Shown here: piece by piece, positions 1 through 64,000 of the stretch
Position numbering within the stretch: position 1 is the first letter of the stretch
Layout: each line of letters opens with the position of its first letter
Assembly: GCF_025717065.2 (NCBI RefSeq)
Contig: NZ_JAOVZO020000018.1
Span: forward strand, 992,001-1,056,000
Source: Tahibacter soli
GTDB taxonomy: Bacteria; Pseudomonadota; Gammaproteobacteria; Xanthomonadales; Rhodanobacteraceae
Direction: 5' to 3'
Length of the DNA: 64,000 nucleotides
Translations under genes and position numbers: made by a program
Notes under the pieces: model-generated
What the model was told of the DNA's origin: nothing
Seen by the model: only the letters and a program-made list of their open reading frames with translations
The model's database searches: none

Positions 1-122
1 CGGCGCGGTGAAATACGCCGACATATTTCGACGAACTGGAAGCACGGCACCAGGTCGACGGCGCGGATTGTCGCGGAGACGGCCCGCGCCGAAGCGCGGG
101 CCGCAGCTCACCTCGATCGGCC

Positions 123-551
123 TCAGCAGCTGCCGAAACGGTCCGGACTCGCACCCGGACCGCCGCGCGGACCCGGCGGATTCTCCCAGTTGGTGCCCGG
201 GCCGCCGGCCGGACCCGGCGGATTGTCGTCGCGGTCCCGCCAGCAGCGTCCGCGCTGATCCCAGAAGCCGTAGCGCGGATGGTAGTAGCCGTAGCGCGCG
301 TTGAAGTAGTAGCCGTCGTCGCGCAGCGCGAAGCGGATACGGTCCTTGCCGCGGCGGTAGTAGCGATGATCCGGCGACGCGCCCGGACCGCCGCGCCAGC
401 CCGGCGGATTTTCCCAGTTGGTGCCGGGGCCGCCGCGCGGGCCAGGCGGATTGTCGTCGCGGTCGCGCGGGTAGTCGCGCGCGTCGCTCGCGCCTGCGAA
501 GGCGAGGGTGGCGAAGCACATCACAAGCAGTCGGGGCAGTTTCAGATTCAT
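123..551 (-). CDS. Exported Gly/Pro-rich repeat protein, function unknown
   Basis: 142 aa. The start was chosen at the ATG giving an N-terminus MNLKLPRLLVM, because AGAGGAG lies just upstream and the first 24 residues form a typical Sec signal peptide (basic start, hydrophobic LLVMCFATLAFAGA, cleavage near SDA/RD). The mature protein is two copies of a roughly 30-residue block with the core DNPPGPxGGPGTNWENPPG and GGPGASPD, flanking a central basic/aromatic segment rich in Tyr, Arg and Gly (YYRRGKDRIRF, then YGYYHPRYGFWDQRG). It ends in a Cys. No family was recognised. It probably acts in the periplasm or at the surface. An AT-rich stretch upstream (about 667-710) may hold its promoter. Confidence 0.75.
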   Translation of the reverse strand: MNLKLPRLLVMCFATLAFAGASDARDYPRDRDDNPPGPRGGPGTNWENPPGWRGGPGASPDHRYYRRGKDRIRFALRDDGYYFNARYGYYHPRYGFWDQRGRCWRDRDDNPPGPAGGPGTNWENPPGPRGGPGASPDRFGSC

Positions 552-659
552 GACGAACTCCTCTGTGCATATGTGGACAGACATGGCACGCAAGGAGGGT
601 GTCACCGCGATCGTGAACCGCGGTCGTACGGTGGCGAAGTCGCGGCGGCCTCTGCGGCA

Positions 660-712
660 TTCGCTTGGAATAAATAATATTTACATTTCTATATGTATTT
701 TTGTTTGTTGCG
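660..712. promoter_or_regulatory. AT-rich putative promoter region between divergent genes
   Basis: The gap between the Gly/Pro-rich gene (minus) and the luciferase-like gene (plus) contains an AT-rich tract (ataaataatatttacatt and tatatgtatttttg) that stands out in this GC-rich sequence. It lies 110-160 bp upstream of the minus-strand start and about 190 bp upstream of the plus-strand start. It could serve either gene. No confident -35/-10 pair was assigned. Confidence 0.35.
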
Positions 713-895
713 ATGATCCGCGAACGGCGGCATTCGTCCGAAACGATGGTCGCGGCCGGATGCCGGATTCGGTGCGGGGTCGAGGAGACGGTCGTTCGAC
801 CAAAGAACTGGCCGGGCGATGGTGCAAAGGCGAGTTGCGCCCCCATGTGCACGGTTTCCGCGCCTGGCCGCGCCCGTCTGTCTTCCGAGGTCTCC

Positions 896-1876
896 ATGAT
901 TCCCCTGTCCCTGCTCGAACTCGGCCGTGTCCGCGAGGGTTTCGACCGGCGCGCCGCGCTCGACGACGCGCGCACGCTCGCGCGTCACGCCGAGGCGGCC
1001 GGCTACCGCCGCATCTGGGTCGCCGAACATCACAACATGCCGACCGTGACCACGGCGGCGACGTCGCTGGTCGTCGCGCACATCGCCGCGGGTACGCGGA
1101 CGATTCGCGTCGGCGCCGGCGGCATCATGCTGCCGAACCACGCGCCGTACATCATCGCCGAACAGTTCGGCACGCTCGAAACCCTGTTCCCGGGGCGTAT
1201 CGATCTCGGCCTCGGCCGCGCGCCCGGCACAGATCCGTTAACGTTGCGCGCGCTGCGTCGCGAGCGCAACGCGGCCGACACGTTCGCGCAGGACGTGCTC
1301 GAGCTGCAGGCGTTCCTCGGCCCCGTGCGACCGGGCCAGCGCATCGAAGCGGTGCCGGGCTCCGATACGAACGTGCCGCTGTGGATCCTGGGCTCGAGCC
1401 TGTACGGCGCGCAGCTCGCGGCCGAGCTCGGCCTGCCTTATGCGTTCGCCGCGCACTTCGCGCCGCAGGCGCTCGACGCGGCGCTGGCGCTCTACCGCGA
1501 GCGCTTCAAGCCCTCGGCGCAGCTCGCGCAGCCCCATGCGCTCGTCTGCGCGAACGTCATCGCCGCGCCGACCGATGACGAAGCGCGCTTCCTCGCGACA
1601 TCGCAGCAGCTTTCGTTCATTGATCACGTGCGTCAGACCCGCCGCCTGACGCAGCCGCCCGTCGCCAACATCGCCCACTACGGATCGCCGGAAGAAATGG
1701 CGCTCGCGGCGCAGATGCTCGCGTGCAGCGTCGTCGGCGGCCCGGATGCGGTGCGCGCCGGCGTCGGCGCGCTCGTCGCGCGCACCGGCGCCGACGAGCT
1801 CATGGTGGTATCGGACGTCTACGACACGGCGTTGCGCATCCGGTCGGTCGAACTGATCGCCGAGGCGCTCGGCTGA
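896..1876 (+). CDS. LLM-class flavin-dependent oxidoreductase (luciferase-like)
   Basis: 326 aa. The family is FMN/F420-dependent luciferase-like monooxygenases with a TIM-barrel fold. Characteristic segments are visible: [17 protein letters not shown] near the N-terminus, a strand reading [30 protein letters not shown], and VPLWILGSS before the C-terminal half. The start was set at ATG because CGAGG precedes it and MIPLSLLEL is the usual family N-terminus. Length and motifs fit the YhbW/MsnO8-like subgroup. The substrate cannot be inferred. It is a single gene, convergent with the deacetylase-family gene downstream. Confidence 0.9.
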
Positions 1877-2060
1877 TCTCGCGCCGGACGTCGCGCGCGA
1901 TGATGCCGAGGCCCGGCGGGCGGCGTCGGCGCACGGGATGGATGGTGCTTGCGGTCCATCCGCGGATCGTCTCTGGTAGATCGGCGACGAAACCGTGCGC
2001 CGAAGGCCTCGTACCGGCCGATGCGAGCGCAAGCGGCGTGTCGAGGCGCGCGTACGATCG

Positions 2061-2978
2061 TCATTCGCGGCCGGACGAGATCGCTGCCGGCGGGGGATCC
2101 GACGCGCTTGCGGCAGCGCCGAACACGGCCAGCGCCGCGCGGACGGTGTTGGCATTCAGGCGCGCGAGCGTGCTCGGATTTTGATAGCCGCCGGCGACGA
2201 CGAAGACGATCGGACACTGCCGCCGGCGGGCGAGCTCGAACACGCGCCGATCGCGTTCGATGAGGTTCTGCGTGCTGAGGCCCGCGCGGCCCTTGGGGTC
2301 GTCCTGGTGGCAGTCCACGCCGGCCTGATAGAGGATGACGTCGGGCGCGATGTCGACGACGCGTTGCTCGATGTCGTCGAGTGCGCGATGGTACGGAAGA
2401 AAACCGTCCCGCCGCACGTCGACGGGATAGGCCAGCGACCGTTCGCTTCCGTGGCAGCCGAAGCGGGTGCCGAATATCGAGGCCGCGAACAGATTCGGCA
2501 GCTGCATCGTGAACTCCTCGGTGCCGTTGCCGCCGTGCTCGTCGCAATCGATGACGAAGATGCGTTTTTCCGGCAGACGGTGCGCGACGAGGGCGAGCCC
2601 GTTGATCGCGCAGAAGCCGCTGCCGCGCGCGCGTACCGCGTGATGAAATCCTCGCGCGAGATTCATCGCGATGCCCGTCGTGAGCGCGTGAGCCACCGCA
2701 TCGAGCTGTCCGCCGAGCATGGCGAGGACCGCGTCGCGCACGCCGGGGCTCCAGGGAATGCCCTGACTGGACGCGAGAGGTTCCTCTCCGGCCAGGAAGT
2801 GATCGAGGTAGGTGTCGTCATGGAGGCCGCGCAGCGCCCGATCGTCGATCGGCCGCGGCGCATGCAGATCGATCGCGGGCCATTGGCGAAGGTCGTCGGC
2901 GAGAATGGCGAGCCGCGAAAACAACGGGGAGTCGCCCGGCGCGTAGGCCTCGGAATAACAGACGCGCAGCCGGTTCAT
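2061..2978 (-). CDS. Histone deacetylase-family hydrolase
   Basis: 305 aa. It belongs to the arginase/deacetylase superfamily (AcuC/AphA/class IV HDAC-like). Zn-hydrolase signatures are visible: GFHHA with the tandem catalytic histidines, GSGFCAING, the metal-binding block VIDCDEHGGNGTEE, YQAGVDCHQDD, and a C-terminal VAGGY. These enzymes deacetylate lysines or small amides such as polyamines. Its start ATG overlaps the stop of the upstream gene (ATGA), so the two are probably translationally coupled. A protein- or metabolite-deacetylation role in a signalling operon with the Roadblock protein is inferred only. Confidence 0.88.
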   Translation of the reverse strand: MNRLRVCYSEAYAPGDSPLFSRLAILADDLRQWPAIDLHAPRPIDDRALRGLHDDTYLDHFLAGEEPLASSQGIPWSPGVRDAVLAMLGGQLDAVAHALTTGIAMNLARGFHHAVRARGSGFCAINGLALVAHRLPEKRIFVIDCDEHGGNGTEEFTMQLPNLFAASIFGTRFGCHGSERSLAYPVDVRRDGFLPYHRALDDIEQRVVDIAPDVILYQAGVDCHQDDPKGRAGLSTQNLIERDRRVFELARRRQCPIVFVVAGGYQNPSTLARLNANTVRAALAVFGAAASASDPPPAAISSGRE

Positions 2979-3903
2979 GGGGCCGTTTCCCGCATCCACT
3001 GCCACGCGCGATCGCGCAGTTGGTCGATGGTCGTCGTCAGCGGCGAAAACAGGTTTGCCCGAACTTGCGCCTGGAGCTGGTTGCCGAACGCGCGTGCGCG
3101 CGCCGACGGCGAGATGGCGAGGGTGGTCAGGCGCATGAAACGCACTTCCGCCAGCGCGTCTGCCGGCAGCAGCAGACCGCGCCGCAGTGGCCGCAGCGGC
3201 ACGGGGTCCGGCATGTGGCGAAGCGCGCAAAGGCTGCCTGGCGGAACGGTGACGCCGAAAAGATTGAATGCGCCGACGGAGATCGCCGAATGGCTTTCGC
3301 CGAGGCCGATTTTCTCGACGAGGATCGGGCGGTGCGTCGAATCGACGATCACGTTGACCGAGCCGCGGCGCCGGATGCGGCCGTGCGCGATCTCCAGGAA
3401 AAACTCTCCGCTTCCGAGCAGCTGCCGATTTCGGGCTTTTGAATCATGCCAGGCAGGTCGGGTGCCGGCTCGGGCGTGCCTGACAGCGCGTGCACCATCA
3501 GGCGAAGGAAGATCGTGCTTTCTTCGTATTCGAGTTGCGCGGCGATGGCCGAAAAGCTGTCGGCCAGCGCGCGCAGCCGCGTACGCACCGGGTGATTCGC
3601 CGGCTCGACAGGGTCGGCACCGGGCGACAGCAGGTAGCGCCAGCCGCTTGCGTGGGCGTCGACGAGCGACTGTCCGAGCGACTCGGTGTCGGCGAGCGGC
3701 CAGTCGGCGAAAACGCGCAAGTCGTCGGCATGCACCGGATCGCGGGGGCGGTTGATGATGCGCGAAAGAAAGCGCGTCGCTTGCGCAAACCCGCAGCCGC
3801 GGCGTTCGGTCTGGTGGTTGAAATGCTCGTCCAGCATTTCGGTCAGCGTGTCGCACAGCGCGAAACCGGCTTTGGCGAATGCCGTTGGTAGCTCGTGGTG
3901 CAT
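2975..3903 (-). pseudogene. Unknown protein, reading frame broken at an A5/T5 run
   Basis: The N-terminal part (from ATG at 3903, MHHELPTAFAKAGFALCD) reads well to about residue 165, including DLPGMIQKPEIGSCSEAE. The frame then drifts. A second minus frame continues EFFLEIAHGRIRRRG, VNVIVDSTHRPILVEKIG and GAFNLFGVTVPPGSLC to a stop at 2975. The two join cleanly if one T is added to the T5 run on the coding strand (plus 3399-3403), giving about 309 aa. The joined tail overlaps the deacetylase start by ATGA, which supports a real gene. I do not recognise the family. It may be a sequencing error, slippage or a true mutation. Confidence 0.65.
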
Positions 3904-3978
3904 GCCGGTTTCCGTATGCGACAGCGCGTCGGCCAGCGCGATTGCGCCGGCCGGTCGAGCGGTACGCCTGCCGCGTCG

Positions 3979-4335
3979 TTATGAAAAATCGACGCTTTTT
4001 TCGAACGAGCGCAGATCGTGCCGCGCCATGGCCAGGTTGGCCTTGGCGCGATCGAGCACCACGTAGAGGAACAGCTTCTGATTCGATTCGAGAGGGCGCA
4101 GCAGATGATACTGCTTCGTCAGGCTGATCAGGATGTCTTCGATCGTGTCGTTGAGTTTGAGGCTGTTGGCGACTTTGCGCTTGGAGCGGATGACTTCCGA
4201 ATTGCCCGCGGCGGCCAATTCCAGATTGAAGCTGCCGCCGTCTCCGGCGAGGAGCATTCCGCTCTCTCCGTCGACCAGCGCGGATGCGATGTAGCCGTCG
4301 ATGTTGCGCAGGGGGTCCAGACTGATTTTTGCCAT
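3979..4335 (-). CDS. Roadblock/LC7-like domain protein
   Basis: 118 aa. The start was chosen at MAKISLDPLRNIDGY, with AGGA about 12 nt upstream. A single alpha/beta domain has the Roadblock/LC7-like pattern: a small-residue strand IASALVDGESGMLLAGD, then ELAAAGNSEVIRSKRK, then EDILISLTKQYHLLRP, then LFLYVVLDRAKANLAMAR. Such proteins partner with small GTPases (MglB-type) or act as scaffolds in bacterial signalling. No GTPase gene is adjacent. First gene of the operon ending in the deacetylase-family gene; 75 bp separate it from the frameshifted gene. Confidence 0.75.
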   Translation of the reverse strand: MAKISLDPLRNIDGYIASALVDGESGMLLAGDGGSFNLELAAAGNSEVIRSKRKVANSLKLNDTIEDILISLTKQYHLLRPLESNQKLFLYVVLDRAKANLAMARHDLRSFEKSVDFS

Positions 4336-4723
4336 GAGCGTTTGATCCTGGTGAAGTACTTGCGACGGAGCGAAACCGTTCGGAGAACGGCGAGAGAACA
4401 AAGCGAGCGCCTGACCGGCAGGGCAAGCGCGCAACGACCGTTCGGGGACGATCGGGTGTCAGCCGCGCCGCGCGCCGCGATCGCACGGTCGCCTCCGGCT
4501 TGCTGACGCAACGCCTGTCACTGCCCCCGGATTCTTCCGACGATCGAACGGGAACGCCGCTCGACCGTTGAACCGGTCGGTTATGCCGGCCGCAGCTTAG
4601 GAAGCGAGTACGGCGGCGAACATAGGGGAGTTCCTGACGGGAATTGCGAATAAATCCGCGGAGGCGAGGCTTTTCGCCAAATTCCGCGGCGGCGTTACAT
4701 TGTTTTGCGAACCCGTTCCAACG
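4336..4723. promoter_or_regulatory. Intergenic region between divergent operons
   Basis: About 390 bp separate the Roadblock operon (minus) from the LuxR-type regulator (plus). It must contain both promoters and is a natural place for the regulator to bind. An imperfect palindrome around accggtcggt lies near 4573. No convincing -35/-10 pair or RNA structure was found. Confidence 0.35.
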
Positions 4724-5413
4724 ATGATGGCGCCGGTTCGGGTTCCATCGCCGGGGGCGGATTCTTTGAGTGCGTCGCGCAAGCAGGACCGGACGCTGCT
4801 GATCATTCTCGCGAGCGAACTTGCGTCGGTGGGGTTGACCACGACGCTGACGTCGCGTCATCACCTGCACGTGGTTGCGGTCGCGTCCTCGCTCGAACAA
4901 GGCCGGTCCGCGCTGCGGAAGTACGCACCCGAAATCGTCATCGTCGGACCCGAGTGGGTATTTTCCGTCCGCCAGTACCTCGACGAGATCGGCCTGGCCT
5001 CGCGCATCGTGGTCTTCGGCGCGCAGAGCCACCTGGGCGCCCGAGCCGACGCGGTCGCGGCGGTCGCTTGCGGGTATCTGAGCTACCTCATGCGCAGTGT
5101 CGACTACCTGCCGCAGATCGATATCGTCTCCGAATGCCCCGTACCCACCCTTGAGGCCGGCCAGGCGCCCTGCGTCTACTGCGCGCTTCGCAAATCGCTC
5201 AAGCCGCCCGAACTCAACTTGACCGCGCGCGAGCTTCAGATCTTCATCGCGATCGGCACCGGATTTCGCCCCGTCGACATTGCGACCGACCTTCGGATCA
5301 GCGTGAAGACCGTCGAAGCGCACCGCGAGCGCATCAAGTCGAAACTGAAACTGGCGACCGCACGCGAATTCAACGAGGCCGCCGCGGACTGGTGCCGCGG
5401 CGGATCGTCGTGA
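4724..5413 (+). CDS. LuxR/NarL-family regulator with degenerate receiver
   Basis: About 229 aa if started at ATGATG (4724). An in-frame TTG at 4700 and a TTG at about 4767 are alternatives, none with a strong SD. The N-terminal half has the alpha/beta rhythm of a receiver domain (LLIILASELASVGL, then EIVIVGPEWVFSVRQYL, then RIVVFGAQ), but the phospho-acceptor position holds Gly (IVIVG) and the N-terminal acidic pair is absent. The C-terminal 65 residues are a GerE/LuxR helix-turn-helix (LTARELQIFIAIGTG, ISVKTVEAHRERIKSKL). It is probably a phosphorylation-independent regulator. It is divergent from the Roadblock/deacetylase operon, a plausible target. Confidence 0.8.
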   Translation: MMAPVRVPSPGADSLSASRKQDRTLLIILASELASVGLTTTLTSRHHLHVVAVASSLEQGRSALRKYAPEIVIVGPEWVFSVRQYLDEIGLASRIVVFGAQSHLGARADAVAAVACGYLSYLMRSVDYLPQIDIVSECPVPTLEAGQAPCVYCALRKSLKPPELNLTARELQIFIAIGTGFRPVDIATDLRISVKTVEAHRERIKSKLKLATAREFNEAAADWCRGGSS

Positions 5414-5584
5414 ACCGCGGAGGATGACGGCGCGGGTACGCGGGGCGCGCGCCGGAACTCGCTCGATCCCGACGGCGTATACCGCACCGGTATCGCAGGG
5501 ATTGCCGTCGGGGCGCGGCACGCCGCGCAGGTCGGTCCCCCGTGCGAGGCGAAGCGGCATCGTGTCCGAAACACGCGGTAGCGC

Positions 5585-5908
5585 TTATTGCGACGGGTCG
5601 GCGACGGCATTCGGGGTGTGGCGCTCGAACACGTCGATCAGTGCCTCGAACGTGGCGACGGCGGCGGCACACGCCCGATCGGAGAGGTGGTCCGCATCGC
5701 CCAGCTCCGCATCCAGCGTGGCTCGGAACTCGCGCCACAGCGTCCCCGTGCGTTCTCCCCATCCCACGAAGTAGCGCGCGCCATGGCTCGGGCCCAGGCC
5801 GTGCTGGCCGGAAACGGCGCGGGCGACCACGAGCCCGCCGAGGGCGGACGCTTCCAGCACATACATCGACCCCAGCGCCGCGGCCGGACCGTCGAGGGAC
5901 AACCCGAG
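5585..5908 (-). pseudogene. Biliverdin-type heme oxygenase, 5' end lost at an IS remnant
   Basis: The minus frame encodes the C-terminal half of a heme oxygenase: ALGSMYVLEASALGG, GARYFVGWGERTG and TLWREFRATLD match the distal helix and heme-contacting region of BphO/HemO proteins. Family members are about 190-200 aa and carry an N-terminal proximal His. Here homology stops at 5908, where a 48-bp IS3-type end (5909-5956) begins. An ATG-initiated frame of 141 aa continues through the IS piece to 6010, but it lacks the His-bearing N-terminus, so an active enzyme is unlikely. No phytochrome gene is nearby. Confidence 0.75.
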
Positions 5909-5956
5909 TGAAGTTGCCCCGCTTTCGTGGACACGTGTCCTCTTGAGAAACGGAGT
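5909..5956 (+). mobile_element. IS3-family terminal fragment (48 bp), copy 1
   Basis: Begins TGAAGTTGCCCCGCTTTCGT and matches 45 of 48 positions of the sequence just upstream of the orfA remnant at 13463-13510 on the other strand. The 5'-TG start and the position upstream of an IS3-type orfA identify it as the left end of an IS3-family element. Only the terminus remains; no transposase follows. It marks the breakpoint of the heme oxygenase gene. Confidence 0.8.
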
Positions 5957-6062
5957 CTGGCCTGCGGACAGACCAAGTGTGCTGAAGGCCCGTTCATACG
6001 CCTGCTCCATTCGGCAGGCATGCTGTGCGACGACGGTGGCGAGGGAGCCATCTCAGCATTGG

Positions 6063-7229
6063 ATGCTTATGGTTCGCCGCCGCACGGGTGCCCGTGCATT
6101 GAAGGTATGGAAGACCGTGATGCGGGCGGCATTGGGATGGGTGGATACGGCGTCTGCTGCAGGGAAGCGGGTGCGTGCAGCAGCATCGAAGACCGCGATC
6201 AAAGCACAGGCGGCAGGCACCAAGGGTGCCGTCCACCATGCCCAATCTTCGCGATCCGAGTCGAACGGAGTTGAACATCCGGAGCGAAAGTCAAAAGGTG
6301 CTCCGGATGCTCTGGCTCCCGGATCCGTGGTGGCTCGCCGCTTCCGCAGCGCCCACGGCGCCCGCACATACCGGCTCTACGTACCGAATACGCCCTCGGT
6401 GGCGGGTACTCGGCCGCCTCTGATCGTCATGTTGCACGGTTGCGCCCAGGACGCGGAACGATTCGCCACGATCACCCGCATGATGGACCGAGGTGAAGCT
6501 GACGGGTGCTGGGTGCTCTTTCCGGAGCAATCGGCGCGGGCGAATCGAACCCGTTGCTGGAACTGGTTCGAGCCGGAGCATCAGCGGCGTGGCGAAGGCG
6601 AGCCTGCGATTCTGGCCGGGATGGTCCGGAGCATCGTGCGACGGCACCATCTGGATGCTCGACGGGTGTACGTGGCGGGGCTATCCGCGGGAGGGGCTAT
6701 GGCCGTGATTTTGGCGCGCACGTATCCCGATCTGTTCGCAGGCGTGGGTGTATGTGCCGGGATGCCCTACGCCGCGGCGCGAACGCCGACCACCGCACTG
6801 ATGGCAATGCGTGGAGGCCACCGTTTGGCCATCGATGCCGAGGAGGCCGCTGGCGTGGCGGCTGGTTGTGTAAGAACCATCGTCTTTCAGGGCGATTGCG
6901 ACCGCACGGTTGTGCCGCGAAACGCCGATACCATTGTGGCAGCGGCACTCAGCGCGTTCGGACCGACCACGACGGAGGACGACGTGGGATCGAGTGGTGG
7001 CCGTGCGTTCCGTCGGGTCCGTCACCGCACAGATGAGGGCATCGTCGCCGTGGAGCGCTGGACCATCCATGGTGCCGGGCACGGATGGATCGGTGGTGCA
7101 CCGGCCGCATATTCGGATCCTCTCGGTCCGGACGCTGCGCGCGCGCTGCTGCAATTCTTTCTGAGTTCGCCAGAACATGCCACTGCTCTGCCTGGAGCCG
7201 GTAGCAGTGAGAGGCCCGGCTGTATTTAG
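6063..7229 (+). CDS. PHB depolymerase-family esterase
   Basis: 388 aa if started at ATG 6063 (a second in-frame ATG is two codons on; the open frame extends upstream into the IS fragment, so the start is uncertain). It is an alpha/beta-hydrolase of the PHB depolymerase/feruloyl-esterase (LpqC) group: PPLIVMLHGCAQDAERFA forms the oxyanion-hole strand, VYVAGLSAGGAMAV contains the nucleophile Ser in GLSAGG, FQGDCDRTVVPRN carries the acid, and HGAGHGWIGG carries the catalytic His. The basic N-terminal 60 residues have no clear signal peptide. It may be an intracellular or secreted esterase for short polyesters. Base composition is less GC-extreme than the core region, consistent with acquisition. 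Confidence 0.88.
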   Translation: MLMVRRRTGARALKVWKTVMRAALGWVDTASAAGKRVRAAASKTAIKAQAAGTKGAVHHAQSSRSESNGVEHPERKSKGAPDALAPGSVVARRFRSAHGARTYRLYVPNTPSVAGTRPPLIVMLHGCAQDAERFATITRMMDRGEADGCWVLFPEQSARANRTRCWNWFEPEHQRRGEGEPAILAGMVRSIVRRHHLDARRVYVAGLSAGGAMAVILARTYPDLFAGVGVCAGMPYAAARTPTTALMAMRGGHRLAIDAEEAAGVAAGCVRTIVFQGDCDRTVVPRNADTIVAAALSAFGPTTTEDDVGSSGGRAFRRVRHRTDEGIVAVERWTIHGAGHGWIGGAPAAYSDPLGPDAARALLQFFLSSPEHATALPGAGSSERPGCI

Positions 7230-7414
7230 CCGACTGGCTTATTCACGTTGGATAATTGGCCGTACGCCTGGGCCCGCACCTCGCCGAATAAGGGTCTTGT
7301 CTATAGGCATGTCGCGCTTCGTTCGGGGAACTCGTCGCGCGTTCACCTTCTGTATGCCGGTCGGGTCGATCAGAAAAGCTGCAAGAAAATCGATATATAC
7401 CGTTCCATCAGGAA

Positions 7415-8032
7415 TCAGTGAGCCAGTCGTGTGGCGTCAACGGAGCGCACGCCCAGGGTTTCATTGGCCAGCAAAACGGCGGTGTCGAATCCCCGCTGAT
7501 CTGGGACCTGGCCTTGCAACGTCACAAAACCATGGAGGGATGACACATCGATAGCGCAGGTATTGACGGACCGGGAAAACGATAACGTCGATCGAAGGGC
7601 GGAAACGATCTGGTCATCAGACTGTTCCTGTGCGCCCAATCGCCCGACCCTGCGAGCCTCCATGTCGATCCGACGCCGTTCTGTGCGTGGCGGCCAGTCG
7701 ATGACATCCAATTGATTGGTCACGTGAACAACGCCGTAAGTATCCAGGATGATCGTGCGTGCGTACTCTTTCTGGATGGCGGTGGGGACCAGCCCGTAGA
7801 CAGTGACAACGCCATCGGTGCTGAAAATCTGGATGTCAGCGGCATCGATTTTTGAGTTCCAGGCGAGGCGCGACAAGACAGCCGCAGCCATGGCATTGTC
7901 GTTCGCAACGACATCACAGCGAATCGTTGGCACGACCCCGGCGGCAGTCGATGGTGACGCCGGTGCCGGAGAGGGCGCTGGTGCGGGCGCGGCCGAGATC
8001 AAGAGCATCGTCAGCCCTGTCAGAACAGTCAT
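7415..8032 (-). CDS. Periplasmic protein with two BON domains
   Basis: 205 aa. Start at MTVLTGLTMLLI, with GGAG 7-10 nt upstream. A signal peptide (about 20 aa) is followed by a Pro/Ala linker and two BON (OsmY-type) repeats: AAVLSRLAWNSKIDAADIQ to HVTNQLDVI, and DDQIVSALRSTLSFSRSVN to GVRSVDATRL. Each has the Gly-V-V/T-L-x-G-x-V core (GVVTVYGLV, GFVTLQGQV). BON proteins associate with membranes and are often osmotic or envelope-stress induced. Convergent with the esterase. Confidence 0.85.
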   Translation of the reverse strand: MTVLTGLTMLLISAAPAPAPSPAPASPSTAAGVVPTIRCDVVANDNAMAAAVLSRLAWNSKIDAADIQIFSTDGVVTVYGLVPTAIQKEYARTIILDTYGVVHVTNQLDVIDWPPRTERRRIDMEARRVGRLGAQEQSDDQIVSALRSTLSFSRSVNTCAIDVSSLHGFVTLQGQVPDQRGFDTAVLLANETLGVRSVDATRLAH

Positions 8033-8151
8033 TTCAATCTCCACGGGGCGCGTGCGCAATTGCCGCAGGCTCGCTTGACGGTGGTTCGGCCGATAGTGCC
8101 GAGCCAGGGATCGATCTGCGCGCTATTTTCTGGTTTTCAAGAGGGTAATAA

Positions 8152-8182
8152 TTGACAGTGGGTATTTTCTCTGATTTATAAA
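8152..8182 (+). promoter_or_regulatory. Candidate sigma70 promoter
   Basis: A perfect -35 TTGACA (8152-8157) is followed after 19 nt by TATAAA (8177-8182), within an AT-rich patch. The spacer is longer than the ideal 17. It faces the small plus-strand frame at 8414. Sequence match only. Confidence 0.4.
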
Positions 8183-8413
8183 TGCGCATGGGAATTAACG
8201 CTGAGGTAACAATCCAAAGCGCATAGTCCCAACACGACCTGCCGGATCTGCATCATGCGGATCCCACCAGCGACACCAGCCATCCTCGATCCCGCAATTC
8301 GCCCTTTCTCGCTTCCTGATTACTTGCGAGAACCAGTGCTTCATGCCCTGACAAAACTCTCGGCCGTTCGACATTGGGCAGGGCATGCCAAGGACGGCGT
8401 ACAGGAGCAGTCC

Positions 8414-8707
8414 ATGCGCAGAAAAATCAACAACCGTGGGAACCGTCCGGAAATTCTGGTCTCTCGCGGGGATTCTGGAGTTCCGGACTTCCAATCCCCT
8501 TCAAAGCAAGATCTGGATACGCTCGACGCCGCGGCACGAGCACACGTCGAACCCTGGACCCGGCCAAGAGCGATCTTCATCGGCGTAGGACAAGGCGCGC
8601 CGGCGGCCCCTCGCTATCCGGGCCTTGTTGGAACGAGCATCAATGCGATCAGGTCGTTGTTTCGACGCGTGATGGAATCTTTCTTCGGCCCCAGCGTACA
8701 GCGCTAG
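8414..8707 (+). CDS. Small hypothetical protein (tentative)
   Basis: 97 aa (MRRKINNRGNRPEILVSRG to FFGPSVQR). Support is a good SD, AGGAG, about 7 nt before the ATG, and a candidate promoter 230 bp upstream. The protein is basic, without signal peptide, membrane segment or recognised domain. The longer upstream frame from 8255 has no SD. It may be a chance frame in a gene-poor accessory stretch. Confidence 0.35.
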   Translation: MRRKINNRGNRPEILVSRGDSGVPDFQSPSKQDLDTLDAAARAHVEPWTRPRAIFIGVGQGAPAAPRYPGLVGTSINAIRSLFRRVMESFFGPSVQR

Positions 8708-9139
8708 CGCCTCGCCCTGTGCTGCTTCGAATGCAATCACCAGTGCCGGGCCCCCGGCAATTTGTACCGGACCTCGTCGCCAAGGATGACGGGTCAGCAG
8801 CACCCCATGAACATGCAGCGAACAACCCGAACACTCCGAGCGACCCGAGCCGCGACAACAAGGGCGACGGCAAGGGGGGGACAAGGCGAAACAATCTGAC
8901 GGGCCGGCGCAGCCACAGAGCAGGCCGCGCAAGCTCCCGTAAGCGTTTGCACGGATGGAAAACAGCCGGCGCCCATGCGCCGGTTTCCCGTTGAACTGAC
9001 CTTGTGTGTTTCATCAGTATGGCCTGAGGCTGCCAGTTGCCTTCCTGGATTCCGTCGTCTCTTCTGCGGTCCGGATTTCCTTGCATACATCGTCCCGGGT
9101 GCAACACCTTCAGGACTCAACATCCATCAAAGGGATTCC
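8708..9139. other. Gene-poor stretch with one hairpin
   Basis: No protein frame here is convincing; several short frames lack SD sites. A perfect 7-bp stem with a 4-nt loop (CCGGCGC-ccat-GCGCCGG, 8966-8983) is flanked by aaaa and ttt, so it could be a weak bidirectional terminator. A run of seven G lies at about 8874-8880. Confidence 0.4.
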
Positions 9140-9616
9140 ATGAACAGCAGTCGGAAACCAAAACAAGATGATCGGTACGCGGCGAAGTCAGCGGACATGT
9201 CTTCCACACGAAACGGCGTGGTGGAGGCAGGCGAGGCGTTGACAACTCAAGCTCGCGACTCGGGTTCTCTGGCCACCATTCACCGATCAACGGGGATCCT
9301 TGTCGGCGACGCATCCGAACCCGGCGTGCCCGATGAAAATACGCAGGACGTTGCCTTCACCATCGTCGATGATCCCAAAAATGAATCGGTATACAAGGGC
9401 GCAGGAAGCTACGCTGCGACTCGAGCGGAAACTGCGGTCCGTGCCGTGGAGGAGGCCTTTCCACTACTTCATTTCGATTTGCGGTTCGAGAAAAATCTCA
9501 CCGCACTGCATGTGCGCACACGAGTCCATTCTTCGGTAGAGAATGACTTGTTCCTGGCCGTGCTATTGAAGGCACTCACATCCACGGCCACCCGACTGGC
9601 TCCGATGAAGTCATGA
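9140..9616 (+). CDS. Hypothetical protein
   Basis: 158 aa, starting MNSSRKPKQDDRYAAK, with AGGG 5-8 nt upstream of ATG. The N-terminal half is hydrophilic and probably disordered. The C-terminal 60 residues (RAVEEAFPLLHFDLRFEKN, then HVRTRVHSSVEND) look like a small alpha/beta fold. No family recognised. It lies 60 bp before another small unknown gene on the same strand, so the pair may be an operon. Confidence 0.55.
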   Translation: MNSSRKPKQDDRYAAKSADMSSTRNGVVEAGEALTTQARDSGSLATIHRSTGILVGDASEPGVPDENTQDVAFTIVDDPKNESVYKGAGSYAATRAETAVRAVEEAFPLLHFDLRFEKNLTALHVRTRVHSSVENDLFLAVLLKALTSTATRLAPMKS

Positions 9617-9676
9617 CGTTTGGGTGCTCCTCGGTCTGGCACTTCGCAGCCAACCATCGCCCCTGAGGCAGCCGCG

Positions 9677-10027
9677 ATGAACCAAAGCAAGAAATACTCC
9701 TGCGTCGAAGCTGAGAACGCCTTCACGTCGGAGGGGGGACTCTTGCCCGAGAAGCCACGTTCCCGGAGTCCTTTCCTGGAAGGCACCGCGAGATCCTCGT
9801 CTGGAGTGGGCTTCGCCGATGGGACGGCGCTGCCGAAGTCGGATGAATGGTCGCTTCGGCGATCGATCGCTTTTGACGGCCGCTGCTATCGATACAACGG
9901 CTATCGCTACGAGCTGCTGGCTGATGCGATAGCGTATGTCGCTCTGACGCGCGCACGCCCATCTCTGCTCATACGACAGATTCGAGGACGCTATCGCGTA
10001 TGCAGTCCCGACGAGACAGCGCTGTGA
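9677..10027 (+). CDS. Small hypothetical protein with a YRYNGYRYELLADA motif
   Basis: 116 aa, starting MNQSKKYSCVEAE. The conserved-looking core is the C-terminal half: FDGRCYRYNGYRYELLADAI and AYVALTRARPSLLI, a pattern I associate with small uncharacterised proteins of proteobacterial accessory regions. No signal peptide or membrane segment. The weak SD makes the start uncertain. It precedes the antiporter gene. Confidence 0.5.
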   Translation: MNQSKKYSCVEAENAFTSEGGLLPEKPRSRSPFLEGTARSSSGVGFADGTALPKSDEWSLRRSIAFDGRCYRYNGYRYELLADAIAYVALTRARPSLLIRQIRGRYRVCSPDETAL

Positions 10028-10217
10028 ATAGTTCTGGTTCAAGAGGATTTCCGTGCCGCCGCCGGTGCATGAGGTGATACGAGACAACCGACCTGGTGCA
10101 TCGTGTTGACGACACTCACTCGGGATGGGGCAGCGGTCATGGGTTCTGACGTCGAGGTGCCGCTCCGTCAGGCTCAAAATGTGGTGCGCGTTGACGCCTG
10201 CTGCAGGATGCTCACCG

Positions 10218-11534
10218 ATGTCAGTCGCTGAATGGTCGGTCGTTGTCGGTACGTTGATGATCGTCATGGTGCTCGTCGGCACGCTGCTGGGCCGTCTGCC
10301 GCTCAGCAGCGCAATGGTCTACCTTGCGATGGGGTGCCTGCTCGGACCGTTGGGCGTCAACGTCCTGCGTCCCGACCCGATCTCGAACTCGATCTTTCTG
10401 GAGCGGATTGCAGAGGTCGCGCTGCTCATCTCATTGTTTGCGATGGGACTACAACTCGGTCTGCCGCTGCGGGACCGGCGGTGGCGACTGCCGTTGCGGC
10501 TGGCGGTCATCTCGATGACGGTGATGGTCGCGATGATTGCACTGGTGGGTGTATGGCTACTTGACCTGCCTCTGGGCGGTGCCGTTCTGCTTGGGGCTAT
10601 TCTTGCTCCAACCGATCCGGTACTCGCCGCCGACATTCAGTCCGATCTCGATGCAAAGCGCGATCGCGTGGGTTTTAGTCTCGCCGGCGAGGGCGGTCTC
10701 AACGATGGAGCTGCCTTCCCGTTCGTCATGTTGGGCCTTGGTCTGCTCGGTCTGCACGAATTAGGGCCAAGTGCGATGCGGTGGTGGAGCGTCGATCTCG
10801 TGTGGGCCACCATCGGCGGAGCGGCAATCGGCGGCGGCTTGGGTGCGGCGACGGGATGGCTCGTCGTGTATTTGCGAACACGTCATGACGAGGCTGTAGG
10901 CCTCGATGAATTTCTTGCGCTGGGCCTCGTTGGTCTGGCCTATGGCGCAGCCCATTTGAGCCATGCTTCCGGATTCCTTGCCGTGTTCGCAGCGGGTCTT
11001 GCGTTGCGGCGTGTGCGCGAGCAACCCCTGCTGAGGACGCCGCCTCTGCCCATGGCCGACCAAGTAGATGGCCATGACTATGCAAAGCTCGCCACGCATC
11101 CCAGCCATGCCAGCGCCACGATGCGCGACTCGGTACTTGGCTTCAATGAACAGTTGGAAAAATTTTCAGAGCTGGCTCTGGTACTTCTCGTCGGTGCGAT
11201 GCTGGCATTTGCCAAGCCGCTGCCGGAGAACCTGTGGTTCGTACCGTTGGTGCTGCTCGTCCTTCGACCGCTGTCCACCCTCGCGGCAACGACGGGGGAG
11301 TTGCTCAATCCGCCGCAGCGCGCATTGATCGGATGGTTTGGGATTCGCGGAGTCGGTTCGATCTTTTACCTGCTGCTGGCGTTGCGGCATGGCGTGGCTG
11401 GCGATACCGCCGAGACGATCGTATCCCTGACATTGTGGACCGTGGCCGGGTCAATCGTCATACACGGTCTGACGGCGCAACCGTTGATGCACCAGTATCA
11501 CGCGTGGCGAGAGCGCAATGTGATCAGGTCGTGA
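10218..11534 (+). CDS. CPA1-type cation:proton antiporter
   Basis: 438 aa integral membrane protein with about 12 hydrophobic segments. Family landmarks: the ILAPTDPVLAADIQSD stretch, the DP/ND-type ion-binding segment AGEGGLNDGAAFPFVMLG, and a C-terminal GWFGIRGVGSIFYLLLAL. The start was set at ATG 10218 (MSVAEWSVVVGTLMI), which places the first helix at residue 5. It exchanges Na+ or K+ for H+ across the inner membrane, giving pH or salt tolerance. Single gene in the accessory segment. The nearby BON, DUF421 and glycine-zipper genes suggest a general stress cargo (inference). Confidence 0.9.
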   Translation: MSVAEWSVVVGTLMIVMVLVGTLLGRLPLSSAMVYLAMGCLLGPLGVNVLRPDPISNSIFLERIAEVALLISLFAMGLQLGLPLRDRRWRLPLRLAVISMTVMVAMIALVGVWLLDLPLGGAVLLGAILAPTDPVLAADIQSDLDAKRDRVGFSLAGEGGLNDGAAFPFVMLGLGLLGLHELGPSAMRWWSVDLVWATIGGAAIGGGLGAATGWLVVYLRTRHDEAVGLDEFLALGLVGLAYGAAHLSHASGFLAVFAAGLALRRVREQPLLRTPPLPMADQVDGHDYAKLATHPSHASATMRDSVLGFNEQLEKFSELALVLLVGAMLAFAKPLPENLWFVPLVLLVLRPLSTLAATTGELLNPPQRALIGWFGIRGVGSIFYLLLALRHGVAGDTAETIVSLTLWTVAGSIVIHGLTAQPLMHQYHAWRERNVIRS

Positions 11535-11634
11535 TCGATCCGGCAATGGCGGTGGTGCGTGACTCACCCGGGCGGCCGGCAGGGACTCTGTGTGCCATCA
11601 ACGGAATGCGGGAGCCCAGGCGACATCGCCTACG

Positions 11635-12108
11635 CTAGGCCTGTCTGGTCTTCGGCACGATGGTGATTTCCCCGTTGGTCTCCAGCACGCCCAGCGCCAC
11701 GTCCTCGACCGAGCTCAGGCCCGCCTTGCGCACCGCTTCCTCCAGATCGGAGGGCGGCAGGTTGTTCGCCCGCAGGGCCCGCTGCAACACAGTGCCCTCA
11801 CGCACCAACAGGACCGGCTCGCCTTCCAGGAGGCGGTCCACCGTTTTGCTGCGGGCGCTCAGGAATCCCAGCGCCATGTTGAGGGCGATGAGGGTGGCTG
11901 CGACGATCGGGGCGCCCAATACGGACTCGTCTCCGCCCGTCATTGCGCCCTGGGTGGATTCACCAATCAGGATTACCACCACCAGGTCAAACGGGGTGAA
12001 CTCGCCGACGGTGCGCTTGCCCGACAGCCGAACGAGAAACAGGATGCAGACGTAGACAATGGCGCCCCGCGCCATGAACTCCCACCAGGGCAGGGACAGC
12101 GAAAACAT
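11635..12108 (-). CDS. DUF421/YetF-family membrane protein
   Basis: 157 aa with GAGGAGA about 8 nt before ATG. Three N-terminal transmembrane segments (ARGAIVYVCILFLVRLSG; FDLVVVILIGESTQGA; GAPIVAATLIALNMALGFL) precede a soluble domain with VDRLLEGEPVLLVREGTV and LRANNLPPSDLEEAVRKAG, the standard architecture of DUF421. Bacillus homologues such as YetF are spore/membrane proteins; the bacterial role is otherwise poorly defined. Confidence 0.88.
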   Translation of the reverse strand: MFSLSLPWWEFMARGAIVYVCILFLVRLSGKRTVGEFTPFDLVVVILIGESTQGAMTGGDESVLGAPIVAATLIALNMALGFLSARSKTVDRLLEGEPVLLVREGTVLQRALRANNLPPSDLEEAVRKAGLSSVEDVALGVLETNGEITIVPKTRQA

Positions 12109-12346
12109 GGCAGGGTCTCCTCAGGAAGGCGAGGCGGTGCTGCGCGCCAGCAGGGGCCAGAGGAGGGCCCCGACCTGGTGCACCCCACACCCGAAGACCC
12201 GGCACTGGTCCATCGCCACACAGCGAATGCGCCCTTGAAGAAGTCCGTTGCAAACCACGCAGGACGTTGTTGAACCTCCCGCGACCTTCCGTGGTGGCGG
12301 GATCCGGTGACGCTGGCGGGACGGTCCGTGTCCCGTGAGAACGACG

Positions 12347-12835
12347 TCAGGCGATCCGCGTTCCGTCGAGGCGATGCCAGGCATCTCGAACCGCGGGTTC
12401 AGCACGATCCCAGCCGAGGCCCGACTCGCCGGCACGCTCGTGCCAGTCCGCAGCCAGCTGTGGGGAAATCTCATCCCACTGTCGATCGCGGTACCGTGCC
12501 CGGCTCTCCCAGCCGTAGCGATAGGCCGGCTCGTAGTCGGTGTAGGGCGATTCCGGGCTCACGTACGGCCGGCTGGTGTAGTGGGCTTCCCAATAAGTGG
12601 TTTCGGCGGTGGGATCGATGGCTTCAGCCACGCCTTTGCCGGCGAGGCCGCCGACCACTGCACCCACCGCGGCGCCGACGAGCGTGCCGACAGGACCAGC
12701 GACAGTGCCGACCGCGGCACCCGCGGCTGCACCACCGACTGCGGCACCGACACCGGTGCCCACGGGGTGCGCACCGGTCGCACCGCTCAGCGGATCGAGA
12801 TGGAGATCGTTCGAAGCGGGCTTTTCGACAGCCAT
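12347..12835 (-). CDS. Glycine-zipper stress protein, uncharacterised family
   Basis: 162 aa with AGGAGA before ATG. The N-terminal half has DPLSGATGAHPVGTGVGAA followed by an Ala/Gly/Val zipper (GAAVGTVAGPVGTLVGAAVG) typical of glycine-zipper membrane inserts. The C-terminal half (IDPTAETTYWEAHY, YEPAYRYGWESRARYRDRQ, VRDAWHRL) is the conserved soluble part of a family common in Burkholderia and Xanthomonas. It is probably associated with the envelope. The function is unknown. Confidence 0.8.
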   Translation of the reverse strand: MAVEKPASNDLHLDPLSGATGAHPVGTGVGAAVGGAAAGAAVGTVAGPVGTLVGAAVGAVVGGLAGKGVAEAIDPTAETTYWEAHYTSRPYVSPESPYTDYEPAYRYGWESRARYRDRQWDEISPQLAADWHERAGESGLGWDRAEPAVRDAWHRLDGTRIA

Positions 12836-13218
12836 GGTGTTCTCCTGGTTGGAGAGCAGAGGGAGCAACCGGCGTGCCAAGGCTGGTGGGGTCGAGCACA
12901 AACGACGGAAACCCTTGTGCCATCACACGCCGCAACGTTCGGCTTGGTCGGGCGTGCGGGTGTTTCTTCGCGCAGAACGCCTGCCCGCGAAAACCTCAGC
13001 TGCGGAATGCACGATCAATGTCCTGCAATATTAACTTATGCACAGGTGTATTAAAGTGCATTGAGGTTGCGCGGCGGGGTATGCCAGGCGATGCGCCTCG
13101 CCATGTTCACAGGCAGAGAATGGCGATCGCGAACATATTCAATGCCAACCACCACGCGATCACGACCGGCAATGGGGGCCTTCGGGAAATTTGCTGACTT
13201 GCTCATTGCTCCATCCTG
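12836..13218. other. Intergenic stretch before the IS remnant
   Basis: About 380 bp without a convincing gene. A 51-codon minus frame (13051-13206) has a weak SD and no recognisable content. An AT-rich patch around 13017-13055 (caatattaacttatg) could be the promoter of the glycine-zipper gene. Confidence 0.4.
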
Positions 13219-13457
13219 TCAAGAGATGGAGTCTCCGGGGAAGCCGGGGCGGTTCAGGCGCGCCAACTCGTCGCGCTCGGTGCTCGTCAGGCCGTCAACG
13301 ATGCCTGCGTCGGCATTGGCTTGCGGCACCCAGTTCGAGATCGACCGGGCCGCACGTTGAACTCTCGCGACAACTGCGCCGGCGTGCGCCCCACGCACAC
13401 CAGTTCGATGATCTGCTGACGAAATGCCGCCGGGTACGGCGGGCGGGTCTTGGACAT
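13219..13457 (-). pseudogene. IS3-family transposase OrfA, N-terminal half, frameshifted
   Basis: From ATG 13457 the frame reads MSKTRPPYPAAFRQQ, then IIELVCVGRTPAQLSREFNV, the canonical start of an IS3-family OrfA with its helix-turn-helix, then stops at 13287. A second frame continues the family sequence: SISNWVPQANADAG, then DGLTSTERDELARL. One frameshift near REFNV therefore separates them. Homology ends after ELARL at 13255. The next expected residues (RRENRQLK) are found at 17416 on the opposite strand. Confidence 0.85.
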
Positions 13458-13462
13458 GGCGA

Positions 13463-13510
13463 ACTCCGTTTTTCAAGAGGATACGTGTTCACGAAAGCGG
13501 GGCAACTTCA
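13463..13510 (-). mobile_element. IS3-family terminal fragment (48 bp), copy 2
   Basis: Read on the minus strand it starts TGAAGTTGCCCCGCTTTCGT and leads directly into the OrfA start, so it is the left end of the same IS. It is 45/48 identical to copy 1 at 5909-5956, in opposite orientation. All three differences are G in copy 1 and A in copy 2. Confidence 0.82.
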
Positions 13511-13703
13511 ATGTCCTGCATCATGGCCCACCCATATTGATGCAACGTACATTATTGATCAAAAAATAATACCGTCTTTTTTCCGACAGGGCCGACAGGG
13601 CCCCGGTCATGCGTTCGGCTGCCCCCTTCGATTTGTATGGAAAAGCGCACCATACGGCGTAGACTCCAAGCGTTCCTTGCGAACAGCTACGGGAACATCC
13701 TTC

Positions 13704-14132
13704 GTGGAAGACACGTTCAGCCCGCGGATTGCCGCCACGCTGGTCCATCGCACTGGTGAGGGCACGTCTGCGCATGAAGTTGCCGATATCGTCGTTGCGC
13801 TGTGCCAGGACACGGAACGGGCACTGACACCCATCATCGGGCCGGTCGGTGTCGGCGCGCTCTATCAGCACAGCCTGCACCTGGCAAAAGTGGCCTACCC
13901 CTGGATCGACATCATCCCAACGCGACCCGCAACGGCCGCCGACTTTTCCGTTTTCCACACGTTGCTCGCGCAACAAACCGCAGAGACCGCCTTGGCCGGA
14001 GGCAAGGAGGTCCTGGAGGCATTTTTCCGGCTGCTTGTCAGCCTGATCGGCTTTTCACTTTCGGAACAGTTGCTCGCGGCGGTGTGGACCGACCCCGCCC
14101 CGGACACCTCCGCACAGGACGTCGTCCCATGA
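13704..14132 (+). CDS. Unknown protein, first gene of the KaiC-like operon
   Basis: About 142 aa from GTG 13704 (GGGA 12-15 nt upstream); no in-frame ATG fits better. Sequence landmarks are TSAHEVADIVVALCQDTERA, then PIIGPVGVGALYQHSLHLAK and LEAFFRLLVSLIGFSLSEQL. It looks all-helical and soluble; no family recognised. Its TGA overlaps the ATG of the KaiC-like gene, so the two are coupled. It sits where kaiB-type partners are found in other kai operons but does not resemble KaiB. It may be a regulator or sensor partner of the ATPase (inference). Confidence 0.7.
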   Translation: MEDTFSPRIAATLVHRTGEGTSAHEVADIVVALCQDTERALTPIIGPVGVGALYQHSLHLAKVAYPWIDIIPTRPATAADFSVFHTLLAQQTAETALAGGKEVLEAFFRLLVSLIGFSLSEQLLAAVWTDPAPDTSAQDVVP

Positions 14133-15648
14133 ACCACACAGTCACCATCCAGCGCCTCGCCACGGGCGTCCCCGGCTTGGACGAGGTTCTCGGCGGCGGG
14201 TTGCCTGAGTTTTCGTTCAACCTCATCGCCGGCGTGCCCGGCTGTGGCAAGACGACGCTGGCGCACCAGATGATGTTTGCCATGGCCACGCCCGAACGGC
14301 CGGCCATCTACTTCACCGTGCTCGGCGAACCCCCGCTGAAAATGTTGCGGTATCAGCAACAGTTCACATACTTCGATAGCGCAGCCGTCAACAGTTCAGT
14401 CCGCTTCGTCAACCTGGCGCAAGACACGCTCACGGGCGACCTCAATGCGGTCCTGCAGCGCATCGTCACGGAAGTTCAAGCGCACAACTCGGCCTTTGTG
14501 TTCGTGGATTCGTTCCGCTCGGTGGTGCTGGCGAGTGCGATCGAAGGCGCACCCCACCAAGCCCTTCAGCAGTTCGTGCAGCAGCTGGGCGTGCTCATGA
14601 CCAGTTGGGAGGCCACCACGTTTTTGATCGGCGAATACTTTGCGGACTCGGACGCCAATCCAGTCTTCACCGTGGCCGACGGGTTGATCTGGCTGCGCCA
14701 GAACGTGGAGCGCAACTCCATGGTTCGCAAAATGGAAATAGCCAAAATGCGCGGACAACCCTCGTTGCCCGGACTGCATACGTTCCGCATCACATCGGCC
14801 GGCATTCAAGTCTTCGCGCCGGCGCGCGCCATCGTGACCGGTGACGATCACTCCGGTTCCTCCGCTCTGGAGTCCCGCCTCGGCATGGGTGTGCCCCGTC
14901 TGGACGAGATGCTCGGCGGCGGCTTGCCACGGGGCTACTCGCTGCTCGTGGCGGGCCCCTCCGGCTCCGGTAAGAGCGTCCTGGCCGCGGCGTTCCTGGC
15001 AGAAGGCGCACGGTGCGGAGAAGCAGGCGTGATTGCCACGTTCGAGCGCCGGCCCAATCCGTTTTACAACCGGGCGCTTGCGGATTTGATCCACAGCGAT
15101 CGCGTGGGTCTGGTCGATCCCCAGGCCCCGGATCTGTCCATCGACGAGATCGTGCGTTTGCTGCTCGATGAGGTCCACCGCTTGAAAGCCACACGGGTGG
15201 TCATCGATTCCTTGTCGGGCTTCGAACTTGCCGTGGCACCGACGTTCCGCGCCGACTTCCGTGAATCGCTCGCGCGCTTGGTCACCGCGCTGGCACGTGT
15301 GGGCGTCACGGTGCTGATGACCTCGGAGCTGGAGGATCGATACACCGACCTTCGTTTCAGTCCCTACGGTACCGCGTTTCTGACCGACGCAATCATCGTG
15401 CAGCGGTATATCGAGGTGCAGAGCGAACTGCGGCGCGTCATGGCGGTGGTGAAGGTGCGGGGAAGTGCTCATTCGCACGAGCTACGGGAGTTCACCATTT
15501 CGACGGACGGCATTGCGATTGCCGAACCGTTGCCGGACTACGTCGGCTTGTTGGGCGGCCGGCCCACGACACGCCAGGCACCGGAACGTTCCGAACTGCC
15601 AGGGGGGCGAACCCGCTGGCCGACACCCGTGCGGCGTCGCCGCCGTGA
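14129..15648 (+). CDS. Two-domain KaiC/RAD55-like ATPase (frameshift near 3' end)
   Basis: About 506 aa after one correction. Two RecA-like domains in tandem: CI has GVPGLDEVLGGGLP, Walker A AGVPGCGKTTL (about residues 34-44) and Walker B FVFVDSF. CII has GVPRLDEMLGGGLPRG, Walker A AGPSGSGKSVL (about 276-286) and Walker B RVVIDS, ending in the KaiC-like VVKVRGSAHSHELREF. The Ser-Thr autophosphorylation pair of cyanobacterial KaiC aligns with Ala-Phe, and the paired catalytic Glu positions read GE and ER. As given, the frame has no stop until 16297. One extra G in the G6 run at 15601-15606 restores a C-terminus ending RAASPP and a TGA overlapping the kinase GTG. Confidence 0.85.
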
Positions 15649-17246
15649 ACGATCGGCCCCGCCACGACGATCCGGATGCGATCGAAGCGGCATTGGAGCT
15701 GGCGTCCGTTCGGCAGGAAACCCGCGTTGCCCGCGCGATGTTGCTCCAGTTGCAACAGGCCGTCGAACAGGCGATGAAGGACGTGGACGGCAATCCCGCC
15801 TCGCGTCTGCGCGCCGCCAATCAGCAGTTGATTTGCTCAGCACTGCAGGCGCTCACCGATGCCGACGACTGCAACAAGATCCTGGGAGAAGTCGCCCGCG
15901 CCGCCGAACACGATCCGTTGACCGAACTGCCCAACCGCGTGCTGTTTCGGGATCGGCTGGAGCAAGCCATCGCGCACGCCCACCGCCACGGCACCCGCTT
16001 GGCCGTGCTGTTTGTGGATCTCAACCGCTTCAAGCAGATCAACGACACCCTCGGTCATGCAATCGGCGATCAGGTGCTGCAGCAGGCTGCGCACACCCTC
16101 GCGGGATGCATTCGGGATACCGACACGGTGAGTCGTCACGGCGGCGACGAGTTTCTGATCTTGCTTTCCGAGGTGATGCAAGCGACCGACGCGGTGGCCG
16201 TTGCCGACAAGATCACGGCCGTCCTGGGAACCCCCACCCGCATCGGCAACAACGTGCTTCGCCTGACCGCCAGCATCGGGATCAGCCTGTATCCTGATGA
16301 CGGCCAAGAGGCCGATGTGCTCATCGATCGGGCGGATGCGGCCATGTATCTGGCCAAACGGCATGGCCTCGCACGCTTCGTTTCGCACGGCGCGTTGCAG
16401 GCCGGCAAACAGCCCTCGCCGTCGCTTCGACAGCCCCCCAATGAAACAACAATGGTGGTGGCGGTGGAACCCGATCAGCAAGCCACCCGGCTGCGTGAGG
16501 CCAATGAGCAGTTGGTTGTGGCCGCCATGGGTGCGCAAGAGCTGCGCGTGGACGCCGAGCAGGCGCAGCAACGGCAAACGCAGTTCCTGACCATACTGGC
16601 CCATGAGCTGCGCTCACCGCTGGCTCCGCTTCGCTTGGCGGCGGACCTGATGGAACGTTTGCCCGCGACCGAACTGCCGAAGGTGCATGCCATCATCGAG
16701 CGGGAGGTCGTGCACCTCTCCCGGTTGATTGGCGACCTCCTCGACATCGCGCGGATCAACAGCGGCAAGATGCACATCGAACGAGCCAGGGTGGACATGG
16801 CCCAGATCGTCGATGCCGCGGTGAACGCATGTCGGCCGGCGATGGACCTGCGGAAGCAGCACTTCGATGTCCGGCTTCCCTCCGGACCCACGAACGTGCA
16901 GGGCGACCCCATTCGCTTGGCCCAGATCGTTCGCAATCTGCTCGACAATGCGACCAAGTATACGGGCGACGGTGGACACATCCGTCTGTCCCTCACCGTC
17001 TTGGATGACCGCGTCGTATTGACCGTGTCCGACGACGGGATTGGAATCAATCCCGCCTCGTTGAGGGCGATCTTCGATCCCTATATTCAAGAAAACGACG
17101 CGGGCGGTTACACCGGCGCGGGCCTGGGCATTGGACTGGCGGTCGTACGGGAACTGGTAGAAGCCCATGAAGGCACCGTCGTCGCCCTCAGTGAGGGTCG
17201 AGGCACGGGCAGTCAGTTTGTGGTCTCACTTCCTTTGCGCCGGTGA
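15645..17246 (+). CDS. Fused GGDEF (diguanylate cyclase) - histidine kinase
   Basis: 533 aa from GTG 15645, which overlaps the restored stop of the KaiC-like gene (GTGA). Order: helical N-terminus with a coiled-coil look (about 15-60); GGDEF domain (about 85-250) with DPLTELPNRVLF, FVDLNRFKQIND, active site RHGGDEF (about 164-170) and a product-inhibition RxxD five residues before it; linker; HisKA H-box FLTILAHELRSPL (His near 320); HATPase_c with NLLDNATKYT, DDGIGI and GLGIGLAVV. No membrane segment and no receiver domain, so the kinase is cytosolic and its partner regulator lies elsewhere. It probably links KaiC-like ATPase state to c-di-GMP and phosphorelay output (inference). Confidence 0.88.
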   Translation: MNDRPRHDDPDAIEAALELASVRQETRVARAMLLQLQQAVEQAMKDVDGNPASRLRAANQQLICSALQALTDADDCNKILGEVARAAEHDPLTELPNRVLFRDRLEQAIAHAHRHGTRLAVLFVDLNRFKQINDTLGHAIGDQVLQQAAHTLAGCIRDTDTVSRHGGDEFLILLSEVMQATDAVAVADKITAVLGTPTRIGNNVLRLTASIGISLYPDDGQEADVLIDRADAAMYLAKRHGLARFVSHGALQAGKQPSPSLRQPPNETTMVVAVEPDQQATRLREANEQLVVAAMGAQELRVDAEQAQQRQTQFLTILAHELRSPLAPLRLAADLMERLPATELPKVHAIIEREVVHLSRLIGDLLDIARINSGKMHIERARVDMAQIVDAAVNACRPAMDLRKQHFDVRLPSGPTNVQGDPIRLAQIVRNLLDNATKYTGDGGHIRLSLTVLDDRVVLTVSDDGIGINPASLRAIFDPYIQENDAGGYTGAGLGIGLAVVRELVEAHEGTVVALSEGRGTGSQFVVSLPLRR

Positions 17247-17413
17247 GTACCGTCATGGCGTGGATGGCACCGTCGTTGTCTCGGGTGGGTACGGGTGGCC
17301 GACGCTCTTCCAGAGAGCAGGCCCAGTCATCACATTGGGTCACCCAATGCCCAAACACCCGCCGATGAGGTCGCAGTCCTGACCGAATTGGCGGCGGGGG
17401 CGGACAGGACCCA

Positions 17414-17524
17414 TGCGCCGCGAGAACCGGCAGCTGAAGATGGAGCGCGACGACATCCTGGTAAAGGCTACGGCCTGGTTTGCCGTTCATGGCGAGAAGA
17501 CGCCCACGTCGTCTTCGAACTCGT
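17414..17524 (+). pseudogene. IS3-family OrfA, C-terminal fragment
   Basis: Thirty-six codons reading MRRENRQLKMERDDILVKA, then TAWFAVHGEKTP, the C-terminal end of an IS3 OrfA. The first family residue (Arg after ELARL) falls at 17416, exactly where the N-terminal fragment at 13219-13457 breaks off. The orfB reading frame that should follow is missing. It lies directly against the duplicated ssrA end. Confidence 0.75.
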
Positions 17525-17542
17525 GATGGCGAACCAGCCTCA

Positions 17543-17603
17543 GAAACGAAAAAACCCTTGGTTTCCCAAGGGTTTGGTCGGTAAGTGGTGGAGGCGGCGG
17601 GAA
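17543..17603 (-). repeat. Duplicated ssrA 3' end plus terminator (att-like remnant)
   Basis: On the plus strand this segment reads gaaacgaaaaaaccc, then a 10-bp hairpin AAACCCTTGG-tttc-CCAAGGGTTT (17552-17575), then aagtggtggaggcggcggga. The same order occurs at 20680-20741, where it is the real tmRNA terminator and 3' acceptor end. The 21 bp at 17583-17603 are identical to 20721-20741. Beyond 17603 the T-arm is degenerate. This is the arrangement left when an element integrates into the 3' end of ssrA. The hairpin may still terminate transcription. Confidence 0.75.
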
Positions 17604-17926
17604 CTGTACCCGGTCGCACGTAACCAACTGAAGGGACGGAGGTTTTTCCACAACTTCCGACTCGATTTTCTCGCAAAAGCGAAACCTCGGGCGGTACCTG
17701 GAACGGACCTTAGCGTACTGCCGTAGCATCTCGCATGTGCGCCGGAAAATGACAAGGCTTGCGACTGCCGCTGTAGTTCCAGCGGGGCGGAGACGTCCGC
17801 ACCGCGGCGCTGACCAACCGGGTCTGGTATTCCACCCGTCTGATGCGGTCGCTCCCCGGCATGCTGTTTGAGTCGGCAACGGCAACAGCAGCTTCTTGAA
17901 TTTCTCTTGCATGACGCTGGTCCGGA
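17604..17926. other. Intergenic stretch, no gene seen
   Basis: About 320 bp between the att-like repeat and the 3' end of the beta-helix gene. Frames here are short and lack SD sites. Decayed remnants of the integrated element are possible but were not recognised. Confidence 0.45.
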
Positions 17927-19120
17927 TCATTCGAAACGGTCGTCGAACAGCAGGTCGCCGTCGCGCTCGACGGCGCCGACATCGCAACGCGGGCCGCCCG
18001 GCCGAGGAAGTCCGCGCTGGTCGGTGCCGGCGCAGCCCGCCGCATTGACGATGACCTGATCGACCGCCGGGCTGCCAGCGCGCAACGCGATCGTCTTCGT
18101 CGGCCCGCCGTTGTCGGCCAGTTCGCCGAGGCGCGGGTCGAGCCCGACACGGTCGTTGAGCTCCGCCGATGCGGCAAAGCACGAGGCATCGCCGGCGATG
18201 TTGTCCCCGCCGGAACCCAGTTGCGCGTTGCAGTTCTCCAGGATGGACCTTCTGACGACCAGCCCCGCGCCGCCATAGATGCTGTTGCTGCCTTGGGGGG
18301 AAAAGTTGTCCTTGAAGGTGAGGCCGGTCAGCGTGCCGTTGCCGGCCCGGATGGCGCCGCCGGGGCCGCGCGCGTAGTTGCCGCTGAAGGTGGACGACTC
18401 GACCGTCAGCGCACCCGGGCTGCAGAGCGCGCCGCCCTGGCTGATGTTGTTGCCGAAGGTCTTGTTGTTCGAGAAGGTGCTGTTGCGGATCGTCATCGCA
18501 TCGCCGCCGTTGAAGACGGCGCCGCAGCCGTCGTCCGACTCGTTGCTGTCGAAGGTGGAGTTGCTGATCGTCGCCGTGCCGGTGACGGTGCGGATCGCGC
18601 CGCCGAAATCCGAGGGCGATCGGTCCAGCGCCTGGTTGCCGGAGAACACACAGTTGTCGACGGTGAGGCTGCCCGACACGATGATGGCGTGGCCGAGATT
18701 GTCGACGATGGCGCAATCTCTCAATGTCAACGCACCACCGGGTATGTAGATAGCCCCGGCGCCGCCGTGGCGGATCCGCACGCCGCTGATCGTCACCGTC
18801 GACGAGAAGTGGTTCTGCAGCAGCGGATTGTCGGGCAGATTGCCTTCGATGGTCAGCTTGTCCGCGCCCGGCCCGACGATGTTGAGGTTCTTCGTGATGT
18901 AGAGCGGCGCGTTGGTAATCCCGATGCCGGCCGGCCAAGTGAAATCGAAGTTGATCGTGTCGCCGCTGTGGGCGTCCGCGACCGCCTGGCGCAAGGTGCC
19001 CGGGCCGGCGTCGAGACGGCTCGTGACCGTGAGCGTGGCCGCGGACGCCGGCGCATTGACACCGACCGCCAGCAACAGGTCGATCGCCGCAGCGCGGCAT
19101 CGGGCAGGAAAGGGTTTCAT
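17927..19120 (-). CDS. Exported right-handed beta-helix protein (choice-of-anchor Q type)
   Basis: 397 aa with GAGGAA before ATG and a signal peptide (CRAAAIDLLLAVGVNAPASA). The mature N-terminus TLTVTSRLDAGPGTLRQAV is the CSLREA-like start of secreted beta-helix proteins. About ten short turns follow (NSTFDSNES, NSTFSNNKT, SSTFSGNYA), typical of a pectate-lyase-like solenoid. The C-terminus has the choice-of-anchor-Q pattern: LADNGGPTKTIALRAGSPAV, GTDQRGLPRPGG and CDVGAVE. It ends in LLFDDRFE, a tail shared with two other exported proteins here. It is a likely cell-surface or secreted protein, carried on the ssrA island. Confidence 0.85.
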   Translation of the reverse strand: MKPFPARCRAAAIDLLLAVGVNAPASAATLTVTSRLDAGPGTLRQAVADAHSGDTINFDFTWPAGIGITNAPLYITKNLNIVGPGADKLTIEGNLPDNPLLQNHFSSTVTISGVRIRHGGAGAIYIPGGALTLRDCAIVDNLGHAIIVSGSLTVDNCVFSGNQALDRSPSDFGGAIRTVTGTATISNSTFDSNESDDGCGAVFNGGDAMTIRNSTFSNNKTFGNNISQGGALCSPGALTVESSTFSGNYARGPGGAIRAGNGTLTGLTFKDNFSPQGSNSIYGGAGLVVRRSILENCNAQLGSGGDNIAGDASCFAASAELNDRVGLDPRLGELADNGGPTKTIALRAGSPAVDQVIVNAAGCAGTDQRGLPRPGGPRCDVGAVERDGDLLFDDRFE

Positions 19121-19541
19121 TTCGATTCCTCGTCGTTCGTCCGGGCAGCCGGCACGGCACTCGCGAGCCGGCATAAACGGTTCGAACGACAAATCTGCGC
19201 GAACACTGCCATTGGATTTCGAGCGGCGACGTTGACGACCGATTGCTGGCGTATTCGACAGACCAACAGCGCCCACTAAGGGCTGATGGATGGGTTGACC
19301 GCAGCGGCAACAGGCCAGGACGAATGACCCGCGGCGTGGTCCGGTACGCCTTGCCGCCCGGACTGCAAGGGGATGCAGAAACAGCCCCCTTTCAAAATAG
19401 CAAGGGGATAACGTTTCGTTACCCCTTCGGATCCCGCCCAAGGCGATGGCAGTAAGCTGAGCGTTTAGTCGTTCAAAGGAATGGGCGCCGTTCGCCGGAA
19501 CAGGTGCTCGTCCACCGGCCGCCATTTCGCAGGGTGCTCCA
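19121..19541. other. Divergent promoter region with a hairpin
   Basis: About 420 bp between two divergent exported-protein genes of the ssrA island. It contains a hairpin at 19402-19427 (AAGGGG-a-TAACG, loop ttt, CGTTA-CCCCTT) without a T tract, 115 bp upstream of the plus-strand gene. This could be an operator or an mRNA leader structure. No promoter consensus was assigned. Confidence 0.4.
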
Positions 19542-20294
19542 ATGAATCGCGTGTTGCTCGTAATGCTGATGCTCCTGGGGGGCGCCAATGCCCAGGCTGA
19601 TCTCGTGCCGTCACCGGGGCAGGTAGATTTCGGATACCAGGCCGTCGGCACAACCAGCGAACCGAAGGCGACGACCTTGCGGAACACAGGCAACCAGCTG
19701 TTGAGCGTTCTTTCCGTGACGCCGGCCACCGGCGTCTATGCGCGCGTCGGCGGAACGTGTGGTGCGCCACCCTTTACCATCGGTGCGCAGTCAAGCTGCA
19801 CGCTTGAGCACACGTTCACACCCACCGGCGCAACGACGTTCCCACAGACGCACACCATTACACTGGCCGGGGGCACGACCGTCGCTTTTGGGCTGTATGG
19901 ACAGGGCGAAGTGGGCTACCTGGAGATGTTGCCGATGTCGCTTTGGTTCTCTTCGATACCCGTAGGTGCTGCCAGCGGCACGCTGCAGGCCACGATGAAC
20001 AACATTCGGTCGGTCCCGCTGGTGGTAGTACAAATGACCACGACAAGCGTGCCGCCCGGCTCGTTCGTGCGCACGGGCGGAACCTGCCCGGAGCCACCCT
20101 TTGAGATCGGAGCGCTCGGCGGCTGCACGGTCCAATTCGCCTTCACGCCCCAAGCGGTCGGGCCTATATCGGGAGATCTGCATATCGTCGCGTCCTCGGG
20201 CACCTTCGCGCTGTTTCTCGGCGGCGACGGCTTACCGGAAGTGCCCCTGTTCGCCGACGGATTCGAAGTGATCGCGCCCGCGCGGGCCCAATGA
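19542..20294 (+). CDS. Exported choice-of-anchor D / Ig-like protein
   Basis: 250 aa with a signal peptide (VLLVMLMLLGGANAQA). Two consecutive beta-sandwich repeats of about 100 residues follow: PSPGQVDFGYQAVGTTSEP to TFTPTGATT, and PMSLWFSSIPVGAASGT to FAFTPQAVG. Each contains a Cys pair in the GGTC-xxPPFxIG-xxxxC pattern, as in choice-of-anchor-D/ASPM-SPD-2-Hydin domains. The C-terminus carries LFADGFE followed by eight residues. It is probably secreted or surface-exposed; ligand unknown. It lies on the ssrA island. Confidence 0.78.
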   Translation: MNRVLLVMLMLLGGANAQADLVPSPGQVDFGYQAVGTTSEPKATTLRNTGNQLLSVLSVTPATGVYARVGGTCGAPPFTIGAQSSCTLEHTFTPTGATTFPQTHTITLAGGTTVAFGLYGQGEVGYLEMLPMSLWFSSIPVGAASGTLQATMNNIRSVPLVVVQMTTTSVPPGSFVRTGGTCPEPPFEIGALGGCTVQFAFTPQAVGPISGDLHIVASSGTFALFLGGDGLPEVPLFADGFEVIAPARAQ

Positions 20295-20313
20295 GTTTGG
20301 CCTCTGCGGATTC

Positions 20314-20631
20314 TCAGCCCCGGCAAGAGGGGGCAGGGTTAGGGCGGTGCGCCACCCTAGCGCCGCCGGTCCAGTCACGCAGTTCACCCGCTTGGGCTTT
20401 TCGAAGCAGTTCCTTGATGTCGATCGGCATGGACGGCTCCCGTCGCAGCACGGCGTAAGCCGACGATAAGGCAGAACCCATCAAGGCAGCGAGTAGGCGG
20501 CCGGTGTCGCGGTCGATGCGGCCCAGGGCGCGCACGATGAACTGGGAGCCGATCCGCGAACGCAGATCGAGGGGAACGAGGAAGCGGACAAACAGCCCGG
20601 ATGGTCGGGCGTAAACAAGAGGGCTTGGCAT
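20314..20631 (-). pseudogene. Integrase N-terminal remnant next to ssrA
   Basis: 105 aa frame starting MPSPLVYARPSGLFVRFLVP, then DLRSRIGSQFIVRALG and LLRKAQAGELRDW. This resembles the N-terminal SAM-like DNA-binding part of tyrosine recombinases of Xanthomonad islands. The catalytic domain (R...HxxR...Y) is absent. The last 15 residues diverge before a stop, so the gene is truncated. It sits between the island cargo and the ssrA 3' end, the usual place for the integrase of an ssrA-targeting element. Confidence 0.65.
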
Positions 20632-20654
20632 AAACAGTACCTAAAACAGTACCT
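20632..20654 (-). repeat. Tandem 11-bp repeat upstream of the integrase remnant
   Basis: On the coding strand of the integrase remnant, AGGTACTGTTT occurs twice with a 12-bp period directly before the ATG (plus 20632-20642 and 20644-20654). This position fits an operator or recombinase arm-type binding site. Function inferred from position only. Confidence 0.5.
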
Positions 20655-20684
20655 AAACGCCGCGCCAAAATCTCGTTCTGAAAC

Positions 20685-20713
20685 GAAAAAACCCCTTGTA
20701 AAACAAGGGGTTT
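20685..20713 (-). terminator. Rho-independent terminator of ssrA
   Basis: An 11-bp stem AAACCCCTTGT / ACAAGGGGTTT with a 3-nt loop, followed on the minus strand by a T run, begins 11 nt after the tmRNA CCA end. Confidence 0.88.
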
Positions 20714-20723
20714 AGTCGTGAAG

Positions 20724-21077
20724 TGGTGGAGGCGGCGGGAATCGAACCCGCGTCCGAAGGCCCTACGTCCCCGGCTCTACATGCATAGCTCACCGTTCGA
20801 TCTCGTCCTGCGGCAACACGGTGGGCGAAGCGCACCGAAGGACCAGCCCGATTGGAGTTAGCCGACGGCCGTCAGGCGGCAAACGCCAGCGATCTCATGA
20901 TAGTGACGGTACATCCACGAGCATGAGCACAAGTGGGTTCCCGGCTTAGGCCTTAAGCGGCCAGTGCGTAGTTGTCGTCGTTGGCAACTAAAAGTTTGCT
21001 GCTGGATTAACGAGGAAAGCTGCCCCCTCGGCATGCACCAAGTGATTTCGTAGCCCCCGTCGAAGCCGATCGCCCCC
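20724..21077 (-). ncRNA. ssrA: tmRNA (transfer-messenger RNA)
   Basis: 354 nt. The 5' end reads GGGGGCGATCGGCTTCGACG and the 3' end GGTTCGATTCCCGCC then GCCTCCACCA, forming the tRNA-like acceptor and T arm. The tag frame (20985 to 20953) encodes ANDDNYALAA followed by TAA, preceded by the usual A-rich resume region (aaacttttagttgcc). tmRNA, with SmpB, rescues ribosomes stalled on non-stop mRNA. smpB lies 69 bp upstream on the same strand. The 3' end has served as an integration site (see 17543-17603). Confidence 0.97.
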
Positions 21078-21100
21078 GGGAAACCTTGCATCACCGCGCG

Positions 21101-21130
21101 AGTATATGGGTTCGGCTCGCGCGTATTCAA
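21101..21130 (-). promoter_or_regulatory. Promoter of ssrA
   Basis: On the minus strand, -35 TTGAAT (21130-21125), an 18-nt spacer and -10 TATACT (21106-21101) lie 24 nt before the mature 5' end of tmRNA, fitting a short 5' leader removed by RNase P. Confidence 0.65.
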
Positions 21131-21146
21131 TGTTGCAGCGACGTTA

Positions 21147-21641
21147 CTACGCGCTCTTGTTGTGCGAGCGCATCACGCGCTGCTTTTCGCGCTGCCAGTC
21201 GCGCTGCTTTTCGGTGTCGCGCTTGTCGTGGTCCTGCTTGCCGCGGGCGAGGCCGATTTCGACCTTCACTTTGTTCTTCTTCCAGTACAGCGCCGTCGGC
21301 ACGACCGTATAGCCCTTGCGTTCGACCGCGCCGATCAGCTTGTCGATCTCTTCGCGGTGCAGCAGCAGCTTGCGCGTGCGGCGGTCTTCGGCCACGACGT
21401 GCGTCGAGGCGGAAATCAGGGGCGGTATCGACGCGCCGAACAAGTAGATTTCTCCACCCTTGATCAGCGCGTAGGAGTCGCCGAAGTTGATGCGGCCGGC
21501 GCGCAGACTCTTGACCTCCCAGCCCTGCAGCGCGATGCCGGCCTCGAAACGCTCGTCGATGTAGTACTCGTGGCGCGCGCGTTTGTTCAGCGCGATCGTG
21601 CCGCCTTCGGAATCGTTCTTTTTGTCTTTGGGCTTGGCCAT
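21147..21641 (-). CDS. smpB: SsrA-binding protein SmpB
   Basis: 164 aa. The OB-fold protein delivers tmRNA to stalled ribosomes. Family motifs are present: [40 protein letters not shown], and [11 protein letters not shown]. The basic C-terminal tail ([18 protein letters not shown]) extends into the mRNA channel. The start was chosen at [14 protein letters not shown]. The frame extends upstream as an antisense shadow of ratA, which is divergent. Confidence 0.97.
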
Positions 21642-21695
21642 CTTCGTTACACTTTCGGGTAGGCGTTCCGATCCGGGAACGACAGAGCATAGCAA

Positions 21696-22127
21696 GTGAT
21701 CCAGATTCGACGCAGCGCTCTCGTGCGCTACACCCCGACCCAGATGTTCGATCTCGTCAACGATGTGGAGACGTATCCTGCGCGTTTCACCTGGTGCGTC
21801 GGCGCGACCGTGCTTGAACGCACCGACGAGGCGCTGACCGCCCGCATGGAGGTGCGCGTCGCCGGATTCACGCAGACGTTCACCACGCGCAACGCGCTCG
21901 AACGTCCGCATCGCATGGGCATGAAGCTCGTCGACGGGCCGTTTCGCTCGCTCGAAGGCGACTGGACCTTCACGCCGCTCGGCGATATCGGCAGCAAGAT
22001 CGCGTTCGCGCTCGATTTCGACTATTCCGGCAAGCTCGTCGGCTCGGTGCTGCAGCTCGGCTTCCAGGGTCTGGCCGATCGCATGGTCGACGAGTTCTGC
22101 CGCGAGGCGGCGCGCACATATGGCTGA
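21696..22127 (+). CDS. ratA: RatA/Coq10-family START-domain protein
   Basis: 143 aa starting with GTG ([20 protein letters not shown]). It is a START/polyketide-cyclase fold protein of the YfjG/RatA/Coq10 family. Typical segments are [17 protein letters not shown] and [18 protein letters not shown]. coli RatA was described as inhibiting 70S assembly, while Coq10 homologues bind ubiquinone; the latter is perhaps the ancestral role. It overlaps rnfH by 8 nt and is divergent from smpB, the usual proteobacterial arrangement. Confidence 0.92.
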
Positions 22128-22413
22128 CGTCGCGCCCGAACGCATCCGCGTGGAGGTCGCCTACGTCGAACCCGGGCGGCAGTTTCTGCGCGCCGTCGAC
22201 GTCGCGGCTGGTGCGACGGTCGCCGAGGCGATCGCCGCGAGCGGCGTGGGCGCCGCGTTTCCGCATCTGGATGTCGCCAATGGCAAGGTCGGCATATTCA
22301 GCCGGCCGGCCACGCACGATCGCGTACTGCGCGACGGCGATCGCGTCGAAATCTACCGGCCGCTCGTCGTCGACCCGAAAGCCGCGCGTCGCCGGCGCGC
22401 GGAGAAGCCCTAG
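22120..22413 (+). CDS. rnfH: RnfH/UPF0125 ubiquitin-like-fold protein
   Basis: 97 aa. Beta-grasp protein of the RnfH (RatB) family: [16 protein letters not shown] at the start, [20 protein letters not shown] and [15 protein letters not shown] at the end. The role is unclear; it is usually encoded beside ratA, as here. The TAG stop lies exactly at the TA junction of an inserted MITE-like element (22411-22573). The sequence on the far side of the element would also have supplied TAG, so the protein is unchanged. Confidence 0.92.
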
Positions 22414-22573
22414 TGTCCTGTCCGATTAGTTCGCATGAATACTCGCGACGTCTTTGGCCGCGACTCGTCGTTGCACTTCCTCGCCGTACCGCCGGTACGA
22501 CTCGTCAGTGCGCCTAGATTCGCGGCCAAAGCCGCTCGCGAGTTCTTCAAGCAACTAACCGGACAGGACACTA
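22411..22573. mobile_element. MITE-like element with 50-bp inverted ends in a TA site
   Basis: 163 bp bounded by TA on both sides. The ends are near-perfect inverted repeats beginning TAGTGTCCTGTCCG; 20 of the first 21 bases match, with matching blocks CTCGCGA and TTTGGCCGCGA continuing inward. There is no coding capacity. TA target duplication and the short palindromic body fit a non-autonomous IS630/Tc1-mariner-type derivative. It sits in the stop codon of rnfH, between rnfH and the convergent bamE. Confidence 0.8.
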
Positions 22574-22596
22574 GCAGGCCGTCGGCAACGGCCTGC
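22574..22596. terminator. Hairpin between convergent rnfH and bamE
   Basis: A perfect 9-bp stem GCAGGCCGT / ACGGCCTGC with a 5-nt loop lies between the convergent genes and abuts the MITE-like element. It has no clear T tract, so its activity as a terminator is uncertain. Confidence 0.4.
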
Positions 22597-22613
22597 GGCT
22601 TGTCCGGAAACCG

Positions 22614-23027
22614 TCAGGCGCCGCCGCGCTTCTTCTTTTCGTCCGGGCGCTTTTCGTCCGGGAACTCGAGGCGGTACTTTTTGGCGTCCTTGATCAGCTG
22701 CGGCGAGTCTTCGGGAAAGTAGTCGCCTTCGATGCGCGCGAGCGCGTCGCCTTCGAACGTCAGCGTCAGGCTTTTGGTTTCGATCGTGCGGCCGCGGCGC
22801 TGGATCGACGAGACGTAGTCCCAGCGATCGCGTTCGAACGGGCTCGTGATCGACGGCGTGCCGAGCAGCAGCGACACCTGGCGCTTGCTCATGCCCGGCT
22901 TGAGCTGGTCGACCGTATCCTTCGACAAGAGGTTGCCCTGCTGGATGTCCACCTTGTAGATGACGCCGCAGCCGCCCGCACAGAGGGCCAGAAGGATTGC
23001 GCACAGCGGGCGAAGGAAACGCGTCAT
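22614..23027 (-). CDS. bamE: Outer membrane assembly lipoprotein BamE (SmpA/OmlA)
   Basis: 137 aa. Start at MTRFLRPLCAILLALCAGGC, a lipoprotein signal peptide with Cys20 as the acylation site. The mature part holds the BamE domain: VDIQQGNLLSKDTVDQLKPG, MSKRQVSLLLGTPSI and FERDRWDYVSSI. BamE is a small lipoprotein of the BAM complex that stabilises BamD-BamA in outer-membrane protein insertion. The C-terminus is Lys-rich. It is divergent from fur, a common gammaproteobacterial order. Confidence 0.95.
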   Translation of the reverse strand: MTRFLRPLCAILLALCAGGCGVIYKVDIQQGNLLSKDTVDQLKPGMSKRQVSLLLGTPSITSPFERDRWDYVSSIQRRGRTIETKSLTLTFEGDALARIEGDYFPEDSPQLIKDAKKYRLEFPDEKRPDEKKKRGGA

Positions 23028-23263
23028 CACGGACGATCCGGTCAGTCGTAGAGGCGGCGGATGATACACTACGCGCAGACGTTGGCGGATCACGGCCCGC
23101 AAGGCACGAGGCCCAGCTTGCTGATCCCCGAAAACCCGCATGGGCCTTGCGTTGCAGGGCTTGACGCCGCCGCCGCGCGGCATGCCGCGGCGCACGCGGC
23201 GTACTCGACGATTTAGCCAATCTTCAGCGAGCCGGACCGCTCGCCGAAGCGAACGGAGGTGTT

Positions 23264-23671
23264 ATGGAATCGCAGGATCTGCGCAAAGTCGGTCTGAAAG
23301 TCACGCATCCGCGTGTGCGCATCCTCGGCATCCTCGAAGATGCCGACGGCAAGCACCTCACCGCCGAAGACATCTACCGCGAGCTGCTCGCGCACGAGGA
23401 CGACATCGGTCTTGCGACCGTCTATCGCGTGCTGACGCAGTTCGAAGCGGCGGGTCTCGTGCTCAAGCACAATTTCGAGGGCGGCCAGGCCGTCTACGAA
23501 CTCGACCGGGGCAAGCACCACGACCACATGGTCGATATCGAGTCGGGCAAGGTGATCGAATTCACCAGCGAGGAGATCGAGCGGCTGCAGAAGGAAATCG
23601 CCGACAAGCACGGCTACGTGATCGAAGAGCACAGCCTCGTGCTTTACGTGCGGCCGAAGCGGAAGCGGTAA
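23264..23671 (+). CDS. fur: Ferric uptake regulator Fur
   Basis: 135 aa with GGAGG before ATG. N-terminal winged helix (RKVGLKVTHPRVRILGILED; LATVYRVLTQFEAAGLV), then the dimerisation/metal domain with HHDHM and IESGKVIEF. The Cys pair that binds structural Zn in E. coli Fur is replaced (HMVDIESG), as in other Xanthomonads. It represses iron-uptake genes when Fe2+ is bound. Shares an intergenic region with bamE. Confidence 0.96.
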   Translation: MESQDLRKVGLKVTHPRVRILGILEDADGKHLTAEDIYRELLAHEDDIGLATVYRVLTQFEAAGLVLKHNFEGGQAVYELDRGKHHDHMVDIESGKVIEFTSEEIERLQKEIADKHGYVIEEHSLVLYVRPKRKR

Positions 23672-23680
23672 GGCTTTGTT

Positions 23681-23813
23681 CCCCTCGCCCCGGCTTCGCC
23701 GGGGGAGGGGTTAGGGGAGGGGGCGGCGCTAGGTGCTGCCTTGATCTCGACGAAGTGCCGGACGTCGCCCCCTCTCCCCAGCCCTCTCCCCCAGGCAAGC
23801 CTGGAGGAGAGGG
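23681..23813. repeat. Palindromic intergenic repeat, copy 1 (fur/recN)
   Basis: Two stem-loops of the form CCCTCTCCCCC...GGGGGAGAGGG (23681-23717 and 23782-23813) flank a centre containing tctcgacgaagtgccgg. It lies between the convergent 3' ends of fur and recN. Related copies are at 29362, 30814 and 45674. Confidence 0.85.
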
Positions 23814-23841
23814 AGATCGCGATTCCCGCGTCAGCCGAACT

Positions 23842-25515
23842 TCACCCCGCCTGCGCATGCTCCAGCATCTGCCTGGCATGCGCGAGCGTCGCCTTCGTGA
23901 TCTCGATGCCGCCGAGCATGCGCGCGATCTCGTCGCGGCGCGCCTTGTCGTCGAGCGCCTCGATCTTCGTCAGCGTCGCGCCGCCGTCGCTGCCCTTGCT
24001 CACCTTGAAGTGCTGATGGCCTTGCGCGGCCACCTGCGGCAGATGCGTCACGCACAGCGTCTGCCGCGCCGCGCCCAGGCGCCGCAGCTTCTGGCCGACC
24101 ACTTCGGCCACCGCGCCGCCGATGCCCGAGTCGACCTCGTCGAAGACCATCGTGCCGACGTCGTCGAGGCCGAGCGCCGCCACTTCGATGGCGAGACTGA
24201 TGCGCGACAGCTCGCCGCCCGACGCGACCTTGCGCAGCGCGCGCGGCGTCTGGCCGGGGTTGGCGCTGACGAGAAATTCGCAGCGTTCCAGGCCGGCCGG
24301 ATCGGGTTCGTCCTTCGCCAGCGCTTCGAGCTCGACCGCGAACACGCCGCCGGTCATGCCGAGTTCGCCCATCAGCGCGCTGACTTCGGCGCCGAGCTTC
24401 CTGGCCGCCTTCGCGCGCGCCGCGCCGAGCGTCTTCGCCGCGGTCGCGTATTGCGTACGCACGGTTTCGCGCTCGCGTTCGAGTTCGCCGAGCAGGCTGC
24501 CGGCGTTGCGCAGTTCGTCGAGTTCGGCGCGCAGTTCGTCGGCGCGCGGTTTCAGCGCGTCCATCGGCAGGCGGTGCTTGCGGGCCAGTTCGTGCAGCTT
24601 GGCGATCTGCGTTTCGGCGTCGGCCAGGCGCTCGGGATCGAGATCGAGCGAATCCTGGTAGCGCGACAGCGCGTCGGCGACCTCGCCGAGCTGGATCTGC
24701 GCCGCGTCGACGAGTTCGGCCGCGCCGGCGAGTGCGGGGTCGATTTCCGCGAGCCGCTGCAGTTCGGTATGCGCACGGGCGAGCGACCGGCGCAGAGCGA
24801 ACTCGCTGTCGCCGTCGATCAGTTCGCCGATCGACGAACTGCCTTGCAGCAATTGCCCCGCGTTCGCCAGCCGCTTGTGCGTGTCGTTGAGTTCCGAGAG
24901 CTTTTCCGGCGACAGCGCGTGGCGGTCGAGTTCTTCGACCTGACGTTCGAGCACCGCCACGCGCTCGCCGTGGTCGCCGCTGCCGGCGATCGCCTCGATG
25001 CGCCGGCCGATTTCGCGCCAGCGGCGGGCGAGGGCGGCGACGCTCTGCGCGGCGTCGGCATGCGTGCCGAACGCGTCGAGCAGGCCCATCTGGTGGTTGC
25101 GGTCGAGCAGCGCCTGATGCTCGTGCTGACCGTGGATTTCGATCAGGTGCTCGCCGAGCGCGCCGAGCTGGCCGAGCGTCACCGGCCGGCCGTTGATCCA
25201 GGCGCGCGAGCTGCCTTCGGTACGGATGACGCGGCGCAACTGGCAGGCGTCGCCGTCGTCGAGTTCCTCGGCCGCGAGCCACGCGCGCGCCGCCGGCGCC
25301 CCGGCGAGGTCGAATTCGGCCGCGAGTTCGGCGCGGTCGCAGCCGGCGCGCACGACGCCGGCGTCGGCGCGCGCGCCCGACAACAGCAAGAGCGCGTCGA
25401 CCATCAGCGACTTGCCCGCGCCGGTTTCCCCGGTCACCACCGTCATGCCGGCGCCGAAGGCGATGTCGGCCTCGCCGACGATGGCGAAATCCTTGACGTA
25501 GAGCGAACGCAGCAT
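23842..25515 (-). CDS. recN: DNA repair protein RecN
   Basis: 557 aa from MLRSLYVKDFAIV; an in-frame ATG four codons earlier is an alternative. SMC-like ATPase of double-strand break repair: Walker A GETGAGKSLMVDALLL near the N-terminus, coiled-coil arms in the middle, and C-terminal SGGELSRISLAIEV signature followed by Walker B MVFDEVDSGIGG. It tethers DNA ends for RecA-dependent repair. Divergent from hrcA. No LexA box was recognised upstream. Confidence 0.96.
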   Translation of the reverse strand: MLRSLYVKDFAIVGEADIAFGAGMTVVTGETGAGKSLMVDALLLLSGARADAGVVRAGCDRAELAAEFDLAGAPAARAWLAAEELDDGDACQLRRVIRTEGSSRAWINGRPVTLGQLGALGEHLIEIHGQHEHQALLDRNHQMGLLDAFGTHADAAQSVAALARRWREIGRRIEAIAGSGDHGERVAVLERQVEELDRHALSPEKLSELNDTHKRLANAGQLLQGSSSIGELIDGDSEFALRRSLARAHTELQRLAEIDPALAGAAELVDAAQIQLGEVADALSRYQDSLDLDPERLADAETQIAKLHELARKHRLPMDALKPRADELRAELDELRNAGSLLGELERERETVRTQYATAAKTLGAARAKAARKLGAEVSALMGELGMTGGVFAVELEALAKDEPDPAGLERCEFLVSANPGQTPRALRKVASGGELSRISLAIEVAALGLDDVGTMVFDEVDSGIGGAVAEVVGQKLRRLGAARQTLCVTHLPQVAAQGHQHFKVSKGSDGGATLTKIEALDDKARRDEIARMLGGIEITKATLAHARQMLEHAQAG

Positions 25516-25667
25516 GCCCCGATCCATTGAAAACCAAGACCCCCAACTCTATCAGGAAGCCATGAAACCGCTACGGCTTGCCGCGCCGCGCGGGCTGTGT
25601 ATGCTCAAGCGCGATCCGCAGCCGCGAATCGCACGGCAAAGCTCAGGGGATGCCGACGTCGCCGACC

Positions 25668-26723
25668 ATGTCCACTACCGCCTACTCGCTTGATTCGCGC
25701 GCGCGTCAGCTGCTGCGCACACTGATTTCCCAGTACGTCGTCGACGGCCAGCCGGTGGGTTCGCGTTCGCTCGCCAAGTCGTCGGGCCTGGACGTCAGTC
25801 CCGCGACGATCCGCAACGTCATGGCCGACCTCGAAGAACTCGGCCTCGTCGCCGCGCCGCATACGTCGGCCGGCCGCGTGCCGACCGTGCAGGGCTATCG
25901 CGTCTTCGTCGACAGTCTGCTCGAAGTGCACCCGCTCGGCGAATCGCAGGTCGAGGACATGCGCCGCGAGCTGCCGGCCGACGCGACGACCCCCGATCTG
26001 CTCAACAGCGCGTCGTCGCTCCTGTCCCAGGTCACGCATTTCGTCGGCGTGGTGACCGTGCCGCGCCACCAGGAAGTGCCGTTCCGCCACATCGATTTCG
26101 TGCCGCTCGACGCGCGCCGCACGCTGGTGATCCTCGTCTTCGTCGACGGCCAGGTGCAGAACCGCGTGATCGAACTCGAACGCGGCTACAGCCCGTCCGA
26201 GCTCGAGCAGGTGTCCAATTACCTGAACCTGCATTTCTCCGGCCAGCGGCTCGACGAAATCCGCCTGCGCCTCTTGCGCGAAATGCAGGAAACCAGCACG
26301 CAGCTCAACCGCCTGATGGCGAGCGCCGTCGAGATCGCGCAGCACGCGTTCGACAGCGCGGCGCCGCAGCCGGACATGTTCGTGGCCGGCCAGACGAACC
26401 TCATCGGCGTGCACGACCTGTCGGATCTCGACCGTCTGCGCGAGCTGTTCGAGGCGTTCGCGCGCAAGCGCGACCTGCTCGCCGTGCTCGAACGCTGCGC
26501 CCGCGCCGAAGGCGTGCGCCTGTTCATCGGCGAGGAATCGGGTTTCGGCGCGCTCGGCAACTGCAGTCTCGTCACGGCGCCGTACGGCGTCGGCGGGCGG
26601 GTGCTCGGCGTCCTGGGCGTGATCGGACCCACGCGCATGGCCTACGAGCGGGTGATTCCGGTGGTCCAGGCCACCGCGCAGATCCTGTCCGGCGCCTTGA
26701 ACCGCCAGCGCCTGACCCAATAG
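25668..26723 (+). CDS. hrcA: Heat-inducible transcription repressor HrcA
   Basis: 351 aa from ATG 25668 (MSTTAYSLDSRARQLLRTL); the ATG at 25650 has its SD too close. N-terminal winged helix (PVGSRSLAKSSGLDVSPATI, then RNVMADLEELGLV), middle GAF-like domain and C-terminal segment (YGVGGRVLGVLGVIGP, TRMAYERVIPVV). HrcA normally represses groESL/dnaK through CIRCE inverted repeats; I saw no CIRCE element in this operon. First gene of hrcA-grpE-dnaK-dnaJ. Confidence 0.96.
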   Translation: MSTTAYSLDSRARQLLRTLISQYVVDGQPVGSRSLAKSSGLDVSPATIRNVMADLEELGLVAAPHTSAGRVPTVQGYRVFVDSLLEVHPLGESQVEDMRRELPADATTPDLLNSASSLLSQVTHFVGVVTVPRHQEVPFRHIDFVPLDARRTLVILVFVDGQVQNRVIELERGYSPSELEQVSNYLNLHFSGQRLDEIRLRLLREMQETSTQLNRLMASAVEIAQHAFDSAAPQPDMFVAGQTNLIGVHDLSDLDRLRELFEAFARKRDLLAVLERCARAEGVRLFIGEESGFGALGNCSLVTAPYGVGGRVLGVLGVIGPTRMAYERVIPVVQATAQILSGALNRQRLTQ

Positions 26724-26794
26724 CACAACGTCGTAGCAAGCCTTATCATCCCGCGCCCCGTGGGGACGGGACGTACTGGAAAGCCCGGAGAATT

Positions 26795-27337
26795 ATGCAA
26801 AACACCGATCCGACCGCGCCCGCTGGGGCGCAGGGCGCGCAAAGCGGCGCGTCCGAGGCCGAAGCGGCCATGAACGCCGACATCGACGCGCTGAGCCAGC
26901 AGCTGGCCCAGGCCGAGACGGCCGTCGCCGAAATGCGCGACGTGCTCCTGCGCGAACGTGCCGAGCTCGAAAACCAGCGCCGCCGCCTGCAGCGCGACCT
27001 GGAACAGGCGCGCAAGTTCGCCAACGAGCGCCTGCTGTCCGACCTGCTGCCGGTGTTCGACGCGCTCAACAGCGGTCTGGCCATCGAGAACGCCGACGCG
27101 GCCGTGCTGCGCGAGGGCACCGACCTGACGCTCAAGACGCTGCTGCGCGTCGCCGAGACGAACGGCCTCAAACAGGTCGACCCGACCGGCACGCCGTTCA
27201 ACCCGGACCTGCACCAGGCGATGAGCATGGTCGACAGTCCGGACCACGCGTCCGGCCTCGTCGTCGCGACGCTGCAGAAGGGTTATGTACTGAACGATCG
27301 TTTGTTGCGTCCCGCCCTGGTCGCGGTGGCCAAGTAA
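26795..27337 (+). CDS. grpE: Nucleotide exchange factor GrpE
   Basis: 180 aa with GGAG before ATG. Long N-terminal helix/coiled coil (LSQQLAQAETAVAEMRDVLL, RAELENQRRRLQRDLEQA), then the C-terminal beta-domain (GTPFNPDLHQAMSMV). It releases ADP from DnaK. It lies between hrcA and dnaK. Confidence 0.97.
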   Translation: MQNTDPTAPAGAQGAQSGASEAEAAMNADIDALSQQLAQAETAVAEMRDVLLRERAELENQRRRLQRDLEQARKFANERLLSDLLPVFDALNSGLAIENADAAVLREGTDLTLKTLLRVAETNGLKQVDPTGTPFNPDLHQAMSMVDSPDHASGLVVATLQKGYVLNDRLLRPALVAVAK

Positions 27338-27423
27338 GCGGCTTGATTTGACCCACGCCAACCATAAATAGCGCGACAGTGATGGCCCCAGCGAGGGCCC
27401 GACAGTCTTGAGGAGAGCAACGA

Positions 27424-29346
<1,923 letters not shown>

Positions 29347-29361
29347 GCGGCTGTTGTAGCT

Positions 29362-29496
29362 CCCTATCCCCCGCAAGCCTGCGGGGGAGAGGGCTGGGGT
29401 GAGGGGGAGGGCGTTTCGCGTTTCGTCGATCTCGACGCAGAACCCGATGCCGCCCCTCACCCGACCCTCTCCCCCAAGCGCGCTTGGGGGAGAGGG
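29362..29496. repeat. Palindromic intergenic repeat, copy 2 (dnaK/dnaJ)
   Basis: Stem-loop one is at 29362-29393 and stem-loop two at 29465-29496 (CCCTCTCCCCCAAGC / GCTTGGGGGAGAGGG). The centre contains gcgtttcgtcgatctcgacg. The element separates dnaK and dnaJ inside an operon, where its hairpins could stabilise or attenuate the transcript. Confidence 0.88.
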
Positions 29497-29585
29497 CTCT
29501 CCGCTTCGATCCGACAAAATTCCAGAGTTCAAAAGTCCATGACGCGTCATTTTTCCAACCTGCGCACCGCGTCGACGCGAGCGTC

Positions 29586-30725
29586 ATGAGCAAGCGTGAC
29601 TACTACGAAGTGCTCGGCGTCGAACGCAACGCGAGCGAAGAAGACCTCAAGACGGCGTTTCGCCGTCTCGCGATGAAGCATCACCCGGACCGCAATCCGG
29701 GCGACAAGCACTGCGAAGAGATCTTCAAGGAAGGCAAGGAAGCGTACGAGATTCTGTGCGACCGCCAGAAGCGCGCGATGTACGACCAGTACGGCCACGC
29801 CGCGTTCGAAGCGGGCGGCGGTCGCGGCGGCGCCGGCGGCGGATTTCACGGCGACGTCGGCGACATCTTCGGCGACATCTTCTCGGACATCTTCGGCATG
29901 GGCCGCGGCGGCGGCGGAGGCCAGCGCGTGCGGCGCGGCTCCGACCTGCGCTACGTGCTCGAACTCGATCTCGAAGAGGCCGTGTTCGGCATCGATCGCG
30001 AAATCGAAGTGCCGACGCTCGTCGCGTGCAAGACCTGCACGGGCACCGGTTCGGCCGACGGCAAGACGACCCAGTGCGGCACCTGCCGCGGTCACGGCCG
30101 CGTGCGCATGCAGCAGGGCATCTTCTCGGTGCAGCAGGTGTGTCCGCACTGCGCCGGCTCGGGTACGACGATCGCCAACCCGTGCAAGGACTGCCGCGGC
30201 GAAGGCCGCACCGAAGACGAGCGCAAGCTGCAGGTGAAGATTCCCGGCGGCGTCGATTCGGGCGACCGCATTCGTCTGGCGGGCCAGGGCGAAGCCGGTC
30301 CGGCCGGCACCGAGCCCGGCGACCTCTACGTCGAAGTGCGCGTGCGCGAACACAAGCTGTTCCAGCGCGAAGGCGACGATCTCTACTGCGAAGTGCCGAT
30401 CCGCTTCTCGCAGGCCGCGCTCGGCGCCGAACTCAAGGTGCCGACGCTCGACGGCGAGGCGTCGATCTCGCTGCCTGCCGAAACGCAGACCGGCAAGCTG
30501 TTCCGCCTGCGCGGCAAGGGCGTGCGCAATGTCCGTTCGGGCCGCATGGGCGACCTGCATTGCCGCGTCGTCGTCGAGACGCCGGTGAAGCTGACCAAGC
30601 GCCAGCGCGAGCTGCTCGAAGAACTCGAAGGCACGTTCGAAGGCGCCGAGCCGGGCGCGCATACGCCGCGCGAGTCGTCGTGGCTCGACGGCGTCAAGCA
30701 GTTCTGGGATCGGATGACGTCGTGA
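29586..30725 (+). CDS. dnaJ: Co-chaperone DnaJ (Hsp40)
   Basis: 379 aa. J domain with [20 protein letters not shown] and the HPDRN motif; Gly/Phe-rich linker ([20 protein letters not shown]); four CxxCxGxG zinc repeats ([32 protein letters not shown]); C-terminal substrate domains ([14 protein letters not shown]). It stimulates DnaK ATPase and presents substrates. The Cys in [19 protein letters not shown] is unusual but outside catalytic positions. Confidence 0.98.
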
Positions 30726-30813
30726 TCGCGTCGGCGGTATGACGATGCGTAAGGTGACAAGGCGGGCGACGTGACGCACGCTTGGCCACCACCCTGACGC
30801 GTGCAGAACACAT

Positions 30814-30945
30814 CCTCTCCCCCAAGCTCGCTTGGGGAGAGGGCAGGGTGAGGGGGCGGCGTTTCGCACTTCGTCGACGTCGAGGAAGTGCCGGGTGCAT
30901 CCCCTCACCCCGACCCTCTCCCCCATCGGCCGATGGGGGAGAGGG
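30814..30945. repeat. Palindromic intergenic repeat, copy 3 (dnaJ/dapB)
   Basis: Stem-loops at 30814-30843 and 30914-30945, with a central palindrome GCACTTC...GAAGTGC around gtcgacgtcgag and outer gggtgagggg / cccctcaccc arms. This makes the whole element a nested palindrome. It lies 38 bp before the dapB start. Confidence 0.88.
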
Positions 30946-30983
30946 AGTCTGCAAGGCCGTCGCTTCTTGTATCGAAGGCCCGC

Positions 30984-31802
30984 ATGACCACACCGAACAC
31001 CCCCGTCACCCTGATCCTCCACGGCGCCGCCGGCCGCATGGGCCAGGCGCTGCTGCGCGCCGCGCCCGCGCTGCGCGGCGTTTCGATCGGCGCCGCGCTC
31101 GTGCGCGCCGGGTCCGACCTCGTCGACACGCCGGTGCGCCGGATCGCGGGCCCGGATGCCGCCGACCTCGATTTCCAGGCCGCGCTCGACCCCGACGTGC
31201 GCGCCGACGCTCTGATCGACTTCTCGAGCGCCCACGCGTTCGACGCGGCGCTCGCGCTCGCGCTCGACCGCCGCATCGCATTCGTCAGCGGCACCACGGG
31301 CCTCACCGACGCGCAGCACGCCGCGCTCGCGCACGCGGCGCACGCGATACCCGTGCTGTGGGCGTCGAATTTCAGCCTCGGCATCGCGCTGATGACGCGT
31401 TTCGCACGCATGGCCGCGCGCGCGCTCGGCGACTGGGACTGCGAAATCATCGAAATGCACCATCGGCGCAAGGCCGACGCGCCGTCGGGCACCGCGATCA
31501 CGCTCGGCAAGGCCGTCGCGCAAGGCCGCAGCTGCGCGCTCGACGCGCAGGCCGTGCATGGCCGGCAGGGGCTCGTCGGCGCGCGTCCGCCCGGGCAGAT
31601 CGGCTTTCACGCCGTGCGCGGCGGCGACGTCGTCGGCGAGCACACCGTGATGTTCGCGAGCGAAGACGAACGCATCGAGCTGACGCATCGCGCTTCCGAC
31701 CGCGACGTGTTCGCGCGCGGCGCGCTCGTCGCCGCGCAGCGGCTCGCGCACGCGCCGCCGAAGTCGTACGCGATGGACGACGTGCTCGGCGACTGCGACT
31801 GA
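30984..31802 (+). CDS. dapB: 4-hydroxy-tetrahydrodipicolinate reductase DapB
   Basis: 272 aa. NAD(P)H-dependent step of lysine/diaminopimelate synthesis. N-terminal Rossmann motif [12 protein letters not shown], then [12 protein letters not shown] and FVSGTTGL, and the catalytic/substrate loop [15 protein letters not shown] (HH dyad, Lys). The start was chosen at [12 protein letters not shown]; the longer frame runs back into the intergenic repeat. The order dnaJ-dapB-carA is typical of the group. Confidence 0.97.
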
Positions 31803-31869
31803 GTTCTTCGCCCGAGCGGCGAGAGGCGGTGCGCCGCCGTCAACGCGACGAAGGTGTGACCGGTTTCGG

Positions 31870-31898
31870 TGGACAGGTCATGTCACCGTCACTAAAAT
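31870..31898 (+). promoter_or_regulatory. Candidate sigma70 promoter of the car operon
   Basis: -35 TGGACA (31870-31875), a 17-nt spacer and -10 TAAAAT (31893-31898), 115 nt upstream of carA. Spacing is ideal and each hexamer has one mismatch. It leaves an untranslated leader of about 110 nt. Confidence 0.55.
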
Positions 31899-32013
31899 CG
31901 CGTCTCGCCTCGAACCCTTCTCACGCCCAATCCACGGACTGGTGGTCCCAGCCCGCGGGTTTTGTCGCACCCGACGTCAGGGTGCCGGGCCCCGACCCCC
32001 AATAGGCGACCGC

Positions 32014-33153
32014 ATGACCATGCCCGCGCTTCTCGCCCTCGCCGACGGCAGCCTGTTTCACGGCGTTGCCATCGGCGCGGAAGGTTCAACGACCGGCGAG
32101 GTGGTGTTCAACACCGCCATGACCGGCTATCAGGAAATTCTCACCGACCCGTCGTATGCGCAGCAGATCGTCACGCTGACGTATCCGCACGTCGGCAACA
32201 CGGGGTGCAATGCCGTCGATGCCGAGTCGACCGCCGTGCAGGCCGCCGGCCTCATCATCCGCGACCTGCCGCTCGCCGCGAGCAACTGGCGCTCGGAAGA
32301 AACGCTCGGCGCGTACCTCGCGCGCAACGGCATCGTCGCGATCGCCGACATCGACACGCGCCGCCTGACGCGCATCCTGCGCGACAAGGGCGCGCAGAAC
32401 GGCTGCATCGTCGCCGGCCGCGCGATCGACGCCGATGCCGCGCTCGCCGCGGCGCGCGCGTTCCCGGGCCTGAAGGGCATGGATCTGGCGAAGGTCGTCA
32501 GCGTGCGCGAACGCTACCGCTGGAACGAGGGCAGCTACGATCTCGACAGCACCTCGCACGCGCGACCGCCCGCGCAGTTCCGCGTCGTCGCCTACGACTT
32601 CGGCATCAAGCACAACATCCTGCGCATGCTCGCCGACCGCGGCTGCGACGTCACCGTCGTGCCGGCGCAGACGCCCGCGAGCGAGGTGTTCGCGGCCAAT
32701 CCCGATGGCGTGTTCCTGTCCAACGGCCCCGGCGATCCGGAACCGTGCGACTACGCGATCGCGGCGATCCGCGAGTTCGTCCGCGCGCGCGTGCCGACGT
32801 TCGGCATCTGCCTCGGGCACCAGCTGCTCGGCCTCGCCGTCGGCGCCAAAACGCTAAAAATGAAATTCGGTCACCACGGCGCCAACCACCCGGTGATCGA
32901 TCTCGATTCGGGCCGCGTCATGATCTCGAGCCAGAACCACGGCTTCGCGGTCGACGAGGCGACGCTGCCGGCGAACGTGCGCGCGACGCATCGCTCGCTG
33001 TTCGACGGATCGCTGCAGGGCATCGCGCTGACCGACGCGCCGGCATACAGCTTCCAGGGGCATCCCGAAGCGAGCCCGGGGCCGCACGACGTCGCCGCGG
33101 TGTTCGACCCGTTCATCGCCGCGATGCGCACACGCGCCGCGACGGCGGCTTAA
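32014..33153 (+). CDS. carA: Carbamoyl-phosphate synthase small subunit CarA
   Basis: 379 aa. Glutaminase subunit: N-terminal domain with [21 protein letters not shown]-terminal class I amidotransferase with the nucleophile Cys in [29 protein letters not shown], and the His/Glu of [15 protein letters not shown]. It supplies ammonia to CarB for arginine and pyrimidine synthesis. Separated from carB by one unknown gene. Confidence 0.98.
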
Positions 33154-33178
33154 TTCGGTTCACGACGGAGAATCCATC

Positions 33179-34634
33179 ATGGCGGCGCGCAGAGCCTCGG
33201 CGGTCAAGAAGGAAAGCGGCATCGGCAGCAAGCTCGTCTGGATCGTCACGCGGATCGTCCTGCCGCTCGCCGTCGTCTACGGCGTGATCTGGTGGCGAGT
33301 CGACGCCGGTGTCAGCCGGATCTTCGAGAGCATCCAGGGTTTCACGCAGGCGAGCCGCGGCTCGTCGTTCTTCGGCCTGAACGGCGACGTCGGCGTCAAC
33401 CGCGTGCGCATCGACGCGCCGGCCGGATCGTCGCTGCCGGGCGCGATGCGCATCGAGCGCGTCACGGTACACACGCCGGGCCTGTGGTGGCTGATCCGCT
33501 CGAGCCTGTTCGGCGTCGAAGAAAAATTTCCGGAACGCGTCGGCCTGACGCTCGACAACTTCGAACTGTCGGGCGTAACGCCGCAGATGCAGGCGGAAAA
33601 CCTCCTGGGCACCTATTCCGGCGCGCCGTTCGAAGCCGACGGCTGCGGCAGCCGTGCTGCGTGGGAGCGCGGCGATCTGGGCACGCTCGGCCTGTCGGTG
33701 CAGCATTCGAAGATCGTCGTGCGCATGAACCGGCTCGGCGCCGACGCGGTCGAGTTCGTCATCAGCGCCGGCACGCCGGGCGCCGGCATCGCCGAGGGCA
33801 TGGTCACGCTGACCGCGCCCGGCGTCGACGCGAACCCGACGGCATTCGCCGCCGCGACGCTGACGTCGGCGACGCTCGCGTTCCGCGACGAAGGCTTCAT
33901 CGCCGCGCGCAACGCGTACTGCGGCAAGGAGGCGAATCTCTCGGCCGCCGCATTCGTCGACAAGCACATCGAAGCCGTGCGCGCACGGTTCGCGCGCGTC
34001 GGCCTCGTGCCGGACGCGCCGCTCGAAGCGTCCTACCGCGAATACGCGACGAAGGGCGGCGAACTCATGATCCGCACCCGGCCCCAGGCCGGTTTCCAGC
34101 TGATGAACGCGCGCGGCTACAACGGCGAGCAGATGCGCTATCTGCTCAGCCCGGTCGTCGAAGTGCAGGGCCGCGACCCGGTGCTGCTGGCGTTGAAGCC
34201 GCTGTCCGAAGTTCAACCGGAGCCCGCGACCGAAGTCACTACCGTGACCGCGACGCCGGCCGCCGCGACGCCCGCGTCGGCCGCGGCATCGACGGCAGCG
34301 ACCGCGACCGCACCGGCCGCCGCGCCCGCGGCGCCGCCCGCGCCGGTGCAGGAAGCCAAGCCGCTCGTCACGTTCGGCGGCGGCAAGAACGCGTTCGCCG
34401 TGCAGCCGATGGAATACGACGAACTGCGCCAGAACGTCGGCCGCGAAGTCGTCGTGCGCACGCAGAACGGCACGACGCGCCGCGGCGCGCTCGTGCGGTT
34501 CTCCGGTTCCAACCTCGATATCCAGCTCGGCGCCCGCGACGGCGGCTTCCAGCTGTCCATACCCAAGCGCGACGTGCGCGACGTCGGCGTCGTCGTCGAC
34601 AGCGGCGAGTCCGCGCCCGTTCAAGGAAACAGCA

Positions 34635-34651
<17 letters not shown>
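33179..34651 (+). CDS. Unknown membrane-anchored protein encoded between carA and carB
   Basis: 490 aa, with GGAG before ATG. One N-terminal transmembrane segment ([20 protein letters not shown]) anchors a large periplasmic region (about 40-330). An Ala/Thr/Pro-rich linker (about 345-390) follows. The last 65 residues ([37 protein letters not shown]) look like a small SH3/Sm-like beta barrel. No family name recognised. It starts 25 bp after carA and overlaps carB by 17 nt, so it is cotranscribed with the carbamoyl phosphate synthase genes. I believe an uncharacterised gene is found at this position in relatives. Confidence 0.8.
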
Positions 34652-37858
<3,207 letters not shown>

Positions 37859-37862
<4 letters not shown>

Positions 37863-38335
37863 AGCGACCCCCGTTGACCCTGAAAGGCGCGGAGCGCCTG
37901 CGCGAAGAACTCGATCGCTTGAAGTCGGTCGAGCGTCCGCGCATCATCGAAGCGATCGCCGAAGCGCGCGCGCACGGCGATCTCAAGGAAAACGCCGAGT
38001 ACCACGCGGCGCGCGAGATGCAGGGCTTCGTCGAGGGGCGCATCCAGGAAATGGAAGGCACGCTGAGCTACGCCGAAGTCATCGACGTGTCGAAACTCGC
38101 TGCCGGCACGCGCATCGTGTTCGGCGCGACGGTCGAGCTCGAAGACGAGGATTCCGGCGAGACCGTGACGTACCAGATCGTCGGCGACATCGAAGCGGAC
38201 ATCAAGCAGCGCCTGATCGCCGTCAGCTCGCCGATCGCGCGCGCGCTGATCGGCAAGAGCGCCGGCGACTCGTTCGAGTTCCAGGCGCCCAACGGCGTCA
38301 AGCGCTATGAAATTACCGACGTTCGCTACGATTGA
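37859..38335 (+). CDS. greA: Transcription elongation factor GreA
   Basis: 158 aa. N-terminal coiled-coil finger with the catalytic acidic tip ([20 protein letters not shown]) and C-terminal FKBP-like domain ([34 protein letters not shown]). It stimulates RNA polymerase transcript cleavage to rescue backtracked complexes. Translationally coupled to carB. Confidence 0.98.
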
Positions 38336-38404
38336 GCGGTTGGCGCTGAACTGACGGTTCTCGACGCGGTCATTCGTCGCGTTGTCCACAACCGGAGAAG
38401 TGCG

Positions 38405-39127
38405 GTGTCGATGCGAACGATCGTTCTGGGCGCCGTGCTGTCGGCGGTTTCCGTACAGGCCGGCGCCACGCCGCCGGCCGCGCTGGCCGAAGCCGTCGCG
38501 GCGACCGGCGGCGTCAAGACCGGCATCGCCGAATACGCGCTGACCTGGGGCAAATGGCCCGCGGCCGCCGACCCGGACGTCGTCGGCGCGCCGAAGAGCT
38601 ACGCCGGCGCGAACGTCGCGCGGCTCGATCTCTACGACAACGCGGTCTTCGAAGTGACGTTGAGCCCCGCGGCGGGCGGCGGGCACATCCGCATGCGCCC
38701 CGAGAATCCCGATCCGTCGCACCAGCCGATCTCGTGGATCTGCGAATCGCCGGACGTTGCCGACATCGACCGGCTGCCCGGCTGCAATCGCGCGGCCATG
38801 GCGTTCGGTCCCGAAGTGCTCGCCATCGCCGCGGGGCTGAAGACGGCTATCGCCGAGCATCGCATGAACTACGCCGCGTGGCCGGCCGCGGCCGATCCGC
38901 GGATCGTCGAATCGCCGACGCGCTACGCCGGCACGCACGTCGCGAGGATCGATCTCGCCGCGCACGGCGTGCTGCGGGTGACGCTGCAGCCCTCGGCCGG
39001 CGGCGGCCATCTCGTGCTGACGCCGGACGCGCCCGGTTCGAGCATCGTCTGGACCTGCACGTCGCCCGATATCGTCAAAGTCGCGAGCGCGATCGACGAC
39101 TGCACGTATGCGCCGCATCTGCGGTAG
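38405..39127 (+). CDS. Exported protein with two tandem pilin-like domains
   Basis: 240 aa from GTG 38405 (GGAG 7 nt upstream; ATG 38411 is an alternative). A Sec-type signal (IVLGAVLSAVSVQAGA) is followed by two repeats of about 100 residues. Each has the pattern of the type IV pilin C-terminal domain: GVKTGIAEYALTWGKWPAAA then SYAGANVARLDLY, GGGHIRMRPE and a WxC...C disulfide pair (WICESPDV...LPGC); second copy GLKTAIAEHRMNYAAWPAAA, GGGHLVLTPD, WTCTSPDI...DDC. The hydrophobic pilin stalk and prepilin cleavage motif are missing. It is probably a periplasmic or secreted pilin-fold protein. Function unknown. Confidence 0.78.
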   Translation: MSMRTIVLGAVLSAVSVQAGATPPAALAEAVAATGGVKTGIAEYALTWGKWPAAADPDVVGAPKSYAGANVARLDLYDNAVFEVTLSPAAGGGHIRMRPENPDPSHQPISWICESPDVADIDRLPGCNRAAMAFGPEVLAIAAGLKTAIAEHRMNYAAWPAAADPRIVESPTRYAGTHVARIDLAAHGVLRVTLQPSAGGGHLVLTPDAPGSSIVWTCTSPDIVKVASAIDDCTYAPHLR

Positions 39128-39191
39128 GTGTCCTTTCGGCGCGAATTCATGAAGAATCCGCCGCAACCCGTGCAAGACCTTCAGGAACCCG

Positions 39192-40130
39192 ATGACATCG
39201 ACGCTGTTGCTGCCGCCGCTCAAGCGGATTGCCGCCGACACGGCCGTCGCGGGCGGTCCGCTCGCGCGGTGGTGCGCACGCGGCGACCGGCTGCCCGACG
39301 CCGCGCCCGGCCGGCAGGTCGAAATTCGTGAACATTTCCAGTTTGCGGGAACCGAAGCGCCGGTCGCCGCGCTGACGCGGCAGGCCGACGCCGGCGACGC
39401 CGCGAACGCGGTGTGGCTGCGCGCCGACCCCGCGTACGTGCGCGCCGACATGGCGACCGCGCGGCTGATGGCGTGCGGCGAGATGGGCCTGTCGGCCGAC
39501 GACTGCGCCGCGCTGATACGACCGCTCAAGCCGCTGTTCGGCGACGCCGGCTTTCCGATCGACGCGCCGACGCCGGCGCGCTGGTATCTGCGCGGTCCGC
39601 CCGGCGCGCAGCTGCCGACGTTCTCGGCGCCGGCCGACGCGCTCGGCGACGACCTGCGCCGGCACTTGCCGCAAGGGGCGCTCGCGTCGCGCTGGACGTC
39701 GCTGCTCAACGAAGCGCAGATGATCCTGCACGAGCATCCGCTCAACCGCGAGCGCGCCGCGCGCGGCCTGCCGCCCGTCAACAGCCTGTGGTTCTGGGGC
39801 GCGGGATCGCAGCCGGCGTTCGTCAAGACGACGCTCGCGGTCGCGCTCACGCGCGATCCCGTGCTGGCCGCGCTCGCGCAGCGCGCGGGCATCGCCGCGA
39901 TCGCGCCGGACGTCTCGCGCATCGACAGCGCACAGGCGCAGTTGTTCGACCTCGACGATGCGGCCGGCCTCGCCGAACTTGCATCGCGCTGGCTGCCCGC
40001 GTTCGACGCGGCGTTGTCGAAAAAGCGCATCGCCGCGCTGTGCGTCGCGTTCGCGAGCGGCGAGCGCTACATCGTCAAGCCGGGCCACCGCTGGCGCTTC
40101 TGGCGCCGCGTGCGGCCGCTCGCCGCATGA
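39192..40130 (+). CDS. RpfE-like / phosphoglycerate mutase-related protein
   Basis: 312 aa. Resembles the family annotated as RpfE or cofactor-independent phosphoglycerate-mutase-like protein in Xanthomonads: WLRADPAYVRADMATARL, HPLNRERAARGLPPVNSLWF (the LPPVNSLWFWG motif) and YIVKPGHRWRFWRR at the C-terminus. It lies between greA and recJ as in the Xanthomonas rpf region, and overlaps recJ by ATGA. Biochemical activity is not established from sequence. Confidence 0.82.
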   Translation: MTSTLLLPPLKRIAADTAVAGGPLARWCARGDRLPDAAPGRQVEIREHFQFAGTEAPVAALTRQADAGDAANAVWLRADPAYVRADMATARLMACGEMGLSADDCAALIRPLKPLFGDAGFPIDAPTPARWYLRGPPGAQLPTFSAPADALGDDLRRHLPQGALASRWTSLLNEAQMILHEHPLNRERAARGLPPVNSLWFWGAGSQPAFVKTTLAVALTRDPVLAALAQRAGIAAIAPDVSRIDSAQAQLFDLDDAAGLAELASRWLPAFDAALSKKRIAALCVAFASGERYIVKPGHRWRFWRRVRPLAA

Positions 40131-41875
40131 GGCCGCTGCGCATCGCGCGGCGCGACGGCATCGCGCTGCCGGCCTGGGCCGGCGTGCATCCGGTGCTGCA
40201 GCGCATCTACGCGGCGCGCGGCATTCGCGACCCCGACGCGATCGAACATCGCCTCGCGCGGCTGATTCCGCCGCAGTCGCTCGGCGGCATCGACCGCGCC
40301 TGCGAACTTCTGCAGGAAGCGATAAAGGAAAATCGCCACATCGTCGTCGTCGGCGACTTCGACGCCGACGGCGCGACGGGCACGGCCGTCGCGCTGCGCG
40401 GCCTGCGCCTCCTCGGCGCGGCGCGCGTCAGCTATCAGGTGCCGAACCGCTTCACGCACGGCTACGGCCTCGGCCCGTCGCTCGTCGACGATCTCGCGCC
40501 GCTCGCGCCCGATCTGATCGTGACCGTCGACAACGGCGTTGCCGCGCACGCGGGCGTCGCTGCGGCGAAAGCCCGCGGCATCGCGGTGATCGTGACCGAC
40601 CACCACCTGCCCGGCGACACGCTGCCGGCCGCCGATGCGATGGTCAATCCGAACCTCGACGGCGACGCGTTTCCGAGCAAGGCGCTGGCCGGCGTCGGCG
40701 TCGTGTTCTATCTGCTGCTCGCACTGCGCGGCCGGTTGCGCGAATCGGGCTGGTTCGCATCGGGAACGTCGGCGGCGCGTGCCGAGCCCGATCTCGGCTG
40801 CCTGCTCGACCTCGTGGCGCTCGGCACCGTCGCCGATCTCGTGCCGCTCGACTACAACAACCGCGTGCTCGTCGAAGCGGGGCTGCGCCGCATCCGCGCC
40901 GGCAAGGCGTGCGCGGGCATCGCCGCGCTGATCGACGTGGCCAAGCGCAGCGCCGCGACGCTGTGCGCGAGCGACCTCGGCTATGCGCTCGGTCCGCGCA
41001 TCAACGCGGCCGGCCGGCTCGAAGACATGCGTCTGGGCATCGAATGCCTGCTGACCGACGATGCGTCGCGCGCGCGGCACCTGGCCGAGACGCTGTCGTC
41101 GATCAACGCCGAACGGCGCGACCTGCAGGCGCAGATGGTGGAGCAGGGCGAAGCGACGATCGCGCGGTTTCTCGCGCGGCACGGCAGCGACGCGTTCCCG
41201 GTCGGCGTCGTGCTGTTCGAGGACGACTGGCACGCCGGCGTGATCGGCCTCGTCGCCTCGAAGCTCAAGGAGCGCCTGCACCGGCCGGTGATCGCTTGCG
41301 CGCCGGCCGGCGACGGCAGCGGCGACCTCAAGGCGTCCGGCCGTTCGATCGCGGGCTTTCATCTGCGCGACGCGCTCGCCGAGGTCGACGCGCGTACGCC
41401 GGGCCTGATCGGCCGCTACGGCGGCCACGCGATGGCCGCGGGTCTGAGCCTGCCGGCGGCGCGCCTGCACGAGTTCGCCGCCGCGTTCGACGCGGTCGCG
41501 CGCCGGCGCATCGACGCCGAACTGCTCGATCCCGTACTGCACACCGACGGCGAGCTGCTGCCGCACGAATACGACCTCGACCTCGCGCGGCAGCTGCGTC
41601 TGGCCGGGCCGTGGGGACAGGCGTTTCCCGAACCGCTGTTCGACGACGAATTCGCGGTGGCCGACTGGCGCACGATGGGCGCGACGCACCTGCGGCTGAC
41701 GCTCAAACATCGCGCGGTCGCCGCCTCGCTCGACGCGGTGATGTTCGGCGGCTACACCGGCTCGGCGCCGCCGGCGCGTATGCGCGCGGCCTTTCAGCTC
41801 GCGATCGACGACTGGAACGGCCGCGAGCGCCTGCGCCTGTTGATCCGGCACTACGAGGCCGCGCAGGGCGGTTGA
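40127..41875 (+). CDS. recJ: Single-stranded-DNA exonuclease RecJ
   Basis: 582 aa. DHH-family 5'-3' exonuclease: motif I VVVGDFDADGATGTAVALRG, motif II LIVTVDNGVAAH, motif III VIVTDHHLPGD, then GYALGPRINAAGRL, and the DHHA1 motif RYGGHAMAAGLSLP. C-terminal OB domain. It acts with RecFOR and in mismatch/base-excision repair. Its ATG overlaps the stop of the RpfE-like gene. Confidence 0.97.
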   Translation: MRPLRIARRDGIALPAWAGVHPVLQRIYAARGIRDPDAIEHRLARLIPPQSLGGIDRACELLQEAIKENRHIVVVGDFDADGATGTAVALRGLRLLGAARVSYQVPNRFTHGYGLGPSLVDDLAPLAPDLIVTVDNGVAAHAGVAAAKARGIAVIVTDHHLPGDTLPAADAMVNPNLDGDAFPSKALAGVGVVFYLLLALRGRLRESGWFASGTSAARAEPDLGCLLDLVALGTVADLVPLDYNNRVLVEAGLRRIRAGKACAGIAALIDVAKRSAATLCASDLGYALGPRINAAGRLEDMRLGIECLLTDDASRARHLAETLSSINAERRDLQAQMVEQGEATIARFLARHGSDAFPVGVVLFEDDWHAGVIGLVASKLKERLHRPVIACAPAGDGSGDLKASGRSIAGFHLRDALAEVDARTPGLIGRYGGHAMAAGLSLPAARLHEFAAAFDAVARRRIDAELLDPVLHTDGELLPHEYDLDLARQLRLAGPWGQAFPEPLFDDEFAVADWRTMGATHLRLTLKHRAVAASLDAVMFGGYTGSAPPARMRAAFQLAIDDWNGRERLRLLIRHYEAAQGG

Positions 41876-41891
41876 AACCGCGCCGAATCTT

Positions 41892-42710
41892 TCAGCGCGC
41901 GAACAGCCATGCGAGCACGCCGCGCCGCCCGCGCGCCTCGTCGCTCGCGCGGTGGCAGATCTCGGCCTTGACGCCGTCGCCGTCCTCGCGATACGCCAGT
42001 TCCGCGCGTTCGAACCATTCGACCGCCTCGTGGCGGCGGCCGAGCGCGACGAGGCAGTCGCCGATCGCCCACAGCACGTAGCGATCGTCCGGCCGCGCGC
42101 GCGCGACGATCGCGAACTGGCCGAGCGCTTCGGCGTTGCGGCCTGCTTCGCGCAGCACGCCGCCGGCGCGGGCGCGCAGGTCGGGGCATTTGGGCGGGTA
42201 TGCGTTCAACGCGCCGACGAGGTCGCACGCCCGTTTCAGTCCGATCAGCGCCTCGATGCGTTCGTGCTGCGCCTCTTCCGGATACGCCTGCGCGGCTGCG
42301 GTGTCGTCGGTGCGCACCAGGGCTTCGGCGTGGCGGCCGAGGCGGTTCAGGCACGCGGCGATGCGGATCTGCACGCGCTGGACGTCGGCGCCGTGCAGCC
42401 GCTGCGCGTTCTCGAAATCGACAAGCGCGAGCGTCAGCGCCACGTCGTTGCCGGCTTCGAGGCGGCACTGGCCGCGCAGTTCGTAGTCGGCGCCGTCGGC
42501 GCAGCCGGCCGCAACGAGGCCGTCGATCTCGCGCGCGGCTTCGGCGTGGCGTCCCGCGTCGGCGAGATAGCGCGCGTACTCCCGACGCATGTAGTCGTCG
42601 TATTCACCGAACTCGCGCGCGCGCGGCGTGCGGCGGGCGGAGTCGTCGCGCCGGTCGCCGGCCGGGCGGCGGTCGAAGGCATCGGTCGGGTAAGCGATAG
42701 AGCCGGTCAT
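41892..42710 (-). CDS. TPR-repeat protein
   Basis: 272 aa from MTGSIAYPTDAFDRRP, with AAGGAAG before ATG. Tetratricopeptide-like helical pairs are visible: ARYLADAGRHAEAAREIDGL, AACLNRLGRHAEALV, VLREAGRNAEALGQFAIV and CLVALGRRHEAVEWFERAE. No signal peptide or membrane segment, so it is probably a cytoplasmic scaffold. The N-terminal 40 residues are Arg/Asp-rich and likely disordered. Convergent with recJ; 16 bp separate them. Confidence 0.75.
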   Translation of the reverse strand: MTGSIAYPTDAFDRRPAGDRRDDSARRTPRAREFGEYDDYMRREYARYLADAGRHAEAAREIDGLVAAGCADGADYELRGQCRLEAGNDVALTLALVDFENAQRLHGADVQRVQIRIAACLNRLGRHAEALVRTDDTAAAQAYPEEAQHERIEALIGLKRACDLVGALNAYPPKCPDLRARAGGVLREAGRNAEALGQFAIVARARPDDRYVLWAIGDCLVALGRRHEAVEWFERAELAYREDGDGVKAEICHRASDEARGRRGVLAWLFAR

Positions 42711-42951
42711 ACGTCTTCCTTGCTGTGCGCACCGCGGTTGCGGCTGCCGCCGGTCTTGCGCGTCTGCTACGACGGATGACGTACCGACGCGCGGCATCCC
42801 CCAATCGTCGCAGCCGTCGTGCCGGCCGTATTACGAAACGTGACGTATGTCTGTAAAGTGCGCCGATCCGCCCGGCCGCACGGGTAGATGTGGGTTCGTG
42901 CGTGCCGGGCGCGTCTGGGTTCGCGTTCATCGACCGGGAGGGGAGTGCGCA

Positions 42952-44094
42952 ATGACGAATCGACGGGAATTTCTGGGCACCGCGGGCTGGCTCGCGATGG
43001 GCGCGGCGGCCGGCATGCCGGCGCTCGCGCGGGAGAGTGCCGCGGCGCCGACGTGGGCGCCGTACCGCAAGTCGTACGCGATCGACGGCCTGAGCGGACC
43101 GGACCTTCTGTACTTCGCCGAGGACGATCCGATGTACGCCGACGCGCTCAAGGCCGTGCGCGAATGCGGACTGACGTCGGTGATGACGACGGCCGGGCCG
43201 CAGGGGCGTTTCTGGTATACGAACGAGCAATTTGCCGAAACGAAACAGCGCATCGCCGACTGGAACGCGAAGATCGACAAGCACGCCGATCTGATGATGC
43301 TGGTGCGTAACCGCGCCGATCTGGAAAAGACGCGGCGCGAGCGCAAGCTCGGCGTCATCTACACGTTCCAGGGCGCCGAACCGCTCGGCGAGGATCTCGA
43401 CCGCGTCACGCTGTTTCGCGACATGGGTCTGCGCGTCCTGCAGCTCACGCACAACCGCCGCAATCTCGTCGGCGACGGCTGCATGGAACCGGGCAACGCG
43501 GGCCTGTCGAAACTCGGCAACGCGCTCGTCGAGCGGCTCAACGCCGAGAAGATCGTCGTCGACCTCGCGCACGGCGCGCAGCGCACGATCCGCGAAGGCA
43601 TCCTCGCGTCGAAGAAGCCGATGCTGATTTCGCACAGCGGCTGCCGCGCGCTCGCGCCCGAGGCGCCGCGGCTCGTCTACGACGACGAACTGAAGCTCCT
43701 GGCCGACCGCGGCGGCGTGGTCGGCATCATCTTCTGGCCGTACATCCGTTCGCAGGGACAGCAGGTCGCCGCCGACGTGATCCGGCACATCGAGCACGCC
43801 GTGAAGGTGTGCGGCGAGGACCACGTCGGCATCGGCACCGATCTCGGCACGACGCCGGCGAAGATCACGCCCGAGTTCGAGAAGGAAAACCTCGAAATGA
43901 TCAAGGACATGATCGAGCAGGGGATTTTCGAAAAGCGCGACCCGAAGCTGTACCTGTTTCCGCCCGATCTCAACGTCGCCAACCGCTTCGAAGTGCTGGC
44001 CGGAATGCTGTCGGCGCGCGGTTTTCCCGACGCGCGGATCGAAAAGATCCTCGGCGGCAATTTCGCGCGCGTGATGGGCGAGGTCTGGGGCTGA
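42952..44094 (+). CDS. Membrane dipeptidase (renal dipeptidase, M19), Tat-exported
   Basis: 380 aa, with GGGAGGGGAG upstream. Twin-arginine signal NRREFLGTAGWLAMGAAAG predicts folded export. Peptidase M19 motifs: QLTHNRRNLVGDGCMEPGNA, VVDLAHGAQRTIREG, PMLISHSGCRALAPEAPR and DHVGIGTDLG near the second metal site. These are Zn-dependent dipeptidases with broad specificity, including D-amino-acid dipeptides. The first metal-ligand motif reads AIDGLSGPD rather than the usual DGHxD, so one ligand may be altered. Monocistronic. Confidence 0.85.
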   Translation: MTNRREFLGTAGWLAMGAAAGMPALARESAAAPTWAPYRKSYAIDGLSGPDLLYFAEDDPMYADALKAVRECGLTSVMTTAGPQGRFWYTNEQFAETKQRIADWNAKIDKHADLMMLVRNRADLEKTRRERKLGVIYTFQGAEPLGEDLDRVTLFRDMGLRVLQLTHNRRNLVGDGCMEPGNAGLSKLGNALVERLNAEKIVVDLAHGAQRTIREGILASKKPMLISHSGCRALAPEAPRLVYDDELKLLADRGGVVGIIFWPYIRSQGQQVAADVIRHIEHAVKVCGEDHVGIGTDLGTTPAKITPEFEKENLEMIKDMIEQGIFEKRDPKLYLFPPDLNVANRFEVLAGMLSARGFPDARIEKILGGNFARVMGEVWG

Positions 44095-44141
44095 CGGGCA
44101 CCGGGCCGTCGGAGCGACGTTCGTCGGGGATGCGCGGCACT

Positions 44142-45650
<1,509 letters not shown>

Positions 45651-45673
45651 TCGATAGAAATACAACGCAGAAA

Positions 45674-45803
45674 CCCTCTCCCCCGACCGCGTCGGGAGAG
45701 AGGGCAGGGTGAGGGAGACGCTTCGTACTGCCTCGACGTCGAGGAGGTTCCGGCGTCGCCCCTCACCCCGACCCTCTCCCCCAAGCGAGCTTGGGGGAGA
45801 GGG
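45674..45803. repeat. Palindromic intergenic repeat, copy 4 (guaB/guaA)
   Basis: Stem-loops at 45674-45704 and 45772-45803 (CCCTCTCCCCCAAGC / GCTTGGGGGAGAGGG), centre ctcgacgtcgagg. It lies between guaB and guaA on the same strand, as copies 2 and 3 do in the dna operon. Confidence 0.88.
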
Positions 45804-45866
45804 GGATAAAAGCACCGCGGTGCGACGTTCCCGGCCGCGGCCATCCCACGCCGCCGCCCGGACGCC

Positions 45867-47510
<1,644 letters not shown>

Positions 47511-47581
47511 GTCGCGGCGGCGGAAGCGGCATCGTTCGGCCCGTCCGAAGTATCCTCGCGTTCTGTCGTTGAAGTCGAGCG

Positions 47582-49270
47582 ATGAAATCGAAAACGTCGA
47601 AATCCGCGATTCTACCTGTAGACATTGGCGCAATTCGTGCGCGAGCCGGCGACAAAGTGTTCGCGCGCGGCGAGGCTTACCATCGCCGCGGTTGTGTCGA
47701 TATCTTCGCTCTCGAACGCAACCGCGCGCTGGCCGACGTTCAGGGAAGCGAGAACTATCACGTCGAGCTGACGTGGCGAGGCAAGAGCTTCGGCGGAAGC
47801 TGTTCGTGCCCGGCGTTCCACGACGGCGGCTTCTGCAAGCATCTCGTCGCAGTGGCGCTGTCGGTACTGGACGGCAACGCCGGCGCCGACAGCGCCGGCG
47901 ATCGCATTCGTGCGCATCTGAAAGCGAAGGGCATCGACGCGCTCGTCGAAATGATCGTGGGCATTGCCGAACGCGATTCGGCGTTTTATCGCAAGCTCGA
48001 CGGCGCGGCGACGGTAGCGACGCTCGCGCACGGCGACGACACGACGATTGAAACGCGCTTGCGCAAGCTGATCGACACGGCCACCCGGACGGGGCGTTTC
48101 GTCGAGTACGCCGAGGCGGAAGGATGGGCGGGCGGCGTCAACGCGTCTCTCGATGCGCTTGCCGATCTGCCATTGCCGGAGCGTGCGGGCATCGCGTTGA
48201 AACTGATCGAGTACGCCATTGACCGGATCGAGGCGGCGATCGAGTACGTCGACGATTCCGACGGTCTCTGTGACGAGCTGATCGAGCGTGCGGGCACCCT
48301 CCATCTTTTCGCGGCATCCGCGGCGCGCCCCGACCCGATAGCGTTCGCGCGCAATCTGTTCGCGCGAGAAATGGCGAGCGACTTCCAATCGTTCGCGGGA
48401 GCCGTGCGAGACTATGCCGAAGTGCTCGGCGACGCCGGGCTCGATGAATACCGACGGCTTGCGACGGAGCGTTGGGATGCGTTGCCTGCTTTGTCTGCCG
48501 CGACGCGGCTTCAGGGCGATGCTTCGGACGACTATCGGCGCCTGCAGGAAATACTGGATTATTTTGCGGAAGCGGCCGGCGACACGGACGCGCGCATTGC
48601 GTTGCGTGCGAAGGATCTGTCGTCGCCATGGAACTATCTGATGCTCGCCGAATTCTGCGTTTCGCAGGGCAGGGTGGAAGACGGGTTGCGCGTGGCGGAG
48701 GAAGGCCTGCGGGCGTACGAAAACTATCCCGACGGACGCCTGGCCGATTTTGCGGTGGGCGTTCTCGTCAAGCTCGGTCGCAAGGCCGATGCGGACGCGC
48801 TTCTGCAGCGAACGTTCGCCAAGACGCCCAACCTCGAACTGTACGATCGTTGGCGCAAACTTTCGGGAGTCTCGGCGCGCGATCGCGCGATTGAACTACT
48901 CGAGGCCGAACAGGCCCGATCGAGCGAACGGTTCCGGTACGGTTTGGCCGACCTGCTGATCCATATCCTGATGCGCGAACGTCGATTTGACGCCGCATGG
49001 ACCGTGGCCGGCCAACGCGGCGTGGCGTTGAACGTAAAGCAATGGCTAGCCGCGACGACCGAGAAAACGCATCCGCGCGAGGCGTTCGATGTGTATGCCC
49101 TGCGTGTCGACGAGCTCGTGGCGACCGGTAGTAACCCCGCCTATGAAGAAGCGGTGAAGCTCGTTGCACGGATGGCTGCGTTGAAGAGCGCAGAGGAGCA
49201 CAAGGCCTATGTCGCAACGCTCCGCGCTCGTTTCGAACGCAAGCGCAATTTCATGAAGTTGCTTGCCTGA
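47582..49270 (+). CDS. SWIM zinc-finger protein (DUF6880-like)
   Basis: 562 aa. Residues about 60-105 form a SWIM zinc finger: HVELTWRGKSFGGSCSCPAF, then HDGGFCKHLVAVAL (CxC...CxH). The rest is helical and repeat-like (LMLAEFCVSQGRVEDGLRVA; DLLIHILMRERRFDAAWTVA), resembling TPR. SWIM domains bind DNA or protein. Codon use is slightly less GC-biased than the neighbouring guaA. Likely cytoplasmic; function unknown. Confidence 0.82.
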   Translation: MKSKTSKSAILPVDIGAIRARAGDKVFARGEAYHRRGCVDIFALERNRALADVQGSENYHVELTWRGKSFGGSCSCPAFHDGGFCKHLVAVALSVLDGNAGADSAGDRIRAHLKAKGIDALVEMIVGIAERDSAFYRKLDGAATVATLAHGDDTTIETRLRKLIDTATRTGRFVEYAEAEGWAGGVNASLDALADLPLPERAGIALKLIEYAIDRIEAAIEYVDDSDGLCDELIERAGTLHLFAASAARPDPIAFARNLFAREMASDFQSFAGAVRDYAEVLGDAGLDEYRRLATERWDALPALSAATRLQGDASDDYRRLQEILDYFAEAAGDTDARIALRAKDLSSPWNYLMLAEFCVSQGRVEDGLRVAEEGLRAYENYPDGRLADFAVGVLVKLGRKADADALLQRTFAKTPNLELYDRWRKLSGVSARDRAIELLEAEQARSSERFRYGLADLLIHILMRERRFDAAWTVAGQRGVALNVKQWLAATTEKTHPREAFDVYALRVDELVATGSNPAYEEAVKLVARMAALKSAEEHKAYVATLRARFERKRNFMKLLA

Positions 49271-49615
49271 CCGCAATCGGACTGGAAATACGACTTCGGT
49301 GCATCGGCGATATGGAAGGATGCCGCAGAGCTATGGCGCTGGCCGTGAAAAATCATCCTGGGCGTTCTGGGCCGTTGGAGGTGGAGACGAACTCGCAGCC
49401 TACGGTGCTGCGACTAGTTGGCACGATGCCATGTTGCCCGCCGTAGTGGAGCAGCCACAACAGCAACGCGTCTAGGGATTCCCTTTAGCCGCGCGGGTTA
49501 GGCAACGTTTTGATGATGGAGTAAGAATGAGGTGGCTGTGCGCCAGCCGCTGCGCTCCGCGAACGGACCGAGCGACCGGCGAGCGAGCAGGCATTGATGG
49601 TTTCCGGAGCCGGGC
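49271..49615. other. Intergenic region, no gene seen
   Basis: About 345 bp after the SWIM-protein gene. Frames are short and lack SD sites; base composition is less GC-rich than the flanks. It presumably contains the promoter of the 127-aa gene downstream. Confidence 0.45.
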
Positions 49616-49999
49616 ATGCACGAAGTCGTCGACACGCCGGTGCTGTCTCGCGGGCTTACCTGCACGCTGTACCGAATTCGCCGGGGCATGATTCCGGACT
49701 ACTACCTGCTCGCCTTCCCGCGCAGCGAAGGCGAGCCGTCGCCCGCCGATCTTTCGGAGATGCTCGCGCTCGGCATGGCTCGGGCGCAGTCGCTGGCGAA
49801 GGAACGCGTCGGCGATCCCGGCGCTTACAGCGTGCTGTACAGCGGTTACAGCGCGCGGCGCGAGCACGGCTGGCACATCCACATCGTCCTCTTGACCGGA
49901 CGCTGGCGCAAAGCGTGGCTCTACTTCGTGCTCGCCGGCAAGAACGCGCTGCAGGCGCTCGGTCTGCGCCGCGACGACGCGCCGCGCCCCGTCCGCTAG
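49616..49999 (+). CDS. Hypothetical protein
   Basis: 127 aa, starting MHEVVDTPVLSRGLTCTLYR. Short alpha/beta protein with GYSARREHGWHIHIVLLTGR and WRKAWLYFVLAGKNALQALG. No signal peptide; one moderately hydrophobic helix. No family recognised. Convergent with the flavodoxin-fold reductase. Confidence 0.6.
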   Translation: MHEVVDTPVLSRGLTCTLYRIRRGMIPDYYLLAFPRSEGEPSPADLSEMLALGMARAQSLAKERVGDPGAYSVLYSGYSARREHGWHIHIVLLTGRWRKAWLYFVLAGKNALQALGLRRDDAPRPVR

Positions 50000-50027
50000 G
50001 CGAACGCCTCGCACGTCGCCTTGCGCC

Positions 50028-50804
50028 TCACGCCACGTGCACAGCAAACCCCGACCGCCCCGGCGCGATGTCGTCGCGCAGCGTCAGTTCCGGTATCGCG
50101 TAGTCGCCCGCGTTCTGCGGCCGAAACGCGATCGGCGCCGTCGTCGCGAGCGTGTCGAGCCGCTGTCCGAGTTCGTCTTCGATCCGCGCGTAGCGTGCCG
50201 CGTCGATGCGGCCGGTGCGATGGATCACGAACGGCGGCAGCACGTCGAAACCCGGGTAGTACAGAATGCCGTGGTGGATCGGAAACAGCAGATCCTCCAT
50301 CGGCCCGTTGATGCCGCGCGGGCCATAGTGCGACTCCCAGCCGCCCGTCGTGACGATCAGCATCGCGCGCTTGCCCGCGAGCGAGCCTTCGCCGTAGCGA
50401 TCGCCCCAGCGCGCGTCGGAGTGCTCGCCGACGCCGTAGGCGAAGCCGTACGCGTATACGCGCTCGACCCAGCCTTTGAGTATCGCCGGCATCGAGAACC
50501 ACCACAGCGGAAACTGCAGGATCAGCGTGTCGGCCCAGCGCAGTTTTTCCTGCTCTCGTGTGATGTCTCCGGTTTGCGTTCCGCGTTCGAACGCATGCCT
50601 GGACGCCAGTGACGGATCGAAGCGCACGCCGTCCTCGTGGTCGAGACTGTCGTGTACGTCGAGCGACGCTTTCCAGTCCATCGCATACAGGTCGGATACC
50701 TGTACGGCGTGTCCGGCCGCTTCGAGACGCCGGATGGAAAAATCCTTGAGCGAGCCGTTCAACGACCGCGGTTCGGGGTGTGCGTAGACGAGCAGAACGT
50801 TCAT
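50028..50804 (-). CDS. Flavodoxin-fold NAD(P)H oxidoreductase (MdaB/NQO1-like)
   Basis: 258 aa. FMN/FAD-binding flavodoxin fold of the NQO1/KefF/MdaB group: NVLLVYAHPEPRSLNGSLKD at the N-terminus, ADTLILQFPLWWFSMPAILK as the flavin-contact helix, and ERVYAYGFAYG, then MLIVTTGGWESHYGPRG. It catalyses two-electron quinone reduction. Divergent from a LysR regulator 87 bp away, a usual regulator-target pair. Confidence 0.9.
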   Translation of the reverse strand: MNVLLVYAHPEPRSLNGSLKDFSIRRLEAAGHAVQVSDLYAMDWKASLDVHDSLDHEDGVRFDPSLASRHAFERGTQTGDITREQEKLRWADTLILQFPLWWFSMPAILKGWVERVYAYGFAYGVGEHSDARWGDRYGEGSLAGKRAMLIVTTGGWESHYGPRGINGPMEDLLFPIHHGILYYPGFDVLPPFVIHRTGRIDAARYARIEDELGQRLDTLATTAPIAFRPQNAGDYAIPELTLRDDIAPGRSGFAVHVA

Positions 50805-50891
50805 GGGCGGGCCTGCATGGAAGGAATGCCGGGCAGGCTAGACCGCGCGCTGGTATGTTAGAAATGAATATCCAAAATTACTGTCATAGTC

Positions 50892-51785
50892 ATGGTTAAT
50901 TTACGCAGACTCGACCTCAACCTGCTCGTGACGCTCGACGCGCTGCTCGCCGAGCACAACGTCACTCGCGCCGCAAAGCGGCTGCATTTTTCGCAGCCGT
51001 CGATCAGCGTTCACCTCGCGAAGCTGCGCGACATCTTCGGCGACCCGCTGCTGCTGCCCGGACCGCGCGGCATGCGGCCCACCGCGCGCGCCGACGCGCT
51101 GCGCGAACCGTTGCGGCAGGCGCTCGAAGCGCTCGAACGCGCGGTGGCGCCGGCGCAGGCGTTCGATCCGAAGGCGGCGACGCAGACGTGGCGCGTCGCC
51201 GCTTCGGACTACGGCGAATCGACGATCGTGCTGCCGGCGATCGCCGGCCTGCGCGAAGCTTCGCCGGGTTCGCGGCTCGCCGTCGTCGAACTCGCCCCGT
51301 CGCGCATCGCCAGACAGGCGGAGCAGGGCGATATCGACCTCGCGTTTCATACGAGCGAGGGCTCGCCGCCCGGTCTGCGCCGCCGCGTGCTGTTCGCCGA
51401 ACGCTACGTGCTGGCCGGACGCGCCGGTCATCCGCGCCTTGCGCGTCGTCCGACGCTCGCGCAGTTCTGCCGGCTCGATCACGTGATCGTGTCGCCGGAC
51501 GGCGGCGGGTTTCGCGGCGTCACGGACGACGCGCTCGCGGCCGTGGGCGCGACGCGCCGCGTCGCGTTGTCGGTGCCGCACTTCCTGTTCGTCCTGTCGG
51601 TGCTCGCGAGTACCGATCTCGTCGCGATGGTGCCCGAGCGGCTCGTTCGCAACAGCGGCGCGTTGCGCGTCGTCGAGGCGCCGGTCGACGTGCCCGGCTA
51701 CGAGATGGCGATGCTGTGGCACGAACGCTCGCATCGCGATCCGGCGCATCGGTGGCTGCGCGAGCAAGTTGCCGGAGCCGTGTAG
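50892..51785 (+). CDS. LysR-family transcriptional regulator
   Basis: 297 aa. N-terminal winged helix: VNLRRLDLNLLVTLDALLAE, HNVTRAAKRLHFSQPSISVH; C-terminal periplasmic-binding-like effector domain (VAASDYGESTIVLPAIAGLR). It resembles the NodD/SyrM-like subgroup. It probably regulates the divergent reductase. The 87-bp gap has AT-rich sequence (gaaatgaatatccaaaatta) suited to promoters and LysR binding. Confidence 0.92.
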   Translation: MVNLRRLDLNLLVTLDALLAEHNVTRAAKRLHFSQPSISVHLAKLRDIFGDPLLLPGPRGMRPTARADALREPLRQALEALERAVAPAQAFDPKAATQTWRVAASDYGESTIVLPAIAGLREASPGSRLAVVELAPSRIARQAEQGDIDLAFHTSEGSPPGLRRRVLFAERYVLAGRAGHPRLARRPTLAQFCRLDHVIVSPDGGGFRGVTDDALAAVGATRRVALSVPHFLFVLSVLASTDLVAMVPERLVRNSGALRVVEAPVDVPGYEMAMLWHERSHRDPAHRWLREQVAGAV

Positions 51786-51997
51786 CATCGTCGCCGTGCG
51801 CCTCGAACGCAGCGTGTTTTGGCCGAAGCGCTGGCGCGCAAGGTCGATCCGGCGTGAGGGTTTTCGTATAACTTGATGGTTTTTATCGTATTGCGAAGAG
51901 GCTTGTCGCGAGAATCGCCGAAAGTTTTATTGTGCACTTGGCGGGCTCGGCGGTTCGTGCTCGAATGCGCGTCACCGCGGACTTTCAGGGGAATCCC

Positions 51998-53788
51998 ATG
52001 CGATTCAAGTCCAGCAAGGTCGACGGTTTTCGAGTTTTCGCGGTTGCCGGCATCAACACCGTCTCGTTCGGTATCGAAGCATCGGACGAGGCCCGCAAGG
52101 GGCTGCTCGGGTTCGCGGTCGAGCGTTTCGACCCGACCGAGGACGAGCGCTACATGATGCCGGGCTTCAAGGTGTTCGCGTCGGTCATACCGAATCCGGA
52201 CGCCTCGACGATCGCCAGCACGCGCGACCATCCCGTGCAGAGTTTTCTGTGGGACGACTTCACGGCGAAGGACGGGCGCGAATACGAGTACAGCTTCTTT
52301 CCGGTGCGCGGCAAGCCGCGCAATCTCGACCACAGCGCGCGGCCTGTGAAGATCACGATACGCACCGAACCGCTGTTCAGCGACTTCGAACACGACGTGT
52401 TCTTCAATCGCGGCGTCGCGAGCAGCCAGGCGTACGCGCGCAAGTTCCAGAACAAGAAACCCGACGCGCTCGTTCCGCCGAAAGACGCGCAGGCCCGCGA
52501 ATGGCTCAGCCGCAAACTCGACGACGCGCTGCTGCGCTTCATCCGGCAGGCGCGCGCGAACGACGGACTGCTGTGCTGCTTCTACGAATTTCGCTACGCG
52601 CCGGCCGCGCAGGCGCTGCGCGAAGCGATCGACCGCGGCGTCGACGTGCGTCTGATCGTCGATGCGAAGAACAACGAAACGACCGACAAAAAGGGCGTGT
52701 TCCACGCGGCGTTTCCGCGCGTCGACAATCTCGATCTGCTCGAAGCGTCCGGCATTCCGCTCGAGCGCGTCGTGCTGCGCACCGCACGCAAGAACGACAT
52801 CCAGCACAACAAGTTCATGGTGCTGCAGAAGGGCAAACGGCGCACGCCGACGCAGGTGTGGACCGGCTCGACGAACCTCTCCGACGGCGGCATCCACGGC
52901 CAGACGAACGTCGGGCACTGGGTGCGCAACGAAGCGGTCGCCGCGAGCTTTGCGGCGTACTGGGACCTCTTGAGCGGCGATCCCGGCGGGCAGGCGGACG
53001 ACACGGCCGCCGACGCGAAACGGAAGAACGCCGAGCTCGCCGCCGCTGTCGCCGACATCAGCCCGACGCCCGACGACATCGACGCGATACCCGAGGGCGT
53101 CACGCCGATCTTCAGTCCGCGCCGCGGCCTGACGATGCTCGACCTGTACGTGAGTCTCATCGCGCAGGCGCAGCGCAGCGGCTGCATCACGCTCGCGTTC
53201 GGCATCAGCAAGGAATTCAAGGAAGCGCTGCGCGAGCACACGCCGCAGAGCCCGATCACGTTCATGATGCTCGAAAAGCGCGACGCGCCGACCGAAAAGA
53301 ACCGCGACGCGTTCGTGTTCATCAACGCGCGGCAGAACGTCTACAAGGCGTGGGGCTCGTACCTGCCCGAAGCGCTGTACCAGTGGACGCGCGAAACGAA
53401 CGCGCGCCTGCTCGGTCTGAACAAGCACGTGAGCTACGTGCATTCGAAGTTCCTGCTGCGCGATCCGCTCGGCGACGATCCGCTCGTCGTCACCGGTTCG
53501 GCGAATTTCAGCGCGGCGTCGACGAACGCGAACGACGAGAACATGCTGCTGATTCGCGGCGACAAACGCGTGGCCGACATTTACTTCACCGAGTTCAACC
53601 GCATCTTCAACCACTACTACTTCCGCTCGGTGACCGAGGCGACGAAGAACGCGCCGAACGCCGCGGCGAATGCCGAGGGCAACCTGTTCCTGTCGGAGAA
53701 GCCCGAGGACTGGCTCGGCAAGTACAAGCCCGGATCGCTCAAGCGCAAGCGCGTGGATCTGTTTACCGGCATGAGCGGCTTCGCGTAG
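51998..53788 (+). CDS. Phospholipase D-like protein with two HKD motifs
   Basis: 596 aa from ATG 51998 (AGGGG 8 nt upstream). N-terminal Ig-like beta domain (about 1-130), then two PLD catalytic modules: first HNKFMVLQKG...WTGSTNLSDG (about 270-295), second HSKFLLRDPL...VVTGSANFSAAS (about 485-510). No signal peptide, so it is probably cytoplasmic or exported by a non-Sec route. It could be a nuclease, phosphodiesterase or phospholipase. Single gene, convergent with the broken beta-helix gene. A defence or effector role is possible but unsupported. Confidence 0.82.
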   Translation: MRFKSSKVDGFRVFAVAGINTVSFGIEASDEARKGLLGFAVERFDPTEDERYMMPGFKVFASVIPNPDASTIASTRDHPVQSFLWDDFTAKDGREYEYSFFPVRGKPRNLDHSARPVKITIRTEPLFSDFEHDVFFNRGVASSQAYARKFQNKKPDALVPPKDAQAREWLSRKLDDALLRFIRQARANDGLLCCFYEFRYAPAAQALREAIDRGVDVRLIVDAKNNETTDKKGVFHAAFPRVDNLDLLEASGIPLERVVLRTARKNDIQHNKFMVLQKGKRRTPTQVWTGSTNLSDGGIHGQTNVGHWVRNEAVAASFAAYWDLLSGDPGGQADDTAADAKRKNAELAAAVADISPTPDDIDAIPEGVTPIFSPRRGLTMLDLYVSLIAQAQRSGCITLAFGISKEFKEALREHTPQSPITFMMLEKRDAPTEKNRDAFVFINARQNVYKAWGSYLPEALYQWTRETNARLLGLNKHVSYVHSKFLLRDPLGDDPLVVTGSANFSAASTNANDENMLLIRGDKRVADIYFTEFNRIFNHYYFRSVTEATKNAPNAAANAEGNLFLSEKPEDWLGKYKPGSLKRKRVDLFTGMSGFA

Positions 53789-53794
53789 CGCGCG

Positions 53795-54916
53795 TCAGTC
53801 GAAATCGTTCTGGAAAATCACGTCGTACGCGGCCGAGAATTCGCTCGAATAGCCGTCGGCGTCGGTCGCGACCGCGACGAACGGCAATGCGCGCACGCCC
53901 GGCGGCGGCGTCAGCGCGAGCGTGCGCGACAGCTGCGCCGACGCCGCCGGATAGCCGTCCTGTCCCAGCAGCGCGCCGCTGCTGCTTTGTATATTTTCGT
54001 AGAAATCGATGCGCAGCGGATACGCCGCGTCGCTCGTCGCGGTGTCGACGCGATAGGTGATCGACGGCTGGTTGCCGGTGACGCTCGCCGCGACGATGTG
54101 CGGCGCGTTCTGGCGATTGTTCGCGCCGGTGTCGGGATCGCCGGCGCCGTTCGGCGACGGGCCGGCCGGCGCGATGTCGGCGTTCGCGCCGCGGCTGCCG
54201 CGATTGTGGTGGATCGCGTTGCCGCGGTTGTCGAAGCGCTCGCCGGTGCGCGCCTCGCGGCTGAAGATGCCGGCGCCGCAGTTGTGCGCGATGAGATTGC
54301 CGTCGCCCGGCCCGAAGCCGCCGATGACCGCCGGCGCGTTGTTCGCGATCGAACGCCACAGCAGGATGCCGCCGGTGAACTACGGCGACTGCGCCGAGCC
54401 GTTCGGGATCGCGCGCGTACCGCTCGCGTCGGTGCCGTCGACCGTCGTGCCGATGAAGCTGGCGTGCAGTGTCAATCGCGTGTTCGCGTTGCCGCCGCCG
54501 ATGTGCGGCGCGTAGCCCGACAGCGCGATGCCGCGCAGCGTGACGTCGGCCGCGGGGTTCGTGTCGAGTACGAAACCGTTGCCGGGGCCGCGGATTTCGG
54601 TCGCAAGCACGGTATCGAGTCCGCCCTGGTCGGGGGCGCGCGTGTTAGGCGCGCTGCCGGGCTGCGTATGGCCGTCGATCGTCAGCACGCCCGCAAGGTC
54701 GGGCAGGCGCGACGCCGGTGCGATCGTGTGCGGACCGGTGCCGGGAAGCGCGAACGCGATCGTGTCGGGAACGCCGTTCGCGTTCGCCGCGAGTATCGTC
54801 TCGCGCAGCGAGCCCGAGCCGCTGTCGATCGTGTTCGTGACGGTGATCGTCGCGGCGTGCGCCGCGGCGCAGACGCACAGGACGACGACGGCGGCTTTCG
54901 ATGCGGCAGGGCGCAT
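53795..54916 (-). pseudogene. Exported beta-helix protein interrupted by an in-frame TAG
   Basis: From ATG 54916: signal peptide (SKAAVVVLCVCAAAHAA), then ATITVTNTIDSGSGSLRETI, the CSLREA start of beta-helix surface proteins, and VLTIDGHTQPGSAPNTRAPD. The frame meets TAG at 54382-54380 after GSAQSP. It then continues without further stops (FTGGILLWRSIANNAPA, then GGFGPGDGNLIAHNC) for 194 codons to TGA at 53795. The C-terminus reads DVIFQNDFD, the tail motif seen in two other exported proteins. Without the stop it would be 373 aa. One substitution (TAC or TAT to TAG) explains the break. Confidence 0.8.
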
Positions 54917-55050
54917 GATGCGAACTCGCGAGGCGCGCGGCGGCGCCGACGTTGGTGCAATGCGTGTCCGGCGCCGAAAGCGAACGCGGCGAAGGGCGGG
55001 GCGCGGCTTTGCTAGACTGCACCGCTCGAAAGTGCGCAGGCAGGCATGCA

Positions 55051-55650
55051 GTGTCCGAACAATTTTCGCTGGCCGGTTTCGATCGGCCGCCCGAACCGCC
55101 AAAGACGCCCAAGACCGATCGATTGTTCTTCGCGCTAGTACCCGATGCCGACAACGCCGCGCGCATCGCACGCGCGGGAGAGGATCTGCGCCGCACACAC
55201 GGCTTGCGCGGCCGCGTGACCGCGCCGGAGCGGTTGCATACGACGCTGCTGCACCTGGGCGACTACGCCGGCTTTCCCGACGAACTCGCGCGGCGCGCGA
55301 TCGAGGTCGCCGCGACGTTGCCGCCGCTCGCGCCGTTCGACGTGTCGTTCGATCGCATCATGAGCTTCAAGCGGCCGCGCAATCAGCCGTTCGTGCTGCG
55401 CGGCAGCGACGACGTGGCCGGACTCAAGACGCTGCAGCAGGCGCTCGAAACCGCCGCTCGCGCGGCGCGATTGATCTCGAAGAAAGAGAGCTTCACGCCG
55501 CACGTCACGCTGCTGTACGACGACCAGGGCGTCGCCGAGCAGCCGATCGCGCAAAGCGTCGGCTGGCACGCGAACGAGTTCGTGCTCGTGCACAGTCTGC
55601 TCGGGCAGACGAAGCATGTCGTGCTTGAGCGGTTTGCGTTGCGGGGCTGA
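55051..55650 (+). CDS. thpR: RNA 2',3'-cyclic phosphodiesterase (LigT/ThpR)
   Basis: 199 aa from GTG 55051. 2H phosphoesterase fold with both catalytic HxT motifs: ERLHTTLLHLGDYAGFPD and SFTPHVTLLYDD. It hydrolyses 2',3'-cyclic phosphate RNA ends and can reversibly form 2'-5' linkages. Divergent from the beta-helix gene. Confidence 0.92.
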   Translation: MSEQFSLAGFDRPPEPPKTPKTDRLFFALVPDADNAARIARAGEDLRRTHGLRGRVTAPERLHTTLLHLGDYAGFPDELARRAIEVAATLPPLAPFDVSFDRIMSFKRPRNQPFVLRGSDDVAGLKTLQQALETAARAARLISKKESFTPHVTLLYDDQGVAEQPIAQSVGWHANEFVLVHSLLGQTKHVVLERFALRG

Positions 55651-55692
55651 TCGAGCGTGCCGATCAACAGCACCTGCAAATCAGGAGATGCC

Positions 55693-56028
55693 GTGAGCAA
55701 GATCAAGTCGCCCGAGATCAAGAAACGTCTGAGCCTGATGCGAGATTGCCGCAACGCCTACGGCGAATCGCCGCACGGCGCACGCAAGGCGATTCCGAAA
55801 CGGCAGGCAACACGACGCCGGCAGGAACGGCGGATCGCGGCAGTGCTCCTGTCGCAGGTATCGGGCGTCGCCGTAGCCGACAACCTCAATGCGATCGAGA
55901 ACGACGTGAAAGCCGGCATGCGCGCCAAGCGCCTGAACGGATTTCGCAAATTGCCGGACATGCCGCTCGGCGAAGTCGTGCGGCGCAACCTCGCCTGGCG
56001 AAAGGCGAGGCGCGCTTTCAACGCATAG
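55693..56028 (+). CDS. Small basic hypothetical protein
   Basis: 111 aa from GTG 55693, chosen because AGGAG lies 6 nt upstream (the GTG at 55657 has none). Starts VSKIKSPEIKKRLSLMRDCR, followed by NAYGESPHGARKAIPKRQAT, a highly basic N-terminus seen in a small uncharacterised proteobacterial family. Function unknown. Forty-two bp after thpR on the same strand. Confidence 0.65.
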   Translation: MSKIKSPEIKKRLSLMRDCRNAYGESPHGARKAIPKRQATRRRQERRIAAVLLSQVSGVAVADNLNAIENDVKAGMRAKRLNGFRKLPDMPLGEVVRRNLAWRKARRAFNA

Positions 56029-56040
56029 ACACGCGATGCG

Positions 56041-57084
<1,044 letters not shown>

Positions 57085-57199
57085 GGATTTTCCGTTTTGC
57101 TGCGGGAAGTCGGTTCGCGATGCTACCGTTTTGCGCGCGTCGGATTGGCGTCCGGGACGTTGAATCAGTTTCCGGGTTTCGTTGATAGTCTCGACGACT

Positions 57200-58423
57200 T
57201 CACGCGGTCGCCAGATCGCCGGCGAGGACGTCCGCGATCGCTTCTTCCGGCACGCCGATGCGGCAGGTCGCCATGGCCGCCGAGAGTTCGTCGTCCCACG
57301 ATGCGGCGACGGCCGCCCCGCCGAGTTCCGTTCGGCCGCCGGGCAGTCCGCTCAGGGCTTCGCGATAGTCGGCGGCCGTGAATCGCCATGGTCGGGCCGC
57401 GAACGTGCGCATGACGAAATTGCCGATGTGCAAACCCGGCCAGTCGAAATCGCCGTGGTAGAACAGTCGTGCGCCCGCCGCCGCCAGTTGCGCCAGCAGC
57501 ACGCGCTGGGCGGCAGCCGGCATGCCGTCGGTGCACACGAGCGGTGCGCAGCGGTCGCCGAGCCGGTCGGCGGCGATGGCGACAATATTCGGATTTTCAC
57601 AAACGTAAAGATCCACGCCGCGAACGTTCCATCGCGGCGGGGTTCGCACGAGCTCGCGCAGTGCGATGTAGTCGGGGGCTCCGTAGCGCGTGCGCCGGCC
57701 GTCGCCCGAGCGATCGGGCAGCACCGGCAGGTTCAGGAACAGGGCGGGGCGCGCGAGTTCGTTCACGAGTACGCCTGCGCCGGCCCACAGTTCGCGTGAG
57801 CGAACTTCCGCCTCGGGCGGCGCACCATGGCGCAGCCGCAATGCCGCGAGCACGAGCGTCGCGATCGATCGACCGTTGTCCAGCGCATGCGCGTCGCCGA
57901 GCGTTTGCGCCGCGAGCAGCGCCCGCGCCGTTCCGGCTTGTGGCAGCTGCCGCAGCACGCGGTCGGCGTCGTCGCGCAACCGGTCGGCGTATTCGCCGTC
58001 GCCTTGCGCGAGGCGCCTGAGCACCGATCTGCCGTCGGCGCCGGCGAGCAGCGCCGCCAGCAGCGGACTGGCGGGCGCTTCGAAGACGCGGCGCCAGCGA
58101 AGCTCCACGCTCGTCCGGAGCGCCGAGCGCGACACGATCGGTCCGTCGAGCCGTTCGAGCGCGTCGCGCAGCGACGCGGCGATCCCTGTCGCGGCAAGCG
58201 CGGTGTCGACAGCGGCAACGTCGACGTTCAGCGAACGGCGGTACGGCGAAGGCCGACCCGTCAGCGCGGCGAGCGCGGCGTGCTCGGCATCGGACAGATT
58301 GCCGATGCGCAGCGTCGCGGGCATGGCGTCGTCCTCGAATCGCCGCCGCAGGCGCTTGCGCAGTCCGGCCAGGGCGTCGCCGCCGAGCAGTCGCTCCAGA
58401 CGTTCGCTCCCGGCGCCGTTCAC
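57200..58423 (-). CDS. jetD: Wadjet type II nuclease subunit JetD (DUF2399/TIGR02679-like)
   Basis: 407 aa from GTG 58423, overlapping the jetC stop (GTGA). The C-terminal Toprim-like nuclease domain has LYVCENPNIVAIAADRLG (conserved Glu near 275), PLVCTDGMPAAAQRVLL and LFYHGDFDWPGLHIGNFVM (Asp pair near 324), as in TIGR02679. The N-terminal part (ERLLGGDALAGLRKRLRRRF) is the family arm. In Wadjet, JetD cleaves circular DNA extruded by the JetABC SMC motor, eliminating plasmids. Last gene of the operon. Confidence 0.93.
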   Translation of the reverse strand: MNGAGSERLERLLGGDALAGLRKRLRRRFEDDAMPATLRIGNLSDAEHAALAALTGRPSPYRRSLNVDVAAVDTALAATGIAASLRDALERLDGPIVSRSALRTSVELRWRRVFEAPASPLLAALLAGADGRSVLRRLAQGDGEYADRLRDDADRVLRQLPQAGTARALLAAQTLGDAHALDNGRSIATLVLAALRLRHGAPPEAEVRSRELWAGAGVLVNELARPALFLNLPVLPDRSGDGRRTRYGAPDYIALRELVRTPPRWNVRGVDLYVCENPNIVAIAADRLGDRCAPLVCTDGMPAAAQRVLLAQLAAAGARLFYHGDFDWPGLHIGNFVMRTFAARPWRFTAADYREALSGLPGGRTELGGAAVAASWDDELSAAMATCRIGVPEEAIADVLAGDLATA

Positions 58424-61400
58424 GTCGACGGGAAGCGACGGTCGGGATCGGTTTCTCGCCGTCTGGCGCGGCCGTCCCAGGTCCAGCGCGAAACGTAGAT
58501 GGCGTCGATGTCCGGAAGTTTCTGCAATTGGCAGATCGACACGCCCGGCAGCTCCGCGTAGCACGCCCATTCGCGCTCGCTCGTGATGACGAAATCGAGA
58601 TCGAACTCGCGGATCAGTCCCATGCAGTGGGCTCGCGCGGCATCGTCGATTCCGGCGAACGCTTCGTCGAGCAGCATCAGGCGCGGCGCGAGCGCATAGC
58701 TGCCCTGGCCGTAGAAGCTTGCGATCGCGGCGAACAGCGGCACGGTCAGGCCGAGCGCGCGCTCGCCGCTGGAAGCCGGACCGGAGAGCTTGCGCCAGTG
58801 GCCGTCCTGCAGGCGCTCGACGCGAAACCGATGCCAGCGCCGGTAGTCGAGCGCCCGCGCCAGCTGGTCGCTGAGATTGCCGGCTTCGCCCGATACGTCG
58901 GCGTCGGCGCGTTCGCGCTCGGCGGCGATGCGCTGTTGCAGCATCGTGCCGATGGCGCGCTTGTCCTCGGACGTCCACAAGTCGGAGCTGGTGTTGAGCA
59001 GGCGCGCGCGCGCGCGATCGAAGCCGATCGGCGCGCCTTCGGTTTCGGGCAGCGTCTGCCACTGCAGGCGGTAGCGCACGCCGGTCGACGTGGGCCGCTT
59101 TTCGAGCTCCCTGTTGATGGCGTCGACGTGCCTGTCGGCGGCCTGCAGCGACCGCTGCACCTCGATCGCGATTTCGGCCTGCAGATAGTTTTCCAGAACT
59201 TCGCGCTCCTGCTCGGTCAGCAACTGGCCGCGTTGCGCGACCTCGGCGGTCAGCGCGGCGATCAGGCGGTCCGGCCGCTCGGGCTGGTTGCCGTAGACGA
59301 TGTGCACGACCAGGCCCCATTCGTTGATTTCCGTCGTCTCGCGATGTCCGAGCGTCGTCAGCGCGCGCTGCAATTCCTGCAGGTCTTCGCTGACGCCGCG
59401 CTGGATGCGCTCCCAGCTGGCGTCGTCGTCCTTGATGTGCGCGAGCTGCTGCTCGACGCGACGCGCGAAGTTGAGCGCCGGATCGATCGTCCATTCGACC
59501 GCCGGCGGCGGAATGTCGATGTCGGGCAGCGCCGACGGCAGCAGTCCGTTCGCGGCGAATTGGCGCAGTCGAGCGACCGCGTTCGCGCGGGCTGCGACGC
59601 TCGCGGCGAGCGCCGCCTCGGCGCCTCGCGCGACGCCGTCGGCGAAGCCGAAGGCCTCGGTCGCGGTGCGCAGCGTATCTTCCGCGGCTTTCAACGCGCG
59701 TTCGCCGGCCCGAACCGCCTCATTGACGTCGGCGAGACGCTTTTGCAACGTTTCCACTTTGACGCCGACGTTCGCGAGCAGAACGTCGTAGCGCGTTTGC
59801 GCAAGCTGCGATTCGCGCTGCGCCGTCGCTGCCGCGTCGTCAGCCGCCGCGAACTGCTCGGCTGCTTCGTGGCGACGCGCCTGCTGGCGCCGCAATCCCG
59901 GTATCAGCCGCCGCCATTCGCGGACGGCGAGCACGAGCGTGCCTTGTATCTTGGTCAATGCGGCAAGCGAACCGTCGATCGCCGTCAGTGCGGGGGCTGC
60001 CGCCGGCAACCGCAGATCCCGGGCGTCGCGCTCCAGCGAACCGTGCGCCGCGTGCAGCGTCTGCTCGGCGTTCCTCCAGCGATCTTCGGCGAGCGCGAAC
60101 TGAGTCCGGGCCTCGCGAAAGGTTGCGGACGCCGCCGCCGCCGAGAGACGCGCGGCGTGCAGCGCGTCGTCGCTCGGCGCGCCGCGCCACTCCTCGTCGG
60201 CGAGCCCGCGGGCCGCTTCCAGCGCGTCGCGTCGACGGCGTGCAATCTCGAGATCCTGCGCCAATGCATCCAGGCGTGCGTCGATGTCGACGATGCGCCG
60301 CAGACGCGCCTGTTCGCGCGCGGCGTAACCGATGTACTGCGCCTGCGCCTTGATCCACGAGCCCGACAGCGGGCCGATGCGATATCGGCCGGACGGCGAA
60401 ACCCAGGCCTCGGCTTCGACCGGATCGTTTGCCGCGACCGCGATGCCGGCCAGCAGGCGCTCGATGAGGGCCGGCGCGATGCCGCCGCCGTCGGGTATCG
60501 CCGGCTGCAGCCAGTCCGCGAGGCTGCCGCCCGCGATCGGCGTACGTGCGAGCAGTTGGACGTCATGCCACGGTTCGGCCGCGTCGGCGCCGAGAATCCG
60601 GCCGTCGGGCGTGACCCAGGCATCGAGCAGCCCGGCGCCTTCGAGCGCGCCCTCCAGGCCCGCTTTCGCGCGAGCGTCGACTGTCGGACGAAAATCGACC
60701 AATTTCCACAATGGCATGCCGGCGGCGCGCAGTCTCGCCGCGGCGTCGCGGGCGGGCGGCGCGGGCGGATGCAGGTCGCTGCCGGCGTTCAGCCGCTGCC
60801 GTTCGGCCGAGAGCGCCGATCGCTCGTCGTGCACGGCGCGCTCGATCGCGTCGAGTTCGGCTTCCTGGACCGCATGGCGCTTGCCGGCCGCGAGCAGCGC
60901 TTCGCGCAGCGCGATGCGAGCCGGATTGTCTGCGGTCGGATTGCGGGTCCATTCGGCCAATGCGTCGGCCTGGGCGCCGACGTCGACGCGCAGCTCGATC
61001 ACACGTTCGTGGAACGCGGCCCAGGCTTCGATCAGGGCGTCGCACGCGCGTTCGAAGGCGGCATCGGCGTCGCGGCGCCGTTCGGCGGTATCGTCCAGCA
61101 CGGCACGCTTTTCGTCGTACGACTGTCGCTGCAGCAGCAGCGCGTCGCGGGCCTGATCGACTTCGCGATGTCGCCTGCGCAACGTTTCGACATCGCCCTG
61201 CCGGTCGGCGACCAGGGACAGCAGCTCGGTCTGCGCGGCGTCGATATCCGCCGGGGCGAGGTCGACGAGTTCGAGCGGCGCAAGCGCGACCAGCGGGTGC
61301 GTCGCCCAACCGGTGCTGATTTCCGCCGCGCCGGCATGCACGGCGCCTTCGCTGCGGGCGCCCGCCAGGCGGGTCTGCGTTTCGACGGCCTCTTGCGTCG

Positions 61401-62577
61401 CGCGCGCGGTTTCGGCGACTTCGTCGTCCCTGCGCCGCGCCGCGGCCTCGCGCCTTCGCGTCGCCGCCTCCGCTTCGCGCTGCCATTTGGCAGCGTTCTC
61501 CTTTTCGTCGTCGAGGCGTTTCGCGTCGGTCATCGCCGGATCGGACAGCAACGCGTGCTGCTCGTCGCGCAGGTGGATCACGCGCGCCTCGGCCGCCTCG
61601 CGCGCGTCGGTCGCCGCGTCTTTCGCGTCTTGCGTCGACGACCGGTGCGCCTGCGCCTCGGCGCGCTGGCGGCTGGCGTTGTCGAAGGTCGTCTGCGCCT
61701 GGCGCAGTTCGCGTACCTGGCGCCGCGTCAGCGTCCCCGCGTAGATGCGATAGCGCTCGTCGAACCGGCCGACGGCTTTGGCCAGCTGCTTGAGTTCGTC
61801 GAGTTCGCGGCGTTCTTCCTCGAGATGGTTGAGTGCTTCGGCGACGTCGCCGAGCAGGCGCTGCTCCATCGGCGGCAGCGCTTCGCTGAGCGCGTTCGAC
61901 AGGCCCGTTTCGTCGGGCTTTTTCGACAGCTGCGGCTGACGCAGCTGGATCAGCGTGTCCATCAGCGCGCCGTAGCGTTTGCCGAGCCGGAACAATCGCT
62001 CGTCGACGGCGCGCCGGTAGGCCTCGGCTTTGTCGAATACCTGTCCCCGGCCCTCGATCGCCTCGCGCAGCCGCTCGCGCGTCAGCACGCTGCGCTGCGA
62101 CGTCAGCAGCCAGAAGTCTTCGCCGATGCGCGCCGCCGGTTCGCCGTCGAGGATAAAAAACCAGCTGTCCACATGGGGACGCGCCGCCGCCGCGGACAGG
62201 CCGGCTCCGAGCGTCATGAAATGCGTGGTGCCGTCTTCGTCGCGCCGCCCGAACTCGATCCACGCGTAGCCGATGCGGCGATCGTAGGTGCCGAGCAGGA
62301 GATTCCACGCCATGCGCTTGCCGGCGTCGCCGTCGGGTTCGATGCGCGAGGGACGCAGATTGGCGTCGAGCAGGAACGGCAACGTCAGCGACAGGACCTT
62401 GGACTTGCCGGTGCCGTTGTTGCCGCGCAGCAGCAGGCGTCCCTCGTGAAACCAGAATTCCTCGCTGTCGTAGCGAAACAGCTCCACCAGACCGATCCGC
62501 AGCGGCTGCCAGCGCGCGGTCGACGGTTGCGGCAGTCGGGGAGGGCGCAGCGCGCCGCTCGCAGGTGTCTGCATCAT
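58420..62577 (-). CDS. jetC: Wadjet type II SMC-like ATPase JetC (TIGR02680-like)
   Basis: 1385 aa. Start ATG overlaps the jetB stop (ATGA). N-terminal head: LRIGLVELFRYDSEEFWFHE and Walker A LLRGNNGTGKSKVLSLTLP (about 45-60). Very long coiled coils rich in Arg/Glu/Ala (about 230-1150) surround a hinge-like region near the middle (GALEGAGLLDAWVTPDGRIL). C-terminal head: signature SSGERALGLTVPLF and Walker B RLMLLDEAFAGIDD, D-loop. It loop-extrudes DNA and senses small circular molecules. A full-length antisense frame is a shadow. Confidence 0.95.
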   Translation of the reverse strand: MMQTPASGALRPPRLPQPSTARWQPLRIGLVELFRYDSEEFWFHEGRLLLRGNNGTGKSKVLSLTLPFLLDANLRPSRIEPDGDAGKRMAWNLLLGTYDRRIGYAWIEFGRRDEDGTTHFMTLGAGLSAAAARPHVDSWFFILDGEPAARIGEDFWLLTSQRSVLTRERLREAIEGRGQVFDKAEAYRRAVDERLFRLGKRYGALMDTLIQLRQPQLSKKPDETGLSNALSEALPPMEQRLLGDVAEALNHLEEERRELDELKQLAKAVGRFDERYRIYAGTLTRRQVRELRQAQTTFDNASRQRAEAQAHRSSTQDAKDAATDAREAAEARVIHLRDEQHALLSDPAMTDAKRLDDEKENAAKWQREAEAATRRREAAARRRDDEVAETARATQEAVETQTRLAGARSEGAVHAGAAEISTGWATHPLVALAPLELVDLAPADIDAAQTELLSLVADRQGDVETLRRRHREVDQARDALLLQRQSYDEKRAVLDDTAERRRDADAAFERACDALIEAWAAFHERVIELRVDVGAQADALAEWTRNPTADNPARIALREALLAAGKRHAVQEAELDAIERAVHDERSALSAERQRLNAGSDLHPPAPPARDAAARLRAAGMPLWKLVDFRPTVDARAKAGLEGALEGAGLLDAWVTPDGRILGADAAEPWHDVQLLARTPIAGGSLADWLQPAIPDGGGIAPALIERLLAGIAVAANDPVEAEAWVSPSGRYRIGPLSGSWIKAQAQYIGYAAREQARLRRIVDIDARLDALAQDLEIARRRRDALEAARGLADEEWRGAPSDDALHAARLSAAAASATFREARTQFALAEDRWRNAEQTLHAAHGSLERDARDLRLPAAAPALTAIDGSLAALTKIQGTLVLAVREWRRLIPGLRRQQARRHEAAEQFAAADDAAATAQRESQLAQTRYDVLLANVGVKVETLQKRLADVNEAVRAGERALKAAEDTLRTATEAFGFADGVARGAEAALAASVAARANAVARLRQFAANGLLPSALPDIDIPPPAVEWTIDPALNFARRVEQQLAHIKDDDASWERIQRGVSEDLQELQRALTTLGHRETTEINEWGLVVHIVYGNQPERPDRLIAALTAEVAQRGQLLTEQEREVLENYLQAEIAIEVQRSLQAADRHVDAINRELEKRPTSTGVRYRLQWQTLPETEGAPIGFDRARARLLNTSSDLWTSEDKRAIGTMLQQRIAAERERADADVSGEAGNLSDQLARALDYRRWHRFRVERLQDGHWRKLSGPASSGERALGLTVPLFAAIASFYGQGSYALAPRLMLLDEAFAGIDDAARAHCMGLIREFDLDFVITSEREWACYAELPGVSICQLQKLPDIDAIYVSRWTWDGRARRRETDPDRRFPST

Positions 62578-63818
62578 GCGTCCGCCTCGATGCCCGGCGC
62601 CAGCTGCCGCGCGACGATTTCCGTCCCCAGCGCAAAGCGCGCCAGCGCGGGCCGCGCGCGTATCGTCGATCCGTCGCGCCGGACCAGGTTCAGTTTTTCC
62701 AGACGATCGATCGCGATGCCCGCCAGTTCGTGTTCGGCGCCGGGTTCGCGCGCGGACTTGCGCCAATAGCGGCCGTAGCGTTCCTTCGCGTCGCCCAGGA
62801 CCGCCGCGATCGTCGACGCGCCGATCGCGAACGGCCCCGGCTCGCGGCGCAGATGGTCGGCGAGATATTCGGCGACCAGCAGCGTCGCGTGCGCCTCCGT
62901 GCCTTCGGCCGGCATCGCGACGTCGGTCAGCGCGCCGGTTTCGTCGACGAGCGCCAGTCCTTCGGCACGCTGTTCGGCGACGAGTCCGGCGGCGTCGCAC
63001 AATCGCGTCGCCATCACGCCGCGCTGGTTCGCGAAATAGGCGCGGGCTTCGTCGTCGAGCGAATCGAAGTAGACGACGGGATCGTCGAGCAGGCGACGCG
63101 CGAGCCGGTGCCGCATCGCGGTACGACGGCCGTCTTCGCTGTCGGCCACGTATTCCGACACGAGCGCATGCAGCCGCTCGTCGAGCGTGTGCGGCATCTG
63201 GCTCTCCGGCCAGCTGGACGGCCCTCTGACCGCGGCGAGCATGCCGGCCAACGCATGGCGGTGCACGTCGTACAGCGCATCCGCCTGTGCGCCCGCGCCG
63301 TGAATGAAGCTTTCCTCGTCGCCGACGACCCGGCGCAGGACGCCGAGATCTAGTAGCGTTTTGCAGATGTGGACAAGGTCGCGGCGTTCGGACGGCGAGC
63401 GCAGATGGAACGCGAACCCGCGCTCGGCGAGCGCGGGTTCCGCCGCCAGCGACAGCAGGCGATCGCCGAGCGTCTGCAGCGTTATCTGCGGTTCGGCACG
63501 ATCGAGCGCGGCGCAGGCGAGGCAGAGCAGGACATAGCGGTTGCGTTCATAGTCGGGCAGACCGCGGGTCGCGTCGTCAAGGTCGGCCGGACGCTTGTAC
63601 AGGCGCGCGCCTTGCCGATCGACATGCAGCGCCCAGCCGGTTTCACGCGCGAACCAGTCGCGCAGACGGTCAGCCTGGCGGCGCACGGAAGCGAAGTCTT
63701 CGTGCTGCGGGCCGAGCAGCGGCTGCATCAGCAGCGCTCGAACGGCGCGACGGAATTCGTCGCGCGCGAAAGCGCTCTGCGCCTCGGCCACCGCGTGACG
63801 GCGCGCGCGGACGTTCAC
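62574..63818 (-). CDS. jetB: Wadjet type II subunit JetB (DUF2398/TIGR02678-like)
   Basis: 414 aa from GTG 63818, overlapping the jetA stop (GTGA). Matches the TIGR02678 pattern: RRAVRALLMQPLLGPQHEDF at the N-terminus, winged-helix regions (LVHICKTLLDLGVLRRVVGD), RLARRLLDDPVVYFDSLDDE and YFANQRG, and a C-terminal LEKLNLVRRDGSTIRARPAL. It is the KITE-type (MukE-like) subunit that binds the kleisin JetA and the SMC. Domain roles from the family, not shown here. Confidence 0.92.
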   Translation of the reverse strand: MNVRARRHAVAEAQSAFARDEFRRAVRALLMQPLLGPQHEDFASVRRQADRLRDWFARETGWALHVDRQGARLYKRPADLDDATRGLPDYERNRYVLLCLACAALDRAEPQITLQTLGDRLLSLAAEPALAERGFAFHLRSPSERRDLVHICKTLLDLGVLRRVVGDEESFIHGAGAQADALYDVHRHALAGMLAAVRGPSSWPESQMPHTLDERLHALVSEYVADSEDGRRTAMRHRLARRLLDDPVVYFDSLDDEARAYFANQRGVMATRLCDAAGLVAEQRAEGLALVDETGALTDVAMPAEGTEAHATLLVAEYLADHLRREPGPFAIGASTIAAVLGDAKERYGRYWRKSAREPGAEHELAGIAIDRLEKLNLVRRDGSTIRARPALARFALGTEIVARQLAPGIEADA

Positions 63819-64000
63819 GCCGCCTCCGTCGCTGCCTGCGAGACCGGCGTGATCGTGACGAGATGGTCGCGGCCGGACAACGTGCCGAGCGGCGTTTCGA
63901 TGCTGGCCCTGCTGTCGGGGCCGAGCGGTTCCAGGCGCACGACCAGCAGTCCGTCGCCGGTGCGGCGCTCGATCGTCGCATCCGGCGAAGCCTGCTCCGA
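63815..64000 (-). CDS. jetA: Wadjet type II kleisin JetA, C-terminal end only (cut by window)
   Basis: The last 61 codons of a minus-strand gene whose start lies beyond the window: DATIERRTGDGLLVVRLEPL, LGTLSGRDHLVTITPVSQ, ending TEAA. The position upstream of jetB, the GTGA overlap, and the small beta-rich C-terminal end fit TIGR02677/DUF2397. Too short to confirm alone. Confidence 0.75.
   Translation of the reverse strand, partial: SEQASPDATIERRTGDGLLVVRLEPLGPDSRASIETPLGTLSGRDHLVTITPVSQAATEAA

Follow-up and report, generated by a model that had tools for sequence, protein, structure and literature searches.

Locus and gene content

The window, a stretch of 64,000 nucleotides of Tahibacter soli (C18:992001-1056000, from a genome of 6.65 Mb over 23 contigs), carries at its right end four minus-strand genes in the order jetA-jetB-jetC-jetD, which occupy window positions 57200-64000 and run just past the edge (Table 1). 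A sequence-only reading had described these genes as DUF2397-like, DUF2398-like, SMC-like and DUF2399/Toprim-like, in that order, and our coordinates and family models agree with it. The same reading had seen only part of jetA. Because the start of our extended locus (L002) equals the end of the window, its first 11,000 bases being identical to the last 11,000 of the window, it is the window edge that truncates jetA, the gene itself being unbroken; in the contig jetA is whole, with all 512 codons in a frame that is unbroken upstream of position 64000 and free of internal stops.

Reading frames are open in all four jet genes, whose start codons were chosen from the overlaps and profile matches. 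A 4-base stop/start overlap is found at each of the three junctions (jetA-jetB, jetB-jetC and jetC-jetD). On the strength of these overlaps and of a gene order that is kept among relatives, the four genes are predicted to form one operon in the order A-B-C-D.

Table 1. Features of the jetABCD locus in window numbering
Feature	Position	Strand	Description
jetD	57200..58423	-	407 aa, GTG start; Toprim-type nuclease subunit (DUF3323 + DUF2399), putative catalytic E276, D325, D327
jetC	58420..62577	-	1385 aa, ATG start; SMC-type ATPase with Walker A, signature motif, Walker B and type II hinge
JetC hinge region, residues 575-790	60208..60855	-	homologous to the hinge in the type II JetC of known structure
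jetB	62574..63818	-	414 aa, GTG start; KITE-type subunit (DUF2398)
jetA	63815..65353 (L002 10815-12353)	-	512 aa, ATG start; kleisin-type subunit (DUF2397)
jetA, in-window portion	63815..64000	-	3' part of the gene

A long open frame also lies over jetC on the opposite strand (58528-62769). Its codon GC pattern mirrors that of jetC, and the most plausible reading is a side effect of high GC.

Family assignment

All four proteins belong to the families that define Wadjet type II. JetA scored 552.9 bits against TIGR02677 (cut-off 165.85), JetB 390.6 bits against TIGR02678 (cut-off 124.65), JetC 1313.8 bits against TIGR02680 over positions 1-1356 of 1356 (cut-off 462.85) and JetD 395.9 bits against TIGR02679 (cut-off 196). 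Scores of 2.0 to 3.3 times the curated cut-offs, together with E values of at most 7.6e-117, exclude chance for the four family matches. Among 14 well-known control genomes, TIGR02680 matched one, below its cut-off, and TIGR02677 matched none. The Pfam search returned PF09660 (DUF2397) for JetA at 471.4 bits, PF09661 (DUF2398) for JetB at 332.5 bits, SbcC_Walker_B for JetC, and PF11796 (141.3 bits) with PF09664 (172.2 bits), that is, DUF3323 with DUF2399, for JetD. The top PADLOC models were JetA2 (641.5 bits), JetB2 (456.2), JetC2 (1406.5) and JetD2 (423.9). The Wadjet type II assignment that had been made from the letters of the sequence is thus upheld: the search against TIGR02677-TIGR02680 that had been proposed as its check placed all four models above cut-off and gave no refutation.

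The locus shares with Wadjet type II (PADLOC JetA2/B2/C2/D2; TIGR02677, 02678, 02680 and 02679) the same genes, gene order, domains and catalytic motifs. We see no family-defining difference, although the sequence has diverged, the highest JetC identity being 59% (to L109, among the best 80 of 151 relatives). The Tahibacter jetABCD is a new copy of a widespread and already characterised system, with nothing unusual about it. Among the matches listed for literature searches on Wadjet type II, JetABCD and the TIGR names, no title or abstract opening concerned this locus, and the word Tahibacter occurred in none of the matches listed for Tahibacter and the defence literature.

Catalytic residues

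The key motifs, which had earlier been called intact, are all present: LLRGNNGTGKS, LSGPASSGERALGL and LMLLDEAFAGID in JetC, and CENP and HGDFDW in JetD. In an alignment of 81 rows (our copy and 80 relatives, the best 80 of 151), JetC residues G52, G55, K58, S59, G1271, D1304, E1305 and T1332 were invariant in every row, including Walker A (K58, S59) and Walker B (D1304, E1305). Three other JetC positions varied slightly across the 81 rows, namely S1265 (S in 77, A in 3, I in 1), Q211 (Q in 80, R in 1) and G57 (G in 80, S in 1), and the commonest residue at each was that of the window copy. Residues E276, H323, D325, D327 and W328 of JetD were likewise invariant (81/81), and we take E276, D325 and D327 to be the Toprim acidic set (E, DxD). 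The predicted Toprim fold of JetD rests on the family models and the literature.

Gene order among relatives

A scan of genome contigs gave 171 pattern matches, 151 of which encode a JetC relative, and the best 80 of these 151 were analysed. The complete four-gene set in the order A-B-C-D was present at 74 of the 80 distinct loci; L139 comes from the same genome as L127, and counting both would give 75/81. Four of the six exceptions (L053, L061, L062 and L098) are truncated at the start of the sequence stretch. In the remaining two, 992 bases precede jetB without a JetA match (L079), and jetB is split into two pieces in different frames (L117). The 4-base overlap was the commonest junction throughout, occurring at A-B in 45, at B-C in 49 and at C-D in 52 of the 74 complete sets. 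No JetC relative was found in the phage collection. Among 20 records of the plasmid collection, coverage of JetC was at least 80% in one only, a 578 kb replicon of Cupriavidus taiwanensis with 40.6% identity.

Genomic surroundings

Upstream of the operon lies a divergent tadA, 178 bases from jetA, and downstream an aldo/keto reductase gene on the same strand, 115 bases from jetD. Neither L002 nor L003 (35 kb from window position 53001) contains a tRNA according to ARAGORN, whose sole find in the window was a tmRNA at 20724-21077. Pfam was run on 12 neighbouring frames; three had no family match, and no integrase or transposase was recognised in the set. The operon is not visibly within a mobile element. 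Its GC content, 0.70, falls below that of the flank with tadA (0.72) and above that of the flank with the aldo/keto reductase gene (0.66), and composition therefore bears no mark of recent arrival.

An empty-site comparison was attempted with the genus-mates, and no clean site was definable, tadA and the reductase gene lying on separate contigs there. A match to the aldo/keto reductase (64-65% identity) was present in four genus-mates, in all four on another contig than tadA; in three of them, neither 20 kb stretch, around tadA or around the reductase gene, contains the other gene. In the two genus-mates read in detail, a candidate spermidine-synthase-like gene, identified by reading, precedes tadA, and its closest match in the window's genome is on contig C11 at 57% identity.

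Distribution and phylogeny

Our distribution sample comprised 61 genomes, namely the window's own, 7 of the genus (one of them 87% complete) and the rest from the family and order. TIGR02680 matched 9 of the 61 at E values up to 0.001 and passed the cut-off in 2, the window's genome and G024. The other 7 matches were weak (at most 37.6 bits) and covered little of the model; none of the 7 genus-mates passed the cut-off. Among 21 genomes around G024, the system occurred in one, G024 itself, which shares an identical 4,104-base jetC stretch with Rhodanobacter sp. FW104-R8 (L127).

When the JetABCD proteins were joined and a tree was built from them (75 rows, 2698 columns), the window copy stood apart from the copies of Rhodanobacter (L127) and Fulvimonas (L112). 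A single clade of these three was rejected (p-AU 6.97e-07) in a 46-row tree, a hand-chosen subset of the 75 rows built under LG+G4 with a short search, the clade having been named after the first tree was seen. The rejection of a grouping with two further carriers of its family suggests that jetABCD was gained separately by horizontal transfer, which we regard as likely and not as proof. The placement of the window copy is weakly supported: its sister in the 75-row tree is L080 (support 0.826), L109 is the row at the shortest distance, and the 46-row tree has no starred set that includes the window copy.

Two plasmid markers were also surveyed. PF03432 (relaxase) and PF01051 (replication protein) were absent from all eight genomes, our own and those of 7 genus-mates; in the controls, the two families matched 1 and 2 of 14 genomes. 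Exclusion of plasmids in the genus is unsupported, as the markers are equally absent from the 7 genus-mates that lack the system.

Comparison with solved structures

JetC matches the JetC chain of PDB 9qe0 over nearly its full length, hinge included (259.2 bits for 9qe0/9qe1), and JetA matches the JetA chain of 9qe0/9qe1 at 98.5 bits. JetB matched the 9qe0 JetB by profile (35.8 bits, E 3.5e-8), and a single-sequence search of solved structures gave no 9qe0 match for it. For JetD, neither single sequence nor profile found a solved-structure match, and 9qe0 may have no JetD chain. A profile of 39 hinge regions (A3) matched residues 559-763 of the 9qe0 JetC at 75.4 bits (E 4.3e-20). From the chain names and reference 30 of PMC12647877, we infer that 9qe0 is nvJET, the type II system of Neobacillus vireti. 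JetC, its hinge, JetA and, by profile, JetB of Tahibacter are therefore homologous to nvJET (PDB 9qe0, 9qe1), but the proteins are very diverged from it, with JetB recognised by profile only and JetD by neither sequence nor profile.

According to PMC12647877, nvJET, a type II system, cuts naked circular DNA and is unable to pass obstacles, and its hinge is described there as having no channel, whereas the hinge of type I JetC, with its charged channel, allows obstacles through. Wadjet type I, represented by ecJET of Escherichia coli and MksBEFG of Corynebacterium glutamicum, has the same four-subunit plan and presumed mechanism (PMC10586767), but it answers to other family models, and its hinge is channelled, whereas that of Tahibacter is homologous to the 9qe0 hinge. 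Because of this homology, nvJET-like behavior is expected here: the Tahibacter complex would cut naked circles and would be stopped by obstacles. A wider reading is tentative and, in our judgment, rather unlikely, namely that the locus belongs to a proteobacterial type II branch with the channel-less nvJET hinge and that the type II class may sense a narrower set of circles than type I, those free of large bound complexes.

Proposed mechanism and activity

In PMC10586767, JetABC is described as a dimeric SMC complex whose proposed loop extrusion senses small circular DNA, and the total-extrusion model has JetD cleave once extrusion of the circle is complete. On the pattern of such relatives, JetA (kleisin), JetB (KITE) and JetC (SMC ATPase) of Tahibacter would together form a DNA loop-extruding motor. 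Motors would reel in the whole circle and collide, upon which the JetD Toprim nuclease would cut the DNA, and the outcome would be the destruction of small and medium circular plasmids, with linear DNA and the chromosome spared. Loop extrusion, circle sensing, cleavage and plasmid restriction are all ascribed to Tahibacter jetABCD by extension from its relatives.

It is reasonable to regard jetABCD as probably functional in this strain, as had been proposed earlier, given the intact motifs and open frames. The alternative that bears on this point concerns activity only: the locus could be a true Wadjet type II that, under ordinary conditions, is silent in its host or leaves plasmids there unaffected. 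We consider this possible but improbable. In its favor, deletion of a type III Wadjet in Cupriavidus necator left electroporation and plasmid stability unchanged and is reported without a phenotype in PMC12645576, and our scan for sigma-70-like promoters across L002 3000-13100 found none against 0.4 expected, a result that says little in a GC-rich genome. However, the preservation of all four reading frames and of every catalytic residue points to selection on function, and a strong native-host effect has been described in Clostridium cellulovorans, where deletion of jetABCD, whatever its type, raised conjugation by about five orders of magnitude (PMC12287153).

We think it far less probable that the complex serves the host chromosome, through an MksBEF-like role in organization or segregation, and not defense. 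JetABC is indeed an SMC complex, and MksBEF of Pseudomonas aeruginosa, thought to have lost JetD, organizes the chromosome (PMC10586767). However, the Tahibacter operon also codes for a nuclease subunit whose E and DxD residues are intact, and the system, unlike a housekeeping SMC, occurs patchily in the family and is missing from all 7 genus-mates, of which one is only 87% complete. Misidentification of some other SMC-based system, such as Lamassu or a Wadjet of type I or III, as type II can practically be dismissed: JetC also weakly matches PADLOC JetC1 models, at 39.1 and 18.8 bits, but its JetC2 score is 1406.5 bits, and JetA, JetB and JetD matched type 2 models only, with no type I or III Jet model at E values up to 0.001. 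We hold with high confidence that jetABCD is a complete operon of Wadjet type II and that its kind works as outlined above, a judgment that does not extend to its activity in the host.

Implications

With this locus, an intact type II Wadjet is now known from a genus in which the 7 other genomes sampled gave no match; the general picture of these systems is unchanged. If active, the locus would offer a diverged type II example in which hinge and nuclease mechanisms could be compared with those of type I, and, should the narrower range of type II hold true, a case from the Gammaproteobacteria in which a different targeting range could be tested. An active jetABCD would also be a practical barrier to the introduction of plasmids into this strain.

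Open frames near and overlapping the jetABCD operon

To the left of the minus-strand Wadjet type II operon, the PLD-like protein yielded weak matches to the defence models DrmC and ZacB (top score, 33.1 bits), and the product is probably a general phospholipase-D-like enzyme. The LigT-like phosphoesterase had no match among the defence models. The codon GC pattern of the long open frame lying antisense to jetC was the mirror of that of jetC itself, and we read this frame as a high-GC artefact.

Additional features in the window near or within the operon
Feature	Window position	Strand	Basis
618 aa protein, two PLD-like stretches	51932-53788	+	PF13091, 76 bits
2'-5' RNA ligase / LigT-like phosphoesterase, near jetABCD	54952-55650	+	50.8 bits
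Open frame of 1413 aa on the strand opposite jetC	58528-62769	+	Codon GC pattern mirroring jetC

Operon integrity in relatives and the tadA neighborhood

Extra DNA was present between operon genes in three relative loci, amounting to approximately 1.7 kb in the jetC-jetD gap of L079, 1.0 kb in the jetB-jetC gap of L105, and 0.8 kb in the jetA-jetB gap of L108; the 992 bases preceding jetB in L079 contained no JetA match. In the Massilia brevitalea relative (L117, 1769-2928), jetB was split into two pieces, and because these lie in different frames, this operon copy is probably broken or misassembled. Two genus-mates carry a putative spermidine-synthase-like gene followed by tadA, which in the window's genome is the gene divergent from jetA. 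The neighborhood of tadA (L002 12532-12999, on the extended locus) appears to be rearranged there, since the best match to that spermidine-synthase-like gene sits on another contig (C11) rather than on that of tadA.
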